A stretch of 64,000 nt of DNA. Origin: Dicyema japonicum. Taxonomy: Eukaryota > Dicyemida > Rhombozoa > Dicyemidae. Under the pieces are notes generated by a model that was given only the letters and a program-made list of their open reading frames with translations, was not told where the DNA came from and did no database searches. Both the position numbers and the translations under genes were made by a program. The first letter of the stretch is position 1. Each line of letters begins with the position of its first letter. The stretch covers positions 170,393 through 234,392 of the forward strand of contig RDEW01000008.1 in the NCBI GenBank assembly GCA_011109175.1, written 5' to 3'. This document shows positions 1-64,000 of the stretch, piece after piece.

Positions 1-830
1 ACCCTAGATCCTCTAGCTATGTAACAATCCACCTTCTGATAAAATATTCTCTCGAGAAAGAAAAAAACACAACGATTATGATGATGGCGTTGATTCTTTT
101 TTTGAATCCGCTGGACTTAAACGAAATGTGAAAAATCTGCTACTAATGTACTCACAGAATAGATGTAGATAGAAATTCTTACACAGAATCGGATTTATTA
201 AGCTTGGAAGAGGATTGGTATCCATTATCAATAATTGAAGGATACATTACAATTCTTCCGAGACTGGAAAGATGTCGAATCATTGTTTGAAGAAATCAAG
301 GAATCAACGTGTGATAAAATCAAAGAAACACAATTGGCACAATCGTAGAATTCCTCAATCAAAGATATAAAGAATCCGCTGTTATGCATTTGGACTTACT
401 AAAGAGCTCCAGGAGAAATCTTGAATGGAACAAATACTGAGGAAGCAATTGCATGGAACTCTTCGAATGTCTGGATGAAACAACGTCGACTTTAGAGAAT
501 CATCTCAGTGGTTATCACGTGGGAACAATTCTCAAAAGATAGAAGAATTGTCGTTTCTTATAAAAGACCGTAATTTATTTTTAAACAATGGTGGCGGAAA
601 AGTGGCAATTCTGCAGGAAAAGTGTCGAACAGAGATTACCTGCGAAGACATAAAGAGGTAGTTAAAAACATACATCTGCACTTGTGTTGTCAATATATAA
701 TTAAGAAGACTAAGAGATTCAATACACACTTTGTACAGTCTATTGTTGCAATCGAGTCTGTAGAGATTTGAGTGGATACAACAATAGCCACAGATACGAA
801 GGTACAAAATAACAAATCGAACATATTTGT
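1..830 (+). pseudogene. R4/R2-like LINE remnant (group F), RT to endonuclease part
   Basis: Broken plus-strand frames resemble the part of an RLE-type LINE after the RT active site. One is 'FFESAGL' followed by a Lys-Ser-Ala-Thr motif near 105-150. Another is 'NRDYLRRHKEVVKNIHLHL' near 630-680. A third is 'VDTTIATDTKVQNNKSNI' near 770-830, which resembles the region before the PD motif of R4-type endonucleases. Stops and frameshifts are frequent, so it is dead. The matching copy is on the minus strand at 59560-60960. The family call rests on motif spacing only. Confidence 0.5.
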
Positions 831-1905
831 GTTCGATTGACTTGTGATGGATTGTCAGCAGATACTAAAACACTATTTAGATGCCTAAAGCTGGAATGTA
901 TGTGAAAGCTTATATGCAGACTGTCACGATTAAGAAGACAGCAGAAAGCATTCTTAACAATACAGAGATCAAATGGGAATTGCGAACGACTATGAGAAAA
1001 AAACTAGTACGAAGGACATGCTGTGAAGGATTCTGTTTGCTTGAAAGTCTGAATTGTCAAATTGAAGAAAGGAAAACCAAATCCATGACTGACAAAATTA
1101 TTTACTACTTACATAGAGCCTGAATGTGAGTTGGGAGAGCTCAAAGAAAAAAAAATTTATGATGCCCTCTCAAATGTATATGCAGAACTCTCCTCATCCC
1201 TCTTCTTATTATTATCGATACTGGAATGCAATAGCTGGTAGATCATATGATGAAGACCTATGTATTGGATCACATGAGAGAAACAGAAAAAAACCAAGAT
1301 GGTACACTGATCAAGAGGAATAACAAAATCGCTATTTGGTATGCAAATAAGGTCAAAATAGATAAACGGTCTCAATAAATCTATAGAAGTTTGTTTGCTT
1401 TATAATTCAAATCCAATCAAGGTTGGTAACGACTTTGGCGAAGTAACGAGTGTGGATCTCGGCATTCCACTATCACAGGAGTTAGAAAATTATAATTTAT
1501 TTATTGTGTATAGCAGGAGAACCCGGGCATCTTCGTGTCTGCGCTGATAAGTAAAACTTATCACTCCAAATCATATGATTACCTGAGCCATTAATGAAAC
1601 CAAGGGAATTACAATGTATTTCCATGATAACCAAAAGAATTCAACAATTACTACAATTTATCAAGAGGATAGAAAATGTAGCAAAGGCAAAATTCAAAAA
1701 ATTTCTCTTTTTATCTTTAATAGACTTTATTAACAAAGAAAGTAAATAGGGTATTAATTGGCTTCTTTAGCTTGTACTCTCCTCTGCGCTCTAAGACCCC
1801 TTTTATTATTTATTCTGTGCTGTTACATACGAGTAAATGATGGCATCCACTTTTAGGAAATTTGCCATCCTTTTCTCGGCTGCATCTCTGATCGACATTA
1901 ATAAA
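829..1905. other. Segment present only in the left arm
   Basis: In the right arm the flanks join directly: the sequence 'aacaaatcga' runs straight into 'aaatcttaatctg'. In the left arm about 1.08 kb lies between them. It is either an insertion here or a deletion in the right arm. Its right part (about 1757-1900) is a pogo-transposon fragment. The rest has only short broken frames in which I recognise nothing. Confidence 0.6.
1757..1900 (-). pseudogene. pogo/Tigger transposase fragment
   Basis: The reverse complement matches the segment just after the N-terminal helix-turn-helix of the pogo-like element at 47655-47800. Shared stretches include those encoding the 'MSIRDAAEK' region and the run after it. 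It is a short dead fragment inside the arm-specific segment. Confidence 0.6.
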
Positions 1906-2199
1906 AAATCTTAATCTGACTTCTTATTGAGTCATTTGCGCAAGGAAATCTTAATATCAAAAAATAAACATAAAATTTATAGATAAAAATTACAAGTCAT
2001 GTTAATCATACTTCGGACATTGTATTTGTCAATAAAACAAACTTTAATAGAATATTCATTCTATTTGTTATCTATCCGCGTATAGATATTATTTATTTCC
2101 TTTTTAGCTCCTGAGTTCTTTCGACAAAACCCGTCTTATTCCTGTATGAAACAATCATCGACTCTAAAGTTTTACGTATAACCAATGATTGAATATACG

Positions 2200-2600
2200 T
2201 ATAGGTTTTTTCGCTTATGTTTAGAGATCTGGAATGTTCTCACGAATGTGAGCTTACCAATCCATCCCAAGTTAGTACTATTGAGACAATCCTCACTTTA
2301 GCATGGTGTATTGATTCCAGTTCTTTCGACAAAAGATCATACTTTCTTAATTTTTCGAATTTTACTTGTTGGTAATTTTGATCGATTTAACTAAACAGTA
2401 TTTGATTTTTTTGTCGTAGATAAATAAATCAGGCTCGTTGTGTTCAATGTTGATAAAAATATCAACCCTTATTTCTACCGAATCACTCATCATAATTGTT
2501 TGCACTAAGTGGGTTTTTAATCTCTTTTCGTTTTTGAGACAGTATTCTTTGCAAAAATAGAAGTGAAGGCACCGTACGACTTAATTGTGTCTTCTGACGT
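2200..2600 (-). pseudogene. Restriction-like endonuclease fragment of group F LINE
   Basis: This is the left-arm counterpart of the plus-strand fragment at 58960-59395. The reading that encodes 'INIEHNEPDLFIYDKKK' in the right arm lies here on the minus strand near 2430-2480, with substitutions. It is head-to-head with the other group F fragment of this arm, so two truncated LINE pieces in opposite orientation were already present before the arm duplicated. Confidence 0.5.
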
Positions 2601-2689
2601 AATATCCATGCAATATTTGCCACATAATTAAAATATATTTAAATTCTAAATTTTTTAATTATTGTGAATCTTATGGTATCTCCCCTACA

Positions 2690-2975
2690 CATTTCTTTTA
2701 TTCAAGAATACAATGCAGTTGTTTATTACCCTCAAAAGACACAATATCCAGCTGATGCATCTGAATCGGAAAGACGAAAAATCAGAAGATCCAATAATTT
2801 AAGAATGATTGAATACCAATTATTTTTAGCAAGAATCTGATGGCTTAATCAAGCACGTTGTTTGTGAATTTGAGATTAAAAAAATTAATTAAATTTTAAT
2901 CAAAGAACATTCTGATGGACACCCTGGAATCAATAAGATTCTGACTCTTTTGTCAAAAAAACGTGGGATTTAAAA
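2690..2975 (+). pseudogene. Integrase zinc-binding (H2C2) domain remnant
   Basis: The conceptual translation contains 'YPADASESERRKIRRS' followed some 50 codons later by 'IKEHSDGHPGINKILTLLS'. This order is typical of the linker and H2C2 domain of Ty3/Gypsy or Ginger-type integrases (pattern H..GHPGI.KTL). The frame is broken, and the catalytic core and LTRs are not seen. Its inverted copy is at 58480-58780. Whether it comes from a Gypsy element or a Ginger transposon cannot be decided here. Confidence 0.5.
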
Positions 2976-3231
2976 AATCAACTATCATTGATTTTATTTC
3001 AAACTTAGTTCTTGTTCTGGATTCAATTCCATGACTTGTGGGGTTGTGTTGTATTTAGTATATGTCACCGTATGTTGGAGGAATCCGCCGTTGAATGAAT
3101 TTTTTCAATTTTTTCAATTTTTTATTAAACTTAGAAAAAATATACATTAATAATTTAATAAAAAATATTAGAAAATACAATTTAAGGAGAATCAACATAA
3201 CCAACATATTACATATCACTATCGATTAGTA

Positions 3232-3480
3232 CAGGCGTGTCAAACACGCGGCTCTCGACAAGCGGCCCTCAGTAGACCTTGACTAGCACTAGTGCGACCA
3301 GATTTAATGGGTATGAACCACAAAAAATCATTAATTCAAAATGATATTGCGATGGTAATTTCAAAAACATCAAAAATTATTTGTCCAGATATCGCCTACT
3401 TGTTTAAAGTTATTTCATTAACCAGAATCGTCTTTGAATTATCCAGAAACGTCTCAAACACATTAATGAAATGTCTTTGA
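3232..3480 (+). pseudogene. hAT-like transposon end with transposase fragment
   Basis: From 3232 the sequence 'caggcgtgtcaaac', followed by GCGGCCC-type sequence, resembles hAT terminal inverted repeats. It leads into a 62-codon frame (3292-3477) containing 'KIICPDIAYLFKVISLTR', which resembles the ICP..F..ISLS region of ZBED/GTF2IRD2-type hAT proteins. No second terminal repeat was found. The right-arm copy is 57973-58229 on the minus strand. Confidence 0.4.
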
Positions 3481-3731
3481 ACTTGAACAATTGTGCGATA
3501 ATACCCAAACTGATTGTTCGCTCGAGTTCAAATGCACCTAGAGGCATAAGTGATTAATTTATCTTACATACTGCACAGGTCTCCTTTACCTCAACTTTTC
3601 AAGATGTTCTTCGTTCTGTTACTAATGATACACCACACTTCAATTATAGATATAATTATTAATTAATTTATTTTATTTGTTTTAAAAATTGTTTTAAATT
3701 ATGGCGAACCTATCGATAAATTATTGCATTA

Positions 3732-4556
3732 CAGTCCGACCCCGAATGGGGCAGACCCCAGGGGTGGGCACCCCCGCATTTTGGGGCATTTTTTTTGGCC
3801 AACATTTTGCAGAGTAAAATAGAAAATCGATAAAAATATGGAAATTTTGGGGCACTATAAAATTGTGGGGAATGAAATTATAAGTAAATAAAATTATATT
3901 TTATTAATAAATATATAATTTTAATTTACATGTTTATTTACATTTTTGTTGTGAATGGTTATCAACTACGAAACAAAATTAACGATTGCTAAATTGATAT
4001 TGAAGAACAAATTATCTGAAAAGACAGATAATTAAAAAATACAAAACTAGTAAAGGCATGATTTCGCGAATAAAAAAAACAATTGTACCTTTTCTTGAAT
4101 AAGGAACTGTAAACTCGGATCCTATGCCTTATTGTGAAATATCTAAATTCGATGATCAAGTTTTTGAATATCAGGTCCTTTCATAAAGAAAGAAATGATC
4201 AACAATGCCGTAAACGAAACATTGAATGGAGAAAGTGACGAATTCGTTAATAATATTTACAACGAAGGTTAGAAAACGATAACATGGAAACAATTCTAAG
4301 AGAAACGCAAGATTCTCTTGATCAGTTAGAGAAGAAATTTTTTACATATCTCCTGAAATACTCAAAGAATTTTACGATTTTCGACTTAATTTTATGAAAA
4401 ATGTAAAAAGTAAAAGGATTAACTGGGGATAAATTAACTGATTATTTTTCTAAAATTGATTTTTGATGTTTAAAATCTCTGTTTTATTAAACCCCTGTTT
4501 TGGGGGCACCGCCGATTTTTTGGGGCACTTGTTGCCCCGATTTCTGTGTCGGACTG
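3732..4556 (+). mobile_element. TA-flanked MITE (825 bp) with an empty site in the other arm
   Basis: The ends are inverted repeats: 'CAGTCCGACcccgaatgggg' on the left, and the reverse complement of the right end starts CAGTCCGACacagaaatcgggg. TA dinucleotides flank it (3730-3731 and 4557-4558). The inverted-repeat partner at about 54685-54710 lacks the element and keeps a single TA in 'gcattatttggcg'. This defines both boundaries and the TA target duplication, as in Tc1/mariner/pogo elements. No transposase is readable, so it is non-autonomous. Confidence 0.9.
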
Positions 4557-4558
4557 TA

Positions 4559-5450
4559 TTTGGCGTGTATTTTGAAACGTGAGAAGAGTTGTTCAGGATT
4601 CTCGACCCCGCCGGACTCGTCCTCACCTTTTCGGTCAGGGATCACTTAGTTAGATGAGAACTTTTATTTCTTTCTCTTTGACCCAGTGATCCTGAGGGTA
4701 ATAATAATAATTTTTAGACGTTGTTGTAGTTTCCTTGCTTGTTCTACATTTTATTGTCTTTTTCCTGTTGTACTGTAATATATTTTCTTTTATATTATAT
4801 TAATGGATAATCAAGCAGTGTGAACACTGTTATTAAAATGTCTAAAATATATATATTTTGATAACCTATAAATATGGATTATTCTCCACTATTTTGATTT
4901 TTTAAAATTATTGCCCAATTTTTTCTATCACTATTTTGAAATTTTATTGTAATTTTTTAGAAAATTAGCATGAATGCAAAAAAATTATGAGGATTCTTTG
5001 CTCTTCCGTACTTTGCTATGTTATTTCTTGACAAGTTTTGTTTATTTCACGGTTCTTGAATTCCGTCGCTTTTATTCTGAATCCATTAAAATCAGCGGCA
5101 TATGAATTAAGAAAACTTCGATGAAATTTTATTAGAATTCTTTTTTTTAAATCGGATTCATTAATTTTTAGGATTTTGTTTATTGCTCATATTGACATGT
5201 TGAATATTTTACTTAATTGTGTTTGCGTAATGTTTTTATTTTTTTATATTAAAAACTTCGAGCTTTTTTTTGAAAACTATATGTTCTTCGATTGTTTTTT
5301 GCATTATTTTTACGTGCACACATCAAGCAAAATTCAAATAAATAGTTTTCGTTAATATTATTTTCGTGAAAAATTGATTTTCTTAAGATTTTAGTAATTT
5401 ATAAAAAAAAATTCGTCAATCCAAATTGAACGAAAATTTTGCCAAATAGT
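4559..5450 (+). other. Inner part of left arm, LINE-tail-like sequence
   Basis: This is the reverse complement of about 53795-54710. Near 4640-4710 it carries a 'tttctttctc...gatcctgagggtaataataataa' stretch resembling LINE 3' ends seen elsewhere in the window (for example 19320-19360). The rest is AT-rich with no recognisable gene. Confidence 0.5.
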
Positions 5451-5776
5451 TAATAAACAGAAATATACAGCGGCCACCTTGACTGCGTGGTTATTTCTGT
5501 TAAGATGGTGAGCCAGATTCGCTCAAATGGCCATTTGTTGAAATAAATTATATGACGATCCGTTGAGGAAGCTCGAGAACTAGCATCAAATCATTTGCTT
5601 AAAAAAATTTATTAGTATAGTTACAGACACTAAGAAAATGGTTAGGGTGTCCAATGAAGAATACATATTTGCTTCTAATCAACTAGTAGAAGTGGCATGT
5701 TCAACATGTAGATGCTCTGGAAAGAAGTGACTGATTCAAGTATAGACATGGATTGAAGATCGATTGGTGGTACTGT
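5450..5776. other. No gene seen
   Basis: AT-rich unique sequence between the left arm and the 21-bp minisatellite. No coding, RNA or repeat signal was recognised. Confidence 0.5.
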
Positions 5777-5990
5777 GAGGCTATTGGTCGGGAAAGTTAA
5801 GTTAATGGTCAGGAAAGTGACGCTTTGTCAAAAAAGTGACGCTATTGGTCAGGAAAGTGACTCTATTGGTCGGGAAAGTGACGTTAATAGTCAGGAAAGT
5901 GACGCTATTGGTCAGGAAAGTGACGCGATTGGTCAAGAAAGTGACGCTATTGACCAGGAAAGTGACGTTAATGACCAGGAAACCCCATAT
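5777..5990 (+). repeat. 21-bp minisatellite, about ten units
   Basis: About ten imperfect copies of a 21-bp unit with consensus 'gctattggtcaggaaagtgac'. One unit is about two bases short. Because 21 is a multiple of three, both strands stay open through the array, giving heptad repeats ESDAIGQ on plus and NSVTFLT on minus. I regard the frames as by-products: there is no start context, partner exon or conserved flanking domain. Confidence 0.85.
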
Positions 5991-5999
5991 ATAATTTAA

Positions 6000-6529
6000 A
6001 AATTTTTTAATATGGACAACCATATTAATAAAATTTATTATACACGTTATGATTGTGTCTCTAGTGGGGCAATGTTGCTTTTGTATTTCTTTATATTAAT
6101 ATTTCTTCATAATTTAAAGTGGTAGATTTATCAAACTATTATCAAATAATCCTTTGATACCTCATTTCATTACAGTGCTTTTAATTATGAAGAATTTATA
6201 TAGAACGTACTGATATATTTTAAATTTTGTCAATTCTCTCCCATTTTGAGTTTGTAAATTGTGATTGGTCCAAAAAATGAAGATAAATATTACAAACAAC
6301 ACTGCCCTATTCCTTGAAACATCATTGTGATACCAAGCAAAACTATTTTTCCGCGTTTGTTCTAATTATTATATGTATTTGCTCCAATTTATTTTATTAT
6401 CGTTCGCGTTTGTTCTAATTTATTCTATAAATTTCTTATTTCTTCTTATATCCACGATTGCTTTCCTCCACAAGTTGAAATGTTGGGATAAACATGTTAA
6501 GGATACATTTCAATGTTTTATATGATCCT
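6000..6529. other. No gene seen
   Basis: AT-rich intergenic sequence in which I recognise no element or gene. Confidence 0.5.
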
Positions 6530-6714
6530 TTAATTTACCCATTGCTTTATTATACGGGCCTTGATATCCTTGGAGACACTCTTTACTGCGGAAGATCGTT
6601 TATTCATTTTGGAGTCTTAATTTTGTTTTATATTATTATAACGAAAGTACATTTCTGTGACATTATTAGCTTTATCCTCCAATTCACATCATCTTGCTTT
6701 TCACTACTTGCCAT
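6530..6714 (-). CDS. Hypothetical small protein, one 35-nt intron proposed
   Basis: On the minus strand an ATG at 6714 opens 'MASSEKQDDVNWRIKLIMSQ'. A GT...AG segment of 35 nt then leads into 'SKMNKRSSAVKSVSKDIKARII' and a stop at 6530-6532, giving roughly 50 residues rich in Lys and Ser. Intron size and residue composition fit the better-supported genes of this window. No family is recognised. It could equally be the N-terminus of a dead transposase. Low confidence. Confidence 0.2.
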
Positions 6715-6984
6715 ATTCAGTGGAGATTACGTCAGAATGAGCATGATCCGTTAAAATTATTCGCAAGGTTGATTCCTATGAAATTGAGGGAATTATATTC
6801 TACAAAATTTCTATTATTTCAAAAATAATGTTAACTGGTGGATGGGAAAAGTTTCGCAATATAAAAAAATTTCATCATTCGAACAGTGACTATTTCATAC
6901 AATTCCAATACATTCCAAATAATAGAAAGAAGCTGACTGATGGCTCAATTAATTGTTTAATGCCAGCAGAAATATATTTTGATT

Positions 6985-7560
6985 ATTCCTAGTTTTCTTG
7001 AGTAACTTCGGAGATGCAGTCGATTAAATTAAAATTTATTTCTTGTCGCATGTCATAACTTCTCTCATAACTTTCAAACCATCCTTGGAAGCCATAAATC
7101 AAGAATGGTTCTATACAAGCTGTATACACATAAAGAAAAGTTTCCGGACTCAATTGAAAACGTAGAAGAGATTTCAACATTGCCGTAGCTTTTTTTCTTC
7201 ATTTTCTTGATATAATTAATGAACGAGCCCTTTAAGTTCACACGAACACCAGATATTGTGACTGTTCCATGCATTTGATCGCTCCAGTATCAATAAAAAA
7301 TCTTTGATTTGTTCTTGTAATTCACAATCCATGAAGCAGTACATTTTTTCAAGAGATAAAGATAAACCTTCATCTCGGCATCAACATTTAAATTATTTCT
7401 ACATGTGTCGAAACACGTTTCCAGGAAATCGATCTATTAATACTAAGATCGAGCAAAAGAATATCATCGGCATGTATTAACATTTTCGAATTTAGGTGTT
7501 CAAACTTCGGGATGTCACACATAAAGCAATTGAATAAATAGAGTATTCGCTAACCAACGC
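6985..7560 (-). pseudogene. Group E LINE fragment (RT palm to C-terminal domain)
   Basis: Minus-strand translation gives 'KMLIHADDILLLDLS' near 7440-7490 (RT motif with the catalytic Asp pair) and 'YTACIEPFLIYGFQGWFESYE' near 7070-7130 (the P.LIYG...W motif after the RT domain). It matches the better preserved copy at 40905-42640, where the motif reads 'MIYADDILILDSSL'. Frames are broken and the 5' part is missing. Confidence 0.65.
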
Positions 7561-7687
7561 TTTAGCGTTTGATTTTAGCGTTCCACCTGCCCTTGTGATT
7601 GAGGGTGTCTTGGTCTCGCCGTTATCCCCCGATCACATAATAATGTTGAAACTTCAGTGTTACAAAACTCTTTTTCAACCTTTTATT

Positions 7688-7860
7688 ACGCTTAATCGCT
7701 TTATTGACTCAAAATAATTTTTTTTGTTTTTGAAGAAACAAGGGACCGATTTTTCGACCTCGTCTATTTTCGACCCTTTTCACGCTTAATCGATTTATTG
7801 ACTCAAAATAATTTTTTTTGTTTTTAAGGAAAGAACATGGGACCGATATTTGGAAGCAAA
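7688..7860. repeat. Tandem duplication, period 94 bp
   Basis: The sequence starting 'acgcttaatcgctttattga' at 7688 recurs at 7782 with few changes over about 75 bases, including the T-rich tract and the 'gggaccgat' that follows. Two units only. Confidence 0.75.
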
Positions 7861-7939
7861 ATTTAGTGGTTGTTAATGTTTTCAAGTGATAAATTTGTCG
7901 GACAGTATCAACAGCCCGGACGCTATCACATACGACATT

Positions 7940-8210
7940 TATTAACCCCGGATACACCTAGAAAGAAGTTAAATTAAACAATTAATTAATAAGATGCCCA
8001 TACTTGCAGTTGTGGAAAACCTTCCAGTGGAGTGGGGGAGAACAAATGAAAGCAAATTTCATATCATTTTTGATGCGCAACGCCGGTCGGAAGTCGCCTT
8101 CAAATAGTTTGCGGTTCACTCTCTCCAAGTTTGTCCGGACCATTCAAATAAACCGGAGGATTGGAAATCAGAATGTCTTGATTTCATTACTTCCGTCTTG
8201 GTAAGAGAAT
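7940..8210 (-). mobile_element. LINE-related 3' end or short non-autonomous element
   Basis: On the minus strand this ends 'ttctaggtgtatccggggttaataaa', the same 3' terminus as 17495-17540 and a variant of the group A LINE ends at 19335-19355 and 44860-44880. It shares with 17360-17430 a segment containing 'ctcccccactccactgga'. Two copies of a short element with a LINE-like tail suggest a non-autonomous family mobilised by the LINE (inference). Confidence 0.5.
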
Positions 8211-8589
8211 GCACATAGGAAACCTGGATGTTCTTCATTTTTGAAGAAAGGGAGTTCCCAAGTGAGCATGTAGTGTCCAGTTCTTGAGTGTAATTAATTT
8301 TTAAATATTGAGTTTGTGGTAGTAGGAAAATTTGAATATGTAATTTATTAAAATTTTATAATATGCCGGCAATTATGAATGTAATTCCTATGTAATTGTT
8401 CGTATTAATAAGTTTTACGTCAGTTATGAGTTATAATAATAATTGATTTTATTCATCATTTTATATTTACATATTATTTATCTACAAGTCAGTGAACGCT
8501 CACTCACTAGCCATTAACAAATTAATAGCACAGTAATGGAAATATGTGAATTTGTAAACCAGTAAGTGTCGATCCTTTTGGGGGAATTA

Positions 8590-8875
8590 AACTCGAAAGA
8601 TACCTCGTTTGGTTGTCGGGGACGAACAGAGACTGCATTGTTTTGAAGGATATGTTTGCGTCTTCTGGGCTTTCCGTTGTGACGTCCTCGATTCTGAATC
8701 ACTTCTAAGTCACTATTCTCCATATGGGAATGGAGTTAATATCGGAATCTGTTCATCAATTTTTGGTGATATTAGTAGTGATCATCTACCAATCCTTTGT
8801 AAACTCAGCCTAACTCCTTTACAGATCAAGTCTGCTCCAGTAGGCTATGATCTGACTAGTATAAACTGCGACCAT
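8590..8875 (+). pseudogene. LINE apurinic-type endonuclease fragment (group A)
   Basis: The plus frame ends with 'NIGICSSIFGDISSDHLPI' and 'LCKLSL'. The SSDHLPI motif is the C-terminal active-site block (SDH) of the APE-type endonuclease of non-LTR retrotransposons. There is no start and the sequence stops at 8877. It is a short dead fragment. Confidence 0.6.
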
Positions 8876-8987
8876 TAACAAAAAAGGATTGCTATATATT
8901 TGGAACGTTTTGGGAATTTTTGTAATCCGAAAATTTGTATGTCACAATGTACAGTGAATTCCCTCTAATTGGCCAATTCTCAAATAA

Positions 8988-9250
8988 CAGGACACACACT
9001 TTATTTAAGTAAAGAACAGTTAATTTTAACTAATCCTAGAATCAAAGAATGATCCTCACTTCTTTTTTCCTTTTTCTTGTGTGTAGGTCCTTTCTAGACA
9101 ATCCAGTTCCGCAGTGAGCATCCTCTGATGACGGCGTCAATCTTCAAACCCTTTTAGCGGAACCTTCCACCAGGTGAACAGCAGCGAGAATCGAACCCGT
9201 AATTTAAGTCACTTTAGCCCGACACCTAACCACTATGCCACCCGGCTCGT
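8988..9250 (-). mobile_element. tRNA-derived SINE
   Basis: The minus strand starts with a tRNA-like head: 'ggcatagtggttagg' as A box and 'gggttcgattctcgc' as B box. A body shared with 32495-32812 follows, including the 'gttcacctggtggaaggttc' and 'actgcggaactggattgtct' blocks. It ends with 'acttaaataaagtgtgtgtc'. Internal Pol III promoter boxes plus repetition define a SINE. Confidence 0.85.
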
Positions 9251-9596
9251 CCATATTGAAATCATCTAAAATTATATTCCTTCAAAAAGAGATGCAAATC
9301 GTCAAAATTTCCTGAGCTTGATACTATGATATTAGAATGGATGGATTTGATGGATTCTAATGGTATTTTTAATTTGTTTATGTTGCTGAAAATTTATCAA
9401 TTAGTGATTTCAAGAATTCTAAAAAAATTTATTACATAATTAAAAAAGACATGGTTTTTGAATAAAGAAATGATAACTGACACAGACCTGACCTAAAAGG
9501 ATTTGAGAAGACTTTTAAGAAATTTCCAAACATTATAAAGAAGGCGAAAATTACAATATGGACGAGATAGGGCTTTATCATAAACTGATTACCTCC

Positions 9597-10590
9597 ATAT
9601 AATAATAATAACACCAGAGACCACGGTTACACAAACTAACTAATCACTTGATCCCAGCACGTTCTAGCAGAGACCTCGTCTTAGCCCGATGCTCCTCCCT
9701 CGTCCCTACACAAGCACGTATTGGTCGAGTGACTGGAACTTCGCAGTCACGACGGCGTGTTCCGTGGTTCATTCTTATCAAGGCTTCAAAAGGCATTAGT
9801 GGTTGGAGTTCTACAGGAATCCAGCGTACCGTGAATTTGGAGGCTCTTCTCTGGCTAGCCTCGATCTTCAAGACATTCGTCCAAGAGATCAGTGGACCCC
9901 ATATACCACATGCATAAGAGATGCATGGTTCTATGAATTGTTTATATATATTGCTCAAAACAGAATGCTTTCCGATCTTCCATAAGCATGTGAGACATTT
10001 CAGAACATTAGTTTTCTTTCGCATTTCGTAATTACGTTTTCAACATGGGGAGCGAATGACATATGTATGTCAAAAGTCACCCCAAGAATCCTTTGGGATT
10101 TTCTGAAAGGAATAGCTTCCTTGATTGTTTTCCTTCAGTTCGACCGTCCGTCTTCCCAGTCTCTTGTCTGAAGTAAATAGGGTTGTGACGGACTTTTCGC
10201 TGCTAGTAGTTAGGCGATTCTTCGATAGCCATTTGTCAAGACGGTACATATTTTCTTGCAATTTCGAGATGGCAATTTGGATGTCCTGATCGCGTGACGC
10301 AATGACGATGTCGTCGGCATAAGTTAGAATAACATCATTTTTGGAGTCTGGAGTAGGGAGGTTGAATAAAACTGGAGACAAAAAGGATCCTTGGGGAACC
10401 CCATTAGGGAGAAGCCGTGAAATAGATTTTGACTGTCAAATGCAGACGCGTCCGCTCCGACCACTAAGGAAGTTAGCTAGCCAGAGTTTGAGCTTTCCAG
10501 GGATCTTTGTTGGTAAATTTTCCAAGTAAGAATTCTCCTTGACACAGAGTAGAAAGCCTTGTGGACGTCTATAAATTGGCTTTAAACTGA
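9597..10590 (-). pseudogene. Group A LINE, 5'-truncated RT and C-terminal domain
   Basis: Minus-strand reading: 'GKLKLWLANFLSGRSGR' (RT, near 10440-10500), 'NGVPQGSFLSPVLFN' (10360-10400), 'VILTYADDIVIASRD' (10290-10330, catalytic YADD), then after a frame break 'IEPCISYACGIWGP' and a C-terminal stretch ending at 9644. The tail contains TAA/ATT repeats at 9597-9613. It is related to 18277-19312 but with a different 3' end, so it may be a subfamily. Stop codons and a frameshift near 10070 kill it. Confidence 0.75.
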
Positions 10591-10710
10591 TTATTTTGAT
10601 AAAAAATAATATTTTACTTTAGTGGTTTTATAAATAAATTTTTTTTAATTTCCCAAATTGGCCGAATATAGTTCAGGAACAATTTTGGGCCAATTTAAGG
10701 GACTTGACTG

Positions 10711-12687
10711 TATTTATATTTTTTAAAATCCAGGTAGCGGATTTATATTTTTTTAAAATGATTTTTTAAATTGATTAGTGGCGTTTTACGTATTTGTCAT
10801 TTTAATTTTAGTAATATTGATTAGTGTAATTGAATTGTGAATTCTTTTAATTAATAATAGATTGGAAAATGTATCTTTCGAACAATTCAGTTGATCAATT
10901 TTTGACAGGTAACATAGATACGTAACAATAATGTAAGAAACTTTCATTAAGGGTGAAGCAAGAATGCTCATGATTTAAATGCCTATCCAGAGTTTTTTGA
11001 ACAATGCACAGTGATTAGCCCTGAGCTACGCACAGCTCGCATTTGTAAATGTGGAGGATAGGCATGCATAACGAAGATGATCTAATTTTTTTGATCGCCT
11101 CAACGCCTCTCGTGATCTCACTCCATGTTTTTGGGGTTTCTAAGGAAAAGACATGTCCAACTTTTCTCCAGAAAACACCGCTAAAGGCTGCGATTGTGAT
11201 CCATGCAGGTAGTAGGAGCTGACTAGTGGGGCGAGCTAATATTGATTTCTCCATAATAATGAAATGGTAATTTTGTCAAAAAAATTTCAATAATTTCCTA
11301 ATAGATGAACTCAATATCGTATTAATTGTCTTCAAGAGGTACGTCCGTAGAGAGAATTTGTAAGACACGAAACAGTCCATAAAGAAAAAAGGAATGAAGC
11401 GTTAGATGGAAGGGTACTTTTGCGATGCATGCTTCACGAAATAAGGCTCTAAATGAATTAATGAAATTTTTTGAAATATGTCATTGTTTCTATGCAGCGT
11501 GATGTTCGGTGGACAATATCTAACGATCGCATTTATTAATTCATCAAAGTAGTTGTCCAAATGGCTCACTTGCCTTGTCCACAAATTCTACAAAATAAGT
11601 CGGAGTATTTAAACCATAAAATTGTTTCTCTGTCGAAGCTCCACATGTATATGACAAGAATACATTCATTTAGAGCCTTCTTTCGTGAAGCATGTATTGC
11701 AAAAGTACCAATGGAAGTTCAGTAGGAAAAAAAGTGGAGTGTGCGTATCAAAAAGGGTTTTTTTGGTTTGTTTCTTAATAAACTGACTTATTTTTTATAT
11801 TGCAATATAAAATTAAAAAAGAATCTATAATGAGTCAAATAAAATATAATTTATTTAATTATATTAATCAAAATTTATATTTTTAAATAGTTAATAAAAT
11901 ACATTTTACACGTTGTAGTCACTTCCTGTGGTGGTATTTTTTATATTTGTCTATATCATTATTTCTTCACTATTGAAAATGCAGGATATATCAAAATTTT
12001 ATTAATAATACTTTGATTCATCAATACATTATGTTTTTTTTCAATTATGAAGAAATTTTGTTAATGACAACTTATTGCAGTAATTTCATTATGCCCTTTT
12101 ATTAATTCCTTCATTATCAATGTATTCATATTCAAAAAATCCTCAAATTTTAAAATATCGAAGATCCATCAGTCACTTATCCTTTCCTCGGTTACACATG
12201 CCAATCTAATGTCCGCTCTCTTTGTTTCTTCGTAGAACTATTATTCTCAATCTTCAATAACCATTATGCCATGCTTCCACAACCTATTTTTAACATCTTT
12301 TACTGGAAAAGATTGGAAAACTGGACAACCTTAGTCCTTGTAAATCTATTAGCTCTCCAAAATCAAGCCATGAACTCACTTGCGTCATTTTGTTTTTTCA
12401 CATCACATGAATCCAATTGCCTGAATAATTCGTCTATTTCAATCTCGGTCTCATTTCATCATCTAATATTGTAATCATTTAAAATTCAAATTTAGAGAAA
12501 AACATGAAGATATCAAATATTTTAAGATTTCAGTAAATCTTTCTACTTTTCCTTGTACCCAGGACATCGTTTGTCCGAAATTTTGTTTATAGAAATTTTG
12601 TTATTTACAAATTCTGAATAAATGCCCTAAATTAACATCATATTGTGCACATGTATGAACATTTGAATAATAATCAACAAGATTTCA
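10711..12687. other. Intergenic, with a short inverted repeat
   Basis: AT-rich sequence without a gene I can support. The minus frame 11015-11254 and the minus frame 11402-11584 show no recognisable family. About 50 bases at 11405-11460 recur inverted at 11663-11722 (the 'tttagagcc..tttcgtgaagcatg' block). Confidence 0.5.
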
Positions 12688-12927
12688 TTACAGCACGTTG
12701 TTGTCGAGACGAGTGAAGTCTCCTGGCCCAAGACGGACTCTTCTAAGATCACTTGGGTCAGTGATTTCGAAAGTTAGCAATGAGCGTCGAGAAAATGTAT
12801 GGTTGTTCCAAGGGATTTCTCTGACATTCTTCAGGGGTAACAGCCATTTTTTCCTATCAGCTGGATTATTTTGATTTTCTTTTTCGCAAAAATTGTTTTC
12901 CATTAAAAGATAACAAAAAGTAAACAA
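12688..12927 (-). CDS. Hypothetical exon or small protein, 79 residues
   Basis: Minus-strand frame with ordinary residue composition. It has a hydrophilic Asn/Lys/Glu-rich beginning and then 'SLLTFEITDPSDLRRVRLG' near the end. It does not resemble any of the mobile-element families here. No family is recognised. A PLAT-like beta-strand segment crossed my mind but cannot be supported. It could be one exon of a larger gene, but I found no convincing micro-intron at its ends. Confidence 0.25.
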   Translation of the reverse strand: MFTFCYLLMENNFCEKENQNNPADRKKWLLPLKNVREIPWNNHTFSRRSLLTFEITDPSDLRRVRLGPGDFTRLDNNVL

Positions 12928-13309
12928 TTTGTGTAAATATTGAATTTCAATTGGGTTTTATAAAACAACCCTATTTCCCTTAGATCAGGAATTAGTTTAG
13001 TTAGTTTAAATCTTCTTAGCGTAGCCTTAAAAGAGTTTCGCCAACATCCTCGACCACGCCATTTTGTTTCTGGCCCTCATTCGAACATCATCCAGGTCGT
13101 CTGCTGTCACAATGTACGACCGATTGTCTCGGAATCATCTTTTAAGCAAACTGGAAGTTTATTTCTTGGTCTGTTTCGAAATCCGTGACTTCCGGCGCAG
13201 TAGAAGTATTCTTCCATAGTCGGGTCCAATCTGAGAATATGTCCAAATAGTTGCCATTTCTATAGAATAACGTCCATGCTAATTGGTGTAGATTTACATA
13301 GAGCATATA

Positions 13310-14823
13310 CATTCCCGTGAAAATGTTACCTACAGGGTCAATAATTCATAAGATAAGCGAAAATGTTACTTTTTGATAATTTTTATTATTTTAAAAAACA
13401 AATATGCTTTTTAAATTTTAGCCAACCTAATTTTATCTTTTTATTTCATCCCTTAAAAATGGGATTTTTCAACTTTTTATTTTTAACGAAAACTAACCCG
13501 TGCATGTTACCGCCACTTTACTCAAAATTCAAGATAAACCGAGATTTTGTTAAAAAATTGTAAAATTAATATTTAGAAGTTCCTCCTTTATTGCAAATAA
13601 CTTCGTCAATTCGTTTAGGCATGGATTTGTATAATAATTGTATATATTCATTGTCCATACTGTTCCAAATATTTTGAGCGGTTATCCACAGTTCTGAAAC
13701 TTTTTTTGGAATGTTATCCTATATTTTTGATTTTAGATAACTCCAACAATTTTCAATAATATTCAGGTCTGGAGATTGTAGAGGCCAATTTTCTAAAACT
13801 GTGATCTCCTTGTTTTGGAGTTATTCTTTTGTAGACTTTGAAGTATGTGAAGGAGCACCATCTTGTTCTAAAAAGTATCATTTTTGATAAATTTCAACAA
13901 GTCCTTCAGAAAGAATTCGTTGATATTTAACAGAATTAACATTTCCAGTGCATAAAACTAGCACTCGTTTTCCATCATTTCTAATTGCACCCCAAACCAT
14001 AATAGAGGGTGAATATTTAATTGTCCCAGTTGTATACTTTGTTTCAAATCGAGATCCTGGAGGTCTTCTAACATTCTCTCGATTCGCGAATCAATGAAAT
14101 CCGACACTCATCGCTGAAAATTACATTTTTCCATTCGAAGAGTATTTTAGTTTTGCACCACAATTTTCTTTTTTTTGAGGCTCAGTAAGCAACGGTTTTT
14201 TGACAGCTGCTCGTCCGAAAAGATTATTTTAACGTAATATTCTTTTTACAGTATCATTACTGATAAGATGAGAAACATCACAGTCTGTTCGGATCTGATT
14301 AGATGTTTTTTGGATTGCACACAGAATTTCGGACAAAAATTTTGCATTTTTCTGCCCAGATTTAGGTCTATCATTGCAGTCATATCCTTCGATATAGCGC
14401 TTATGGATTTCACGAACTGTACTTCTGCCTATTCCGAGAGTGCTAGCAACTTTAGAAATCGAAGTCCCATTTTCAATAAAAAAAATATGATTTTATAACG
14501 ATTTTCAACTGAAACACGTGTCATTTAACGTTTTTTTAATTTTGTTGTTTTAGAGAATTTAAAAATAAAATAATTACTACTTGACTTCAGATATATCTAA
14601 TTCCTTTAGATGCCGGTAACATTTGCACGGCTTAATTATCATTAAAAAATAGTGGAAAAATCCCATTTAAGGGATGAAATAAAAAAAATAAAATATTGAT
14701 TAGGTTGGCTAAAATTTAAAAAGCATATTTGCTTTTTAGAGTAATAAAAATTATCAAATGAAAGTAACATTTTTGCTTATCTTATGAATTACTTGACCCT
14801 GGCGGTAACATTGCACGGGACTG
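13310..14823 (-). mobile_element. Tc1/mariner transposon with long terminal repeats
   Basis: Ends: 'cattcccgtgaaaatgttac' on the left, and the reverse complement of the right end starts 'cagtcccgtgcaatgttacc'. TA flanks each (13308-13309 and 14824-14825). Terminal inverted similarity extends for roughly 200 bp, down to the block encoding 'agccaacctaat' and 'atttcatccctta'. The element is inserted in the C-terminal part of a dead group B LINE, so it is younger than that LINE. The transposase inside is broken. Confidence 0.9.
13566..14525 (-). pseudogene. Tc1-family transposase, broken
   Basis: The minus strand begins 'MTRVSVENRYKIIFFIENG' near 14523, with a paired helix-turn-helix typical of Tc1 ('ISKVASTLGIGRSTVREIHK'). 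Later blocks are 'VIFSDEC' (first catalytic Asp), 'SIMVWGAIRNDG', 'LEQDGAPSHTSKSTKE' (second Asp region), 'WPLQSPDLNIIEN' (the DD34E Glu) and a C-terminus 'SMPKRIDEVICNKGGTSKY' ending near 13566. In-frame stops and frameshifts occur between blocks, so it is inactive. Family assignment from the catalytic blocks is firm. Confidence 0.9.
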
Positions 14824-17219
14824 TAATTTTTCGTTTGAGATTTTTATCGGCCAGAAGATTCCAGTCAGTATGCGCAGTTGACTTCTGTGGAAAGTTTATA
14901 GCCTTTCAAAATTGTTTTTCGAGGTTCCCCATGTTCTGGAATTGTATATCAGTATTGGCTTGATAAACGTGTCGTATAATCTGACACGTAGTTTCAGTGA
15001 AACACGTCTTTTTCTATCCATATGTTGTACATTCTTTGAAGTATATGGTTATCACCACATTCCTTTGACAAATATCTTCGGGGTCTCCTAGTAGTGAGCC
15101 GTGTTTTTTTGTCCAGAGTTCGTCATTTTTTGACTTGGCTCGTTCGATTAGTGTGTAGTCCATTTTTGTAATATTTATGTGCAGATCCCATTTATTTAAA
15201 GAGTTTAGGCTTGGACTAAAACTCAGTCAAGTTGGCTATTCTGGTCATTACACACAAAGTTTACATTATCCGCGTATAACAATTCAATTGTATCTTCGTA
15301 TTTAGAACCCATTTCCTTTCTCAGCTCCCTGAGGGCAGCTTCGAGGTATATGATGAATAAAACTTGGGTTAAGGAATCACCTTGTGGAGTTCCCATGTTG
15401 ATGCTGAAACTCTTTAAATGGTTAGTTCCTATTTTCATGGATAGACCAGCTTCAGAAAATAATAGACTTATCAGGCAGTCCTCGTCATGCTGTTCCTGTA
15501 AATACCCATGAGTTTTTCTCTGTTGATGCTGTCAAAAGCCTTCGTTAGATCAATTCTTAGGATATAAATGACTTTCCTGTAGTTGTGACATATTGATGTC
15601 AGCCATCGATGACTCCACTCGATATCTTCTAAACCCACTTTGACTTTGGGAAATGTATTTTTCCACTGGCTCTCGGATACGGTTAACCACTATGATCGAT
15701 AATGTCTTCCTGATAGTTGAGAGTAGAATAATAGGCCTTAATCAATCCAGCGATCCCTCTTTTTTCCCAGGTTTGTGTATCGGAATTAAGACTTCATGTC
15801 CTAATAAAAGTGAACAGTGAAGTTCCATCGACTCGTATAACCGGAGCATGTTTTAGTATCTCGCTCTGTGATGCCATCATAGCCAGCTGAACGATTGTCT
15901 TTTAGGTGTATGAATGCATTTGTTTTTTCCTTTATTGTAATTTTTTGTAAGATGTCTTGGATTTCCAATAAATTTAGGTATATTCACCCCCAACTGAATT
16001 AAACTGTACCTCGAAGTGTTTGGCAATATGGTTTGCTTTATCCTCTGGGTTTTGTAAATAATGACCCGCGTTGTCGCAGATTTTCAGCAGCTTTTTCGCA
16101 GTTCCTCGTGTAAGTAATTTAACAGGGAAAACATTCGTCTTCCATACTGACAGTTTTCAATTTCAGTCGCCTTATCGTCCAAATATTTGTGCCTAATGTC
16201 ATTCGACCGTTTTTTATCAAATATGATATTTGATTACGTTTTTTCTTTAATGCACTTTTATTCGAATTTTAACTTCCCAGTTTTGAACGTATTTCCTTCT
16301 GCAGTTCCGACAATTCTCTTATTACGGGGTCATGAATAACTATTCCGGTCTTTTTCCTGGTATCCAACAGTCTCTGTCGCCGACAGTGTTAAGATATCCA
16401 GTCGAAGGGGTGCTACTGGTTTAAACATCCCGCAACCGTTTAGAGACATTTTGTTGGTATCTCTTTTTCCGAGTGTCAAAAGTCAACAATTCCACAGCCA
16501 TACGTTATTTAGAGTTACTCTTTTTCTTTACTCCTTCAATTCCGAAGTATCGTTTAGGATTTAATCTGGCCACTGTCAGTTATAGTCCTTCCATAACTCA
16601 TAGAGTCTGACAACAGTCTCTTTAAAGAGATTGGGCAGATAATATAATCAATTTGGTTATAAATATACGTGTTATCGCCGTCTTTGGACTTTCTTGTGCC
16701 AACCCAGGTGGTTTTGTGCTTTGCAGGGTATTCAAACGTGGTTTTGCATAGATACAAATTTGATGAATTACAAAAATCAACGATAGAGTGTCCAGAGAGA
16801 TTTCGATATCCTCTGCCATGTTTTCCCATTTCTTAATCCTTCTCATGTCTGCTTTAGCATTCCAATCACCACAGAAGAACGTTAGTGTAGATTTATGAAT
16901 TTGCATATGTGTTTTCAACAGGATTTTGTAAAACTCGTCCAACTCGTCCATATTTCTTGAAACTCTGCCCATGTGCGGAACATATAGTTGATAACAGTCA
17001 TCATAGTATTGTTCGTGGGCGATAAACGGAATTGCATTACTGCCACACGATCATTGGCTCCATACTTTATACACGTAGTTGATTAGGTTCCAGTTGATTG
17101 CAGAACCAAAACCGTAGTGACGATTGTCTGATGGGAGTAAGATATCCTGTAGTTTCTAAATGGTTCTTCGTCTCCAAGAGCATTATTTGTCTCTTGTAAG
17201 CAGCTATTTAAATAGTCGC

Positions 17220-17545
17220 GTGGCGCCATGTGGTGCTTCGTGGCTAATTGGTTGAAGTTTCAGTTTTGTTTTCTCTGTCCTCCTCTTTCTTCCTATTAGA
17301 GTGGCGTCATGTGATCCAACTGTCTAGGTGGCGCCCACTGCCAGGCCGGTACGAAAAAGGATCATTTGCTCTCCCCCACTCCACTGGAGTGGTTTCCACA
17401 ACTGCAACTATGGACGTCTTTCACCCTTTGTGTTGATTCCGGATGGACTCTTTCTGTAAAAGTGGAAACTGGATACACTTAATTAGTTGTTTACTTTAAC
17501 TTCTTTCTCGGTGTATCCGGGGTTAATTAATGATAATAATGTAAG
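17220..17545 (+). mobile_element. Short LINE-related element (5' and 3' motifs)
   Basis: It contains two 'gtggcg(c/t)catgtg' motifs (about 17220 and 17297), which resemble the start of the group A LINE at 17840 ('gtggtgtcatgtgg'). It ends with 'tttctcggtgtatccggggtta', a group A-like 3' terminus. Only about 300 bases lie between, so this is an extreme internal deletion or a non-autonomous derivative. Its relative is 7940-8210 on the minus strand. Confidence 0.45.
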
Positions 17546-17830
17546 CAGCAGATATTAATTTTGTAACGTGACAGATCTTCAGATAGTTGTTCCCTCTTGC
17601 TTAGAGATGAGAGGCCTCGAACTAAGAGTTTGAATTTTAGCATGATAAATACATTTTTTCCAAAGAAAAACAGAAGCACGTCACCACTTCAACCAACAAG
17701 TTTATTAAAAAAATTTAATAGATCAAGAATTATTGTTAATTGCGACAAATTAATATTATTATTAAAAAACACTTTCATAATTGCGCCAAAAACTCCATAT
17801 ATTAATAACTCCGGTTAGTGTGGATTTTGA

Positions 17831-19312
17831 ATGTTAGCGTGGTGTCATGTGGCTCACCAGAAACGGTCTCACCCATTCCAAAATGGAACGAAAAGAGCCA
17901 ACAGCTTCTCCCCACCGTCCGGTGGTCCTCTCATCTCCTGTGTCTTCGACCCTGTCTGGTGTCCCCATTTATCAAAACTTTTGATTCTTCTATGTGGGGA
18001 CGTCGAAAACAATCCTGGTCCATGGAGATGTTTTACAATTATACAACTGAATACGAATGGGATCAGGAAGAAAATCTTTGAACTCCGGGCACTCCTCCGC
18101 GAAAATGAGGCTGACCTCGCTTTAATACAGGAGTCAAAGCTATCTCCCTCCATACCAACACCCTCTTTTCCCGGATGGTTTCCTCCGCGTAGGTCCACCG
18201 CTACATACTTGGCTACCCTATCGCAGTTCATTGCCGATGGTTTTAACACCCATCCCCCGTTTCACAAACCACAATCTTGGTTTCTATTGACATCAACAAA
18301 GCTTTTGACATTGTTTCGAGAAAAATCCTGGTAGGAAAAATATTTTCTACTAATATTCGTCCGAATGTGAAATTATGGCTTGCCAACTTTTTGTCTGGAA
18401 GACGTGGAAGAGTAGTCAGTGGTGATCTCAGATCTAGATCACGATTACTACCGAACGGGGTACCACAGGGGTCTCCACTTTCACCAATTCTATTCAACTT
18501 ATTCCTACACGACAAACCTAATGATGGAGACGAAGATTCCCTCCTATTTTCCTACGCAGACGATGTAGTCATTGCATTACGGAACCGTTCGACGCAAGTC
18601 ACATCTTTAAAAACTCAGACAAAATTGAACATTCTCCACGATTGGATTGTTGGCAATCGACTAACGATTTCTGCAACCAAGTCTATCTGTTCCACATTCA
18701 TGTCGGACCGTCGTTCAATGATGAACCGAGTCTTTTCATTGGTCCCACTCGGATTCCAGTGACAAGGTCCCCCACTGTTTTTGGAGTCAAGTACGACAGC
18801 CTTCTCAAATTCAACTCCCACGCAACAGACATGATCACCAGGGGCCTCCAGAAAGCTAACGTTATACGCGCCCTTGTCCGGAGGACCACGAGGAACATGG
18901 ACTTTTCCGTTTCTACTCTCTACCAACAAACAATCGCGCCTGCCATTGAGTATGCCTCCGTTGCATGAAGATTCGGGCTATCGGAGTCTTTGGTCCAAAG
19001 AATCAACTCGATATACCGGAAAACAATCAGTATGTTTTCCCTACGTAATGGATCAACAGTCGACCCACTACTCATGGAAGCTAAGATCCGTAGTCGTGGC
19101 TCCGGATTTCTTCGCCTCTGTGAGGAAGATGGAAATCCGCTTCGCTTGATCCTTTCCAAGGCAAGAAAAAACCGATTGGATAAAAAATTCCCCTCCCCGA
19201 TCGGATTCCTCTGCAAGAGCGAGAGAAGGCTCTTCCGGAAAGTAGTGGGGACGATGGAAGATCACAGACGTCGAATGGCACAAGTGATTGCGAAAACTGG
19301 GATCACCTAACT
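17831..19312 (+). pseudogene. Group A LINE ORF2, internally deleted, with N-terminal 2A peptide
   Basis: The ATG at 17831 opens a frame of about 62 residues ending in a 2A-type sequence. The APE endonuclease start follows directly ('IQLNTNGIRKKIFELRALL' and 'DLALIQESKL'). Near 18195 the endonuclease breaks off and reverse transcriptase begins ('LATLSQFIADGFN', then after a one-base frame break 'VSIDINKAFDIVSRKIL', 'LLPNGVPQGSPLSPILFNLF', 'LLFSYADDVVIALR'). A C-terminal region runs to 19310 ('TIAPAIEYASVA' and 'DPLLMEAKIRSRGSGFLRL'). The 3' terminus is near 19345-19360 ('ggtgttcccggggttattaa'). Jockey/CR1-like by motif style. The internal deletion and frameshifts make it non-functional. Confidence 0.85.
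17999..18022 (+). other. 2A-like ribosome-skipping motif DVENNPG|P
   Basis: In the frame opened at 17831, residues 50-64 read 'LLILLCGDVENNPGP'. This matches the 2A consensus D(V/I)ExNPG-P, including the upstream Leu-rich stretch and the Gly before Asp. The Pro after the skip site is followed immediately by the APE endonuclease. 2A sequences at the start of ORF2 are known from some non-LTR elements of trypanosomes, sea urchins and molluscs. This one would release a 63-residue leader. Confidence 0.88.
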
Positions 19313-19429
19313 GTATGACGCTTTTGTCTTTCTTTCTCGGTGTTCCCGGGGTTATTAAAATAAAATAAAAATATATTAATAACTTTAATAAATTACAAAC
19401 TATTTACTTATATGTAATGTCAGATATTG

Positions 19430-19545
19430 AACACGTTGCTGGTTAATGGTTGTTGTTGATAAGAATCATCTAAATTCATCGAATTATGCGGACTTCTGTG
19501 CCGAATTGAGTAAAGAAAACCCCAATCGAACGTCCGCCGAAAAAA
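19430..19545 (+). pseudogene. Scrap of group F LINE N-terminal region
   Basis: Matches 47190-47330 (minus) at the nucleotide level. It encodes the equivalent of 'SSDYADFCAELRKENPNRT' with changes. It stops in an A-run just before the hairpin cluster. The duplicate at 44955-45055 is slightly shorter. Confidence 0.6.
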
Positions 19546-19546
19546 A

Positions 19547-19642
19547 ATCCCACCAGCAAGTGGGATTCTTCACGTCTGACGATCCTTCCTTTGGCATAGG
19601 TAGCCAGAGTACCTATGCCACATAGGAGTTTCACTACTCCTA
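19547..19642 (+). other. Cluster of three perfect hairpins
   Basis: ATCCCAC/GTGGGAT with a 6-nt loop (19547-19566), TGGCATAGGTA/TACCTATGCCA with a 7-nt loop (19592-19620) and TAGGAGT/ACTCCTA with a 6-nt loop (19623-19642). A shorter GGC/GCC stem follows at about 19648-19660. The cluster recurs at about 45053-45147, where the first stem carries a C-to-T change that keeps pairing as G-U. Function unknown. Confidence 0.7.
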
Positions 19643-19659
19643 CCTTCGGCACTTCGAGC

Positions 19660-20300
19660 CTAACTAGTGTAGTAAGCCGCCCGAATACATGATTGTTGTG
19701 TTTTACCTATATTTGAAATTTTCTTATTCATATGACATATAATCGATACTGGGCAAGTTCTAAATCATAAGTTGTTCCTCATCGGTAATTGTGACAATAG
19801 ACATGATCTTTTTTCGTAATTTAGAAAATTCTTTGTGCGAGAGTCCCTGATTACACATCTCAGAGTTACGTTCAATAATATCGAGGCCGCATCTTTTAGG
19901 ATTTCATAAGCCACTCAGTTTAACCGCATCGTCCCATCATCCAAATATCAATAATTGATAAAAGTGCCATTTACAAGGCCTGCCTCGTCGACTTCTACTA
20001 AAAGACCACGGTAAAACCAAACTAATTATCACGTGATCTCGACGATGACTTCTCTTCAATTGTTCCAAAATTTTACTCCTAGTTTCCTGGAGGGAGTTCG
20101 ACCCCTGAAAACGAATTGATATTTTTTAGATCCCCGATCATCAGGAGTGTGATGAAGCATGTATTCCTTGACAAAAAAACAACTCCTATGCAAATCGCTG
20201 AATAGATTACAAATACTTGACTCACAGCACTATTCCTCATGAATAGAAGTTTTAACATTCAGAGAATCGCTTATTTACTCAGGGCAAAACCGTAATATTC
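19660..20300. other. Duplicated sequence without a recognised gene
   Basis: Shared with 45165-45830. The minus strand has a modest open frame in the second copy (45163-45417) that is broken in the first. Near 20000-20045 lies a 'agaccacggt...aactaatt' block like the 3' end of the LINE at 9605-9655, suggesting a scrap of group A in minus orientation. Confidence 0.4.
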
Positions 20301-21360
20301 CCAACTAGAGCAGTTTGAGCATTTTGATTTGTCTTTCCTCAGCTCTACGGAGCAAATATTTAATGTCAAATTCGACGATGCTACATGGAAGCAAGCTACA
20401 CTCTCAGTTAGATTTGGGAACCTTGGAATCCGTCGTACTTTGGACGTCTCACTTCCTGCACATCTGTCTTCACTCACGGCCTGTAAACCTTTGGTCAGGA
20501 GGATTCTACACTCCCTACCCGATTTCTCAATTGACCTAGACATAATTTACGCACGGAAAGCCTGGAATGCCACCAACCTCTTCCTACCACTTTTACAAGA
20601 CTTTCAGCCAAACCTGGACAATTTATTATGTTGGACTCTTACTGGAATCAGCCAATCAGCACCGACGCGCTTGTTTGCATTCGAGGAATTCCCCGAGAGA
20701 GGTGCCTGCTCAAAGCCATTCCCAATGGAGTTCTGGGTACCTTCCTGGATGATGGATGCGTCTGTATTGGGATCTCATTGCGACTGTGATTAAAAGTATG
20801 TATTCAACATCCGTGCCGATACGGAGACAAGATCGACTGTTTTGGCCTACACTCTCTCTCCTGCAGGAAGAGTGCAGGCATATTTCCCAGACACATGGCC
20901 ATGAATGAACTCGTTAGGCGAGCTTTTGACGCCGCCGGACATCCCTCCATGCTCGAAACTGTCGGCCTTTGCAGACGGGACGGTAAACCAGATGAGATTA
21001 GAATCTTTTCATTTGAAGGCAAGAAACCATTTGTCTGGGACGTTACCTGTAACGACACAATTGCGTCTTGCAACCTACTCTAGAGTGCCTCTGAAGCCTG
21101 TTCTGACACTGAGAAGTCCAAGAAGATGAAACGAGAATAGTACGCTGTCTTACCCAATTATTTTTTGTTTGTTCCACTCGCCGTTGAGACGTCTGGTTCC
21201 CTTGCCCATGGGACGCAGGAATTCTTGAGTCGTCTAGGAAATCAGATCGTTACACGAAAAAAGAACCTCGTGTTCGCATCTGGCTATTCAAGCGACTCTC
21301 GCTCGCTATCCTGAGAGGGAATAGTCACGCAGTCAGGGCAGCGTCTATATAACCTTTTAC
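20300..21360 (+). pseudogene. Group C LINE, C-terminal half
   Basis: Plus-strand blocks in order: 'STEQIFNVKFDDATW', 'ATLSVRFGNLGIRRTL' (20400-20440), a zinc-like stretch 'DCFGLHSLSCRKSAG' (about 20835-20885), 'RHMAMNELVRRAFDAAGHPSM' and 'KPFVWDVTCNDT' (PD-like motif region degraded, 20980-21060), 'VPLAVETSG' (about 21175). The same order occurs in the better copy at 24330-26010. Stops and frameshifts are frequent. It is 5'-truncated, and its first 330 bases are duplicated at 45830-46132. Confidence 0.75.
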
Positions 21361-22713
21361 TCTGCTTTCTTACTTCAAATTAGTCCAGTATAATAGTTTT
21401 TATAAAAAAAATTAATATTGATTAAATGACAGGTGATATGTAACCAACACGGGATGGGTAACCCATGCGGGAACGACATTTATATCCTCCTACCAATGTG
21501 GAATCATTCATATTCCAATAAGTAAAGGCTGTTGTTATTACTTTGTTGAAATCTTGTTAAATAATTACTTTTTCATGCACCGTGAATACACTAAGTAGTG
21601 AATTTGACACATTTATTTATCCTATTGAATTTTCCATTAATAAATAATTATTCCAAAGACCAAAAGTAAAACCAAACAAATTCCCTGATTTTGACGTATT
21701 CCAGAAAAACCTTCACACAAGAACAGTGATCCAGAAGACGTCCTCCAAAAAGCTGAGATCGATTCAAGAGCTCGTTAGCAGGGAACGAAATTGTCTCCAT
21801 GTGGGATGAATAGTTTACTTTTTTAAATGCTGACAGACATTTGCCGTCTCTTGAGTTAGAAGGATTTAATGACGACATTGGATAGAACGAAAATGATAAG
21901 TCAAATAACATGTAACACATCAAAGCATTTGCCGCCTTGACAAGTGATTGGAAAATATTTATGGAGAGAAATTCGTCATGCTGACAATTTTTGACTATAA
22001 TAAAAGATATTTAATAAAAAATTAATGAGACACATCACATCAATATCTACATTGAGCGAACCAATCCACTGTAGTAAGAAAGCGAGATATCTTTTTTAAA
22101 AGCCGTAGTGGCACTGGGCGTTTTCTCGATTCATGTGGATCCTTATTGATGTTTAAGGATTAGAGAAAGCAAAAAAAGGAAAGAATCCTAGTTAATGTAG
22201 GTGGAAGTGTAGGAATCTAACTCGCAGCCAATCGTGAGTGAAAGCACTACCCATTATCTAACATCGAAAAAGGAATCATCAAGAAAAAAGAGTTAAACCA
22301 TCAATTAAGAGACTTCGACAGGAATGAGAGGTTTTTGCTGTGTTCTATCATAGTACCACAGCTTTTCTGAATCCAATCGTTATTCTTAAATAAGAATTTG
22401 GAAAGACGTTGGTTTTTTCTCAAATTTACATGTTTTGCCGACTTGTATAGCTGATTAGTAGAAACGATAGGATTCGGAGCCGCATAGTAATGAAGCTGGA
22501 ATTGTTGTTCAAGATTCTCACGTTGTCGAGTAATGGAGGAATAGTTAAAGAGAGAAATTGATAATGTTAACTATATTTTCAATAATTAAAGATATTTAAT
22601 AAAAAATGGTAATGAAATATCTTTTATCATAGATATTTAATATATAATTATATCAAAAAATTAAGATAAAAATTTAAATAAAATAAAATTTGACCTAATA
22701 AAATTTAGATTAC
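21361..22713. other. Intergenic region upstream of LAMP-like gene 1
   Basis: No gene recognised. A tRNA-like segment on the minus strand near 22195-22262 (A-box-like 'tagataatgggtagtgc', B-box-like 'gagttagattcc') may be a degenerate SINE head. A 13-base palindrome 'atgggtaacccat' lies near 21454. Confidence 0.4.
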
Positions 22714-24028
22714 ATGAACAGGACTATTCTTTATATCATAATTATTCTGTTTAGCAAAATAGTCAAAATAAAATGTGATAAGAAATATATTAATTGATTC
22801 ATATGTAATTTATAAGAATCCTTCTAAAGTATATTTTCGTTAACTTTAGGAATATAGTTTATCAAAGTTACAATTCGATGAACAAATTGATGTATGGCAA
22901 ACTATTGGTACGTATTTGTTTTCATTCACTAACATAAAATTTAAACTTCTTTCATACTTCTACAATGAGTTTTATGCTTTTGACTTAGTAACAAACATTG
23001 ATTATGGTACGTTTTTAGTTGTACTTAAGCTGGTATGCAATATAATAGTATCATAGAGATTCCTAAAACTAAATTTGGGGAATACTACCGATGTGGTTAT
23101 GCTCATTTTAATTTTTCGAATAATATATCTGTTACATTCTATTCACTCAGGTTGCAATATCACGATAATGGTTTTTTTCCTTATTTTACTGGGAAAGGTT
23201 TTTTATTAATTTTATTTAGCTAATGACTGTAACCCAAATAATGACCCAAATACGCCGATTTTGTTTTTATTTAACCAAAATACAATCCGAGCAGTAATAA
23301 GTGGAATTATCAAAATATCATATATATGACAATAACCAAATTGTACACGTTTGCATTGATTCTTAGATAACAGATGAGTATTTCGATGATTATTACTATA
23401 ACTCAAAACATAATTATAGTGACAATAAATATATATTGTATGGTAGATTATTCTAAAATATCTATTACGGCGTATAAACAATATGGGAATGAATATCGTA
23501 TTAATAGATTTTCTGTTTGTGTTGGGTATAAATTAAAAAAATGTGTTTCACTTAAAAAGCAATTTAAACAAATTAAAATGGGCGGATATAATCACTGTGG
23601 ATCCATCTCACAAAACTATAAAAATGTGTCTATCGAAATTTCATCTTTAAAATTACAATTATTCCGTGATGATTTGATTTTTGAATTTATTGGAGATGGT
23701 AAATAAATCCGACTGAATTTTAGATGAAGGATGCTTTGAAGCACAATCATCTACTGAAATTAAAGAGCAAAAAACACGATTAAACATCATTAAGATGGTT
23801 AGTAACCTCGACTAAATTTTAGATAAAATAAGTTTTGAAGAACTATTATCGTCTGAAAGTAAATCCGTAAAAAAACTGTCGAAACATCAAATAATTGGAA
23901 TCGTGTGTGGAGTTGTCGCACTAGTGGTGTCATTGGTACTATTTATAATGCTTACTGTCGTCATTGCTAATATTTATATCAAAATGAAATCTTGTAAAAA
24001 ATCATTCTTCACCGAACCATTCATTTAG
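22714..24028 (+). CDS. LAMP-like type I membrane protein, multi-exon with micro-introns
   Basis: ATG 22714 starts a signal peptide ('MNRTILYIIIILFSKIVKIK'). Proposed GT-AG introns: 22829-22849 (21 nt), 23007-23056 (50 nt, or 23+24 nt around a 3-nt exon), 23198-23219 (22), 23343-23366 (24), 23419-23446 (28), 23699-23723 (25) and 23802-23822 (21). Stop 24026-24028. The lumenal part contains Cys-X37-Cys and Cys-X36-Cys loops ('CGYAHFN...ANDC' and 'CGSISQN...DEGC') with a shared 'L+LQ' beta-strand motif, the loop size of LAMP proteins. A single membrane helix follows ('IIGIVCGVVALVVSLVLFIM') and a short basic tail ending FTEPFI. Two frame breaks remain: near 22796, and in a TA run at 23320-23328. 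They could be sequence errors or decay. Paralogous to 61652-62467. LAMP identity is tentative; the membrane topology is more certain. Confidence 0.6.
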
Positions 24029-24329
24029 TAAAGCTAATTATGATTCTTTTTTGGTTAAATTGGGTTAATGGTTTATTTAATTAAAATATTCACTAATTGA
24101 TTTTTTCGCAGCTGAGATGTGTCAGTTTCTTGGCTCACATCCAGATATGTTCTTTTAACTAGAGACCTGTTCATTTTGTCTCGACTCTGTATGGATTTCC
24201 AAATTATTATTTTAATATTAATATACACAAATAAATTTAGACCTTTTAAATTTCGTAGGTCGTTATTTTCTTTTATGTTACTATTTTTTAATATAATAGA
24301 TAAATTTATTATTAGGAAACATGAGTAGT
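24029..24329. other. Short intergenic stretch
   Basis: AT-rich sequence between LAMP-like gene 1 and the 3' end of the group C LINE. Nothing recognised. Confidence 0.5.
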
Positions 24330-26010
24330 TAATTACTGAGTCCAGCGGATATGATCGAGTGGCTGTTACCTTTGACTACTGCCAGGGATATCCTTTGAAA
24401 AGCCACTCGGTTTCCCGACGCTCCCTCGAGCTTTGGTAAATAGACACCCAAGTGCTCTAAGGAAAGAGACTGTCTTGGGGCCAAAGACTCCGCTCGTCTC
24501 GACGACCACTGGCTGTACATGGAAACGGTTTAGGAGGCTGCTGTATTTCTTTATTTTTGAGTTTTCATATAAACGGGCGGCCTCTCCCGCTTTCATTGCC
24601 GACCTCAAAAGTTTCGACTGGGAAAAGTTGTCAGTACAGGTAGCATCCCAAATTAAGCATTTGCCCCGAGAGAAGGGGAAGACAGTAATTCCATCGGGTC
24701 GCTTCCCATCATCCCTACTCAAGCCCGTTGGCTCTAGAATGGATGGGTATCCCGCCAACTCGAGGGCGCGCTTCACCACTTCATTTATAGCCTTGTGTCT
24801 AGCAAATCGACCTGCGCTTTTTCGACAAGAAAGGGCATGATGTCCATAGCAGTCGACCTTCCGGCCGCATCGGCACTCATGGGGTTGACAAACTTTCAAT
24901 CCAAGTCTGATGGAGACTCCGGTGCGGACCGTTTCATCGTCTAGGTGAGTTCCCACGTTTCCAATGGGTAGGGCATTGATCCAAGCCCCGCTCCACTCGC
25001 ATCTTGCAGTAAAAAGACAGGCTCGTCGGTGTTGGTTAGATATTTTCAAAAGCCTCTCGTATTTATCCTCGCAAACAGACTCATAAAGGTCTCTCTGCCC
25101 GGGTTGTTTGACTTTAGGGTGTACCAAATCTTCGATCTTTGACGACTCTGATGGGAGCTGGAGAATCATCATGATCAAATTCTGATTGGAGTCCAATGAA
25201 GATTGATATGCCGGGTGTGCTAAATCAGATAGTGAGAGAATTCCGAGTCCACCAAAGCGAACGGGCAAGGTTGCTTGTTCCCATCCTTGTTCGTCGAATT
25301 CGACATTAGTAATACGTTCGGTCGTAGACCAGAATAGGGAGTCAATCGCCCCGAGTTGTTGCATTTTCAGGTAACATGGAGCTCCTCGAAGATCGTAATT
25401 TAATTTCTGCGTGGATAAAGCGTTTTTCATGAGAAAAAAAAGGTATGTGCATCCAGCATCCCAAGGCGTAAAAAAGTTTTAGCTTTAAACCAAGCGTATC
25501 CAATTGGGTTAGTAATTTCTGTAGACAGTCATATACATTGTTAGGATGACCTCCCAGGGTGCAATCATCCAAATACCACACGTTCAGCGGAGTAGTAAGG
25601 CATCTCATGACACGGTCGACACCGAGGCAGAACAATGCCAGTCTTAGTGGGTCTCCTTGGTGAACTCCACACGACGAGGGAATGAAGTATTTCCCATGTA
25701 CAAGACTGGACGGTTTTCCATACGAACAATGAACATAATTATATATAGACGGGTAATGGGTAAGACAATCTTCCAAAATTACATCGCGCCGTATGGTATT
25801 GAAGGCGTTTTTTATGTTAATCTTGAGGACCACACAAGGCATGTTCGTTCTGTTTCCAGTAAACATCCGAACGGCATGAACCGCCGCCTCACATCCACCA
25901 GGAGTACCGACCCCTACTTGGGTTGGTCGCAGTTGTTTGACAAGCATCGGAAGGATTGCTCTGCTAGCAAGTTTAGAAGCTGCAATCAGGTTTTAACTGA
26001 AGAATTTCTG
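24330..26010 (-). mobile_element. Group C LINE, 5'-truncated, RT plus C-terminal domain
   Basis: Two overlapping minus frames. 25947-25342 holds RT: 'VGVGTPGGCEAAVHAVR', 'LKINIKNAFNTIRRD', 'CGVHQGDPLRLALFCLGVD' and 'VWYLDDCTLGGHP' (catalytic YLDD). 25430-24366 continues with 'VRFGGLGILSLSDLAHPAYQ', the Cys/His stretch 'HECRCGRKVDCYGHHALSC', 'GKRPDGITVFPFSRGKCLIWD' (PD...D as in restriction-like endonucleases) and an Ala/Glu/Lys-rich helix 'AGEAARLYENSKIKKYSSLL'. The two frames need a shift in a T-run near 25440, and some 80 codons between them seem lost. It looks like a member of the RLE-bearing LINE group (R2/R4/NeSL/Hero type); exact clade not assigned. Confidence 0.8.
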
Positions 26011-28224
26011 TAGTTTATTATTTAATATTGTAGAAACAGTATCACCCAACCTGAGGTTAAAATTATCATTTTATTTTTAAGGATCCTCAATCAAATAATT
26101 AGTTTCTTGTTTTGGCTTCTTGTCTCGGCATTTGGTTATTTTCACGATTTTCTGTTAAAATAAAATTTTTGGCTTAAATTGTTTCCCTTTAATAGAATAG
26201 TCTTCTAACATCAAAGTTTCAATATATTTTTGCTTGCCAATTATTCGAGTGATTAATTGGTTGAAAGGTTGAGGTGGTGGCATACCTCTATTGCACCAAA
26301 TGTCTACTTTGCTTTATGATGTGAAAGCATTTGCCTTCGCTCTTCCTGTGAGCATGGACAAGGTAATTGACTTTGTAAATATCGGAAATCCCACGTTTCG
26401 GATGCACGTAGAATGCGGGTTCGAATCCTGGCCAGGACAAAATAAAATGAACTTGAAGGATCATCTATCATAAGCTCATATATAAGATAGGTAACATGTG
26501 TGTTGTTGATGAAATGTAAAATCTTTAGAATAATGTTTACATGAAAAAATTGTTGTGATATTGTTTTTGGGAGTTAATATGTAACCATATAATGTTGGTA
26601 CTTAAGAAAAAGCATTTTCTAATTACTGTTGTTTCAAGCGGAGTATCTTTTGGACACTTCTAAGATTTGTTTTTATGATCCAAGATTTTATAAATGAAAA
26701 ATATGTTTGTGATGAGTAAAATCACGTACTCTTCAATATTAGTTAGGTCAGGTTATCAAAAATAAACAATTAATTGATTTTAAACTCAGCAGATGCCGGT
26801 AATTGTGGAACAGATTTAGGTTTGTCTCATAATGAAGTGATCCATTAAGTGGAACTTTTGCATTTTCTCAATTTTCCTCATATTTGTCCAAGATATGGAC
26901 GGTCTCCATGAGGCGCATGCATGAGATACATGGCTCGATGTACTGTTTGTACACGTTCATCAAGACTGGGTGACTACAACTCTTCCATATTCCCGATAAA
27001 CTTTTAAATGCGTTAACTGGGACAGCTGATGTAAGAAGTTTCGGAACGAGAAAGCGTCAGATCCAATTTGCTGTGGGTTTGAATCTCGTTCGGTACAAGT
27101 TTGGGGAACTTGGACAAATATACTTTGAAAAGGAACAAAAGAATTATTTATATTTTTAATTCCCATGCATTCTTAGGAATAATATTGATATTCCAGGTTA
27201 ACAAAATTGTTGGATAATAATTGATTGATTTTACGTTTAGAATTTTTGCATGAAGAGGTATTAATTGATGACATATGTGAAAGAAGTTGCTTGATGGATC
27301 GTCATCAATCAATGAATTTTAAAATTACGTACCTGAATAGAAATTAGGGAATGACTATTTTATCAGAGTAAAAAAAACTTTATTTCAAAATGGGTTTAGG
27401 AGTTAGGTTTAGGGGTTTTTTTTCCTAACCGCCAAATTCTGGAATTCGAAAAAAAACTGTCTGTTAGAAAAATTTATTATTTGATAAACCAATTATCAAT
27501 GCTGATGTTAACCCCATTTCCTTTCTTCAACGCTTTTGAAATTTAATTTACCCCTTCTATTCCATTTAAATTAAATAATTCAGACTGTTTAAATAGAGAT
27601 CACTTGGAGGTTATTTCCTTATTGCTTCAATCACCTCTTGAGCGGTTGGTAGAATGGGTAAAAGAGTTGTCAATGTAAAGAAAAATGAGATTCTGTCCCG
27701 ACTCAAAAACCCTCGCATTTGCAAATAATTTTCATAACGCCTGGATATGGATATCCTCCGTGGCTTGGCAATGCTCACTGTTTCCTGGTAACTAAACCAT
27801 AATTTGTTACTAGACCGGTTTGCGTTCCGTCTATTGTGGTTTGGACTGGTAGAAGAATAAGAAAATTGACAACGCTAGGTCAATTTTGTCGGCGGAACCA
27901 TCTGACTAGTATTTAGTTTTTGTTTTAAATGTCTTAGTTTTTTTTTCAAATATAACATTATTCAATTTTTCATACTTAGCAAGTTTAATATAAAATCAGA
28001 ATTTTTAGGCAGACGCTGCGGATTCTATAAATTTCTTGAGGATTCAGGATTCTGAGGAATTTTATATAATACTTGAGAGCAGAGATTCCTATCCTGTTTT
28101 CCGCGAAGTTCCAAAAAATTTTAATTGTTTTTTCAAAAGAATAATTTTTCAAAACGAATTAATTTAATTTGCGTGTGTCCAAATGTAGTTTTGTGAAAGT
28201 GCATATCTTAAAGTTCGATCGTAT
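26011..28224. other. Intergenic with tRNA-like fragments
   Basis: No protein gene supported. B-box-like sequences in tRNA-like context occur at about 26350-26443 ('gggttcgaatcctggccagga', with a degenerate acceptor partner) and 27010-27095 ('gggtttgaatctcgttc'). A weaker one is near 27640-27710. These look like decayed SINE heads or tRNA pseudogenes. None folds into a complete cloverleaf by eye. Confidence 0.4.
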
Positions 28225-28625
28225 CGAAAGTTATATTGCCTTTGGTTTCACATGGACTGGGGACATAGATTACCCACTGCCATTTTGTGTTGTTTAGGGA
28301 AAAAAACTTGCGAATGGTGCTAAAAAAGAATATTTTTTGCGGATATTCGACCTGAATAAAGTTCAAGCATCCTGTTTTACAAAAAAATTCAAAATAAACG
28401 AAAAAGCACTGCATGCTAGTTATGCTGTTGCTGAAATTACCACTAAAAATATGAAATCGAAACTGTTATTTTGCCTGCATGCAAAGAAGTAGTGAAGATA
28501 ATTTTCGGAGAAATTGCTGCCGCTGAGCTCGACTTAATTCCTATTTCTTATAATTCTGTGAGCATACGCATCAACGATATGTCTGATGATATTGAAAAAT
28601 TTTAAAATTTGATTCCGAATTAAGA
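28225..28625 (+). pseudogene. ZBED5/hAT-Buster-like protein remnant
   Basis: Conceptual blocks: 'FGFTWTGDIDYPLPFCVV' followed by 'GKKLANGAKK' (a BED/C2H2-like Cys block with the second Cys turned into a stop), then 'CFTKKFKINEKALHASYAVAE', 'CKEVVKIIFGEIAAAELDLIP' and 'NSVSIRINDMSDDIEK'. This order is that of ZBED5-type domesticated or mobile hAT proteins. Frameshifts separate the blocks, and everything after the DIEK motif is missing. Confidence 0.7.
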
Positions 28626-28639
28626 GATGAATTAATCGA

Positions 28640-29753
28640 CTTTAAAATTATACATTTTATAATTAACTTTCAGAAAACCTCAGTTTTGGCAAATTCGAAG
28701 TTTATAGAAGTTTTTAAAATTATGTAATTTGATCTCTCAGATAATATTTTACTTTCCAACCACCACCTTAAGCAATAATTGATCATCACCAAACTTTAAA
28801 ACCACCGGCTTAAACAATAAGTAATCATCACCAAACTAAAGATTGGTATGCAACTTGCTTATAAAATTTATTCGAGATTTGTATCATCCATAAATAATGT
28901 CGGAATTTCCTCCGATTGATATTCCAATAATGAAGTAATATTTTTTCTTCTTTTTTCTTTATTTAATTCACTATTGCCTTTCTCTGGTCCATCCCTGATA
29001 TCTTTCAAAGAATAACAGGCACCATCCAAGTGGACTCGAATAGTTTCTTTTGAAATATTTAAGCTGAAATTAGAATTTAAAAGAATATTTAAGCTGAAAT
29101 TTGAATTTTAAAGAAAGGACACCATCCTTCTCATCAGCAACGAGATCAATAACGGCCGGTCGTTTAACCTTGAATATTATAAATATGAAATACAGTCGTA
29201 GAGTTTTTTGCCGGTAATTCACCATTCAAAAGTACAGACCCGTGGCGAACTTCTCAAAGAAGACACTGATTCGTTAAGAAATTGTACTCTCTTTTGATTT
29301 TAAACAAATGTGAAGACCGCTTCGAGTCAGTTCGATTTAGAAAAAATTCAATTCTTTTAATCGACCGATTGGGAAGTGATGACTATAGTGAATGTCGAAC
29401 TCGTCACATAGGTCATCCTTGTCATCGTGAAAGTCATCCTATTAATTATTAAACTAGTACACATAAGTTTCTAGTAATCCTTATATTGCCACCAAATGTA
29501 TAAAGGCTATATGGAATTCTCTCTTGAATAGGACGGATGTGCTTTTTTCAGGGAAATTCGAAACAGTGCGTACATCCAACGAGAAACCACCACTGCTTAA
29601 TTATAATAAAATATTGATTAATTTGGATTTACCGAGAAAACATTTAAAAATTGATAGATTAAGATTAGAAAGTAGAAATACGCCAAAAACCGCTCATCTA
29701 TTGGACATCACTTCGATGGCGAAGAATTTCTTGTGAGACGACAATGTTACTGA
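28640..29753. other. Intergenic with a short tandem repeat
   Basis: AT-rich. The unit 'gaatatttaagctgaaat' with its neighbours is tandemly doubled at about 29051-29117. The plus frame 29524-29736 has no recognised domain. It lies just ahead of a LINE endonuclease scrap and may be part of it. Confidence 0.4.
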
Positions 29754-29935
29754 AGTCAATGTAGTCTCACTTGGAACGAAAAATGGAAAAAGTACCTTTG
29801 TGAACATTTATGTGTCTCCGCCTGGTTCTTCCCCGAAGCAATATGCTATACTCAATTTATCCACTTTGGCTTCATTGAACGACGTGATCATGGGTAGGAA
29901 TATCAACGCAAAATTACGTTCCTAGCATAGCAGAA
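29754..29935 (+). pseudogene. LINE endonuclease fragment
   Basis: Translation gives 'EVNVVSLGTKNGKSTFVNIYV' and 'NDVIMGRNINAK', the central APE-type blocks (N.Y.PP, and the GD.NA block here changed to GRNINAK). No RT follows. Group A or a relative. Confidence 0.55.
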
Positions 29936-30059
29936 CTACAAGTAAAACAAGAATTAGAAGAAACAATCTCTCAAATGTTTAGACACATAAGGTGTTCTCT
30001 GGACAATTGTCTGTCTTTAACCACACGAATTTCATTCTCCATTTGAAAACCTTCTGGAT

Positions 30060-30610
30060 ACTTTCCTAGGCAGATTTACCCATTTCCAGCGAAACCTGGA
30101 TTGCAGTGACAACCGCGATCTCCGTCTACGGTTTCACACAAAACATCTAGGTGACACTTTGTAGAAACACAATTTATTCTCCCATTGTGTATGCAGTGGC
30201 ATTTTTTGCAAACGGTTGAATAGACGGTTTCAAATAATATGATTTCTTATAACAAGACCACAATCTTCACGCTCGGCGCAGTCACTCCCGCTATATATAG
30301 AATTTGGAGTAAAATCCACTATTTCACCAACATCCCGATCTATATCCAATGGAAGAAGGGGATTCCTAAATAACTTTAGAATGCGAGTAAATGTTTTCTT
30401 CTGACCAGATATGATATCCTCCAAACAATCTTGTCCTATGATGGAGGCATCTGAGTTTCTCCACGAATGCTCAAAGGCATTGTATTCCTTTGACATTTTT
30501 TGTTTTTATACGGCTTTGTTTGCACACACATTTACATAACCGTGTTCAAAGTCATCAATGGGTTCTTCATTTGCGTTCCTATAGACTCCAGGGACATTTT
30601 TGTCAGAAAA
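30060..30610 (-). pseudogene. Extracellular Cys-rich/EGF-like gene fragment
   Basis: Minus-strand blocks: 'DKNVPGVYRNANEEPIDDFE' (about 30540-30600), a 24-nt GT-AG intron at 30488-30511, a frame of about 80 residues ending 'SGSDCAEREDC' (30260-30487), a Cys block 'VCKKCHCIHNGRINCVS' (about 30170-30220) and an EGF-like end 'CETVDGDRGCHCNPGFAGNG' (about 30075-30135). The C.C..GF.GNG ending is typical of EGF modules, so the product would be secreted or a cell-surface protein. The join between the Cys block and the preceding exon is unresolved (a frame change with no normal intron). No stop-free continuation was found, so it may be decaying or mis-sequenced. Confidence 0.45.
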
Positions 30611-31219
30611 TCTGGTTCTCACAAAAGAAAATATGTTACTACGCGCTATTGATTAAGGAGAGACAACCATGAGATCGCTGATTGAGAGGACATTTCCATA
30701 CAAGTCATGGATTGCTTTACAATAATTTGGAAATTTAATAAATCTTTACAAATAATGGTACCCGTCTTTTGCAAAAAATAGATATAAAATGATCCCTTGG
30801 AATTAAAATCTGCAAGTGTGATTTATAATTTAATAAAAGTGGACAATGGTCACCATCCACTACTTCAGATTTGGCCAGAGCACAAGCTTCTCAGAGAACA
30901 GAAGTTGAAAGAGAACGTATGGCTAAAGAATCAATGTTCATTTACAGAAAGTGATTTAGATGAACATAGTGATTCTTTGGCTTTTCACAGAACTTGCGGA
31001 AACGCGCTCATTCCTTCGTATGAAAGACCTTACTGACGACATGAATCAAAAAGTTAATAATTAAACGAAAATTGTTAATTTTTAATTTCTCTAGCAAATT
31101 AAAAAACATTAATATATAATCCTTAATCCTTTGCGGCAATAATTCTGCCAGACCCGAAATTGAAAGGACTTGGAAGATCATCTGCCTCAAACTGTATAGA
31201 ATGAAAAAATACTAATCCA

Positions 31220-31500
31220 CTAGTGGGCAGTTCATTTTTGAACCAGTCGTTTTCGAAACATCAGGAGTCATTGGAAGGAGATCACTAACCTAACTGAAAC
31301 ACATTGAATCGTTTATCGTAAAGTGGAAAAGAATAAGAGATAAAGGAACAGGATTATTAAATCCATTTCCCTACAAATCGTCAACGAAATGTGATTTCAA
31401 TTCTGAGAGCGGCTAACAATGACTGGAAAAAATATCCGTAAAGAGTTATCTAAATACATCATGCATCCATAGAGGCTTTTAAAAATTATGTACCCAAACA
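31220..31500 (+). pseudogene. Group C LINE, extreme 3' fragment
   Basis: The reading 'FIFEPVVFETSGVIGRRSLT' matches 'FEPVAVETSGVIGSRSLA' of the copy at 33650-33700. The following 'lnpfPYKSs' region matches the end of that copy. A stop replaces a sense codon inside the block. Confidence 0.65.
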
Positions 31501-31589
31501 TATTATGATATTTTGGCGATTTTATTATTAAGAACGTTCGATAAATAATAATTTAACTTTTAATTCCCGTCGTTTCACTTTTAAGATAC

Positions 31590-31860
31590 CAGAAGGAAGT
31601 TGCTAGGCACTATCTTAAAGTAAATTTGGAATATTTGGATACGAAGAAGGCACAACTATCTCGGACTACGACTAAAATTTTATAAAACGATTACCCGATC
31701 CATTCTGTTATACAACTCGTGGACCTGGAGGAAAGTAAACAGGAGCTGGAAAACTTAGCAGGTTTCATCAACGTCACCTTTCAAAATAAAATGTCCAAGG
31801 AAAATATAAATGAAAAATTATACAAAATAGGTAATACTAAATCAACAAGCCATCAATAGT
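31590..31860 (+). pseudogene. LINE fragment after the RT domain
   Basis: Broken frames give 'KLLGTILK', 'IWIRRR' and 'KFYKTITRSILLYNSWTWRK'. This is the order of the thumb region of RTE/craniofacial-type LINE proteins (LLYNS.TW). No clear boundaries. Confidence 0.45.
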
Positions 31861-32108
31861 GACGTCACAGAAATAGAATGTAAGCCGTATATCACGAATA
31901 ACTAGGCATTGAGTCGTTGATTAAAAAATTGATGAGTTTTAATGATTTCTGAAAATAATATATTGACAAATCGTATAAATATAGTGTTTGTATTTGAAGA
32001 TCTTATTACAACAAATTCCGATGATTCTATATTTGTAATGTTCATGATAAATATTCAGGATTTGTAGTATTATCGTTGATGAAATGAAATGAATGCATTT
32101 AAAAAAAA

Positions 32109-32180
32109 TCCGCGTTGGTCTAGTGGTTAAGATTTCGGATTTTCATTTCGGATACCCGGGTTCGATTCCCGGACGCGGAA
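32109..32180 (+). tRNA. trnE: tRNA-Glu (anticodon TTC)
   Basis: A complete cloverleaf can be drawn. Acceptor TCCGCGT/ACGCGGA is perfect over 7 bp. The D arm is built on GTCT..AGAT. The anticodon loop TTTTCAT places TTC at 34-36. The T arm CCGGG-TTCGATT-CCCGG is perfect, and the discriminator base is A. Both internal Pol III promoter boxes are intact, no intron is present, and a T-run follows (32181-32187) as Pol III terminator. It appears functional. Confidence 0.95.
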
Positions 32181-32187
32181 TTTTTTT
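32181..32187 (+). terminator. Pol III T-run after tRNA-Glu
   Basis: Seven T directly after the discriminator base, the usual Pol III stop signal. Confidence 0.8.
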
Positions 32188-32494
32188 AAATCAAATTTCA
32201 ATTATATTAACTCTTGAGGAGCCGCACTTAATTTAAGATATGTTAAGTTAGTCATTGAATAATTGTGATTTAACTTTAACGTGATAATAAAAATTTTGTG
32301 TTATAGAACGAAGAAACTTTATAAAGGAGGAAACAGTTATTACATATGATTATATGTTGAGAGTACGAATACACAAATTGGAATTAGTTATTTTAATATA
32401 AAATATTTAAAGCTAAAGGACAGACTCTTTTTTACAGCTGAGTCGGACTACTTGCCAACTGCATGATAAATTAAATCGATACAATCTCCGGATT

Positions 32495-32812
32495 GGCTTA
32501 GTGGTTAGGTGTCGGGCTTAAGTGGCTTAGGCTACGGGTTCGAATCTCGCTGCTGTTCACCTGGTGGAAGGTTCCACGCATCTACGATGCAGAAATGGTT
32601 TGACGAGTGACGCCGTCATCAGTGAATACTCACTGCGGAACTGGATTGTCTAGAAAAGACACTCACACAAGAAAAAGAAAAAAAAGAAGTGAAGATCATT
32701 CCTTGGTTCTACGATTAGTTAAAATTAACTGTTCTTTACTTAAATAAAGTGTGTGTCCTGCCTATGCGGAGCTATAAAATACTATGGCTCTCGTGAAAAG
32801 GCTTTAAAAAAA
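32495..32812 (+). mobile_element. Full-length tRNA-derived SINE with target duplications
   Basis: It starts 'ggcttagtggttaggtgtcg' (A box), with B box 'gggttcgaatctcgc' about 50 nt later. A body shared with 8988-9250 and 61090-61350 follows, then the tail 'actatggctctcgtgaaaag' and an A-run. It is flanked by a perfect 12-bp duplication 'aatctccggatt' (32483-32494 and 32813-32824), so both ends are exact and the copy is recent. Confidence 0.92.
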
Positions 32813-33099
32813 AATCTCCGGATTATAGAAATGCAAAAAATATAATAAACGATAAAATGACTATTCTAAGACACTCACCATGCGATTATAAGGTTACCTC
32901 TGAGTTTTTGAGTCCTTAGTAGGCTATTTACATTATAGTGGAGGGTCTATGAAATTACCTGCTACACTCACAACAGATTAAAGTTACACCAATGCCAATG
33001 TTCTGGGAGCGTGATCAGATTGTTTAATTTTAATAAATAAAAAAGATTGTTTAATTTTAATAACAAACAACGAGACTGGAACGAACTTGTATGTTCGAG

Positions 33100-33840
33100 G
33101 ACCATCGATGAGCTATAACCACAACTCGACCAGCATCGTCTGGCTTGTCTGGCTACCGCATCAACAAACGTAAGTGGTGCATGGCTCAAAGCATTCCCGT
33201 GCATTTCACTCGGAACTTTTCTGGACGATGACTCCACGAGGATTTGGGTTTGCGTCCGCCTCGGAATCGATGTTTGCGCAATCCATCGCTGTAGATGTGG
33301 AGGAATAGTCGACGCAAAAGGACTCCACGCACTTTCCTGCAGAAGGAGCGCTGAAGGAGCCTGAGACATAGTGCAATCAACAAGGTTATTGCGTGGGGAC
33401 TAGAAGCTGCCGGATTCCCTGTCCAGATGGAGCCCCTAGGACTTGCCACGGCAAACAGAAGGCCGGAAGGAGCGACTCTGTTCCCGTGGGATGCTGGGAA
33501 GTACCTGGCATGGGATGTCACCTGCGTAGATAGCTTCTCCCCTTCCAATATTACAATGAGTGCGACAAATCCAGGCTCAGCTGCAGAGAAAGCAGAAATA
33601 CTTAAAGCAAAGAAGTACACATGCCTCGGCGAGCAGTACACATTTGAACCAGTCGCAGTCGAAACTTCGGGAGTCATAGGAAGCAGGTCGTTAGCCCTGC
33701 TCAACAAAATTGGATCGTTAGTCGCTAAAAGGAGAAAGATGTAAGAGAGAATGGCTGGCTCATTGAGCGCATCTCCTTACAAATCGTAAGGGGAAATGCG
33801 CTCTCAATCCTGAGAGCAGCCAGTAGCCTTTAAATATTTG
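33100..33840 (+). pseudogene. Group C LINE, C-terminal third
   Basis: The plus frame 33427-33744 reads 'MEPLGLATANRRPEGATLFPW', 'GKYLAWDVTCVDSFSPS', 'AAEKAEILKAKKYTCL' and 'FEPVAVETSGVIGSRSL', matching the end of the group C protein (RPDG changed to RPEG, losing the presumed catalytic Asp). Upstream (33160-33400) the Cys/His region is present with stops. It ends near 33830. A short doubled 'gattgtttaattttaata' precedes it at 33020-33065. Confidence 0.8.
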
Positions 33841-33849
33841 GTTTATTCT

Positions 33850-35752
33850 TCAATAAATTGTTATTGTTTAATAAAAAAATAAATAAAAAATATCGTAAAA
33901 TAATAAGGTAATCAAAGTAGACTAAGGGTTCTCCCAATTTCTCGAAAGCATTTTCTGGAAGAGCTAATTTTAATTTTGGACTCTCCTCTCTTGTTCACCT
34001 ATAACCTACTCCCAATTTAAATCCAATAATAATTAATCGATTGATTGCTTTATTAGTTTTGATTAAGTTTATTCTTAAAGATTTGAAAAATGCATAATTC
34101 GTGATTATTTGAAAATTTTGTATTTTTAATGATAAAAATTTAAATGAATTTTATTTCCCATAAACAAATTTTGTTGTTAATTTAAATTTAAAAATTTTAT
34201 TTGGTTAACCTATAAGTAAATAAAATTAAAGTGCAATTGGCGGCAAATATATTTTTAACGATGACTGGTTTATTTTTTTAATTTTGTATTTTTGTTGTAA
34301 TTTACCTGAAATTACCAATTAATGGAAATCAATCCAACATAGTCAAATTTAACCACAAATTTCTGAAATGTCACGTTTTCGGTGATAAACACAAATTAAT
34401 TCATAAAATGCGTGTTTCGATTTTTATTATCGAATTTATTAAACATCCAACTATAAACTCTTAATTATATCCCTCACATATACATTCTAGTTATTCGTTG
34501 AAAGACGTCGAAATTCTCGGAATATAAGTACATGTTCCCCATCTGATCACCTGGTGGAACTGGTGACTCAGTTTGGTGCAGATTTGCCAATTGATCCGAG
34601 CGTAGGAAAGGAAAAAATGAGAAGTCGATGACTTTTTTCCATATGGACGAGGTCTTGCAGAAGGGAATTATCCAGTTAGACCGACTAGTACTGAGCGAAG
34701 TAATTCCGGTTGACTTACTTGTGGAAACAAAAAGAGGTACTACTCGAATTACGGGGTACCCTAAAGACCAGAGAGAACAATGAGAGCAATTGCGAGAGTT
34801 GAGACCACCTAGACGATTTGCGTTCCCCCAGATATAATAAAGCCACTAGCATGCCCCTGTAAGATACCTTCTGCATATTGAGAATCTTAAAGAACATTGT
34901 ACATATTTAGGATGTCTCCTAAGACTATTAGTGAGTTTGGAAGACAAAGATCAAGAAAATAAGAAATCCAGTTTCTCACGAATAGATTCTTTACCACGTG
35001 AGAGAACTTGAAATTATATTTATGTTGTTGCTAATAACAGTATGCTTTCTAGGTTTTTGAAATGTCGCTTGTCAATAAATGAGTTACCCCCCAAATATCA
35101 CTTGACAGGATTTTGGTAAGCCTGCTTCGCTATCGGCTCCCCTACCAAAATCCAGTAAGATATCAACCTAATTAACGCTGTAGCATGAAATTGTCTTAAA
35201 CGAGTTTAAAAAATGAACTTTAGCTTCAAATAAGTTTCAACATTAGCCATGAACTGGAAATGTTACACAAAGCGTTACGCTGACTTACAATATTATTAGT
35301 TCTTCAAAAACAGTCAAAACTAGTCAATCCGAGGGGAACGTCTTATGTCTACCAAATCAATCCCAATAGTCAATTACAGGCTTCCACTACCGAAGATAGG
35401 TGGAGAAGTAGGTCCACCTTCTTCCATTTGCATCACACGTCGTCGCACATCACTTCATCCTTCGGAGGAAGAGTTTTCACAGTGTAATCTTCACCAGTGG
35501 AGTTGTTAATTATAATTCTTAAATTGTAGCAAAATTTTAAATTTATCAAATTTTATTAAAAATATGATTAAATAAATTAAACAGAATAATATCCGTAAAT
35601 AATAAATTAAATCTATTCGATTTTTCGAATAGAGTCTCCATCAGGCCGACCTTTAAAGATTTGCGATATTGAATTAGATCTCCCCAAATTATTCTCTGGG
35701 TAAAATCCCGACGTCTCCCAACTGGTAATCTCGTCCTTTTTCCCTTCAAATT
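33850..35752. other. Intergenic; one 46-nt hairpin
   Basis: AT-rich, with no gene I can support. A frame near 34640-34800 reads 'GIIQLDRLVLSEVIPVDLL' on plus but has no recognisable family. A strong hairpin lies at 35108-35153. Confidence 0.45.
35108..35153 (+). other. Strong hairpin
   Basis: Perfect 11-bp stem GGATTTTGGTA / TACCAAAATCC, with a second inner stem AGCC/GGCT. It could be a tiny MITE, a structured RNA or a regulatory RNA. Only one copy is seen in the window. Confidence 0.6.
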
Positions 35753-36757
35753 CTAACATTTACTACTTTTGCTGTCATTAAGGGAATTAGGGTTCTTCGA
35801 TCTTCTCTTCCTGGTTTGCACGCATTCTTTTTTCAACGAAAGAGGTCGATTCGCCTGAATTCAGTAAATTTAGTACATTGTGGAGTTTCTTGTACAATCC
35901 ACAAGCATTACAGACAGACTCCCCCGAACTGGTCCTTCGCCATAAGCTAGTTTGGTTAGTAGAACAGTTCGCACAGATCATGTTAGTCCTTTTAGTATTC
36001 TACTCATGTTTTAGCTCAGAAACCTTTCGTTTAGGCTGTCTGTTGATGTACTCGCTGTTTGTGGAGGATGTGAAGCTCTCTTCCAATCCGCATTGAGTGC
36101 ATATGAAGCCTGTGTAATCCACGTTGTAGTTCAGTAGGACATCTCTGCACACCGGGCACATTGAGTTTGACTTTGAACCTCTCTCGTACAATGAGCCTTT
36201 ATAAGCTACCCCCATACCGTAGTTGGGGAGTGATTGATTCAGCCATGAGAAGTTAAGACCCGTATTTTGATCAAAATTTGAGATTCCTTGCCCGTATCTA
36301 AAATATTTACTAATTTTACCTTGCCGAGTCTCCAAATATGGGATTTGCTATTCGATTTGTGAAATTCTTGGGAAACGGAGTCCACAAATATTTTTCGTTA
36401 ATGTCCTGAAACTGGGGGATATTCCGATCTTGTTCATTCCTGACCCCAGTGAATGAGGACCACTTATTGTAAATGTACAGTGTACCCTGTTGTCGAAATA
36501 CTGAATTCCAGGATAGTTCAAATCGTTGTCTGAAAATAAAATCCAAAAATACAAGAGCTAGAGAAGGTTGGGTTAAAAGTCGGGACTTCTTGGTAGAAGT
36601 GCTGGGAGGGAAAGTTTTTGGGTAAATTTTCCTGTTTGATTTCTTCCTTAAACTCACTGCAGGACTCATTCTGATTCGAGAGCATGTTGTCCGAATTGGT
36701 GAAATACTGCCAATAGTTGTAATCGTTGAGAGATTGGTTTGAGTCGCCTTGGTTCAT
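35753..36757 (-). CDS. GATA-type zinc-finger transcription factor, six exons
   Basis: Exons: 36757-36553, 36529-36486, 36462-36320, 36297-36024, 35999-35877, 35854-35753. The GT-AG introns are 23, 23, 22, 24 and 22 nt. The joined exons total 891 nt, an uninterrupted 296-residue frame. The C-terminal finger is canonical: CX2CX17CX2C at residues 231-255 ('[14 protein letters not shown]' ... '[12 protein letters not shown]'), followed by the basic tail 'ANRPLSLKK', which is read only after removing the last intron. A second, upstream finger (178-200, CX2CX15CX2C) has lost the LW+R core. The N-terminal half is Asn/Ser/Phe-rich, as in activation domains. It would bind GATA sites in the nucleus. 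The base run 'gcttcag' precedes the ATG and could be an acceptor of an upstream 5'UTR intron. Confidence 0.93.
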
Positions 36758-37230
36758 CTGAAGCAGTGAGCATTATAAAGATATGGCAAATAATCGCAAG
36801 CACTGATATATATGATTATATGCTAATCTACTCAAAATATCTCCATTATAGCCTGATATGTAATCTTACAGGATTGTGTTATCTGTTTATCGACGTTCCC
36901 CGGCTTTTAAAGTTACTCGATAATTCGCTCTTTCTTATCTCAAAACCTCTCTCAGCCGAACAGAAAACAACCTGCACTCAAATTTTTTGGATTTCTCGAT
37001 ATTTCCCGCTTAAAATTAAGGTTTTTTGTTATTTCTCAAAATCCTCGTTTTTAACAGGAAAATTGGGACATTTTGTCAATTTCCTCAAATGGGATTTCTA
37101 ATTGAAATATTTATTTTCTTTATCGCTGTATTAATGGAAGTGCTAAATGATAAGACGACCGCACTTGATAAGGAAATTGTTTCCAAACCATCATTTCTGA
37201 TATACAGCAAATAAGGCATGGAAGTTTGCT
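36758..37230. other. Region upstream of the GATA gene
   Basis: The promoter or 5'UTR of the GATA gene must lie here. I see no clear TATA box or known regulatory motif. Plus-strand frames 36739-37101 and 37026-37214 lack recognisable domains. Confidence 0.4.
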
Positions 37231-37482
37231 TTACGGACTAATCTTCTGTCCACGAACAAACTGAAAGTCATCTCTGACTAATGAGCTGATGGATTTCTCA
37301 TAGAAGCCGGTCATTGAAGGGAAACGATTTTCCGTCATTTGTAATAAAAATCTGATTCTATTTGAGCTATAAAGACTCTTCCTTGGATAACTCGGGAAAT
37401 CTGCAAAATAGAGGATTGGATAGCTAGTCATGTCACGTGACTCCATTTTAGTGGTGACCATTACTGAGAAGTATGGGGACAT
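37231..37482 (-). CDS. Hypothetical exon, about 83 residues
   Basis: Minus-strand frame starting 'MSPYFSVMVTTKMESRDM'. An acceptor-like 'aaatttcag' lies just upstream of the ATG (about 37487-37495), so it may be an internal exon. The composition looks protein-like ('RIRFLLQMTENRFPSM', 'SSLVRDDFQFVRGQK') and unlike the mobile elements here. It is co-oriented with the GATA gene, about 0.5 kb upstream. No family recognised. Confidence 0.3.
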   Translation of the reverse strand: MSPYFSVMVTTKMESRDMTSYPILYFADFPSYPRKSLYSSNRIRFLLQMTENRFPSMTGFYEKSISSLVRDDFQFVRGQKISP

Positions 37483-37489
37483 CAAACTG

Positions 37490-38084
37490 AAATTTAAAAA
37501 GTGAAGTGATTTTACTGGTTGATGAGTGCCTTGAGTAACCCAAATGTCGGATATTTAGACGTTTGATAGTCACATTAGACTTAATGATGGCGAATGGGCA
37601 TCTAATTTGTCTATAAATTCCCGCTTTAATATCAGTCTAATTGTAAATTGGTTTCACGGTTATGCGAGAATCTAGAAGACATTGCGGTAGAACAGGCTGG
37701 ATTTTCTAAATCCTTACAAATTTACGACAGATAATATTAAAAGTTAGATGATTGTCCATAATACGTTTCCCTGTCCGGAATGTGAGACATTGAGAGGTCC
37801 CAGTCACCCTGCCAGGCACAGGTATAGCCTATATTGGCTTAGCTTGTGTATTTGGTTGAGTAAAAGTGCCTACAGCCTAGTATGAGTGCACTATTGAGAT
37901 TATTACCCTGTACTATTAATTTGAGAGTAATAAGCGAATCAGTCTGTCTGTGGCATATGATCTTACTTATTAAATTCATGCTTATCAAAAGTTGGTAGAC
38001 AGAATTACTTAGCATACTAGACGATATGCTTCCTTGTATATGTTTTCATTCTTAAGGTTCTACAAGGTTGCGCAGTTTAACGAG
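37490..38084. other. No gene seen
   Basis: Intergenic sequence without recognised features. Confidence 0.45.
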
Positions 38085-38260
38085 ACCCGGGCAAAAGGCG
38101 GTGCTTAGTTTGAATCTCACTTCTGTACATTCCGACTGAAGATTCCACGCATCTACGATGCTTTGACTTGACCAGGCGGATAATTGGTCGCAAGTTAAGG
38201 TGAGACTTTCTCTATTGTGCAGAATGTCTAGTTAGCCGCATGGTGGATGAAAGTCTTCGT
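38085..38260 (+). mobile_element. Divergent SINE fragment
   Basis: A B-box-like 'gtttgaatctcac' is followed by the body block 'gattccacgcatctacgatg', shared with 32565-32590 and 61140-61165, and 'gcagaatgtctag', matching the 'ggattgtctag' block. The head is decayed and the tail is missing. Confidence 0.6.
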
Positions 38261-40524
38261 CTTCTATCTTCCAGTTACATAGAGAGATGACAAACTCAGG
38301 AGACAGTAAAACTTGAAATTTTAAACGAAGGAAGCGTCGATTCCATGTAGGATCCAGGCTCGAATCTTAGGCTAACTGCTGAGTTACTTTTAAAAATAAA
38401 AATCTATAAATTGATCAGAAAATTATTTTTTATATAAAAACTTTAATTTTGATTATAAATAAATTTTATTATTTAAACAAACAAGATTAATGCTTGCGTG
38501 GTGTCATGTTGTTTTTATATTTGTAAAAGAAGTGTGCACTATAAGCCAGCTATAAAATTATAAACATATTTCAATAGATTATAGCTTACGCTTTGTTTCC
38601 GGCAAAAAACCAATATATGCCTTTCGTCATCAAAAATAAAGAATTTTGAAGATTTTTAAGGTTAACTTTAACTTTTGTCTATAGGGTGACCAATCTCTAT
38701 TATTTTGATACCTCTGATAACTTCACATATGAATAAACCCTACTCGTCTACTGTGAGTAAAGAGGCCCAAAGAGATTGGACTTAGAGAAATTCAAGACAA
38801 TTGGGATTACTGATTACAGGTGACGAAGACTTAAGGAAACAAAGAGATTATCCATATTCGTCTTCAAAAACTCAAACACCTCTGGTCAAGCAAGAGACTA
38901 ATCTATTATGCATGATTCCACAACACGTCTGAAATTCTATGATGCATTTATAATCTCAAAATATAATGTTAATACATGGGAACTATTGCTTTCCTCAAAA
39001 ACAATTTCGTGAGGTCATCGGTGGTCAATATTTGAAAAGAGTCTATAACTGAAGTATTTTTTACAAGATCAGAAGATTATCTGGGACAATCATCGAAGAT
39101 AGTTGTAAACTCGTTGTACATGTTCTACGCCTACACTCTGTGCTGGACAGGTGAAAGGACCCAAACTCAGATCCATAACAGAAGCTATAAGGTTCTGAGC
39201 GGATTTGCGATAGGTTCTTATGGAATCTCAATTGGAATATTCAATATTTTAAAGAATATAATTTTTTGTTTTCTTGTGCTGTTACTGCTTACAGACCTAA
39301 CAAATTTCCGATGACTAACAATCATGCAGGGACTATTGAAAATGAGCTAAACTACTGCTTCTCGATTTGTTTGACTGAATAATTTTTAAATATTACAACT
39401 GACGCATTATTACTTTTATAACATATAATATCAAATATTTTACAAGTTTTGGATGATTTATGCTCCAAATTTATAATCCAACTTCAAAATGATAATTAAC
39501 TCAATTTCTCTATTCAATGGTTTTTATTAATCAACCTTTTACTATGTGAGCGATTTCATATGAATTACATTCGTATTTACGGGGGATGCTTAAAAATTGA
39601 CCATGATACTCTTATATATCAATATAACTCAAATATTACATAAATTGTATATCCAACATAGTTTATCGCCCAGTATTTCAGTTTAATTTCGAATCATGTA
39701 TACATTGATATCTGCTCCATTGTAATGTTTGCCTAACATTTAATAAATCAGTTAACATCACTCGAATATTAAAGAATGATTCTATTATGGACTATAATGT
39801 TGTGATTTTGAGTAAAAAGTACGGAGTAATATCTACACTTCCAATAATTCACATTGGTTTTAATCCTTAATGCACCAGACTTTTTTTAAATTGACTACCA
39901 CGTGGATTTAATCTCTAAGAGTGTTTAAATTGGTAAATTGTATTTTACTAATAACTTTAACTGTCTATGGTGTGGTACCATGTGGTCCACGTGTCTAAGG
40001 TTGTGCTGCTTTCTGCTTCAACCACTCGAAAATCAAGTTTGTCGAGTATTTTTTCCTCAGAACAAAGAAGTGATATCGGCTTGCAAGACGACGGGAGGTC
40101 ATTGAGTCTTACAAATTTCAGAATTGATTTTATATCTGGGAATCCGAGACGGTATTTGTATGATTATAACTTAATGTTTAGTTTAAAATTAAAAAAATTT
40201 ATAAATTAATAAATTTAAATGTATGCATGGTTGGATACGCAGGACGTGGAGTTTAATATATCAAATTAGAATGAAAGCTGAATGAACTAAAGTGGGATCT
40301 TGAGAGAGCAGAATATAATGTTATATGATAAATATATGTTTAGGCAAAAATAGCTTATTTGAACGATTTATTGTAAAGGACAAAAAGTTAATCCGAGAAT
40401 TTCTCATTCGTATTAAAATTCCTGAAAATGCTTTGATTTCTGCTAATAATTGAGACCGGCATTGTTCGAACGTAATTTTATTTACTTTTATAGGAAATAT
40501 GATTGATAACACTGATACTTCTAA
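38261..40524. other. Intergenic
   Basis: No gene supported. Two copies of the 'gtggtgtcatgt' / 'gtggtaccatgtgg' motif (about 38497 and 39970) resemble the 5' end of the group A LINE at 17840 and may be 5' scraps. The rest is AT-rich and unrecognised. Confidence 0.4.
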
Positions 40525-40736
40525 ATGAGGGATGGAAGAGATTTACTTAAGGGTCTTAGTTTTCATTATATGTAGAGGTTATCGGAGTTGATGACTTTAG
40601 GGTTGACTTACGGGATTCTCTTGTCCGTTTAAAATTAGGCCTTCAACGGCATAAAGAGCATGCTGAGAACAATATTGACAGGATTGAAGAAAATACGAAA
40701 ATTGATAATCTTTTCAAAAGAAAATGCACCAAATGA
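40525..40736 (+). CDS. Hypothetical small charged protein with one 23-nt intron
   Basis: ATG 40525, exon 40525-40552, GT-AG intron 40553-40575 (23 nt), exon 40576-40736 with stop. The joined frame is 62 residues and strongly charged and helical ('DLRDSLVRLKLGLQRHKEHA' then 'ENNIDRIEENTKIDNLFKRK'), coiled-coil-like. A stop lies in frame just upstream of the ATG. The frame is only continuous if the micro-intron is removed, which fits the pattern of the window. It may be a fragment of a longer gene. No family recognised. Confidence 0.35.
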
Positions 40737-40904
40737 AACAGAAATTGATGATAAATTCATATTCAGTCCTAATTCCCAGTATTCACATCATCATGTTAAT
40801 GAACATACTCTGCCGTTAAGCCAAAAGCTTGATGAATCAAAAAGAATGAAAGAAAGATCAACAACATGTTACGAATTAGGTACTAATAAGTCTGCCTGTT
40901 AGGC

Positions 40905-42640
40905 CTAGACTCTTCATCCCAGTACCCTTTTTCTGACAATCCATCCTATGTCTATTTACTTTGACGTCCTGATTCGGATGTCCTCCTTGATCGGCCTGAC
41001 AAGTTTGTTCTCTTCCTCCGTCAGGGCTTCATGTAATTTCTTACCGAGGGCTAGTTTTATCGCCGTCTTCTCTCCAGTCGGCGAGAATCCTTTCTCTCGA
41101 GGGGGTGTAGAACCATCCCTCGCTTCCGTAGATCAGTCTGGGAAGAATCACATTCCGGAAGATAAAGAGCATGAATCGACGTCTAGCTTCAGTCTTTGGG
41201 TGCAGTAAGTGCCTGCAAAGGCTTTTTCTTCGCCTTCAATGTCCTTCATGTATGATCCTCTTCATCGACTGAAATCCTTAGTATTCAATGACGAAACTCT
41301 CGTATATAGAGATGTAGGTTCCTCCTGATGTCTACCCGACTGCTTATCCTCAAATAACTGATTTTTCCGTCGAGAGTTTCATGCCTCTCTGATCGCATCA
41401 ACCCCGGACTTCGTCAATAAAAACACCTAGTCGCCGCTCTGAGATGTATGCCCTCAAAGATGAATCCAGAATTAGAATGTCGTCCGCGTAAATCATTAGC
41501 TTGGTTCTGACGTTCTGCGGAGACGGAAAATCTTCCATAAATATGTTAAATAGCAAAGGGCTAAGAATACCACGTGGGATATCCTCCCAGATAGATAGTC
41601 TTTCACCCATAGGAACATTTCTCTGGTTATTTTAGACCGACCTAGTTGACGAAATAACGCCTCGTGCCATACACTGTCGAACAAATAAGGCTCAACTGGC
41701 TTTTCTTCTCCAGTGAATTTATAATTTCGTAGTTTAGTGAGTGGATACAATCTCTACATGATCTTCCCGGACGGAAACCAAATTGATTAGGTCGTAGAAA
41801 GTTGCTCCCCTCTATATACCGATTCAGTCTCTTAAATACAATACGTTCCATAATCTTTGATGTAGAACATATGAGACTTATCGGCCTATAACTGTGTGGA
41901 TCCTTCCTTGCTTTTCCTGGCTTGAGGATCATCTTAACAATAGATCGTTTCCATAAGGGAGGCACGTGTCCGACCCTGAAACTCGAGTCGTACATCTCTC
42001 GTAGAACAGACAATAGTTCATCAGAACCTTCTTTGAACATAATCATAGGAATGCCATCAAATCCTGAGGCCTTGCTCTTGTATTCACGAATTGCTGTTCT
42101 AACTTCTGCCATTGAGACTTTTTCTGTCAAACTACCCAGATCTTCCATAGAGTAATCCATGAAATTAGGCAACTCCTCTGAAAATTTTTGATTTATAACA
42201 CTAATAGGATCGACACCCTGTATATTCTCTAGTTGACTTCGGAATACCGAAGGAACTTTTTCCAATGGGATTGTCCTTCCATTATGATCGGCTAGCTTAA
42301 TGTTTTTCGCTTTTAAACCCCATTCGTTAGCCTCCTGTACATTTTCCAGAAACAAGGGTTTTTCCAGTTAACCTTAGAAACTGCACTCTTCAATTTATTT
42401 TCGGCGTTTACTCTCCAAGCTTCTTGTAACATTGTTTGGATCAAATCAATTCTGTATTTCAAGATTTTCCTGTCCCACATATCAATACATCGTCTGTGCT
42501 TCGCTTTCAGAGTATTCCTCTCGCGAATAAGATCCCGTATTATAGGTGGCAAGAATCTTTGCTCTTCAGAAAGCTTTTCGAGTAAACCTTCCTTTAAATC
42601 CAATGTTCGCCTTTTATAGTTAACTTTAGCCTAATTTTCC
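40905..42640 (-). mobile_element. Group E LINE, RT and C-terminal part
   Basis: Minus-strand frames in order: 42603-42313 (pre-RT helices), 42355-41642 ('VPPLWKRSIVKMILKPGKA', 'SYRPISLICSTSKIMERIVF', 'RPNQFGFRPGRSCRDCI'), then after breaks 'PYLFDSVWHEALFRQLGRS', 'WVKDYLSGRISH', 'RGILSPLLFNIFMEDFP' and 'LMIYADDILILDSS' (41610-41430). 'NVILPRLIYGSEGWFYTPS' lies near 41100-41170. No endonuclease is seen, so it is 5'-truncated near 42640. Several frame changes show it is dead. APE-type LINE by RT style (Jockey/I-like), clade uncertain. Confidence 0.8.
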
Positions 42641-44282
42641 CGCTAAAGCTATTTAAATTTGTTATGGATTTGTTATCATTAACTAACTCATCTTCTGCCT
42701 GCTGGATCTATTGCTTTCCACCTGAAACCCTCTCTATTAGTTACTTGAACAGATGACCACCTTGTTAGTCTCTGGTATGTGGATTTAGATAACGAAAGTT
42801 TGTTTTTGAATAACCAAGTAAACTCCTTGTCCCAAGTTTCACATACAATGGAAGTTTGTCCCACTTCTCTGCATTGTATTCACAGAGGATGGTTGTAACT
42901 TGTCGCAGGCATCTTAAATGGGAATGTTATATCTGGAATTGTGAACTTTGATAATTTATATTATTCAGAATTAACAAAAATGTGAGAGTTGCACCGTTTG
43001 AATGCTGTGGAACATTTGCTGAATTCTAGTTTTGTGATGTCCCTGTCTGGTGATGGTTGTATCAAGATGACCAATTGACAGCGTTAAGCCTTGATAAACC
43101 TTTCAGTTGATAGATGTTGCAATTGTGAATTCAAAGACAGAAGGACGGTTTTCGATGAGTGTGGCCGATGGAAAATTGGTGATTGGATAACACGTCGACT
43201 GTTGAAATAAGGTCAATGGATACGTTTGATGTTGTTTTTGAGTTGAAAATATGTATTTTAATAATTTTAATTAAAAGGTTTTTCTAATAAATATTTTAAA
43301 AATATTTTTTTCTAAATAAAATATTTATTTAAAAAAATTAAAAAGTTTTTCTGTTTGTCATGTCATTTTACCAAATTGTATCTGTTTATGTTGTGACTTG
43401 TTTAGATGGGGTAGTTCGATTTTAACATGAATGGAGGTATTTATGTTTGACTATCCTAGAGATTCAAAGAGGCACTAATTGTCCAATTATATCAGCAGTG
43501 TTGGATGGTTGTAGACTTGCAGGTTGTTGCAAGTTATTCATTGTAAGGGACCGATGGTTGTAGACTGCAGGTTGTTGCAAGTTACTCATTGTAAGGGACC
43601 GATGGTTGTAGACTGCAGGTTTTTGCAAGTTATATCATTGTAAGGGACCGATGGTTGTGTGAAAGTATGGATTTATTAAACACATGAGTGTGTCTGAATT
43701 TGAATCTGAAAGGATTAATTTTGATGAATGAGTTGTTTCTGTGGGATTAGATAGACTGAGAGATCTCTGTGGTGTTTCCTTTGGTGGTGGCTCATTGTAT
43801 TGCTATATGGAAGTTATTTCACTATCAGAATGGTTAATCAGTGATTATGTGTTTATTTGTAGTTGTCATCCCTAACGTTAGGAATTTAACAATTTTATTT
43901 AAGTCTCAATTAATCGAATCCTCTTAGAGTCAGGCTCATAGGCACTTTCTGAGTTGTAGTAAATATTTTGGACCGTCATGGTAAACTGTTTAGAGATTAT
44001 TCTCAAGTTCTCTATGCTCTGTCCTAAATCGCAATTAGCGCGGCCTGGATTAAGCTGAGCTTCTGGGATGTTTCCGCATGATATGTGAATGTAGTACAAG
44101 GGTTTAACAGATTATGGTCAATTGTATAGACCAGGCATGTCAACTCAAGAAGTTCTAGGGACGCACAAGATAATTTAAGTATAAGACGGGAAACATTAAC
44201 AAATCTGAAAAGCACCGTAATCTGGAATGAAGTGTATTTAATAATTACACAACGCCAATTATAACAATTTTAATCATTTCCA
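42641..44282. other. Intergenic with a 48-bp tandem repeat
   Basis: No gene recognised. Contains the tandem array at 43504-43657. Confidence 0.45.
43504..43657 (+). repeat. Tandem repeat, three units of 48-49 bp
   Basis: Units 43504-43552, 43553-43600 and 43601-43649, each starting 'gatggttgtagact' and ending 'attgtaagggacc', plus a partial fourth (43650-43657). Unit differences are single bases or 1-2 nt indels. Confidence 0.92.
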
Positions 44283-44880
44283 GACAAGGTCCCCCACTGT
44301 CCTTGGAGTCAAGTACGACTGCCTTCTCAAATTCAACTCCCACGCAACAGACATGATCACCAGGGGCCTCCAGAAAGCTAACGTTATACGCGCCCTTGTT
44401 CGGAGGACCACGAGGAACATGGACTTTTCCGTTTCTACCTCTACCAACAAACAATCGCGCCTGCCATTGAGTATGCCTCCGTTGCATGGAGATTCGGGCT
44501 ATCGGAGTCTTTGGTCTAAAGAATCTACTCAATATACCGGAAAACAATCAGTATGTTTCCCTACGTAATGGATCAACAGTCGACCCACTACTCATGGAAG
44601 CTAAGATCCGTAGTCGTGGCTCCGGATTTCTTCGCCTCTGTGAGGAAGATGGAAATCCGCTTCGCTTGATCCTTCCCATGGCAAGAGAAAACCGATTGGA
44701 GAAAAATTCCCCTCCTCGATCGGATTCCTCTGCAAGAGCGAGAGAAGGCTCTATCGGAAAGTAGTGGGGACGATGGAAGATCACAGATGTCGAATGGCAC
44801 AAGTGATTGCGAGGAAACTGGGATCACCTAACTGTCTGACTCTTTTTTCTTTCTTTCTCGGTGTTCCCGGGGTTATAAAT
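44283..44880 (+). pseudogene. Group A LINE, 3' part (within duplication)
   Basis: Same C-terminal region as 18761-19360, starting mid-protein with 'DMITRGLQKANVIRALVRRT'. Small indels relative to copy 1 (for example the 'tctacctctaccaac' site) shift frames differently. The 3' terminus 'ggtgttcccggggttataaa' is at about 44860-44880. Confidence 0.85.
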
Positions 44881-45829
44881 AAAATAAAAATAAAAATATA
44901 TTAATAACTTTAATAAATTACAAACTATTTACTTATATGTAATGTCAGATATTGAACACGTTGCTGGTTAATGGTTGTTGTTGATAAGAATCATCTAAAT
45001 CATCGGAATTATGCGGACTTCTGTGCCGAATTGAGTAAAGAAAACCCCAATCCCATCAGCAAGTGGGATTCTCCACGTCTGACGATCCTTCCTTTGGCAT
45101 AGGTAGCCAGAGTACCTATGCCACATAGGAGTTTCACTACTCCTACCTTCGGCACTTCGAGCCTAACTAGTGTAGTAAGCCGCCCGAATACCTGATTGTT
45201 GTGTTTTACCTATATTTAAAATTTTCTTATTCATATGACATATAATCGATATTGGGCGAGTTCTAAACCATAAATTGTTCCTAATCGGTAATGGTGACAA
45301 TAGACATGATTTTTTATCGTAATTTAGAGAATTCTTTGTGCGAGAGTCCCTGATTACACATCTCAGAGTTACGTTCAATAATATCGAGGCCGCATCTTCT
45401 AGGATTTCATAAGCCACTCAGTTTAACCGCATCGTCCCATCATCCAAATATCAATAATTGATAAAAGTGCCATTTACAAGGCCTGCCTCGTCGACTTCTA
45501 CTAAAAGACCACGGTAAAACCAAACTAATTATCACTTGATTCCGACGATGACTTATCTTCAATTGTTCCAAAATTTTACTCCTAGTTTCATGGTGGGAGT
45601 TCGACCCCTGAAAACGAATTGATATTTCTTAGATCCCCGATCATTAGGAGTGTAATGAAGCATGTATTCCTTGACAAAAAAACAACTCCTATGCAAATCG
45701 CTGAATAGATTACAATTACTTGACTCACAGCACTATTCCTCATGAATAGAAGTTTTAACATTCAGAGAATCGCTTATTTACTCAGGGCAAAACCGTAATA
45801 TTCCCAACTAGAGCAGTTTGAGCATTTTG

Positions 45830-46132
45830 ATTTGTCTTTCCTCAGCTCTACGGAGCAAATATTTAATGTCAAATTCGACGATGCTACATGGAAGCAAGCT
45901 ACACTCTCAGTTAGATTTGGGAACCTTGGAATCCGTCGTACTTTGGACGTCTCACTTCCTGCACATCTGTCTTCACTCACGGCCTGTAAACCTTTGGTCA
46001 GGAGGATTCTACACTCCCTACCCGATTTCTCAATTGACCTAGACATAATTTACGCACGGAAAGCCTGGAATGCCACCAACCTCTTACTGCCACTTTTACA
46101 AGACTTTCAGCCAAACCTGGACAATTTATTAT
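45830..46132 (+). pseudogene. Group C LINE fragment (within duplication)
   Basis: Same as 20327-20629, with 'ATLSVRFGNLGIRRTL'. It breaks off at the N, so the C-terminal remainder of copy 1 is missing here. Confidence 0.8.
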
Positions 46133-46133
46133 N
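46133..46133. other. Unresolved base N
   Basis: A single N essentially at the end of duplication copy 2. Sequence on its right is unrelated to copy 1 after three bases. It may mark an assembly join. Confidence 0.9.
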
Positions 46134-46446
46134 TTGTAGATCCCATCACAACCAGGGGCCTTACAATTCGGCAAATATGAATCTTTGTTCAAATACATTT
46201 TTCGAGAATTTCAACACCAGTCATCCTTTTTCCAATATTAAAACTTTCCGAATTTAGACTCCTTTTTTCCATAATTCTTCGCAAAAATCTGCGCATTTTT
46301 CATTATCAATTGAGATATTAATATTATTTTGTCCTGAATTCAAGTTGTTGTAGAAGGACCTTTCTATTCAATTCGACCATTTGTTTGTCCATACGAAAAT
46401 TCATTTTCGATTCAAATATCGATATTTTTTCTCCAAGACTTTAATC

Positions 46447-47282
46447 TTATCTTGGATAAAAGACGTAATTCTGGTCCTTTTTCCGGATTGTTTTTTCCTG
46501 TAACCAACTATCGTCAGTAGAAAGAGTCTTCGTAAAAATCTTTTCAATAAAAACAGAATGTGATCTCCATTGTTCAATTTTCTTAGTCATATCCTCTATC
46601 CATTTTAAGAGCTCAAATTTCTTTGTAGTAAGAGATTGATAGGCAGTTTGCCCAGCATGAATAATAGAGGAAATTTGATCAATCGACGTTGGGTGATAGA
46701 CTTTAATCCAAGCATTAATAGCATGGTTCAGGCATTCGAGAATATCCACCTTTACATAAGGAATTTTCTTCGTACGGGGTCTTGAAGAATGGTCAATTGA
46801 ATGATTCGTCGGTAACTCATCAATAAAAGTAAGTTCACAACAAGTATAAAACCTGTCCTCAATAAACGTCGAAGACATATCAGGCTTAGAATCTGAGGTC
46901 ACCTTCGTATCATGTACATTGCTTGGTAATTGTTGACGTTTTTTGGGGTATATCAGTCTTCTGAACTCAGACATTGTTATTTCCTCTCCAAACGTAGACT
47001 TGAACCATTCCAAGAAAATAGCCCACCCACTTCTGGGGACACGACCGAGTCTAGAGCGCGTGCTTTCAATAACCAAGGTAGGCAGTTTTTCTCGACAATC
47101 AGCTGTTGAGAAAGACATTATTGTTCGAAAAACCGGAAATTTCGTGTTGATTTGCTGAGGACGAATCCTAGCAGCATCCACGTCGAAAACATGTCGGACA
47201 AACTCGGTGGCCGTTCGATTTGGGTTTTCTTTTCTTAATTCGGCACAGAAGTCGGCATAATCCGATGAATTTAGATGGTTCT
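46447..47282 (-). pseudogene. Group F LINE, N-terminal region of ORF
   Basis: A minus frame open from about 47282 to 46447 (about 278 codons; first Met at 47181). It reads 'SSDYADFCAELRKENPNRT', 'FRTIMSFSTADCREKLPTLV', 'YVKVDILECLNHAINAW' and 'ELLKWIEDMTKKIEQWRSH'. The helical W..D/R......W..R pattern resembles the region ahead of the RT in R4/Dong-type LINEs. RT itself is absent: the frame ends in 'KKDQNYVFYPR'. Pieces of its 5' part recur at 19430-19545 and 44955-45055. Alternative: an unknown host gene. Confidence 0.45.
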
Positions 47283-47450
47283 AATCAACAACAACCATTT
47301 ACCAGCAACGTGTTCTATATTGTTATAAAAATTAATATTAATATTTTTATATATGTATATTAAAAATTATTTAAAATAATTAAATTACACGTTTCACAAT
47401 AATTAGCGTGGTACAAAATAGAAAAAACGCCTATCAATTTTCAAAAGAAC

Positions 47451-48881
47451 ATGGACAACACACAGCGTAATTTATCTCTTTATTTCAATGTTTCTCTTGG
47501 CTGCATAAACAAAATTTTGAAAATTTCTGAAGGGATACTTAGTATTCTAGATGATCAAAAAAGAAGAAAATGTACTTGCCCAAGTCTCAACCATTCAACG
47601 GAGATTGACAAAAAACTCGAAGAGAAGCTAGATGAAAATTTGCTAGTAATGTCGATAAGAGATGCAGCAGAAAAAAATGAATGGAAAACTACCTGAAAAG
47701 AGATGCCATCGTTGATTCGTATGTTGCAGCACAGAATAAACGATAAGAGGGGTCAGAGAGCGCAGAGAAGAGTCCAAGCGTTTGCAGGACTTGCGGCATG
47801 AGGCCAAATAACTACCTCTTTAATTTTTCCTTGCTAATAAAGTTGTCAAAGTAAAATTAAGGGAGATATATTTGAATGGTTAGTTTAAAAGCGATCATTT
47901 GGATATACAATAACGAATATCTTTTAAAGTCCATGTCTCTAAAAATGGCGAAAGTTTGTAATATTCAAGTATTTCAAGCATCAAATGGATGGCTTGAAAA
48001 ATTTAAAAATGAATATTGCTTCCCGTGCTTTATGTAGGGAAAATGGATTTGTTGAAACCTCAGTGATTGAGAACTTTACAGTAAGTTTAAATACATAATT
48101 GTAACAATATTCTTCAAAAAATAACACTCACACGATTTAGAGTTTACCAATATCGAACTTTTTTTTATCCAACAGTTAAAACATCAAAATTACAACCCCT
48201 TGATCAAGGAATAATAAAATCAATCAAAGTCAAGTATATAGAAACTCGTATGTGCACACTTGATTGCATTTTATACTAATGATGCCAATGTAGATCACGA
48301 AAAAGTTACGGAAAAGTTGAAGAAATTTACTCTATTGAATTGCCTGATAATCATAAATCAAGCTTGGCTTGAAATATCAGAATTGACAATTACAAATTGT
48401 TTCAAAAAAGCTTTTGAAAATGCATTAATACAGAACCTGACAGAAATAGAAGAAAAAGATGATGAAAATTTTATGATTCATGAAAATAATCAAATTGATG
48501 ATGAAAACTTAATACATAACTTTTCGAGAAAACTAAAACAGTATGACGAAGTTGAAGTGGAAGAGATAGATGAAAAAATTTATGTTCCGACAGTATATGA
48601 AGTTAATGAATATACCAAGGCCCTCGAATTATGGTTTTTTAGAATAATTATGAAAGAAGAGAAAAAGTTTACCAAATACAAAAAATTTTAAGAAATTATC
48701 ATACTAATCATTCACAAAAAATATCCGATTACATAAAAAAGCATTTAATTTATCTTTGTAATTACTCTATTATTGTTGATTGTTATTTTGATTCTTTGTT
48801 CTATTTTTTGTTCACAATTGAAGATTAGTGAGCATCGTGTTTTTATGTGGACATTTTGTTCACTATAGAGAGGGTTGACTG
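47451..48881 (+). pseudogene. pogo/Tigger transposon remnant
   Basis: The N-terminal helix-turn-helix 'NLSLYFNVSLGCINKILK' (47451-47696) is followed by 'MSIRDAAEKNEW', a CENP-B-like 'GWLEKFKNEYCF' near 47980, the DDE end block 'TSKLQPLDQGIIKSIKVKY' near 48190-48240 and an acidic C-terminus (48260-48691). The right end may be 48881 ('gagagggttgactg' before TA). The matching left terminal repeat is not found; LINE sequence sits there. Stops between blocks mean it is inactive. Confidence 0.75.
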
Positions 48882-48889
48882 TATTTAAA

Positions 48890-51339
48890 AAAGATGTGTC
48901 TCAAAATAAAAATTATAATTGGAATGCGATAAATTTTAATGCAAGCAGAAACTATTAACCTAAGAATCTATGAAATAACATTATACAGTAATCCTTAACT
49001 TCACAAATAAATCTTTCTCTCATATGCAATCTAAATCATTCCAAGCGACTGAGCCAAAGTACCGTACGGTTTGTTGAATGCGTGTGAAATAGCACCAAAG
49101 AAATGGTTCCTCGCGGAAGGGTCGATATCTGTTGACTAAATTTGTAAGAGATCTGATTAAGATTCGCCGCCTCAGCAGGGAATCTGAGATGAGATCTTTT
49201 ACATGCCCAGGCCGTAAACCATCAAGTTTACAACTACTGGAGCCGCAGAAAAATCGAACTCCATTATCAATTGACTACTTTGAAATGACGAGGACAGGAA
49301 GACTGCTAGTTTCTTAGTAATCGTGTCCTAGGTTGAAGCCGAATAGGGGGTAATAGTGTTATCTGATTCAAGCACCCACATATTTGGATATCATTTGTAC
49401 AGCGGAATTCTTCATAAAAGAAGGAATTGGTTAACAATGAGGCCATTATTGAATGATTCATGCCTTTTGTGAGCGTTAAATGTGAGCAGTAAATATCAGA
49501 TATTCCTAAACGCCTTACTTTTTTAAAGATCAATAAAAAATCATATTCCTTTAATGGGATCCTGTCTGTGCCTTCGTTCACTTGTTTGTTCGCCTGAGTT
49601 ATAAAGCATATAAACTCTAATACATTTGTAACACATGTGAGTTGACGGGGCTTCATTCTCTCCATGGATTGTGAAGAGATGGAGTGCTGCCAGTGCTTCA
49701 TCGATTGCAAATAATCATCAATCCATCCGTTATTACTAATCCATTAGAGTCATAGACCTCATAGAATTCGCAGGGAATGTTGACTCCAAGGTAAGGACTC
49801 TCAACACACTCCCCGTCTTATTAAAATCAGTTTTACTGATTTAATACACTCGGTCGTCATCTTCGGACTTTGTTATTTTGGAGATCTAAAAAGCCATCAA
49901 ATCAGTGTGGTTTTTTGCACCTCTTAAAGAACTCGTGAAAACAATCATTTTGCGAAAAAATTTTGTGAACACAATCTCTTTTCGGAAGTCCTAAAGAATG
50001 ATACCCGATCGGGTTTCTCAATAGACGATCTCGGAAACACTTCCACGAAACCGTTAAGAATCATGGAATGAGAATTCGGTCATTATTGAAGCTTGGATCA
50101 CCTAATAGCAAAAAATCAAAATGATTATTATTATTACCTAATTCTTTTAATACAATAGTACATTATTCGGCGTGTGGTTGCCACCTTGTTTGGTCGTTTT
50201 TTTAAATTAATTTTATCTTTATGTGATATATTATTACATATTTGTTTCGATATTATGTCACCTTCTGTACGTGGTACTCTACAAGAACCAATCAAAATAA
50301 AAATTAGTTCTCTGGATAATTCAGATTTTTCAGAGTTGAATGGTTAAAAAAACGTCAACATGAATAGAGTGTCATTTTAATGATATTTTTATTATTCTTA
50401 ATTAACAAAAAACTTTATTAATATTAAAAAAAAAACTTATTTTATTTTTGCACATGGTTTTAAGCTTCAAGTTGAACATGGATGAGTTGCGTCAGATAAT
50501 CGAATTTCTAGGAAATGGATATCTTGATTCGTCGCTTTCAAGAAAAAGAATATTTTTGGAACACCAAGAGCACCGTGGGTTCAAGGCCAGTTTGAGAGGT
50601 ATCATCTATAAAATAATTTATAGGTTAAATCAATATCTTAAAAATGGATATCATCCGTTTCTTCTACTGAATTAAAAAATGCGAAAGAAAAGAAGATGAT
50701 GAAGAATCGCTGAACGTAGGAAACAGAGTCCAACGAAAAATGGGTCATTATATGAGCACTTGGAGACTACAGTTTTTCTAGTAGTGGAAATACAAGCAAC
50801 TATGCTCAACATATATGGTGGCAACTCTGATAGTCCACCATAGGCGAGTTAAAAATTATTTTGATTGACTTTCCATTCATGAAATATTTTATCTTTTTTG
50901 GTTTAACGTGGAGATTAGATTTAGTTGTTATTAGGAATGAGATTAGGTATTGATTATGATTGATTTTTAAATAGTGATTAGGAATAAGATTAGCTTTATA
51001 TTATGTCGAGCGCACTGTGAGCAACCGTGCACAACGCGCAACAAATCATGTGTCAATCAAAATCACGATTAATTTCTGAGATAAGATACTCTAGAGATAA
51101 TTTGTTGCATCAAAAATTATTTATATTTTTTTCACCATTGGAATAATTTTTCACCAGTTGATAAACAAACCTAAATTTTTTTTACATTCTAACCTCTTGA
51201 TAATAAAATTAAACTTCTACATTCTCACTATATGGACTCTCAAATTTATTCAGCCTTAGAGAAGAATTAGTCCCATAATCTTGTAAAACTCGAATCTACG
51301 TTTCATTATTTAATAAAAAATGATCCCCTATAAAAAACG
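48890..51339. other. Intergenic, with one possible gene fragment
   Basis: Mostly unrecognised AT-rich sequence. The minus strand 49055-49720 has protein-like stretches in changing frames ('MEFDFSAAPVVVNLMVYGLG', 'FPAEAANLNQISYKFSQQ', 'GTISLVLFHTHSTNRT'). A 19-nt GT-AG segment would join two of them, but I could not assemble a full gene. Confidence 0.35.
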
Positions 51340-51670
51340 TGTATTTACCATGATGAACATTCATCTTCGATGTACTCAAACGGGTAGAGACAGAAATTTC
51401 GCTAAAAGGAAGAATCGGAAACACAGATTGGCGTTCTTGGAGCATGTTGTCTGCTCTGATTCCATGAAGAGAACCATTATGCTGAGCAATATTACTGGGA
51501 AGAAAAGACCTGGCCCACCGAGGACTCGGTGGCTATCCACGGTGGAAGACCACGGGAATGCCTATATCAAGGCTATTCCAAATTGCAACGGATCGGGGAG
51601 AGTGGAGGACACTCGTTCATGAGATCTCTAAAGGTCGGACACGAATTAATTGGACAGCATAACATAACAA
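51340..51670 (+). pseudogene. Group D LINE, 3' fragment
   Basis: 'KHRLAFLEHVVCSDSMKRTI' and 'GKKRPGPPRTRWLSTVED' match the copy at 53345-53792. It ends in 'ggacagcataacataaca', the same ACATA-repeat tail. 5'-truncated and frameshifted. Confidence 0.75.
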
Positions 51671-52239
51671 AATGGAACCCTTTGGGAAACTCAGATTCAA
51701 CTCAGATAACAGGACTGGTTTCGAGGAAATTATAGAAGCGTATTCTCCAAGAATTCTGTGAGCATTGAAATACCGGAAGTTGAAAAAGTCGAGTCCATCG
51801 GAGGTAGGGACGTTGAGTTCAAAATAAGAAGGCTTGTTGGATGGTTAGCATTCTTATGTGAATCGATCCTTATTGAAGAATCAAATAGGTTTACAACGAG
51901 ACGGTAATTGATGCATCCTCGATTTTCATTTAGATTTATTATAAAGCCAAAGAATTGGGTGTAAAGATACGTGTATTGTCAGCTTTTTAAAACTGTCGTA
52001 GATTCATGCTGCATCAGAGAGTGACATTTATTGAAATAAGAAACCTACCTTCTCAAAAATCAATTTTTTGGAATTCTTTACCTTTTCAAATCTGTGTCTA
52101 TTAGATACGATTTGATACGTTGAGAGATTGTAGTATTATTCGATCTCCTTCTGGTTCTCTCTAATGGATAGTAAAGAATAGAAGATATTGTCCCCTTTCA
52201 TTCCCTTCAACAGAAATCGTTGTTTTTCCTTTTAGAAGC

Positions 52240-52610
52240 CACAACAACCAATCAGTCTCCAAATTCCGAATTCTTCAAATCTTCCACTTCAAATTCAAGA
52301 CTACTCCCCAATGGGTTCCTGCAAGGCTCCCCTCTGTATCCTTTTTTATTTAACTTATTTCTACACGATTTACCTACTATCAATGATCAGGACACTATGT
52401 TTTTATTTTATGCGGACGACCAGATTATCACTGCAAGGGGCAAATCTCCCTCCAGGGCTGTGGCGGTGGTTCAGTCACACCTCAACCATGTGTGTGAGGC
52501 TCCGAGATCTTCCTTCTCGAATTTAGAAAGGAGGGGACAAAGGAATTTTTATGAACATATGGATGCTACTTCTCTTATGTTCTTGGAAACCATTGCTTAG
52601 TTAAATCCGA
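52240..52610 (+). pseudogene. Group A LINE RT fragment, possibly fused to group C
   Basis: 'SRLLPNGFLQGSPLYPFLFNL' and 'FLFYADDQIITARG' are group A RT blocks. From about 52490 the frame continues 'GQRNFYEHMDATSLMFLETI', which instead resembles 'GQRDLYESVCEDKYERLLKI' of group C (about 25080-25120). It is either a chimeric insertion junction or a coincidence of a short block. Confidence 0.6.
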
Positions 52611-52689
52611 CTAGATCTTCCGAAATTGTGTTGAACAATCTGCCTTTATGAATTTGTAAAGGAATTACCACGAGCTTAAGCCGTTTCTA

Positions 52690-53030
52690 CAAAGCAGATG
52701 GAAACTCCCTCTTGTAAAGGTTCTAGTTGGATCAAAAGCGGAGGCTACTTCGCTCGTCCGACATGGTTTCAACATTCTCACGTACCAATAACAAGCGAAT
52801 AGTACAGAAGAGGCCCACTGAGGTGTTTCAACTGCAAACGCTATGGACACAAATCTTCCTTTATAAAGAGATGTCACAGTTGCGCAGGGGAACACGACCT
52901 GACTGCGTGTGAAGAGACTCCGAAAACACAATGAATTGCATAAACTGTGAATCGTCCTCAAATTGTGCCAGATATGGTGGATGTCTAGCGACCAAAAAGT
53001 CTGATAACAAGAGATTAACGTAAAACTATG
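52690..53030 (+). pseudogene. LINE ORF1 (Gag-like) zinc-knuckle region
   Basis: Frames not opened by ATG encode 'RCFNCKRYGHKSSFIKRC', then 'HSCAGEHDLTACEETPKTQ', and after a one-base frame change 'NCINCESSSNCARYGGC'. The arrangement C-X2-C-X4-H-Xn-C repeated with C..C..G.H...C is that of the Jockey/CR1-type ORF1 nucleic-acid-binding knuckles. It is the only ORF1 trace in the window and may belong to group A. Confidence 0.7.
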
Positions 53031-53344
53031 GACAGGTGATAATAGGCGATAATGGGAGAAAATAAACGGCAAAGACAGTTACGTCAAAGACGGTACCAAA
53101 AAAATATTTGAAAATCGAATGAAATCCCACCCAATCTATCAGAGAAGGTTTATACCGAAATATCAAAGATTATGTCACAGTTTAACTATCTTGCGCGATT
53201 ACACAGATGAATTTAATGGGATAGTAATCTTGGTTTTGAAGAAGTAAGGTCACCAAAATGTTGAAACAAGGACTAAAAATGGTGCTAGTGAATGCCCGAT
53301 TCCTAAGGAAAAGGCATAATGAACTAGTACTACTTTCTAGGGCC

Positions 53345-53792
53345 TCCAATCGTGTTCCCGGTTTTTTTATACGGCGCAGAATCATGGACATTGAAAAAGG
53401 CGGATAGGCGAAGAATTAATGCTTTTGAGCTGTGGTGCTGGAGGAGGTTACTAAGAATCCCTTGGACCTCCAAAGTAACAACCATCAATGTACTCAAACG
53501 GGTAGAGACTGACATTTCGCTAGAGGGAAGAATCGTAAAACACAGATTGGCGTTCTTTGGGCATGTTGTCCGCTCTGATTCACTGGAAAGAACCATTATG
53601 CTGAGCAATATTACTGGGAAGAGAAGACCTGGCCGACCAAGGACTCGGTGGCTATCCACGGTGGAAGACGTCACGGGAATGCCTATATCAAGGCTACTCC
53701 AAATTGCAACGGATCGGGGAGAGTGGAGGAAACTCGTTCATGAGATCTCCAAGGGTCGGACACGACTAAATTGGACAACATAACATAACATT
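53345..53792 (+). pseudogene. Group D LINE, C-terminal end and tail
   Basis: A 143-codon frame (53352-53780): 'VFLYGAESWTLKKADRRRIN', 'WRRLLRIPWTSKVT', 'KHRLAFFGHVVRSDSLERTI', 'RRPGRPRTRWLSTVED' and 'KGRTRLNWTT'. This is the standard region after the RT of an APE-type LINE. Tail 'acaacataacataaca'. It is truncated upstream, and its 3' end abuts the right arm of the inverted repeat at about 53792, so the insertion may define that arm edge. Confidence 0.8.
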
Positions 53793-54723
53793 TGGCAAAA
53801 TTTTCGTTAAATTTGGATTAACGAAATTTTTTATAAATTACTAAAAATCCAAAGAAAATCAATTTTTCACGAAATATTAATAACGAAAACGATTTTTTGA
53901 ATTTTGACTAATGTGTGCACGTAAAAATAATGAAAAAACAATCGAAAACATATAGTTTTCAAAAAAAGCTCAAAGTTTTCAATATAAAAAAATAAAAACA
54001 TTACACAAACTCAATTAAGTAAAATATTCAACATGTCAATAGGAACAATAAACAAAATCCTAAGAATTAATGAATCCGATTTTAAAAATAAGAATTCTAA
54101 CAAAATTTCATCGAAGTTTTCTTAATTCATATGCCGCTATTTGAATGGATTCAGAATAAAAGCGACGGAATTCAAGAACCGTGAAATAAACAAAACTTGT
54201 CAAGAAATAACATGGAAAATTACGGAAGAGCAAAAAATCCTCATAATTTTTTTTCAATCATGATAATTTTTTAAAAAATTACAATAAAATTTCAAAATAG
54301 TGATAGAAAAAATTGGGCAATAAGTTTAAAAAAATCAAATAGTGGGGAATAATCCATATTTATAGGTTATCAAAATATATATCTTAGACATTTTAATAAC
54401 TGTCTTCACACTGCTGATTATCCATTAATATAATATAAAAAAATTATATTATAATACAACAGGAAAAAGAAATAAAATGTAGAAAAAGCAAGGAGACAAC
54501 AACAACGTCTCAAAATTATTATTATTATTATTACCCCCAGGATCACTGGGTCAAAGAGAAAGAAATAAAAGTACTCATCTAACTAAGTGATCCCAGACCG
54601 ACAAAGGTGATGACGAGTCCGGGGGGGTCGAGAATCCTGAACAACTCTTTTCATTTGAACAGCTCTTCTCACGTCTCAAAATACACGCCAAATAATGCAA
54701 TAATTTATCGATAGGTTCGTCAT

Positions 54724-57700
54724 TTATTATTTTATTTAAAGCACTCCCGAGAAGTCATAAAATTAATCAAGCCTCCCTTGTGCCGTATTTCTAGCCATCC
54801 TCTCTATCAGCCTTTTCCAGGACCCTCTACTTCGTGCCAGTTCCCTTAAGGTATCTAGGTCGTCTGCGGAAGTGAGCTTCAGTCCCACAGCCGACAGGTC
54901 TCCATTCAAAATAGTTGGGAGTGTGACTCTTGGTCTTCCACGGAAACCGGCTCCCGTATGCATTAAGTAGTTTTCCATGGCAATATTCGCGGGTACTTGA
55001 GCATTTAGACGTAAGATATGTCCAAAGAGACTCCATCTTGATCTGAAGATCTCCTCGGATAGTATACCAGATTTGCACTTCGAGTAGAGGTCATTGTTTG
55101 AGATCTTCTTAGGCCACTTGATCTTGATTACTGATTTCAATTGTGTCCTGTGGAAAGCGTCAAGACGGTCCATCTCTTGTTTAGAGATTCCCCAAGTGCC
55201 TGAATTGTAGGTCAGGACGGGGATGACAAAAGCCTTATATATTCTGAGTTTGGTGTTTAATCCCATCCTCTTCTTATGACCCCACATATTCGATACTTTC
55301 TTTAGTGCACACATTGCGAGGATTTTCCTCCGAGAAACATCTTCTGAGTCCCCGAGAAGCGAACCCACCTTCTTTTGCTTTCTCCAAGACTCGTCCGATC
55401 TTCGATCATTGCGTGTAAGTGTTGTGAACTCTGTTTTATCGGTGTTAACGGTTAAGAACCATTTCGAGAATACGTGTGGAAGAACGTTAAGCATGTGTTG
55501 AAGTACTTGAATATCCTCAGAAACAAAGTCCAGGTCGTCCGCGTAGATTATCTCGTTATAATTGTTGCCAACCAGGGGTCTGAACTCTCTTAGTGCGGCC
55601 TCAAGGTAGACAATAAAGAGGACCGGGGATAGTGAGTCCCCCTGTGGAACTCCACGTGAGGTCGAAAAAAAGTTAGAGGTAGAGTCACCAATTTTGACGG
55701 CAAGTTGAGTGTTCCGCATGAGTAAGTGTATTATTTTGACATCGTCAGGCAGTAGAAAACTCTCCAACACTTCCATAAGTTTTCCACGGTCCACCGAGTC
55801 GAACGCACGGGACATGTCGATACCAAGTATCTCAATAGATTTTTTGTATTTTTGGCACAGGGCACAATACCACCTGTGCCCCCATACCACGTCAGCCGTG
55901 GACCTGCCCGTCCGGAATCCACTTTGGCCGTCCGAAAGAAATATGTTCACCCTCTCCTTTATTCGGTTTAAAGCAATGAGGGATAATGTTTTTCGTATGG
56001 AGGTTAGGAGTATAATAGGTCTGAAGTTGTGAGGGGGCCTTTACTTTTTCCCGGTTTTTGTAGTGGAATTAGCCACCCTTTTCCCAGTTCCAGTTCATCT
56101 GCACCCTCGAGAGACCGGTTGAAAATGTTAGTAATCATTTCAATTAGCTCCTCCGGGCCGTATTGTAAAAGTTCTGCAGTAATGAAGTCTGGTCCGGCAG
56201 ATCTTCCGGTATTTAATTTTTTAATAGCTTGTTGAGTTTCGGATATGGTAATAGGGCTAGTTAGAGTGTACTTGTAAGACTTCCGAGATTTCATTGCTTG
56301 GTCAGCCGCGTCCTGTTTGTTGAACATAAGGTCAAAATGGGATGCCAGAACGTTTGCTTTGTTAATGGTCCCGATAACGTCGTGACCAAGGTTGTCATGG
56401 ACAGTTAACGAAATTGGACAGTTTTCTCTGCTAAGAAGCCGGATTGCTTTGAACATTCTTGGTCCGTTCTTGTACTTTAATATGTCTGAGATTTTCTCCT
56501 CAGCTTCATTTTTGGCAAGGAATCTTTGTATTTGTTTGATCTTCGTTAAGACTCTCCCTCTCTGGGTGCGCAGTACTTTGATATCTTCCGGAGCGTTTGT
56601 GTTTTCCATCCGGAGTCTGAGCTCTTTCTGTGTTACAGAGAGTTGTCCGATATCCGGATTACATTGTTTGTGACGAGATTTGGTGATGTGACCAAGCACA
56701 CTAAAGGCTGTGTTTTGGATAGCAACCACTATTTCATCCCATAAGCTGTTTGTCGGCTGATTTTGGTTAATACTGTTGATGCTATCTCTCAGAACTGCAC
56801 TATAACGACATTTGGTGGATTCTTCGTAGCGTAACCTCTCAGTGTCGAAACGTACTGAGGTAAGGCCTTTGTGTTTCCCGTGTATTCCATGGATTCTTTT
56901 AAGTACTAGCCGGGCGACCACAAGTTTATGATCGCTACTTGTTTCAAGTCCACCGTAAGATCTCGAGTCCTGTAGGAGGGCCTTCTGATGTTGCTTGCAG
57001 ATAATATAGTCGATCTGATTGTATATATTGACTGTGTTTCCAGATTTGCCTTTTCTGGTACCAACCCACGTGGTCCTGTGTCTTGCCGGGTGCTTGAAAC
57101 AAGTGTTGCATATGAGTAGGTTGAATGCCGTGCAAAATTGTATTAATGCCTCTCCGGGGATGTTACGGCGGTTTCTACCGTGGGATCCAATACACGTTTC
57201 ACCAGGTCTTGCTTTTCCGGCCCTGGCGTTCCAGTCCCCGGCGATAAAAAGAAAGTAAGAGGATGAAAGTGAGTTGTACACACTTGTGAGAGTAGAGTAA
57301 AACGTATCCAGTTCTTCGATATTCGTTGATACACGTGCTCCGGTTGGGGCATATACATTTATGATGGAGATCACTGAGTTGAGTTTGTTTCCGCATTTGA
57401 TTTGTAACACCGCGACACGGTCAGATACTGCCCATACTCTTGAGACACAGTGAAACAAGTGCCGATGAACAGCAAATCCGAGCCCATAGTGCCTGCAGTC
57501 TGGTGTGAGGGTCAAAAGGTAAAAATTCTGAAACAGTTCTGCAGATTGTTCGGTTATTTTCGTCTCTTGCAAACAACAGACAGAGATGTTGTATTTACTC
57601 AGATCACGCGTCAATTGTTGTTTCTTGTAGCACTGATTGAGGCCTCGGCAGTTGAGGGATCCAAGAGTGAGGGGAGAAACTGGTAAGCAATACGAAGAAG

Positions 57701-57740
57701 ACATAGTGCAAGTAGAGGGACGTCACCACCTCAACCAGTA
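54724..57740 (-). mobile_element. Full-length RTE-like LINE (group B)
   Basis: Flanked by a perfect 13-bp target duplication 'ataggttcgtcat' (54711-54723 and 57741-57753). The other arm of the inverted repeat (about 3690-3725) shows the unoccupied site. The element is 3,017 bp with very short ends: a 36-nt 5' leader and a 39-nt 3' region ending in 'tttaaataaaataataa'. It is the youngest and best preserved LINE of the window. Confidence 0.93.
54763..57704 (-). pseudogene. RTE-like endonuclease/reverse transcriptase, one frameshift
   Basis: Two frames, 57704-56004 and 55950-54763, together about 980 residues, the usual RTE size. APE endonuclease first ('LTLGSLNCRGLNQC', 'CCLQETKITEQ', 'FIAGDWNARAGKARPG', 'TTWVGTRKGKSG', 'SDHKLVVARL'). 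Then RT ('RAFDSVDRGKL', 'RGVPQGDSLSPVLFIVYLEA', 'EIIYADDLDFVS') and a C-terminal domain ('RSRWSLFGHILRL', 'GRPRVTLPTILNGDL'). The break is one missing base in a C-run near 56034. All catalytic blocks (QET, SDH, YADD) are intact. It is either very recently inactivated or the break is a base-calling error in the homopolymer, in which case this is an active LINE. Confidence 0.9.
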
Positions 57741-57972
57741 ATAGGTTCGTCATAATTTAAAACAATTTTAAAACAAATAAAATAAATTAATTAATAATTA
57801 TATCTATAATTGAAGTGTGGTGTATCACTAGTAAAAGAGCGAAGAACATCGTGAAAAGTTGAGGTAGAGGAGATCTGTGCAGTATGTAAGATAAATTAAT
57901 CACTTATGCCTCTAGGTGCATTTGAACTAGAGAGAACAATCAGTTTGGGTATTATCGCACAATTGTTCAAGT

Positions 57973-58229
57973 TCAAAGACATTTCATTAATGTGTTTGAG
58001 ACGTTTCTGGATAATTCAAAGACGATTCTGGTTAATGAAATAACTTTAAACAAGTAGGCGATGTCTGGACAAATAATTTTTAATGTTTTTGAAATTACCA
58101 TCGCAATATCATTTTCAATTAATGATTTTTTGTGGTTCATACCCATTAAATCTGGTCGCATTAGTGCTAGTCAAGGTCTACTGAGGGCCGCACCTATGCT
58201 TGTCGAGAGCCGCGTGTTTGACACGCCTG
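57973..58229 (-). pseudogene. hAT-like fragment, right-arm copy
   Basis: Inverted copy of 3232-3480, with the 62-codon frame 58161-57976 and the terminal-repeat-like 'gtttgacacgcctg' at 58216-58229. Confidence 0.4.
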
Positions 58230-58479
58230 TACTAATCGATAGTGATATGTAATATGTTGATTATGTTGATTCTCCTTAAATTGTATTTTCTAATATTTTT
58301 TAAAAATTATTAAATTTTTATTAAATTATTAATGTATATTTTTTCTAAGTTTAATAAAAAATCAAAAAAAGTTGAAAAATTTATTCAACGGCGGATTCCT
58401 CCAACATACGGTGACATATACTAAAGACACAACCCCACAAGTCATGGAATTGAATCCAGAACAAGAACTACAGTTTGAA

Positions 58480-58780
58480 ATAAAATCAATGATAGTTGAT
58501 TTTTTAAATCCCACGTTTTTTTGACAAAAAGAGTCAGAATCTTATTGATTCCAGGGTGTCCATCAGAATGTTCTTTGATTAAAATTTAATTAATTTTTAA
58601 TCTCAAATTCACGAACAACGTGCTTGATTAAGCCATCAGATTCTTGCTAAAAATAATTGGTCTTCAATCATTCTTAAATTATTGGATCTTCTGATTTTTC
58701 GTCTTTCCGATTCAGATGCATCAGCTGGATATTGTGTCTTTTGAGGGTAATATCAACTGCATTGTATTCTTGAATAGAAG
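58480..58780 (-). pseudogene. Integrase H2C2 remnant, right-arm copy
   Basis: Inverted copy of 2690-2975, with the same 'EHSDGHPGINKI' block. Confidence 0.5.
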
Positions 58781-58869
58781 AAATGTGTAGGGGAGATACC
58801 ATAAGATTCACAATAATTAAAAAATTTATAATTTAAATATATTTTAATTATGTGGCAAAATATTGCATC

Positions 58870-59395
58870 GATATTACGTCAGAAGACACAATTAAGTCGT
58901 ACGGTGCCTTCACTTCTATTTTTGCAAAGAATACGGTCTCAAAAACGAAAAGAGATTAAAAACCCACTTAGTCCAAACAATTATGATGAGTGATTCGGTA
59001 GAGATAAGGGTTGATATTTTTATCAAAACCGATATAAACATTGAACACAACGAGCCTGATTTATTTATCTACGACAAAAAGAAAAATCAAATACTGTTAG
59101 TTAAATCAATCAAAATTACCAACAAGTAAAATTCGAAAAATTGAGAAAGTATGATCTTTTGTCGAAAGAACTGGAAAATACACCATGCGAAAGTGAGGAT
59201 TGTCCCAATAGTACTGACTTGAGATGGATTAACCTCACATTCATGGGAACATTCCAGATCTCTAAACATAAGCGAAAAAACCTATACGTATATTCAATCA
59301 TTGGTTATACGTAAAACTTTAGAGTCGATGATTGTTTCATACAGAAATAAGACGGGTTTTGTCGAAAGAACTCAAGAGCTAAAAAGGAAATAAAT
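58870..59395 (+). pseudogene. Group F LINE, restriction-like endonuclease fragment
   Basis: Broken plus frames: 'SDSVEIRVDIFIKTDINIEH' continuing 'NEPDLFIYDKKKNQILLVKS', then after shifts 'KYDLLSKELE'-like and 'VIRKTLESMIVSYRNKTG'. The T-x-IEHNxPDLxIxD pattern is the endonuclease core of R4-type LINEs (PD...D). Counterpart of 2200-2600. Confidence 0.55.
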
Positions 59396-59559
59396 AATAT
59401 CTATACGCGGATAGATAACAAATAGAATGAATATTCTATTAAAGTTTGTTTTATTGACAAATACAATGTCCGAAGTATGATTAACATGACTTGTAATTTT
59501 TATCTATAAATTTTCTGTTTATTTTTTGATATTAAGATTTCCTTGCGCAAATGACTCAA

Positions 59560-60960
59560 TAAGAAATCAGATTAAGATTTTCGATTTGTTATTTTGTACC
59601 TTCGTATCTGTGGCTATTGTTGTATCCACTCGAATCTCTACAGACTCGCTTGCAACAATAGACTTCACGAAGTGTGTATTGAATCTCTTAATCTTCTTAA
59701 TTATATATTGACAACACAGGTGCAGATGTATGTTTTTAACTACCTCTTTATGTCTTCGCAGGTAATCTCTGTTTGACACTGTTCCTGCAGAATTGCACTT
59801 TTCGCCACTATTGTTTAAAATAAATTACGGTCTTTTATAAGACACGACAATTCTTCTATCTTGAGAATTGTTCCCACGTGATAACCACTGAGATGATTCT
59901 CTAAAGTCGACGTTGTTTCATCCAGACATTCGAAGAGTTCCATGCAATTGCTTCCTCAGTATTTGTTCCATTCAAGATTTCTCCTGGAGCTCTTTTAGTA
60001 AGTCCAGATGCATAACAGCGGATTCTTTATATCTTTGATTGAGGAATTCTACGATTGTGCCAATTGTGTTTTCTTTGATTTATCACACGTTGATTCCCTG
60101 ATTTCTTCAAACAATGATTCGACATCTTTCCAGTCTCGGAAGAATTGTAATGTATCCTTCAATTTATTGGTAATGGATACCAATCATCTTCCAAGCTTAA
60201 TAAATCCTATTCTGTGTAAGAAATTTCTATCTACATCTATTCTGTGAGTACATTAGTAGCAGATTTTTCGACATTTATTTTAAGTCCAGCGGATTCAAAA
60301 AAAGAATCAACTGCCATCATCATAATCGTTGTGTTTTTTTTCTTTCTCGAGAGAATATTTTATCAGAAGGTGGATTGTTACATAGCTAGAGGATCTAGGG
60401 TCATGGTTGTCAATAACCAATATCGCATTTAGTATCATGCTAAGAAGGTCCATTGCAAGCACGAAGATCTGCGGTGACAGAGTCACTCTGCAGTATCCCT
60501 CTCTTTATGTTGATTTCCCAAATTTTTGATTAAACTTCAATTCAATTTATTTCGTGATCAAGTTTTCACGAAATCTACAATCTAGTAAGGGGGTCCAGTG
60601 TTATGGAGTACCGAAAAAAGTCATGATCAACTGAATCGAAGGCCTTCTTAACGTCAATCCACACAGTGGCCAAATTATACATGTAATGGGTCTTATGTCT
60701 TTTGGGGTATGGTACACGTCTTTCTTTGGAATAAAATACGTGTTCCAGTGTAGAACCAGTCATCATGAGTATACCTTCCGTGAATTAACTTGGAGACCTC
60801 TTCATAGCGGTGGTCATAAATTGATGTGACTTTTTTGAGAAGTGATGGTTGTAAACCCCATAACATCCGCTAGCTCTCCAGTTCGAGCTGTTTAACTACT
60901 TCAAGATGATCTCTTTGCTAAACTATGCAAATATGTCTTCTGTAAAAAAACTGCACTTAT
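59560..60960 (-). pseudogene. Group F LINE, RT part
   Basis: Minus-strand blocks: 'NTYFIPKKDVYHTPKDIRPITC' spread over two frames near 60700-60760 (the RPITC block of R2/R4-type RT), 'ATVWIDVKKAFDSVDHDFF' near 60600-60660 (RT catalytic block A), the Lys-Ser-Ala-Thr motif near 60260 and 'NRDYLRRHKEVVKNIHLHL' near 59720-59775. Strongly decayed. The portion left of 60401 is shared with the left arm. Confidence 0.6.
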
Positions 60961-61360
60961 AGGCAGAGCCATAGTATCTATAGCTCCGCTCAGGAAGGAC
61001 ACACACTTGATTTAAGTAAAGAACAGTAATTATGACTGATCGTAGAAGGAGAACTACAAAATGCTCTTCGCTTCTTTTTTTTTGTTGGATCTATGTCCTT
61101 TATAGATGACCCTGGACCGAATCACGCTGCTTTAGATTTTGTCTGGAAGTTCTACGCATCTACGATACTTTGGTGACGTGACGCAGCTATTAGTGAATAT
61201 TTCACCTCAAAACCGGATTTTCTAAAAAAAAGAGATGAGCTTTCTTTGGTTATTCTTTCTACGATTTGTTATCATAACTGTCCTTCACTTTAATAAAGTG
61301 TGTGAATGGGGAGCTAAACGTAATATGATTCTCGCGAAAAAGTGTGGCTTTTCCCTAGAA
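60960..61360. mobile_element. Two SINE fragments, back to back
   Basis: 60965-61030 is the minus-strand SINE 3' end ('agctccgctcaggaaggaca' and 'cttgatttaagtaaagaaca'). From about 61085 to 61350 a plus-strand SINE body follows ('ttctacgcatctacgatact', 'ttaataaagtgtgtgaatgg', 'gattctcgcgaaaaagtgtg'). Neither has an intact tRNA head. The arrangement suggests one SINE inserted into or beside another. Confidence 0.7.
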
Positions 61361-61651
61361 TAAGTATTATTTAATAAAATATTCATTCATACTTTCCAAA
61401 TGAATATTTATCAAAAGCTTTGGTAACTGTTCCGTGCTTTAATATTCACCATCCTGGCTTAGTGAATTGTTTAATTAACAATCGCAGTCATTCCTTTGTA
61501 ATTCTCTAAGCGAACAACCTATATGCTTGAGATGGATTTAGACATCCTGTCCGATCACTTATTAATGAGGTCGAGTAAATAATAAATAAAGATTAAATAA
61601 CAACTCCAAATAATAACAAAAGTCCAAATAATAACAGAAGCCCAAATTTAA
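61361..61651. other. Short intergenic stretch
   Basis: AT-rich, with no recognised feature. A doubled 'caaataataacaaaagtc / caaataataacagaagcc' lies near 61608-61645. Confidence 0.5.
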
Positions 61652-62467
61652 TTAAATAACTAATATTCCCACAAGGAAAATCATTAATTTACCCAATATT
61701 GTACGTTTTATAGAACTATCAACATTAGGACCTATAGAAATAAAATTAAATTTTACTTTTAACTGTATTTTTAGTTGTACAATCAGTTTCTATAAAATAA
61801 ATTATAATTTTACCATTCAGTGAATAAACTTGTTCATTCTTAGGTATCGTGGAATCACACGTTGATTCTAATAATTATAATAAATTTAACTTTTTCCAGA
61901 AAAACTTGTGCCATTTTTTCCATCAAATAGTTGAAGTTTCATATAATAAATTTTCGCTTTATAATCCGGGCCAAGTTTTATCAATAAGTTAGGACAGTCA
62001 AAGTGAGTATTCTTCGATGCTTTGTTCAAATAATCAGTATCACCACCAGTAATCCAATTACCTGAGTTCAAATTATCATATTACCATCGATAAAGATCAC
62101 GAATTTTTGTATAATAGCCTTTCCATCAACAAAATTTAAATCTAATTGAATTCCTTTATTATCTGATAATAAAGATATATAATGTTGTGGAGATTTCCCA
62201 TAGCTAATCGTAGCATTATTCAAATTGATTTCATGAAACTTGGTTTATAACACTTAATACATCATCATTTGGATCAATATATGTCAAATTTACGATTCCC
62301 TGAAATAAGACGGAGAAGGTCTGATCATTAGACTTTATTGGAATTATCCATGTAGGGACAGGACAATCGCTCTTTTTATATCCGATGACTTCAGTATTTA
62401 TTTTTGTAGAGAATAATATATTTATCAAAATCACTATAATTTGGCTATAACTTGTTATTAGTTTCAT
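61652..62467 (-). CDS. LAMP-like secreted/anchored glycoprotein, six exons
   Basis: Exons: 62467-62261, 62238-62085, 62061-61891, 61867-61814, 61789-61757, 61731-61652. The GT-AG introns are 22, 23, 23, 24 and 25 nt. The joined exons total 699 nt, an unbroken 232-residue frame; no single genomic frame spans it. Residues 1-24 look like a signal peptide ('IIVILINILFS'). Cys at 35, 143, 181 and 199, with a Cys-X37-Cys loop (143-181) holding 'YYMKLQLFDGKNGTSFSG', as in LAMP lumenal domains. Several N-glycosylation sites. The protein ends in a short hydrophobic tail ('ILGKLMIFLVGILVI') with no cytoplasmic residues, as in GPI-anchored proteins. Paralogous to 22714-24028, which has two such loops and a full membrane helix. 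LAMP identity is tentative; the gene structure is strong. Confidence 0.8.
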
Positions 62468-63453
62468 TGATAATAACTTAATCTTTTATATTTATTGTAT
62501 ATTATGTCTAAATAAATAAAATTTAATATTTATAATTTTGTTTTAATTTAATAAAAATTAATTTTTTTCAGGATATTTAAATTTTGGTGAATTTAAATGA
62601 AAATTAAAATATCTAAAATAATCGTTAACAGTAAATATTAGGTTGAAAATATACACTGAGTAACCTGTCTAATTGAGGTGATTTTAAACAGAGCATTGGA
62701 CATCAGACTGTTGTTTTCTTACATAAAAATTCTCAAAATTTGATTTTTTTGATACGATTTAAAATTATAATGCGATTTAACAAATCCGATATATTTTTTC
62801 AAAATATTAGTTATTAAATCATTAATATATATGTTTTAATTTGTAAAATTTTGTAGAGTGGCATTTGCGAGTGTTTTCTAGACTATTTTTGTGGTCCTTA
62901 AGAAGGTTCAAACTTTTTGGTTTTGTTGCAGTACTTATTAGTTCTGTCTTTCTACTTCTTGTGTTATATTATCTCCGTTTTCTTTGGGTTTGCCTGTCAA
63001 GAATAACTGGAATATTCTTCAAGTATCTAGTCTGGTCATTTGAAATATTAATTTCTTAAAATGGTCTCGAGATGTGCTCATCTAATTTTTTTAATCTTCG
63101 ATTTGTCGACCATGCCAATTTTCGATGGTTAAAGGTGATNCTTCCCAACTGTTACGATATCTCCATCTTTGAAGTCATTTTATGAGCACAGGCAATTTGT
63201 CCACATACTTTTTTGAAGCACTAGATAACTCCATCATAGATAAACAGTCCTTTAAGAAGGCTAAAAAAATATGAACTCAGTCATCTATGCTAGTTCAATG
63301 CTTATGCTCAATTATCATTCCTTTCAAAGTTTTCTTCAGTACAAGTGAGAATACGGTTCGTAGTGAGGTATTTACCAATTACGTTGTCACTAGTAAAACT
63401 CGTAATACTGTAAAAAGAAGCTGAACTTTTGTTTTTTTTGTTTTTTTTAAACA
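62468..63453. other. Intergenic
   Basis: Upstream region of LAMP-like gene 2 and AT-rich sequence. The plus frame 62865-63059 is hydrophobic and low in complexity, with no recognised family. The unresolved base N is at 63140. Confidence 0.45.
63140..63140. other. Unresolved base N
   Basis: A single N in an unannotated region, with no repeat boundary seen around it. Confidence 0.9.
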
Positions 63454-63671
63454 CTCCCGGGAAATCAAAAATTAATTAGATTAATTAAGTTCCCCTTGTG
63501 CCACGTCCAGTATCCTCCCACACATCCTCTTCCATGTTCCCCTGTTCCGGGCCATTGCTCGTCTCCCGGGAATTTAAAAATTAATTAGATTAATTAAGTT
63601 CCCCTTGTGCCACGTACAGTATCCTCCCACACATCCTCTTCCATGTTCCCCTGTTCCGGGCCATTGCTCGT
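63454..63671 (-). repeat. Tandem duplication of a LINE 3' end, two units of 109 bp
   Basis: 63454-63562 and 63563-63671 are nearly identical. Each contains the last coding triplets plus 3' region of the group B LINE. Only the inner unit is joined to the rest of the ORF. Confidence 0.92.
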
Positions 63672-64000
63672 AGTGAGTCAAGATCTTCACCATTTCGTAG
63701 AGTTTTGTTTATTCGGATTAGGTCATCATTTAGTACTGAAGGCAACGTCACTCTAGGCTTGCCACAAAATGATCCCTTCAGTTGTGCGAAATGGTTTTCC
63801 ATTGCAATGTTTGGTAGAGTCAACATATCCATTCGTAAGATGTGACCAAAAAGTATCCATCTAGCCATGAGAATCTCCTCTGATAATGGCCTTAAGCCAC
63901 ATTTTTTGTACAGTTCTGAATTTGATATCTTTTTCGGGAAATGTATTCTCAAAATGTTTCTTAGTTGATTTCTATGAAATTGATCCAGATTGTCCATTTC
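63563..64000 (-). mobile_element. RTE-like LINE (group B), cut by window end
   Basis: The minus frame 63997-63590 is open to the window edge: 'MDNLDQFHRNQLRNILRIHF', 'ARWILFGHILRMDML', 'GKPRVTLPSVLNDDL' and 'NRGTWKRMCGRI'. It aligns block by block with the C-terminus of 54763-57704 but is clearly diverged, so it is a distinct subfamily. No stop interrupts the visible 136 codons; the rest lies to the right of the window. Confidence 0.85.

Follow-up and report, generated by a model that had tools for sequence, protein, structure and literature searches.

A 2A sequence between a translated, conserved 5' module and the endonuclease in LINEs of the dicyemid Dicyema japonicum

A LINE in the window (the whole stretch of 64,000 nucleotides of Dicyema japonicum DNA that was analysed) carries a 2A sequence in frame between a leader of 63 residues and its APE endonuclease. 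The motif recurs in other copies of the element and in other LINE families of the same genome, and it is under purifying selection. The ORF starts close to the 5' end of the element and runs through a conserved 5' module with a covarying helix, P2, whose core is read in different frames in different families. On balance it is fairly probable that the module is kept for a job at the level of RNA or DNA, that the leader is its forced translation and that the 2A sheds the leader; we infer the skipping activity, the job of the module and the benefit of losing the leader from sequence comparison.

In the window, the frame opened by the ATG at 17831 reads MLAWCHVAHQKRSHPFQNGTKRANSFSPPSGGPLISCVFDPVWCPHLSKLLILLCGDVENNPGPWRCFTIIQLNTNGIRKK... 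and its first 63 codons, from the ATG to NPG (17831..18019, +), form the leader, which ends in the 2A peptide LSKLLILLCGDVENNPG/P (17969..18022, +). The stretch CGDVENNPGP is in frame with the APE endonuclease, whose N-terminus is preceded by LLILLCGDVENNPGP. The N-terminal piece of this endonuclease, with Pro as its first residue, occupies 18020..18175 (+) and is assigned by its frame and by the PF03372 and PF14529 matches of a relative (L010); no Pfam match was obtained for the piece in the window. The downstream protein is in frame with the 2A, and the sequence, frame and leader length given in the earlier note, which had been made from the letters alone, were all confirmed. The element satisfies the 2A consensus D(V/I)ExNPGP, and DxExNPGP occurs once in the six frames of the window (about 1.6e-4 expected from base composition). 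The second N of VENNPGP, at the free position x, is particular to the window copy, as the other motif-keeping copies of the family read GDVETNPGP (VDVEPNPGP in L022). The Leu-rich stretch described just upstream of the 2A is likewise present, as LLILLCG in the family of the window copy (family A; family letters were assigned in this analysis), ILLLSG in E, ALILCG in C and SLLLLSG in G.

The window copy itself is dead through an internal deletion, and the intact replicase implied by the earlier note is not there: the frame closes at a stop at 18334, and the copy measures 1,543 nt versus 3,017 nt in L012, about 1.47 kb from the endonuclease to the RT being gone. The remainder past the deletion (18176..19373, +) comprises an RT fragment (PF00078), the C-terminal part and a short 3' UTR. 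The insertion is bounded by a target-site duplication of 11 nt, TATTAATAACT, at 17800..17810 (+) and again at 19374..19384 (+). Between the 5' duplication and the ATG lie extra nucleotides (17811..17830, +), including GTTAGTGTGG, which nearly repeats the 5' end of the element itself. Such partial tandem repeats of the element's first bases before the ATG, with AT-rich spacers, are also seen in L017 and L019 and perhaps reflect template jumping at the 5' end of the RNA. Elsewhere in the window, the 3' end of this LINE recurs at 44468-44897 (93.75% identical to L010), and one ORF piece is present twice (20296-20793 and 45799-46257). Another element at 54763-57722 (-) has open frames of 572 and 425 aa that look endonuclease- and RT-like by eye, with no NPGP there.

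Searched at the protein level (E ≤0.001), the genome to which the window belongs (64.7 Mb, 191 contigs) gave at least 151 matches, with 150 of 903 candidates scored. The copies, whose collection the earlier note had proposed as a check on motif and frame, support the 2A. At its codons, DxExNPGP is kept by 23 of the 28 family-A copies that were compared; the motif is changed in L025, L010, L045 and L046 and disrupted by an indel in L044. Of the 24 copies of family A that are complete at the 5' end, 15 have an open frame up to the 2A, including L028, which lacks the ATG, and L021, which has two compensating shifts. Both counts are for family A alone and omit duplicates (L001-L004, L006, L007); with the rows of family B, the totals become 26 complete 5' ends and 26/35 motifs. 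Copies whose 5' end is incomplete are L009, L010 and L026. The proposed start at 17831 is borne out by the point at which homology begins, which is this ATG in 20 of the 21 copies with a 5' end that was read (the exception is L028). In the eight copies whose target-site duplication reaches 10 nt or more, the duplication and the ATG lie 0 to 27 nt apart, often with a T-run followed by GA(A) in between, and a zero-length 5' UTR with the ATG as nucleotide 1 was dropped for this reason. At the start, two subfamilies, ATGTTAGCG and ATGTTGTTAGCG, show a difference of exactly 3 nt, which preserves the frame.

Nine near-full copies (L011-L013, L018, L020-L023, L025) measure 2,996 to 3,020 nt, the other copies being shorter or longer, and the stop lies about 60 nt short of the 3' end. 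APE endonuclease and RT in one ORF, target-site duplications and 5' truncated copies identify the element as an APE-type LINE. It has a single ORF and no room for an ORF1 upstream, so that the earlier name ORF2 does not apply. The sole uninterrupted frame seen, 1,037 aa with endonuclease and RT (PF03372, PF14529, PF00078), is that of L010, which has NTGP for NPGP and other sequence at its 5' end.

The 2A is seen in nine LINE families of this genome, A-G, K and L. GD(V/I)ExNPGP or a slightly altered form stands before a related endonuclease in families B (L039-L042, L047, L052, L076 and others), C (L053, L054, L069), D (one copy, L050), E (L055-L057, L061, L062, L064), F (L059, L066, L071) and G (L060, L072). 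In family K the 2A is intact in one of three copies (L145) and changed in L144 and L146; the single copy of family L, L147, also carries it. Representatives of A-G vary at third positions, using four Gly codons and four Pro codons, while the 2A residues are constant. Two further families, I (3/3 copies, L138-L140) and J (2/2 informative copies, L141 and L143), share the 5' fold and leader and have no 2A before the endonuclease, and in L141 the frame from leader to endonuclease is unbroken; L142 and L151 depart from the element before the point at which this could be judged. Fusion of leader and endonuclease is tolerated in these lineages, and the 2A, or the shedding of the leader, is therefore not obligatory. 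A tree of 11 families and two outgroups over 56 columns groups I with J (83/89) and does not distinguish gain from loss of the 2A in I/J. A family-E protein query gave 47 database matches, at least 8 with an N-terminal NPGP and 5 with DxExNPGP, so that LINEs with a 2A occur elsewhere as well.

Selection along the leader was estimated by comparing family A (L012) with majorities of family-B copies. The first run used seven B copies, two of which (L052 and L076) were out of register at the N-terminus, and the comparison was repeated with five and four copies. For the last 17 codons, ending in NPGP, dN is 0.06 and dS 0.84 (dN/dS 0.07), a ratio that indicates purifying selection on the 2A stretch. 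The C-terminal half of the leader has dS 0.67 and dN 0.38 (dN/dS 0.57). In the N-terminal half, dS is 0.16 or 0.17 and dN 0.15 to 0.17; the resulting dN/dS of 0.89 to 1.05 (single copies 0.53 to 0.88) means little, as it comes from two synonymous and 7 or 8 nonsynonymous changes. The leader half over the fold has a low dS, as if held at the RNA or DNA level. The earlier expectation that leader codons drift fits the second half, where dS is high, and fails for the first, where it is low. Some constraint on the leader at the peptide level would be compatible with these A-B data, which comprise few changes and were obtained from majority sequences of decayed B copies, 4 to 7 in number.

With 23/28 family-A copies keeping DxExNPGP, nine families showing the 2A and a dN/dS of 0.07 over it, the motif is not a chance occurrence, and copies, other families and selection all back the earlier claim of a 2A before the endonuclease. 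That the motif is an inherited relic, now neutral, might be read from its absence in I and J and its loss from 5/28 family-A copies; such neutrality is highly improbable, however, given the seven compared families that retain the residues through varying third positions and the low ratio over the 17 codons.

In families A, B, E, F, G, I, J, K, L and S, the 5' end contains a shared core like GTGGCGTCATGTGGTTCACC. Genome-wide, the 14-mer GTGGCGTCATGTGG has 145 exact matches (reversed control, 0), and 60 of the 145 core-motif sites were read, with L097 masked. An alignment (A1) of 70 5' ends, 65 of them distinct, was made from 74 candidates less the decayed L094, L121, L129 and L073. In the window copy, the alignment, pair counts and a covariance-model match at 17835-17921 (77 bits, from a model built with the window row) place a pseudoknot at 17841..17901 (+). 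Its parts are P1 (17841-17846/17868-17873, two of the six pairs broken in this copy), P2 (17849-17855/17895-17901), P3 (17856-17858/17865-17867), P4 (about 17876-17888) and J4/2, CGAAAA (17889-17894), all on the forward strand. Across the alignment, 91.0% of the cells of P1 (6 bp), P2 (7 bp) and P3 (3 bp) are paired versus 38 to 58% in slid controls. Both-side changes number 56 cells versus 17.2 in shuffles, a count that relatedness of the rows inflates, and at most 13 in slid controls. The count of further pair types shows no excess over shuffles (19 versus 19.2). P2 alone is 94.0% paired with compensatory change in 5 of its 7 pairs; P1 is 91.7% paired, with compensatory change in one of six pairs, in the A/B clade; and P3 is 82.4% paired with none. 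P2 is the firm part of the fold, and P1 and P3 are weaker. P4 follows P1' as a hairpin of quite different sequence in most families, with a folding energy below the shuffled mean in 55/65 rows. Support for the fold comes from covariation, as minimum free energy folding of the first 90 nt is not clearly better than for shuffled sequence.

The module also occurs without the rest of the LINE. Family S, at 17216-17385 in the window, has two 5' cores, one at 17220 and the other about 80 nt further on at 17301. No endonuclease can be recognised after them, and family S looks like a short non-autonomous element with the LINE 5' module; its second core scores 68.7 bits with a model built with that core. 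Further family S copies are L085, L090, L096, L099, L107, L108, L115, L132 and L134; these copies, the first cores of family S, L109 and L123 have no row in A1. Weak matches or core-like motifs of the module lie at 38494-38555, 39972 and 23920-24023 of the window, two of them model matches at E 0.017 and 0.8.

The helices P1 and P2 cross, and the order P1-P2-P3-P4 is that of HDV-like ribozymes. In such ribozymes, a catalytic C stands at the start of J4/2, and P1.1 forms between L3 and J1.1/4; here J1.1/4 is mostly CA, with a possible TG partner by eye in L3 of E and none in A. The module might be catalytically active and trim the RNA by self-cleavage, the ORF then beginning within a ribozyme, as the helix order, the crossing of P1 and P2 and a 2-nt J1/2 would suggest. 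The first pair of P1 is G.U in 50/65 distinct rows, and a C lies within two nt of the J4/2 A-run in 53/65 rows. A crude HDV pattern gives 5 to 9 parses in the ends of families C, D, E and H, versus 0 to 0.6 in shuffles, and L1Tc (PMC4035085) and R2 (PMC3774820) provide precedents. However, the same pattern finds nothing in A, F, G or at 17301 in the window, F and G show by eye no C where it is expected in J4/2, and searches of the 5' ends against Rfam, at E up to 5 and 10, return no match to HDV. The 5' end of the element does not fall on the first base of P1: CGT and a family-specific TAGC, AAAC or TCTC stand before P1, and family-A copies have at least 10 nt upstream of it. As inserted copies keep these bases, the RNA templates of retrotransposition had not been cleaved at the canonical position. 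For this reason, and for want of an Rfam HDV match, the module is called HDV-like in topology only; self-cleavage is doubtful on the sequences at hand, and trimming of the kind known from R2 and L1Tc seems rather unlikely.

How the module is translated differs between families. The core ATG (17847..17849, +, in the window) starts the leader frame in families D, E, F, G, I, J and L. The distance from this ATG to P2' is mostly 49 in E and 64 in F, I, J and K (55 in one F copy, 73 in one K copy) and, despite the differences in length, equals 1 mod 3 in 42/51 rows of E, F, I, J and K, a count that includes L079 (family L) and L122 (S-like), grouped under E. In G it is 2 mod 3 in 3/4 rows. In A and B it is 48 (0 mod 3) in 13/14 rows, which puts the core ATG out of the 2A frame. 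Family A starts instead at the 5'-end ATG, with which the inner, out-of-frame ATG might compete. In family B, an ATG in frame lies close to the 5' end in 4/6 copies (L039, L041, L047 and L051, not L040 and L042), and the out-of-frame core ATG is lost in 4/4 aligned copies. The 20-nt core is translated as ..AWCHVAH in family A and as MWFTF in family E. The reading frame over the RNA has thus changed between A/B and E, F, I, J and K while the parts of the RNA were kept.

These frames also bear on the leader as a functional peptide, either a targeting signal, as the earlier note had suggested, or a nucleic-acid-binding one, with the 2A yielding replicase that either carries or lacks it. Sea urchin NLR proteins have N-terminal 2A-like signal sequences that show dual targeting (PMC4981915), the C-terminal half of the leader has the dN/dS of 0.57 given above, and GGAQ and KR(T/A)I recur in the leaders of several families. 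But GGAQ and KR(T/A)I are what P1' and J4/2-P2' encode, and in A and B, with their different frame, GGAQ is not made and the pairing stays. Moreover, the leaders of C and D align poorly with those of other families, and the hydrophobic stretch lies far from the start and right before the 2A, as 2A context needs. No support was found for a targeting signal in leaders that vary between families and whose first half is free of clear constraint at the peptide level, and a function of the peptide itself is unlikely.

The preferred explanation, in which the module is what is kept, would work as follows. The element is taken as a single-ORF APE-type LINE of about 3.0 kb whose first ~90 nt are a conserved module, which would act as a DNA promoter (an option modelled on Pr77 of L1Tc), as an RNA pseudoknot for RNP formation or translation, or as both. 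With almost no 5' UTR, the ORF must begin inside or just ahead of the module and read through it, and the leader peptide would need no role of its own. At the 2A, the ribosome would skip the Gly-Pro bond, freeing the 63-residue leader, and the endonuclease-RT would start with Pro. Against this explanation stand the protein-database relatives matched with the family-A protein, of which 0 of 24 have NPGP, the lack of a 2A in I and J, the NTGP in the only uninterrupted frame, and a P1 covariation that in substance amounts to one pair. A more elaborate version would have the start codon in the P1/P2 joint of an HDV-class fold that still cleaves in some families. RNA self-cleavage and the 2A would then act on the same ~90 nt plus the 2A, and cleavage would decide whether the ORF keeps its start; we consider this coding use of a ribozyme-type 5' end a rather improbable extension.

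A 2A splitter is a known kind of device; its placement beside a folded start region is unusual. APE-type animal LINEs with an N-terminal 2A and a single ORF for APE endonuclease and RT were reportedly described by Odon et al. in 2013. The present element differs from these in that a 5' pseudoknot overlaps the leader and the endonuclease follows directly after the 2A; it also differs from relatives P0040 and P0075, which show a PHD-type Pfam domain (PF00628) in addition. To our knowledge, a dicyemid host is a new lineage for 2A LINEs, and R2 is not known to carry a 2A. Titles and abstract openings in a part of the open-access literature, which are no proof of absence, contained no 2A or HDV-like fold in dicyemid LINEs. 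Another likeness is to L1Tc/ingi of trypanosomatids, in which Pr77 (a promoter at the DNA level and an HDV-like ribozyme at the RNA level) is combined with a 2A, and a conserved 5' module with an HDV-like fold is present in long and short elements (PMC4748587, PMC4035085). The two Pr77 hallmarks of SIDER2 recall the two cores of family S (PMC4748587, PMC4035085). In L1Tc, however, the Pr77 ribozyme lies within the 5' UTR and an RNase H is encoded (PMC4748587, PMC4035085), whereas the ORF of the present LINEs extends across the fold, and cleavage is unsupported. R2 resembles these LINEs in its HDV-like fold at the 5' end and in tandem duplications seen at certain 5' junctions; it differs in its site-specific insertion into 28S and in 5' junctions that its cleavage site accounts for (PMC3774820). 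The sea urchin NLR proteins similarly have a 2A near the N-terminus of a larger protein, their leader being a signal sequence (PMC4981915).

As regards the host genome, gaps between exon matches are about 20-34 nt, and a genome of 67.5 Mb with a mean intron of 38.2 bp is given for D. japonicum (PMC6736024). Dicyemids are minute parasites of octopuses. An innexin found here has as its nearest relatives six proteins deposited as Octopus sinensis innexins (P0025-P0030), to which it is 44-54% identical, and it is at most 33% identical to those of other animals, including molluscs; the Octopus entries are possibly dicyemid contamination of the octopus assembly.

The arrangement offers a testable reason for an N-terminal 2A: a LINE with almost no 5' UTR would translate its structured 5' end, and the 2A would remove the product. 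Should the RNA also cleave itself, families I and J, which lack the 2A, would serve as a natural control. Within one genome, sister families with and without a 2A on the same module, and the same RNA read in different frames, may allow the function of the RNA to be separated from that of the peptide.
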